Origin: Pelagophyceae sp. CCMP2097
Lineage: Eukaryota > Sar > Pelagophyceae
Length of the DNA stretch: 14,748 bases
Assembly (NCBI GenBank): GCA_026770575.1
Contig: MU658051.1
Location: forward strand, 1-14,748
Direction of reading: 5' to 3'
Shown piece after piece: positions 1 to 14,748 of this stretch; position 1 is the first letter of the stretch, and the number at the start of each line of letters is the position of its first letter. Made by a program: the position numbers and the translations under genes. A model generated the notes under the pieces. It was not told where the DNA came from. It did no database searches and saw only the letters and a program-made list of their open reading frames with translations.

Positions 1-61
1 GGCTTGGGCCCGGTTCGATTGGGCCGACATCGGGCGTTCGACGATAACAGACTTGGGCGTC

Positions 62-136
62 AGACTTATTTGAATCCTTTTGTGGGCTCGCTAAGATAAG
101 GAAGACTTATTTGAATCCTTTTGTGGGCTCGCTAAG
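62..136. repeat. 34-bp direct repeat, two copies
   Basis: Positions 62-95 and 103-136 are identical over 34 bp and separated by 7 bp (period 41). The unit begins agacttatttgaatcc and ends gggctcgctaag. It is less GC-rich than the surrounding DNA and lies about 210 bp upstream of the first gene. It could be a duplicated promoter element or the end of an upstream repeat; the sequence does not decide. Confidence 0.9.
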
Positions 137-347
137 CCATGCGGCCTCTTTGTCTCGGGCTTTTCGCGCTGCGGGCATTGTCGAGGCAAGGCTTAGCCCC
201 AGGCACCGGCAAACCGCCCAAAACCGCCCGAACCGCCCAAAAAAAAAAAACGCCCCGAACCGCTTCGCTGAAATTTGGCCCAATGGATTATTTTGGAAGT
301 TTATCCCAAACGGACGCCCTTGCGATGTTGTCCCGCAGGGACTAGGC
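137..347 (+). promoter_or_regulatory. Probable promoter/leader of the TBC gene
   Basis: No convincing coding sequence is seen here. The stretch carries repeated ACCGCCCAAA-like words at about 220-240, an A-tract at about 239-250, and AT-richer DNA around 270-310, just before the first in-frame ATG at 348. No TATA box is recognisable. The promoter call rests on position and base composition only. Confidence 0.3.
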
Positions 348-2732
348 ATGGCCTCGGACTGCGAGCCCGCGGGCGCGCGCGGCGCGGCCCCGAGGCGGCG
401 CGGCGCCGACGCGGGCGGCGATGCTGCTCGCACGTGAGTTTTTTTGCCTCGATCGACTGATGTGGCGGCCGCGCCGCAGCCGCGCCGCTGGAGGGACGCT
501 GCGCCGCGCAGGGCTCGGTGGGCGGCGCTCGTCGGCGTCGACGCGGTGCGCTCGCGGCTGGCGGGCGACGAGGACACGGCGAGGTGCGCGACGGCGCTCC
601 GTCGGCGCGGGCGTGCGGCCGCGCCTCGGCCGCGACGGCGCTGCGCAGCTTCTACCGGCGGCACGCGGGCGCGGAGCGCGGCGCGGCGCGGCTGAGCAAG
701 TCGGGCCTCGAGGGCGAGATCCGCCGCGATGTCCCGCGGACGTTTGGCGAACGCACGTTCTTCGGCGCCGCGGGCGGCGCCGCGGCGTTCTCGCGGGCGC
801 AGGACGCGCTGGCCGACGTGCTCGCAGCGCTCGCCGAGGCCGACGCCGCCACGTGCTACTGCCAGGGCATGAACCTCGTCGCGGCGGCACTTCTCGAGGT
901 GCACGCGACTGGAAGCCTCAGGCGCGAGGCGTTCGAGGTCTACAACGAGGCGCCCGACGACGCTTTGGGCGACGAGGCGCCCGACGTCACTCTGGATGAG
1001 GCGCCCGACGGCAGCGCAGACGGCAGCGCGGCGCCCGAAGGCAGCGCGGGCGAGGGGCCCGACGGCTGCGGGATGGAACCCACCAACGTCGGACTCGACG
1101 AGGCCACGGTCGAGGCGGACGCCGCGGAGGCCGACCTCGACGCCGCGGCAGAGGCCGTGTTCTGGCTCATGCTCGCCCTCGCCGACGCGGCGCCCGCCGA
1201 CGCGCCCGCGGCCGCGCCCGTCGACGACGGTGGCGTCGAGCCGCGGCGGCGCACGGCTTTGGAGCTGGCGGAGCTGTGGCGGCCGGGCATGCCGCAGCTC
1301 AAGCTGCGCGTCTTCCAGTTTGACCGCCTCGTCTGCCTGCGCCTGCCGCGGCTGCGGGCGCATCTCAAAGAGGTGGGGCTGGCACCGGACGTGCTCGCGT
1401 CCCAGTGGTTCCTGACGCTCTTCGCCTATGCGCTCCCGACGCACTGGCTGAAGCGCGTCTGGGACTGCGTCTTTGCCGGCGGCTGGGCGGCCATTTATAA
1501 GATCGCGCTGGCGCGCCTCACCCTGGCGCAGTCAGCGCTCCTGGACCGCGGCCTCGACGACGTTGGCAAGTTCCTCCGCGACCGCCGTGCTTTGTGCGCC
1601 GCGTGCAAGGACGGCGTCGAGAGTCTGCTGGAGGTTGCCGAAGCGTTTGACGTCACGGACGAGACGTTGGCCGACGTCGCGGAGGATTTCGGCTTCGCGC
1701 TCATCGAGGAGCGCCTTGACCTCGCGAGCGGCCCGTCGCAGGGCGACGATTCGCCCTACCGGCCCGCGGCGGAGTGGCTCGCGCGCTACGGCGGCGAGGC
1801 CAACGACGTCCTCGGCGACGCCGACGCTGCGGCGCTCCGGCTCCAGCTCTCGGGCCTCGACTCGCTGGCCACGTCCGACGCCGAGTGCGTGCGCCTGCGC
1901 ATCGACACCGCGGAGCGCGACTCTGCGGAAGCGGCGGACGCGGTGCGCAAGTGCGCCGACGCCGCAGGCGAGGCGCGGCGGCGAGTCGGGTTCAACGTCG
2001 ACCAGAAAAGGCTGCTCCTCAAGACAGCGTCCGACGTCACCGAGGTCGAGGCGGCCACGCTCCGGGCGCGCCGGGGCGACGCGCCCTGGCTGCGATACGT
2101 CTGCTTCCTCTCCGCCAGGCGGCGGCCCGGTTCGCCCTACGTCGGCGCCGCGTCGTATTCGTTCGCCATGGTGCAGCAGAGCGCCGCGAGCATCGAGGCC
2201 GCGCTCGTCGACAACCGCAAGCGCCTCGCAAAGGCCGTGCGTCGCCGTGCTTCGGGCCTTTGAGGAGGCGGGCCCCGTGACCTTTGAGAGGCGGCCTTTG
2301 AGAGGCGGGGCTCGCGACCTTTGCGAGGGTGTGTGCCTCCCCGGCGCGTCTGTGACGCTGGCCAACAGACGGAGGCGCTGGCGCACGCGCAGGGCGACCT
2401 CGACGAGGCCCAGGAGCGAAAGGCGCACGCGCAAGCGCAGCTGGAAAGGATCGTCGCAGACTCGCACCGGTGCGTCATGTTCTCACATGGTCGATTCGGT
2501 CGAGACGCCTGCACGGCCCGTTCGGTTGCGGCGCCTGTATGTGCCTCTGGTGTCTCGATCGACGCACTTTCGTAGGCGGCGAAGGAGCGCGATCTCCAAC
2601 GTCTTCGACGGCGCCGAGTCGCACGACTTGAAACTCGTCGCGCGTCTCGTCACGCAGCTGCGGCCCGCGCCGCGCGACGCTGGCGAGTCGCCGCGGAGTT
2701 CGGTCGCGTCGCGCGACTTTGGCGTCGGCTGA
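348..2732 (+). CDS. TBC-domain Rab GTPase-activating protein, multi-exon
   Basis: This is a predicted Rab GAP acting in membrane traffic by stimulating GTP hydrolysis on a Rab. Proposed exons are 348-433, 494-583, 649-2236, 2369-2469 and 2576-2732; all introns are GT-AG and the phases add up to 673 residues. The TBC core is complete. I-x2-D-x2-R (EIRRDVPRTF) supplies the arginine finger near residue 89. The YxQ glutamine finger follows in YCQGMNLVAA near residue 129, then SQWFLTLFAYALP and VWD. An acidic low-complexity insert with repeated EAPD sits at about 945-1080, inside the domain after the YxQ motif. Exon 4 joins in phase 0 and continues a coiled coil (TEALAHAQGDLDEAQERK). The first exon is the weakest part: an upstream start at 275 with acceptor 479 would also keep frame. 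The target Rab cannot be told. Confidence 0.82.
2257..2329 (+). repeat. CCTTTGAGAGGCGG tandem repeat in an intron
   Basis: The 14-mer CCTTTGAGAGGCGG is present in exact tandem at 2281-2294 and 2295-2308. Variants lie at 2257-2272 and 2318-2329. The array lies in the TBC gene intron 2237-2368. A related CCTTTGAGA word recurs just after the gene at about 2767. Confidence 0.8.
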
Positions 2733-3146
2733 TTTTGGCACCACGCCGCATCTTTGAGCTCCGGGCCTTTGAGACCCGGGTCATTTTAAAGCTTTGCACG
2801 ATACAATCGACGCGGCTCGCCACTCCCGCCGCGGGGCAGCGCGTGAGAGCCCAAAGCCTCGTTCCCAGGGGCTCTTCGCAAGGCAGCGAGGCGACGAGAC
2901 CGCAGCGCAGCGAGACCGGTGGATCAACGCGAGGCCCGTGGACCCTCTTGGGCACCCACGACCGCCACTCGCTCCGGGTGTGGCATTGCGGGGACTGTAT
3001 TCGATCATATCTGGATTCGACTCGTTGAATGTCCTCAGGAATCGTACCACGTCTCGATCAAGTCCTCCTCCGATAGGGAGTGAACACACACGTCGGCGCC
3101 AAACAAATTTCGAAGCTTCACACGCGGCGCCGTGGGCTTCGCGACG
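2733..3146. other. Intergenic stretch between the TBC and glycosyltransferase genes
   Basis: Frame 2 stays open to about 3028, but the translation is Arg/Ser/Thr-rich and shows no domain. The start at 2735-3100 is AT-richer, with ctttgagctccgggccttt and a small CCCGGG-centred hairpin near 2760-2780. It probably holds the 3' UTR of the TBC gene and the promoter of the next gene. I see no RNA gene in it. Confidence 0.5.
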
Positions 3147-6100
3147 ATGCGCTCCCAGCGGCCCGCGGCGTCGAAGACGGGTGCGTGGTGCAGCCGTCGC
3201 TGCATGCCGCAAATGCCTCGCAGCGCCAGAGGCCGGGACCCGACGTGCCGACAGACCGGCCGCCCGCAGGCCTGCTCTTCGTCGCGCTCGTCGCGCTGGG
3301 CCTTGCGCTGACGGCGTACAGCAGCACGATGCTGGTGCACGCCGGCCGCGGTGGCGGCGCCGGGTGTCGGCGCGGACGCGGGCGGCCGCCTCGTAGGTCC
3401 GCGGCTCCGCGGCGCGCGCCGCCCGCGACGGCGAGCTCGCGACCGCGCTCGCGCGCGCGGCACGCGCCGAGGCCCTCGTATCCTACCGGCGTCTGCGAAT
3501 GATCCGTCGCGGGGACTTACCGTCGACGCCGGCAAGGCGCCGCAGAGGCGAAGCCGCGCAGGCCACCGACGCGCTCGCAGTCGCCAAGGCGCGCGCCGTC
3601 CAACTCGCCGCGCTCACGGTGCGCCCCCCCCCCCGCGCGCGCGCGCGCGCGAGACGGCGCGCCGGAATGCGGGCGGCGACGCGCGAGCGAGCAGGCCCGC
3701 GCCGCCGTCGAAGGGCTTGCGGCGGCTGACGCGCTCGCGGCGGCCGACGCGCGCGCGGCGGACGCGGACGCGGCTGCGGCGCAGGCGGACGTGGCTGCGG
3801 CGCAGGCGGAGGCGCGCGAAGTGGTGGCGGCGCGCACGGCCACGGCGCGCGAGGCGGCGCAGGCGAGTGTCGCAGCCACCTGCGAGTCCGGGCCGCGCGC
3901 CGAGTTCCATGCGCGCGCTGCTCGAAACATCGCGCGCGGCGCGCACCGGCACTCGACGCCGCTCTAGGCCGCCGCCGCGGCGCGGGCCGCGACGGCCGCG
4001 GCGGCAACGGTTAAGGCGGTGCTCGCGACGCGCACTCACGAGGCCGACGCCGCCGCGGCGTCGGGCGCGACGGCGGCCGCCGCGTCTGCGGCGGCGGCCG
4101 CCGAGGCGGCGCGCGCTGAAACGGCGCGCGCCCTCGACGCCGAGGCGGCGCTCGCACAAAAGGTGCGCATCGCGGCCGTCGAGGCGGCGCGTGCGGCCGA
4201 GGCGACCCTCTCGGCCATGGATCTGTCGGCGATGTCAGACGCCGAGCTCGAGGGTCTGTCCGATGAGATGCTCTCCGAGGCCGCCCTCGCCGCCATCTCC
4301 GATGAGGCCCTGGCCGACGAGGCACGCGCCGCCGAGGACGCCGCGGACGAGGCGCTGGAGCGCGCCGCGGACGAGGCGGCGGAGCGTGCCGCCGACGCGG
4401 CGGCGGAGGGCACCGCCGAGGACGTGACAGAGGCACTCCGCGAAGCCGAGGCGCGTGGCACCGACGCCGACAAGGCTTTTCGGGCCGGCGCCGAGGCCGC
4501 GGCGCTCCGCAAAGCCGAGGCCGCGGCAGAGGCGCTGCGGGCCGCGGCGGTCCACAGAGCTGAGGCCGTGGCGCTCCACGAAACCGAGGCCGCGGCGTTG
4601 CGCGAAGCCGAGGCCGCGGCGCTGCGCGCGAAGATGGCGTCGGACGTCGCCGCCGTGCGCCAGATCCTCCGGAGCCCCGCCGACGTAGACGCCGCCGCGG
4701 CGAGCGCCGCGGCGCCGCCGCTCGCCGCGCCGGCGGCGGCGCTGGTGGTGTGCTACTCGCACGAGGGCCACGTCGGCGGCGGCCGCGTCTGCGTCGAGCC
4801 GGAGCTGCAGTACACCAAGCCGACCAAGGTGCACCGGCGAGGTGTTTTGGGGTCCCCTGTGATGCTTGCCGGTAGGTGTTTTGGGCGCCGCCGGACGCTG
4901 CAAACAAGGGTTGGCGATTCCAGCACCTCTTCCGCATGGGCCTCGACCAGCACCCCGCCGTCGAGCAGACGGACTCTATGGTGGCGCCCGCGCCCGACGG
5001 GCCAAAGGCAAACGAGCCACGACGGGCGACGACGCGGGGTCGACAGAGGCGCGCGCGGCAAGAGTCGCGAGAGATGTCGCGGCCGGCGCGCGCTCGCGTG
5101 CTTTCAAAGGAGCGCCTGGTCGCATACCGTCCCCGCGTGCCTCCACCGAGTCGTCGACGCGTCGTGCTGTCGTAGAGTCGTAGGAATTCCTGCAGTCGTA
5201 CCGTCGTGCCCCGTAGAAAGAGTCGGCGCTCATCATGTACCTCCCGACGTCGACGCACGTGCCGCCGTTTGCGGCGCTGGGCGCGTCGCCGAGCAAGGTC
5301 GTCGTCGTTCACGAGAGCGACAACGCCGGGTACTACCCGCTCGTCAGCAAGGACTACTACCTCATCTACCTGCGCGCGCCCGCGCCCGATGCTCCTGCGG
5401 GTCGGCAAACGCGAGACAAAACACGAACACGCGACGCCGTGATTACAAAAGCCGGGACAGGGCGCCGTGGTGTCGGTCGTCCGCGGCCCAGCGCTTCCGT
5501 CTCCGCCTTTGGCCGCAGGCTCACGCCGCCCGTTTCTAGGAAGCGATCCTGGGTGACCAAGGCCGACGGCGCATACACGGGCACGGGCCGCCGCTACGCG
5601 CGCGACTACTACCCGATTGCGTACAGCGTGTCAGATCAGTACTTTGACGCGGGGAAGATGGCCTCCGTCGAGCGCACGCTCGCAGTCGTCTGCGAACATC
5701 CGCGCCGTTCGAAGTCGGCGGAAAAGGCACTTTCGAAGCGAAAGGCGGGACGACGGGAGTTTGGAGCGGCTTTTATAGAGGCTCTTCCCTCGAGCCGGGA
5801 GAAGCGTGGCGCGCCAGAAGGAGGCAGACGCGGCGCAGTATGCGTCGCTCCGGGGTGGCTTTTCAGACGCACGAGTTTGCCTTTCACGTTTTGTCGCCAG
5901 GTTCGAACCGGCCGACGGCGAAGCAGCCGACGCGGTCGCGCGTCGTCTCGTGGGTCGCCAAATACCTCGACGAGCACAAGGCGCTCAGGGGCGTCGCCGG
6001 CGAGGTGAACCACGCCGGGCGGCGCGAGATCAACGACAAGTACTTTGACACCATGCGCGCCGCGAGGATCGCGCGGGACCCGCGTCGTATTGGCGCCGAG

Positions 6101-6482
6101 GGAGCAAGGGCGGACGAGGCGGCGCCCGCTTCGCCCGCGCGGGCCCTCCGGCGTGATGCCGCGTCTGCAGGTGGTGACGTGCAACCCGTCGCACTGGGAA
6201 GGCGACTTCCGTACTTTCGAGGCGCTGGCGTCGGGCGCGCTCGTCTTCGTCGACGAGATGTACGCGCCGCACCCGAAGCCGTTCAAGGACGGCGTGCACG
6301 TAATCGTCTACGACAATTCCGACGAGGAGGCGTTTGCGGCCAAGCTCGACTACTACGTCCACCACCCGAAAGAGGCCCAGCTCATCGCCGCGCAGGGGCT
6401 CCGGCACGCACTGCGTTACCACCGCGCCGTCTCGCGCATGGACTTCATCCTGCGGTCCGCGCACGAGGTGACGCTCCTCAAC
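3147..6482 (+). CDS. Type II membrane coiled-coil protein with CgeB/GT1-like glycosyltransferase domain
   Basis: This is a predicted Golgi-type glycosyltransferase; sugar and acceptor are unknown. Proposed exons: 3147-3180, 3255-3334, 3397-3618, 3695 to about 3868, 3968-4828, 4909-4980, 5217-5371, 5540-5706, 5901-6070 and 6171 to about 6482. ATG 3147 gives a short basic tail, then a signal-anchor helix (AGLLFVALVALGLALTAYSS). Exons 3-5 encode an Ala/Glu/Arg-rich coiled coil of several hundred residues. The catalytic part begins near GWRFQHLFRMGLDQ. It includes VVVVHESDNAGYYPL, a YLIYLKRSWVTKADG join, VSWVAKYLDEH, GEVNHAGRREINDKYFDTM and the donor-site motif NPSHWEGDFRTFEALASG, followed by VIVYDNSDEEAF as in Glyco_trans_1_2 (CgeB-like) proteins. 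Introns 5372-5539 and 6071-6170 need GC donors. The 3869-3967 splice is the least certain. Confidence 0.7.
3624..3650. repeat. C-run plus (CG)n microsatellite in an intron
   Basis: A run of 11 C followed by alternating CG lies inside the proposed intron 3619-3694. It is a slippage-prone tract and potentially Z-DNA forming. Its position between two coiled-coil exons in different frames supports that intron. Confidence 0.85.
4840..4885 (+). repeat. 12-bp direct repeat inside intron 4829-4908
   Basis: AGGTGTTTTGGG occurs exactly at 4840-4851 and 4874-4885, offset 34 bp, in the intron before the glycosyltransferase domain. Each copy contains a possible GT donor, and the second is preceded by TAGG. 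It may be a footprint of a small insertion or a pair of alternative donors. Confidence 0.7.
5707..5907 (+). repeat. Intron flanked by GTTCGAA direct repeat
   Basis: The proposed intron 5707-5900 starts with GTTCGAA, and the next exon starts with the same seven bases at 5901-5907. The repeat offset of 194 bp equals the intron length. Splicing here joins VCEHPR to RSNRPTAKQPTRSRVVSWV in phase. The pattern is what an inserted intron with a target-site duplication would leave, although seven bases alone could be chance. Confidence 0.55.
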
Positions 6483-6556
6483 GCCGGTGCGAACTTGCTC
6501 CCGCGCTCGCCTCGACGACTGATCGAGTCCGCGACCACGAAACAGGGACGCCGCAG

Positions 6557-6941
6557 TCGCTCATCCCGTACACGCACACCGCGCGGCAGATCGTGCGTGC
6601 GCGCGCCGCGAAGGGTGGCGCCTTTGGACGAACGGCTCGATCGCCTTTGGACGCACCTCTTGTCGTCCTCGGACGACGGCGCTCACAGGTCATGGACGTC
6701 AACGCGACGACGCAGACGTTTCCTATCGTCGACATTGCGTCTGCGGCGATGAACCGGGAACATGTAGACGCGAAGCTCAACGTCGGTGAGCAGAGGCCGC
6801 GCGTTTCCCGCCGGCGGCGCCCCTGGCGCGCGCGGCCACGCCGAGTCGCTAGGCCGCGCGAAGCACCCGCCGCGCATGTCGGACAAGGCGCGCGACGAGC
6901 TCAACAAGCACAACCTCCTGCTCCGGAGGGACGCGGAAGAG
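6557..6941 (+). CDS. C-terminal exons of the glycosyltransferase gene, or a small separate gene
   Basis: Three short coding blocks are seen. 6557 to about 6607 reads SLIPYTHTARQIVRARA. 6689-6785 reads VMDVNATTQTFPIVDIASA and continues to DAKLN. 6853-6941 reads RAKHPPRMSDKARDELNK to RRDAEE. The join 6785/6853 uses a strong GTGAGC donor and a CTAG acceptor with matching phase. The first block would attach to the preceding exon at about 6482 with a GC donor. An ATG at 6692 could instead start an independent protein. No domain is recognised. The true stop codon is not resolved: the frame stays open past 6942, where a GTAGCC donor is possible. Confidence 0.45.
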
Positions 6942-7241
6942 GTAGCCGCCGCGTCTCTTGGATATCCCTGTTGCTGCTCGGAGACGCCTGACCGCGACGG
7001 GTTAATACGGGAGGTCGCAGAGCCGCGAGCGGCAGCAGAGGCTCGATGCACGCCGGGGGGAGACCCGCGGTCATCTGGTAACGTCGTGCCTTTCGACCGC
7101 CGTCGCAACGCCAGGCGCAAAGCGTCGTGCACGGCCGCGCGCCGCCCGCGCTGGGCCGCCGCCGCCGCCGCCGCTAGGCCAACGGCGCGCGCGGCGCGAC
7201 ATGCATACTCAATATCGAACTTTGTCGTCACGGGTGCTCGA
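6942..7241. other. Region between convergent genes, end of upstream gene unresolved
   Basis: Frame 3 remains open through this stretch, but the peptide is Arg/Ala-rich and without domains. A (GCC)n run lies at about 7156-7175. It probably contains the last exon or 3' UTR of the plus-strand gene and the 3' UTR of the minus-strand gene that ends at 7242. Nothing else is seen. Confidence 0.4.
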
Positions 7242-10200
7242 TTACTCTTCGGCGTCGGCGTCGTCGTCATTTTCGTCATCGGAGCCGTCATCGGAGCCGT
7301 CGTTTTCATTGTCGTCGTCGGAGCCGTCGTCGTCGTTGTCGTCATCTTCTTCGTCGTCCTCTTCGTCGTCGCTATCGTCGGCGGCGGCCGATAGCGGCGC
7401 ATTTGCGGCGGCGCTTTCGTCCCTGCGCGACGTGCGCTCCGCGCGGCTGCTCCGCGGCACCATGGGCGGCAAATCGTCGTAGCGGTCCGTGGAGAAGTTG
7501 TAGCGGTCGACGAACCTAGAGCGGTTGGAGGGTCGTCGGTGTCCATCTGCTCCGTTGGACGCATGCAGGTGCCCCGAGCACCCGGGAGCGGTCGACGCAC
7601 CACGGCAGCGCGTACGTAAGGTAGATCATCGGACGCGGCTCGTTCGACCGGTTCGCGAGGCCTAGGACGCGGCGTTCCAGAGGCACGCTGGAGCCGCAAA
7701 GGGAAAAAGGCGGCGCCCCACCAGCGGAATTTCGTCTCCGGTACGCACCTCGATGTTTGAGTCGCCAGTCGAAGATGATGGCGTCTCCCTTTTTCGCGTC
7801 GAGGACGAGGGGCCGCGACCTGGCGTGCCAGTCCAAATGCGTCTCCGGCATGAACTCGGTGGCGCCGTTGTGCGCCGTCACGTCGACGAGCGGCAAAAAC
7901 ACATTGAGCGCGTGCCTAAAACGGCGCGTTTGAAAGGCAGTCGGAAGCTTTTGCGTCGGCAGTGTGCCCTCTGGCATGCAACTCAAAGCTCTGCACCGTC
8001 CTCTGCTCCGGTCCGCGTCGTCGCCGCGACGCTGCGAGCCGTACGGCTTGAGCTGGAGGGCGTCGTGAACGTGGTCGCCGTCGGAGTGCCACCGCTGCGC
8101 GATGCTGCCCGGAAGTGCGAGTATGACGCCCATGTGGCACAAGCGCGCCGACGGGCCGAGGACGGCGCGGACCAGCGGCAGCCACGCCGATTCGCCCCGC
8201 AGCGCCGCAAAGTCACTGCGGTGCAGCAGCGCGGGCACGACGGCGTCGACGCGGCCTTGGTCGCGCTGCTTAAACGTCGAAAAGCCGCCGGCCTCGAGGT
8301 CGTCCTCCTTGCCGAGCTGCGAGATTGTATAAATGACGTCATCATAAAAATTCAGCGACGCGTCACGCGCCGCGTCCACGAGCGCCGCGCTGAGCGCTCC
8401 GGGCACGCAGCAGATTCCCTGCTCCGCAAATTGCGCGCGCCGCCGCGCCGTCAGATTTTCGTCCGCTTGGGCGGACTTCAAGCGTAACGCCTTGACCGTG
8501 GCGCGGCTCGTCGCCTTGTCGTCCGCCTCGGCCTCTTCCTCGGCCTCCGCGACGTCCTCTGCGGCCTCATCGTCGTCGTCAAAGTCGGCCGCGGCGACGC
8601 AGCGACGCGCGAGGCCACGCTGGCCGTCGCGCGCCGCGGCGCCGCCGGTCTCCGCCGCCGCCGCCGCCAGCCGCGCGGAAACGCTCGCGACGTCGTGCGC
8701 CGCGTCGATGGCGGCGAGCGCGGCGATGGCGGGTCGCGACGTGGTCCGGAGCGGTTCGGCCTCTGCGAGGTCGGCGACGGCGAGGAGCCGCGAGCCGAAG
8801 ACGGACGCAAAGTGCGCCCGCGGCAACTCCAGGCACAGCGCCGCGATGCGCCGCAGGGCCGCCGCTTGGACGCGGTCCTCGACACCGCGGCTCGCGGCCG
8901 CGACCGACCGCCGCGCCGACGAAGGACGCTTCGCCTTGCCGCGCTTCGCCGCCGGCGCGTCGTCGACCGCGACGTCGGCGGCGTCGTCGCTCGGCGGCGC
9001 GTCCGCGCAGTCGACGCAGCGCCAGACGTCGCCTTTGGCCTCGAGCGTGCCCCGAGCGCATTTGTGATGGAATGCGCGCGGGCAGCGGTCGCAGGGCAAG
9101 AGCCTAGCGGCTATGATCCGACGGCGATGCATGGCGGGTCTGTCATCCGCCGCCTTGACGTCATCGCATCTCCCCGGCATCTTTCCAGCCTCGCGAGTCA
9201 TTGCCGTGCCGGGTTTCCCACTCGCCGGACGCGGGCGCGCGCCGCGTCTCAGAGTCGCCTTGCATGCCGCACCGCACGCACTCCGCCGCGTGCGACGCGG
9301 CGCAGTGCGGGCAGTGCCACACCCCCTCGGGGATACCGCGCGCCGGCGCCTTGGGCGGGCGCCCGCGGCGCCGCGGTTCGGCGGCCAGAGGCGGCGGCGC
9401 CACGTCGACGAGCGTCGCGGCCTGGTCCGGCGCGTGCGCGCCGCTGCGCTTCCGACCGCCCTTGCGCGCCTTGGAGCCTGCGCGATGGCGTCGGCACGCG
9501 GGGCCGCGGCCCTCCCACGGGCATCGGCCGCAGGGCTTCCACGGGCCTCGCCTCCGCGCGGCCACGGCGAGATCCGCTCGCACACCCCGCCGGGTGCGTC
9601 GTGGGACGCGGCGCCGCACCGCCGAGGTCGCCGGCGATATCGTTCCACGCCTAGCGTCCCAACAACGGTCCGACGGTAAAGAGGCACAAAGCTCCGGTAG
9701 GAGAGAGCGCATCCTCGGCCGCCCCCGCGGCTCTGCCGCCTTGCGTGGCTCTGGGATGCCGCGTGGACTGGGGGTTCCTTGCTTCAACGACGCCGGTCGC
9801 GCACCGAGTCATCAAAGGCCCTCGCGTCGAGGCAGGCCCGGTGGAAGGCGCGCGGGCACGTCGCGCACGCGCGCACCGCGCCGAAGCCGCCGCAAGTGCC
9901 GCACGCGGCGTCGCAGTAGTCGGACCGCGCGACGGCGCGCGACGGCGCCAGCCTATCAAAGCGCTCGACAAGGCCTCGAGAAACAGCGAGGGCGGTTCGG
10001 ACCGCGAGTGCTCATGCGGTGACGTGGACATCGAGTCTCGGAAGTCGACGACTCACGCGTGTGCTCGGAAGACCCACTCGCGCTCGTCCTCGGCGCCCGC
10101 AGTCGTCGCGGTCCAGAATGCGGAAAGCGACTGCGGCGCGCGCGGCACGCGCGGCTGCGCGCGCGCGGCGGCGGCCGCGGAGGGCGGCCGGCCGCGGCGT

Positions 10201-10352
10201 CGCGGCGCCTTCGAGGCCTTGGTCGTCTTCTTGGCCGCCTTGGCAGCCTTGGCCTTGGTCGGCGCCGCCGTGGCCCTGATCGCCTTCTTCGGCCGCTTCG
10301 CCGGCGGCGCGTAGCGCTCCGTCGACTTGCGCGCCCGCGGAGCGCGCTCCAT
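7242..10352 (-). CDS. AT-hook / PHD finger / PhyH-type 2-oxoglutarate dioxygenase fusion, eight exons
   Basis: This is a predicted nuclear Fe(II)/2OG oxygenase with chromatin-reading modules. Exons on the minus strand: 10352-10057, 9952-9805, 9650-9566, 9477-9259, 9110-8045, 7915-7749, 7661-7601 and 7515-7242; all phases agree (771 residues). Order: Lys/Arg-rich N-terminus with AT-hook RRRGRPPS (about 51-58). PHD1 has C116/C119, C128/C131, H136/C139 and C232/C235 around an insert carrying a second AT-hook (RRRGRPPK). PHD2 is C243-x2-C, C256-x2-C, H264-x2-C, C281-x2-C. An acidic linker follows. The PhyH domain has HxD at H591/D593 (WHSDGD), distal H659 and R670, then NRSNEPRPMIYLTYA. A 50-residue Asp/Glu tail ends the protein. 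The H-to-R spacing of 11 equals that of human PHYH. Six introns are GT-AG; 9258-9111 is GC-AG and splits PHD2. The substrate is unknown; exons 2-4 are least sure. Confidence 0.85.
7245..7392 (-). repeat. Asp/Glu/Ser-codon microsatellite (acidic tail)
   Basis: On the plus strand this is a run of TCG, TCA and TCC triplets. On the minus strand it encodes the Asp/Glu-dominated C-terminal tail of the PhyH gene, ending DADAEE and stop TAA at 7244-7242. Such tails often bind histones or basic proteins. The frame is maintained to the stop. Confidence 0.85.
7502..7601 (-). repeat. 15-bp direct repeat exactly one intron length apart
   Basis: On the plus strand 7502-7516 and 7587-7601 match at 14 of 15 bases (AGCGGTCGACG, one mismatch, then ACC). 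The offset is 85 bp, precisely the length of the PhyH-gene intron 7600-7516. One copy lies at the start of the intron and the other begins the next exon (FVDRYNF), so splicing leaves a single copy. This is a target-site-duplication or segmental-duplication signature of intron gain. Confidence 0.85.
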
Positions 10353-10782
10353 CAGAGAGCCGGCGACGCCCACTGAGATGACTTTTTTGAATCTTGAGAT
10401 CTGAACTGCGGAACCACACGGATATACCCTTGCCTTCCTATCGGCGTGTCCTTTAGGGGTCGGCTGCGAAGTGCCCCGGCCCTTGCCCGTAACCAAGCAT
10501 GGCACCCGGGCCTTTTGAATCGGGAGCCTGACTTTGGAGGACGTTCGGAGCTGATTACGGCCCTGGGTTGGAGGTTCGAACACGTTTTATTCTGCGTGAG
10601 GTGAGGGTTGATTATCTGCGTTAGTATCTTTGCCTCCTCAAGATCTATCCTGGCTGGATTCGGAAGGCGCGTGTCTTCCGAACATTCGTCGGGCATCTGA
10701 AATATCAAAAAATCGAAACTCAGTTTCGGTCTTCTGCTTCAATTGTTCTGGTCATCTGCAACACAAAGTTCGCAAGGAGTTT
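10353..10782. other. AT-richer intergenic region, divergent 5' ends
   Basis: This region separates the start of the minus-strand PhyH gene (10352) from a plus-strand frame beginning about 10783. Base composition drops clearly from the flanking GC-rich coding DNA. It contains T-tracts (10381-10387) and a GGTTCGAAC word near 10572. A stretch at 10646-10667 resembles the 39-bp inverted repeat found later (AAGATC, CCTGG and TGG shared in order). It plausibly holds promoters for both directions. No RNA gene fits. Confidence 0.5.
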
Positions 10783-11448
10783 ATGTCGATGGAAGACTTT
10801 GAGGCGGCAGTCCTCCTCGGCGCCCCGGGCGTGTACGACACCGGGACCATCCGGCAGACCTAGACGCAAAACGCTGCCACCCGCCCCAGTGGAAGTGTCG
10901 TCGCTGCTGTCGGTTTCTCGAACGTTTACGGCTTTTCTTATGCGGGCTCTTCCTCCCACAACGGCCTCGGGATTTGCCTTGGCACCCCGTTGGGCCTTTC
11001 CCACTTTGTCGTTAACGTACCCTCTTTTGGCCGCGTCATCAAGGACATTACGGTCTGGAACCAAGTCCACGCCGGCAACTACAAATACTTCAACACCCTC
11101 AAGGACGCGTGGGCATGTGGAGAAGCGGTTCTTAACGCGACCCGCATTGCGCAAACTCCCAGTGAGGCCCGGAGGTTATTGGGCAAAGACGCCAAGTCTT
11201 TAATCCAGATGGCGTCCGAGTGCGGCCGCGGCCCAGTGTGGATCATGCAGAACTGCCCGTTCGTCCCGGTGCCGACGAAGGCCCAGGGGCACCGGTTGAA
11301 GCGCAAGCGCAATTCGGCGTACTCGGACATCGCCTCCCTGCTTGACGTCGCGTCGCCCGCGCAGCCGAAGCGCACCGTGGGCGCGCCCCTGGGGCGGATC
11401 TCTCCCGACATGGCCGAGATCCTCGTCTCGGCGGCGGCGGCCCCGTAA
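10783..11448 (+). pseudogene. Unrecognised protein frame interrupted by one TAG
   Basis: A single frame runs from about 10630 (ATG at 10783, MSMEDFEAAV) to TAA 11446-11448, broken only by TAG at 10861-10863. After the TAG it reads GFSYAGSSSHNGLGICLGTP, then NVPSFGRVIKDITVWNQVHA, KYFNTLKDAWACGEAVLNAT and MASECGRGPVWIMQNCPFVP. Balanced amino-acid use and mixed codon use argue that it is, or recently was, coding. I recognise no domain. The TAG may be a pseudogene lesion, a readthrough site, or part of a TAG| splice acceptor with the true upstream exon elsewhere. At 11444 the TAA sits inside a possible GTAAAG donor, so the frame may continue downstream. The lower GC sets it apart from its neighbours and suggests mobile or transferred DNA. 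Confidence 0.45.
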
Positions 11449-11658
11449 AGGCCCCGTGCTGACGTCCGCGTGGCGAGGCCCGTGGGCCCCCCGCGCCAAA
11501 GACTGCGCGATAAGGACAACCGCCTCCGGCAACCTCTAATCCCATCACCACAGCCTCGGCGTCCTTTCCCCAAACGTCTCACCATCAGGGCTACGAGTCT
11601 AGAGCCACTCGTGTCAACTGTCTTGAGAGATGCCCAAGTGATGCGAAGGTGTGATTGA

Positions 11659-11799
11659 GTGGCACCCCGCTCGATTACGGCCCCCCTAGGTAACTGGCGA
11701 GGCGTTGACTTGAAACGCCTGGACCCGCTCATGCCCACCCCGCCCGACGACGTAGCGGCGCGGCGTCTGGCGCTCGGCCTCTTCCTGGACTTGATCTAA
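11659..11799 (+). CDS. Short tail ORF in the same frame, possible last exon
   Basis: From 11659 the frame reads VAPRSITAPLGNWRGVDL, then KRLDPLMPTPPDDVAARRLA and LGLFLDLI, stopping with TAA at 11797-11799. There is a CCCCCTAG| acceptor-like site at 11689. It shares the frame of the 10783-11448 ORF and is followed at once by a hairpin and T-tract, so it looks like the last exon of that gene. No join that keeps phase with the GTAAAG donor was found, so the link is only suggested. Confidence 0.3.
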   Translation: MAPRSITAPLGNWRGVDLKRLDPLMPTPPDDVAARRLALGLFLDLI

Positions 11800-11802
11800 A
11801 CC

Positions 11803-11856
11803 TGTTGTTTTCACAACATTTTTCTTCTTTTTCTTTTCTTTTAACTTTTTTTTTTT
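11803..11856 (+). terminator. Hairpin plus long T-tract downstream of the tail ORF
   Basis: TGTTGT (11803-11808), loop TTTC and ACAACA (11813-11818) make a 6-bp stem starting four bases after the TAA. It is followed by about 38 bases that are nearly all T with a few C. The arrangement resembles an intrinsic or Pol III-type terminator, or a polypyrimidine end of a mobile element; read on the minus strand it is an A-rich tract. Function is inferred from shape only. Confidence 0.45.
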
Positions 11857-11879
11857 GTAAGAGATGCAAAATTTCTATC

Positions 11880-12249
11880 TTGCTTGCTTAAGATCCACCC
11901 TGGGTGGGGCTGGCCCAATATCTTAGCTCAGGGGTTAAAACGCACTCTCTCGGAGGAAAGGACCCAGGCCATGCCTGGGCCGCGACGCGGTACATCCACA
12001 TTCCGGCTGCGCGCGACTATACCCTCGACGCCATCGCCCCCCATAAGGCTTCCCCAGCGACGCGCCCAAAGAGCCAGAGTGCTTGGTGCCCATACTCGCA
12101 CGAGGAGGTCGCGCGGCATCACTGTCGCGAGAACGGCCTCCGCAGGCATGTCATCCGGGCATTTTTGCTCGGGTGTCTGACTTTGTCACCGCTTAGACGG
12201 GCATAACCTCTTGGGCCAGCCCCACCCAGGGTGGATCTTAAGCAAGCAA
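11880..12249. mobile_element. Perfect 39-bp inverted repeat around a 292-bp spacer
   Basis: 11880-11918 and 12211-12249 are exact reverse complements over 39 bp (starts TTGCTTGCTTAAGATCC). The 370-bp unit resembles a MITE-like element or a foldback. TTAA lies eight bases inside each end, but no clear target-site duplication is seen outside the arms. The spacer holds a 7-bp-stem hairpin at 11963-11979. It also holds an open frame, 11904-12206 without its own ATG, whose middle reads RYIHIPAARDYTLDAIAPHK and then WCPYSHEEVARHHC; this looks protein-like but matches no family I know. Confidence 0.75.
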
Positions 12250-12301
12250 CACAGCGCACGCACTTGCGATTGCGTCGCGGAGGACCCGTGTGGAGAATAC
12301 C

Positions 12302-12481
12302 ATGAGCGAAGGCGAGGCGGTTTCGGCGGCTCTCCAGCGGCTGGCCGCCGCGAATGCGTTAAACGACATGGGCGGCAGCGCCCATGAAAACGTGCGGGAG
12401 GACGCCGATCGAATCGGCGCCAACATGCTCGCGACGGAGGACCCCTCTGGCGGCGCGACGCCGCAGCGCGTGTGGCTCTAA
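12302..12481 (+). CDS. Short ORF upstream of and in frame with the gag-like ORF
   Basis: ATG 12302 opens a 59-residue frame (MSEGEAVSAALQRLAAANAL and on) ending at TAA 12479-12481. The next ORF continues in the same frame directly after this stop, so it may be the N-terminus of the gag-like protein cut off by a single stop codon. Alternatively it is a separate small protein. No intron that removes the stop and keeps phase was found. Confidence 0.4.
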   Translation: MSEGEAVSAALQRLAAANALNDMGGSAHENVREDADRIGANMLATEDPSGGATPQRVWL

Positions 12482-12583
12482 CCCGTCGCACGACTCGTGA
12501 CGGGCGACGACGGCGGCGTCGCGAGTACGATCGGCGAAGCGAACGCGTACGTCGTCGCGGACTACAAGGACGAAGGAGGCGCG

Positions 12584-14533
12584 ATGATTCCCTTCGTGCC
12601 GAACGCCGTCGAGGACGCAGACGGCCTTTCGCCAGATGCGGCGCTCGTCTTCGCGCTGCTTATCGCCGAGCAGCAGGGTGTGGCGGCCATGGCTTTAGCG
12701 GCCGTCGCGGACACGATGCCGGGGAGGGCCAGCAAAGGTTACGCGGCCTTGCTGCAGGGCCAGGAAAAGATCTCGGACAAGGCGGCGCTGCTCAAGATCA
12801 CGTACTTTCTCGGGACTCAGCACGGCGGTGTGGGGGGCCCGAATTATAGCTTTGTCGGCTCGCCGGCCTCCGCCAAAGAATTCGTCAAGCGACTGGCAGC
12901 GTACGTCCGGCACCTGGCGAACAACGAGACGCGCACGGCCTCGACAGTGCTGCCCGCGAGGTCGGCGTCGTCCGATATCTCCGAACTCGTTAATGCTTAC
13001 TCGCGGAGCCACGGCCTCGACTCGCACAACCTCACGGCGGAAGACGCGAAGAAGTTCGTCGACTTCGCGACAGTGCTTTGCGACGGTGGCACGCTCGACG
13101 AGCGCGAGAAGCTCCTGCGCCTGACGCTGCTGCGGAGCTCGGTGCCGAGCGGCATTGCGTACGGTGCCAAGGAAGGATATTTGGGAGACGTTGCGCAGGG
13201 CGCTGCTGCGATCACTACCACGCCTAAGGAGGCGCTGCGGTTCAACAACCGACCGGTGCAGCCCTCGAACAAGTTTCTTCTCGGGCTCGTCGCGCAGCGG
13301 TTGCCGAATTGTCCGAACAATTTTGCCAAGAGCCTCGTGGAGCTCTTGCCGGGCTCTCTCGATGACTCGGGCCGGTTCAAGTTCAACGACTTCCCGGAGG
13401 GCGGCAACACCACGGCCATCAGCAGCTTGGCGGCATCGTTTGAGGACATCGCCAAGCGCATCCCGGGTCTCCTCGACGGCTGCGACGAACTCCTTAGGAA
13501 GACGGGGGAAATCGTCACAAACGGCAACGGCGACCTTTGCGCAAAGGAGGAGCTCCTGCGTTTTGGGCGGACGCTCCACGCTCACCTCAAGCGCCTCGGT
13601 AGCGCAAAGTACACGGGCACCATGGCCAAACACGGCCCGTTCGAGCAGAAGCTCCAGGACGAGGCCGTGCACGCGGCCGAGCCGGCAATGCAGGCGGCGG
13701 TGCTGGCGCTCGTCAAGAGGACGGCGTCGGCGACGGCCGGCAAGGACGAGCAGACGATGGACGCGTACGCGCTGAAGAGACTCAAGCAGGAGATCACGGC
13801 GGAGGTCCGGCGCGACTTCGGATCGGCGCGCAAATTCGGGTCGGCTAAGCGGAAGCGCGACGGCGGCGGCGCTGGCGGCGGCTCTTTGCAGCGCGACGGC
13901 GGCGGCGCTGGAGACGGCTTTTTGCAGCGCAACGGCGGCGGCGCTGGCGACGGCTCCTGGCAGTACGACGGCGGCGGCTCTCGAGCAGAGATGGTGTGCG
14001 TCAGCTGCTTCAAGCCGCCCTCCCACCGAGCCCGCGACTGCCCGAACCGCCGCGAGCCGATGACCGCGGCGCCCAAAAACCTCAGCCCGTTCCTCCTCGG
14101 CCTCGCACAGCGGCTTCGTGACTCACCCGAGACCACGGAGGCACGGAGCCGGTCGATGACGCCGACAGCTTTCCGCGGCTGGGCCAAGCTGCGGCGGCGC
14201 GCCTCTCGCGACGAGAGGGCGTTCTGCTTTGCGGCAGCCCGACGACGAGGAGCACGACACGGGTCGTGCAAAACGGACCAAAATGCCTCACGGAGACCGA
14301 AATCCGTCGGCGCGAGGTGCGTCGGCGGTGCGCGTTGGGAAAGCCCCGGCCCGCGACCGAAATCCGTCGGCGCGGGGTGCGTTGGTGGCGGCCGTCGACT
14401 TGGAAAGTCGACAAGCGTCTGCAAACGGAGGAAGGGGGAGCATCGCAGCTTCAGCCGGCTTCAGCCGACTCCAGCCGGCTGCGACCGGCTGTGGCCGGTT
14501 GCGGCAGGCTGCGGCCGGCTTCGTCCAAGTTGA
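12584..14533 (+). CDS. Gag-like protein with CCHC zinc knuckle
   Basis: The frame is open from 12482; the first ATG is at 12584 (MIPFVPNAVEDADG). About 450 residues of mixed helical sequence are followed by a basic GSARKFGSAKRKRDGGG stretch and a Gly-rich 12-residue repeat. A zinc knuckle at 13997-14041 reads CVSCFKPPSHRARDC, that is C-x2-C-x5-H-x4-C, one residue longer than the retroviral CX2CX4HX4C. Capsid-like region, basic linker and one knuckle suggest a retrotransposon Gag that packages RNA. A host RNA-binding protein remains possible because no protease, integrase or reverse transcriptase lies in the window. The last 80-90 residues are encoded by tandem-repeat DNA and may not be original. 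Confidence 0.6.
   Translation: MIPFVPNAVEDADGLSPDAALVFALLIAEQQGVAAMALAAVADTMPGRASKGYAALLQGQEKISDKAALLKITYFLGTQHGGVGGPNYSFVGSPASAKEFVKRLAAYVRHLANNETRTASTVLPARSASSDISELVNAYSRSHGLDSHNLTAEDAKKFVDFATVLCDGGTLDEREKLLRLTLLRSSVPSGIAYGAKEGYLGDVAQGAAAITTTPKEALRFNNRPVQPSNKFLLGLVAQRLPNCPNNFAKSLVELLPGSLDDSGRFKFNDFPEGGNTTAISSLAASFEDIAKRIPGLLDGCDELLRKTGEIVTNGNGDLCAKEELLRFGRTLHAHLKRLGSAKYTGTMAKHGPFEQKLQDEAVHAAEPAMQAAVLALVKRTASATAGKDEQTMDAYALKRLKQEITAEVRRDFGSARKFGSAKRKRDGGGAGGGSLQRDGGGAGDGFLQRNGGGAGDGSWQYDGGGSRAEMVCVSCFKPPSHRARDCPNRREPMTAAPKNLSPFLLGLAQRLRDSPETTEARSRSMTPTAFRGWAKLRRRASRDERAFCFAAARRRGARHGSCKTDQNASRRPKSVGARCVGGARWESPGPRPKSVGAGCVGGGRRLGKSTSVCKRRKGEHRSFSRLQPTPAGCDRLWPVAAGCGRLRPS
13856..13981 (+). 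repeat. 36-bp coding tandem repeat (Gly-rich 12-mer)
   Basis: Three full units at 13856, 13892 and 13928 and a partial fourth encode (R/Y)(D/N)GGGAG(G/D)G(S/F)(L/W)Q. The unit lies just before the zinc knuckle and keeps the frame, like a flexible RNA-binding linker. Confidence 0.9.
14295..14383 (+). repeat. 60-bp tandem duplication in the C-terminal part of the gag-like ORF
   Basis: GACCGAAATCCGTCGGCGCG occurs at 14295 and again at 14355, each followed by (A/G)GTGCGT. The translation repeats RPKSVGA(R/G)CVGG. It leads directly into the longer satellite that starts at 14384. Confidence 0.85.
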
Positions 14534-14748
14534 CGTGTGTTGCGAGCTGGCGGCGGAAGTCGACTTGGAAGTCGACACGCGTTATGGGTTGGTGGCGGCC
14601 GTCGACTTGAAAGTCGACGCGCGTCTGCAAACGGAGCAATGGGGAGCATCGCAGCTTTAGCCGGCTCCAACCGGCTACAGCCGGCCTTGACCGGCTGTGG
14701 CCGGCAGCGGCCTGCTTCGGCCGGCGACGTCCAAGTTGACGCGTGTTG
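14384..14748. repeat. About 207-bp satellite array, continues past window end
   Basis: GGTGGCGGCCGTCGACTT starts copies at 14384 and 14591, and GTCCAAGTTGACG-type ends recur at about 14522 and 14729 with the same spacing. Each copy contains GCAAACGGAG, GGGGAGCATCGCAGCTT, a block of CCGGCTNNNG-like decamers, and GTCGACTT/AAGTCGAC palindromes (14394-14412, 14559-14576, 14601-14618). The second copy is cut by the window edge. There is no sign of a gene beyond 14533. Confidence 0.85.

Follow-up and report, generated by a model that had tools for sequence, protein, structure and literature searches.

A PhyH-type Fe(II)/2OG oxygenase joined to AT-hooks and tandem PHD fingers in a marine pelagophyte

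Results

The locus and its gene model

The window analyzed here is a whole contig of 14,748 bases from Pelagophyceae sp. CCMP2097, a single-celled marine alga. Its plus strand carries a Rab-GAP (TBC domain) gene at 461-2260 (Pfam E = 1.3e-29), a glycosyltransferase-like frame at 6009-6749 (Glyco_trans_1_2, E = 3.3e-16), and a 683-aa frame at 12482-14530 with no Pfam match. The last of these contains 36-base repeats, shows what looks by eye like a CCHC-type knuckle, and is perhaps a retroelement gag remnant. A 380-base element at 11875-12254 with 51-base inverted arms (90% complementary) is MITE-like. The contig end (14295-14748) has satellite-like repeats, 41 and 140 bases long, which may explain why the contig stops there. 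An Rfam search of the window gave no match.

The gene under study consists of eight exons on the minus strand between 10352 and 7242, and all of its features given below lie on that strand. Exon 1 (10352-10057) encodes an NLS-like run, PPAKRPKK (aa 16-23), the first AT-hook core, and most of the conserved EWVFRAHA motif. Exon 2 (9952-9805) supplies ligands 1-6 of the first PHD finger (PHD1), and the 31-nt exon 3 (9650-9620) falls within the long PHD1 insert and holds a conserved DLG motif. Exon 4 (9477-9222 in the GT-donor model) is followed by exon 5 (9103-8045), which encodes the end of the second PHD finger (PHD2), a helical module, an acidic linker, and the start of the PhyH domain with H583 (8088-8086) and D585 (8082-8080). 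The conserved HALNVFLPLVD strand and the distal H651 (7755-7753) are in exon 6 (7915-7749); R662 (7635-7633), the predicted 2OG-binding arginine, is in exon 7 (7661-7601). Exon 8 (7515-7242) carries the YNFS..RY..LP and SR..R signature, the acidic tail (aa 719-763) and the stop codon. The joined frame of 763 aa has no internal stops, and all seven introns of this model are GT...AG with agreeing phases, so the eight-exon splicing proposed in the initial annotation held.

One junction probably needs correction. At junction 4/5, seven residues of the GT-donor model (donor 9221) are absent from all ten relatives described below. A GC donor at 9242 keeps the frame open, yields 756 aa and gives exactly the length found in the relatives; because it restores this length, exon 4 probably ends at 9243 rather than 9222. 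PHD2 and the open frame are intact with either donor. At each of the six remaining junctions, the relatives covering it align with no inserted stretch; short length differences are seen among the relatives around junctions 2/3 and 3/4.

A search with the catalytic domain also returned P0054 (M885DRAFT_330376, Pelagophyceae sp. CCMP2097), a 174-aa protein whose letters lie in the window and which is therefore a public model of this same gene. It is built from 7851-7601 and 7515-7242 and takes in no more than the final third of the catalytic domain. Such a short model would fit the view that two adjacent genes, one for a PHD protein and one for a PhyH protein, had been wrongly spliced together. 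However, P0054 codes through intron 6, contradicted by all nine relatives that cover that point. Exon 5 alone runs in one frame from the end of PHD2 through the helical module into the PhyH domain, and the same domain order occurs within one protein in ten relatives. Since the relatives align across the exon junctions, we rejected the two-gene split, which we regard as very improbable.

Domains of the protein

Besides two AT-hook cores and a pair of PHD fingers, the protein has a conserved helical stretch and a complete Fe(II)/2OG oxygenase of the PhyH type, and it ends in an acidic tail. Pfam HMMs matched both domain types over cut-off: PHD in two stretches (E = 7.3e-8) and PhyH at aa 469-663 (E = 1.1e-15, 59 bits against a cut-off of 22). 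No JmjC or Tet_JBP match was obtained with Pfam at E up to 10.

PHD1 (aa 116-217; 9302-9903, spanning introns 2 and 3) has all eight zinc ligands (C116, C119, C128, C131, H136, C139, C214, and C217), with an insert of 74 residues between ligands 6 and 7. PHD2 (aa 225-276; 9007-9280, spanning intron 4; Pfam PHD 239-276) is likewise complete (C225, C228, C248, C251, H256, C259, C273, and C276), and the C4HC3 pattern is present in both fingers. The full set of 16 ligands is kept in eight of the ten relatives; P0007 is without four, and P0009, cut inside PHD1, does not reach the first six. The [ED]GG.L motif found in PHD1 of the relatives is lost in the window protein.

Two AT-hook cores of the form [KR].RGRP begin at aa 51 (aa 51-56; 10185-10202) and aa 194 (aa 194-199; 9356-9373), the second lying in the PHD1 insert, between ligands 6 and 7. 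When aa 1-320 were shuffled 20,000 times at constant composition, two or more cores arose once (5e-05). None of the eight relatives checked has a core of this form.

The conserved helical module (aa 325-391; 8662-8862), with the motif LC..LPR.HFASVFGSRL, is partly present also in Nephroselmis pyriformis P0029; it had no Pfam match, and no PDB hit fell below E = 1.1. An acidic linker (aa 418-440; 8515-8583), longer than that of the relatives, leads to the PhyH domain and its conserved C-terminal stretch (aa 463-700; 7434-8448, spanning introns 5-7). As oxygenase ligands the domain has H583, D585, H651, and R662, with 11 residues from the distal histidine to the arginine. The initial annotation had named these residues correctly and numbered them eight too high (H591, D593, H659, and R670); the two AT-hooks, the two PHD fingers, the acidic linker and the acidic tail that it listed are all present. 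The long acidic tail occurs in none of the relatives.

Relatives and the conserved core

A search with residues 450-710 found seven proteins among 5518 candidates, and a profile search found ten among 7996 scored candidates; for each of these proteins the precomputed Pfam column lists both PHD and PhyH. These ten proteins share the PHD-helical-PhyH core, and seven of them are complete. In the P0007 model, parts of PHD1 and PHD2, including the four ligands, and a short PhyH stretch are missing, while P0010 diverges before the distal histidine. Because ten further proteins have this core, the joined gene is not a splicing artefact, and the earlier claim that chromatin readers and a PhyH oxygenase reside in one protein is supported. 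Where they are covered, the common features are an EW.YR.HA-like motif, a PHD1 whose last two ligands are preceded by a long insert, PHD2, the helical motif LC..LPR.HF.S..G.R., and, at the end of the PhyH domain, PWFVD.YNFS..R...LP and R..R. Judged from these alignments, the conserved unit is PHD-PHD-helical-PhyH, with the AT-hooks and the acidic tail outside it.

The same core was found in two named pelagophytes. P0001 of Chrysophaeum taylorii (CTAYLR_000372), annotated as a PHD-type domain-containing hypothetical protein, has the core of the window protein and a catalytic domain 66% identical over 221 columns, with an HMG-like N-terminus instead of the AT-hooks. P0007 of Aureococcus anophagefferens (JL721_9431), annotated as hypothetical, has the core and, in contrast to the window protein, no docking module.

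Exchangeable N-terminus and location signals

The N-terminal module varies within the family: the window protein has AT-hooks, and other members have HMG boxes or a domain weakly resembling Tudor. HMG boxes in P0002, P0004, and P0005 were over the Pfam cut-off. That of P0003 was just below it (E = 8e-5, 23.4 of 25.4 bits), and that of P0001 was weak and below it (E = 0.014), with three fairly confident helices in the predicted model. The Tudor match of P0010 was also weak and below cut-off (E = 0.02-0.026); the N-terminus of P0008 is nearly identical to it, yet gave no Tudor match. No recognized DNA-binding domain was found in P0008 or P0010. P0006, of the A. anophagefferens type, begins just before PHD1, with no docking module and no NLS run, and P0007 starts at the same place by eye.

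Location signals were checked in nine of the eleven proteins, P0007 and P0009 being excluded. NLS-like basic runs are present in eight of the nine (the exception is P0006), and simple PTS1 or PTS2 patterns in none, the window protein included. The strongest argument for action on chromatin is that nuclear docking modules are swapped while the reader-oxygenase core stays fixed. Together with the basic runs and the absence of PTS patterns in the proteins checked, it supports, short of proof, the nuclear, chromatin-docked action suggested in the initial annotation.

Family and fold of the catalytic domain

The catalytic-domain search returned 99 proteins among 7995 scored. The program scores only candidates that share exact words with the query and have 0.55-1.75 of its length, so this search was blind to proteins of more than about 420 aa. 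A tree of 63 rows was made from the window protein and 62 of the 109 relatives, leaving out sequences that did not cover model positions 60-205 as well as P0004, P0007, P0024, P0046, and P0051. P0004, P0005, P0007, and P0010 were left out of alignment A3. The domain falls in a PhyH subgroup that is mostly algal and is marked by a C-terminal signature of its own (NF...RY..LP / SR..R). P0035 combines a PHD-like match below the Pfam cut-off (E = 0.011) with PhyH. P0001, P0011, P0029, and P0045 matched no NCBIfam family over cut-off.

The double-stranded beta-helix PhyH fold was seen in the model of a close relative of the catalytic domain, P0011 (63% identical domain), which stands in for the window protein here; the full-length model of P0001 was poor (pLDDT 52.9) and was left out of the fold search. 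Viral fold matches were rejected as relatives, being general 2OG/PhyH folds at 8-21% identity, and a scan of viral contigs with A3 gave 20 pattern matches, none of which was confirmed. A scan of GTDB genomes with A7, whose first sequence is P0045 and not the window protein, yielded 23 pattern matches, and a single locus, in a Polyangia bacterium, was confirmed. At 6001-6714 of that locus (L015), the PhyH relative lies, by eye, just upstream of methylmalonyl-CoA mutase-like genes, which we take to encode the subunits of that enzyme. This neighborhood hints at metabolism; it is a single case and not decisive.

These results bear on the possibility that the protein is a small-molecule PhyH enzyme, acting on an acyl-CoA, an amino acid or a sugar-like compound, which is tethered to chromatin for local making or removal of a metabolite or for sensing of 2OG, O2 or iron. 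The solved folds nearest to the P0011 model are KanJ and fungal natural-product oxygenases, and the adjoining genes of the bacterial relative fit such chemistry. The same active-site motifs are kept in related PhyH proteins for which the precomputed Pfam column shows no PHD. As the pocket motifs are common to the 13-row neighbors with no recognized PHD, the substrate may predate the link to chromatin. On the other hand, reader and oxygenase stay coupled in ten of ten relatives despite the changing docking module, which is a better fit to a chromatin substrate. We consider a tethered small-molecule enzyme quite unlikely.

Genome context

Among 15 matches to P0001 in the CCMP2097 genome, PHD and PhyH parts occur together only at the window locus, and one lone PHD-like match is on contig C60. 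There are 22 PhyH places in this genome. At the PhyH-like loci examined, on C503, C3, C71, and C2, no PHD was seen by eye in the listed frames. One own-genome PhyH-like protein (L013, 592-2553, minus strand) has a long extra C-terminal part and, by eye, a hydrophobic N-terminal stretch, and is a different PhyH fusion. JmjC and AlkB-type genes were found at eight places each; the window protein is therefore not the sole candidate nuclear oxygenase of this genome.

In a 2324-aa frame of this genome, a DNA cytosine methyltransferase was matched (E = 1.1e-13). No Tet_JBP match was obtained; that family was unmatched in the control genomes too, so its absence cannot be claimed. Both observations touch on a reading in which the protein is nuclear and chromatin-bound and its substrate is a DNA base such as 5-methylcytosine or thymine, the work being TET/JBP-like and the catalytic family unrelated. 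The AT-hooks and HMG boxes that accompany the enzyme would suit this role. So would the heavy methylation of linker DNA in Aureococcus described in one report (PMC9998398). Against it, P0008 and P0010 have no recognized DNA-binding domain, the genome has AlkB-type genes at other loci, and no DNA-acting PhyH enzyme was met in our searches. PHD fingers and a Tudor-like N-terminus read histones, not bases. We see action on a DNA base as the leading alternative, though an unlikely one.

Discussion

The explanation we favor, with a probability of about 0.6, is that this one gene encodes a nuclear, chromatin-docked Fe(II)/2OG oxygenase whose substrate is a macromolecule, with a histone tail as first candidate and a DNA base as second. 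The domain content suggests that the protein is nuclear and binds histones and DNA. The docking N-terminus (AT-hooks here, HMG or Tudor-like in relatives) and the tandem PHD fingers would place the PhyH domain on nucleosomes or chromatin. There the PhyH domain, in which H583, D585, H651, and R662 would bind Fe(II), O2 and 2OG, would hydroxylate a nearby macromolecular group, or demethylate it via hydroxylation. By analogy with the PHD-JmjC enzymes, the likeliest target would be a side chain of a histone tail or chromatin protein, followed by a DNA base and then by a small nuclear metabolite. Action on chromatin, DNA bases, RNA or a histone-linked substrate, as put forward in the initial annotation, would be consistent with these findings.

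Several observations count against this explanation. The nearest folds belong to natural-product enzymes, relatives with no recognized PHD carry the same motifs, and the neighbors at L015 hint at metabolism. P0006 and P0007 are without a docking module, PHD1 of the window protein is without [ED]GG.L, and the matches to HMG (P0001 and P0003), Tudor (P0010), and PHD (P0035) are below cut-off.

More tentatively, at somewhat less than even odds, pelagophytes and perhaps other algae may possess a separate class of chromatin modifiers, in which PhyH-type 2OG oxygenases, brought to their sites by tandem PHD fingers and docking modules that can be exchanged, place or remove a so far undescribed mark of the hydroxyl type on histone tails or DNA. 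If so, the helical-module and PhyH unit of Nephroselmis and the PHD-like and PhyH protein P0035 would be outlying members. This algal group includes brown-tide and ocean species, and such an enzyme would link the supply of 2OG, O2 and iron to algal chromatin. Because the gene is conserved, the question can be tested directly.

Comparison with known systems

Iron-dependent oxygenases of the PhyH type mostly act in metabolism; PHYH itself is the peroxisomal phytanoyl-CoA hydroxylase/dioxygenase. The window domain matches the Pfam PhyH family (PF05721) over cut-off and has the H-x-D...H ligands and an arginine 11 residues past the distal histidine, a spacing shared with PHYH. Unlike PHYH, the window protein has no simple PTS1 or PTS2, carries nuclear-type modules and has its own C-terminal signature. 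The best solved relative by both sequence and fold is kanamycin B dioxygenase KanJ (6s0r and the 7cl2 series), a bacterial enzyme solved with aminoglycosides, which is 26-27% identical to P0011 in structural alignment.

On the reader side, AT-hooks bind AT-rich minor grooves. PHD1 of P0001 resembles in sequence the fingers of CHD4, AIRE, ZMYND8, and PHF21A, and PHD2 of the window protein resembles those of AIRE and ZMYND8; several fingers of these four proteins bind unmodified H3K4. Among the matches listed by a literature search, which used partly broad queries and covered little of the subscription literature, there was no described protein with a PHD and PhyH architecture.

Chromatin 2OG oxygenases are thought of as the JmjC, TET/JBP, and AlkB families. 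In PHD-JmjC histone demethylases (KDM5 and KDM7/PHF8), one or more PHD readers tether an Fe/2OG oxygenase to chromatin; the window protein follows the same plan, whereas its catalytic family is PhyH and it has no JmjC match. The TET/JBP DNA-base oxygenases join a DNA-binding module to an Fe/2OG oxygenase, again the plan of the window protein, which has no Tet_JBP match. Beside these three, a conserved PhyH enzyme that carries chromatin readers would be a fourth catalytic family; the parts are of known kinds, and their combination appears to be new.
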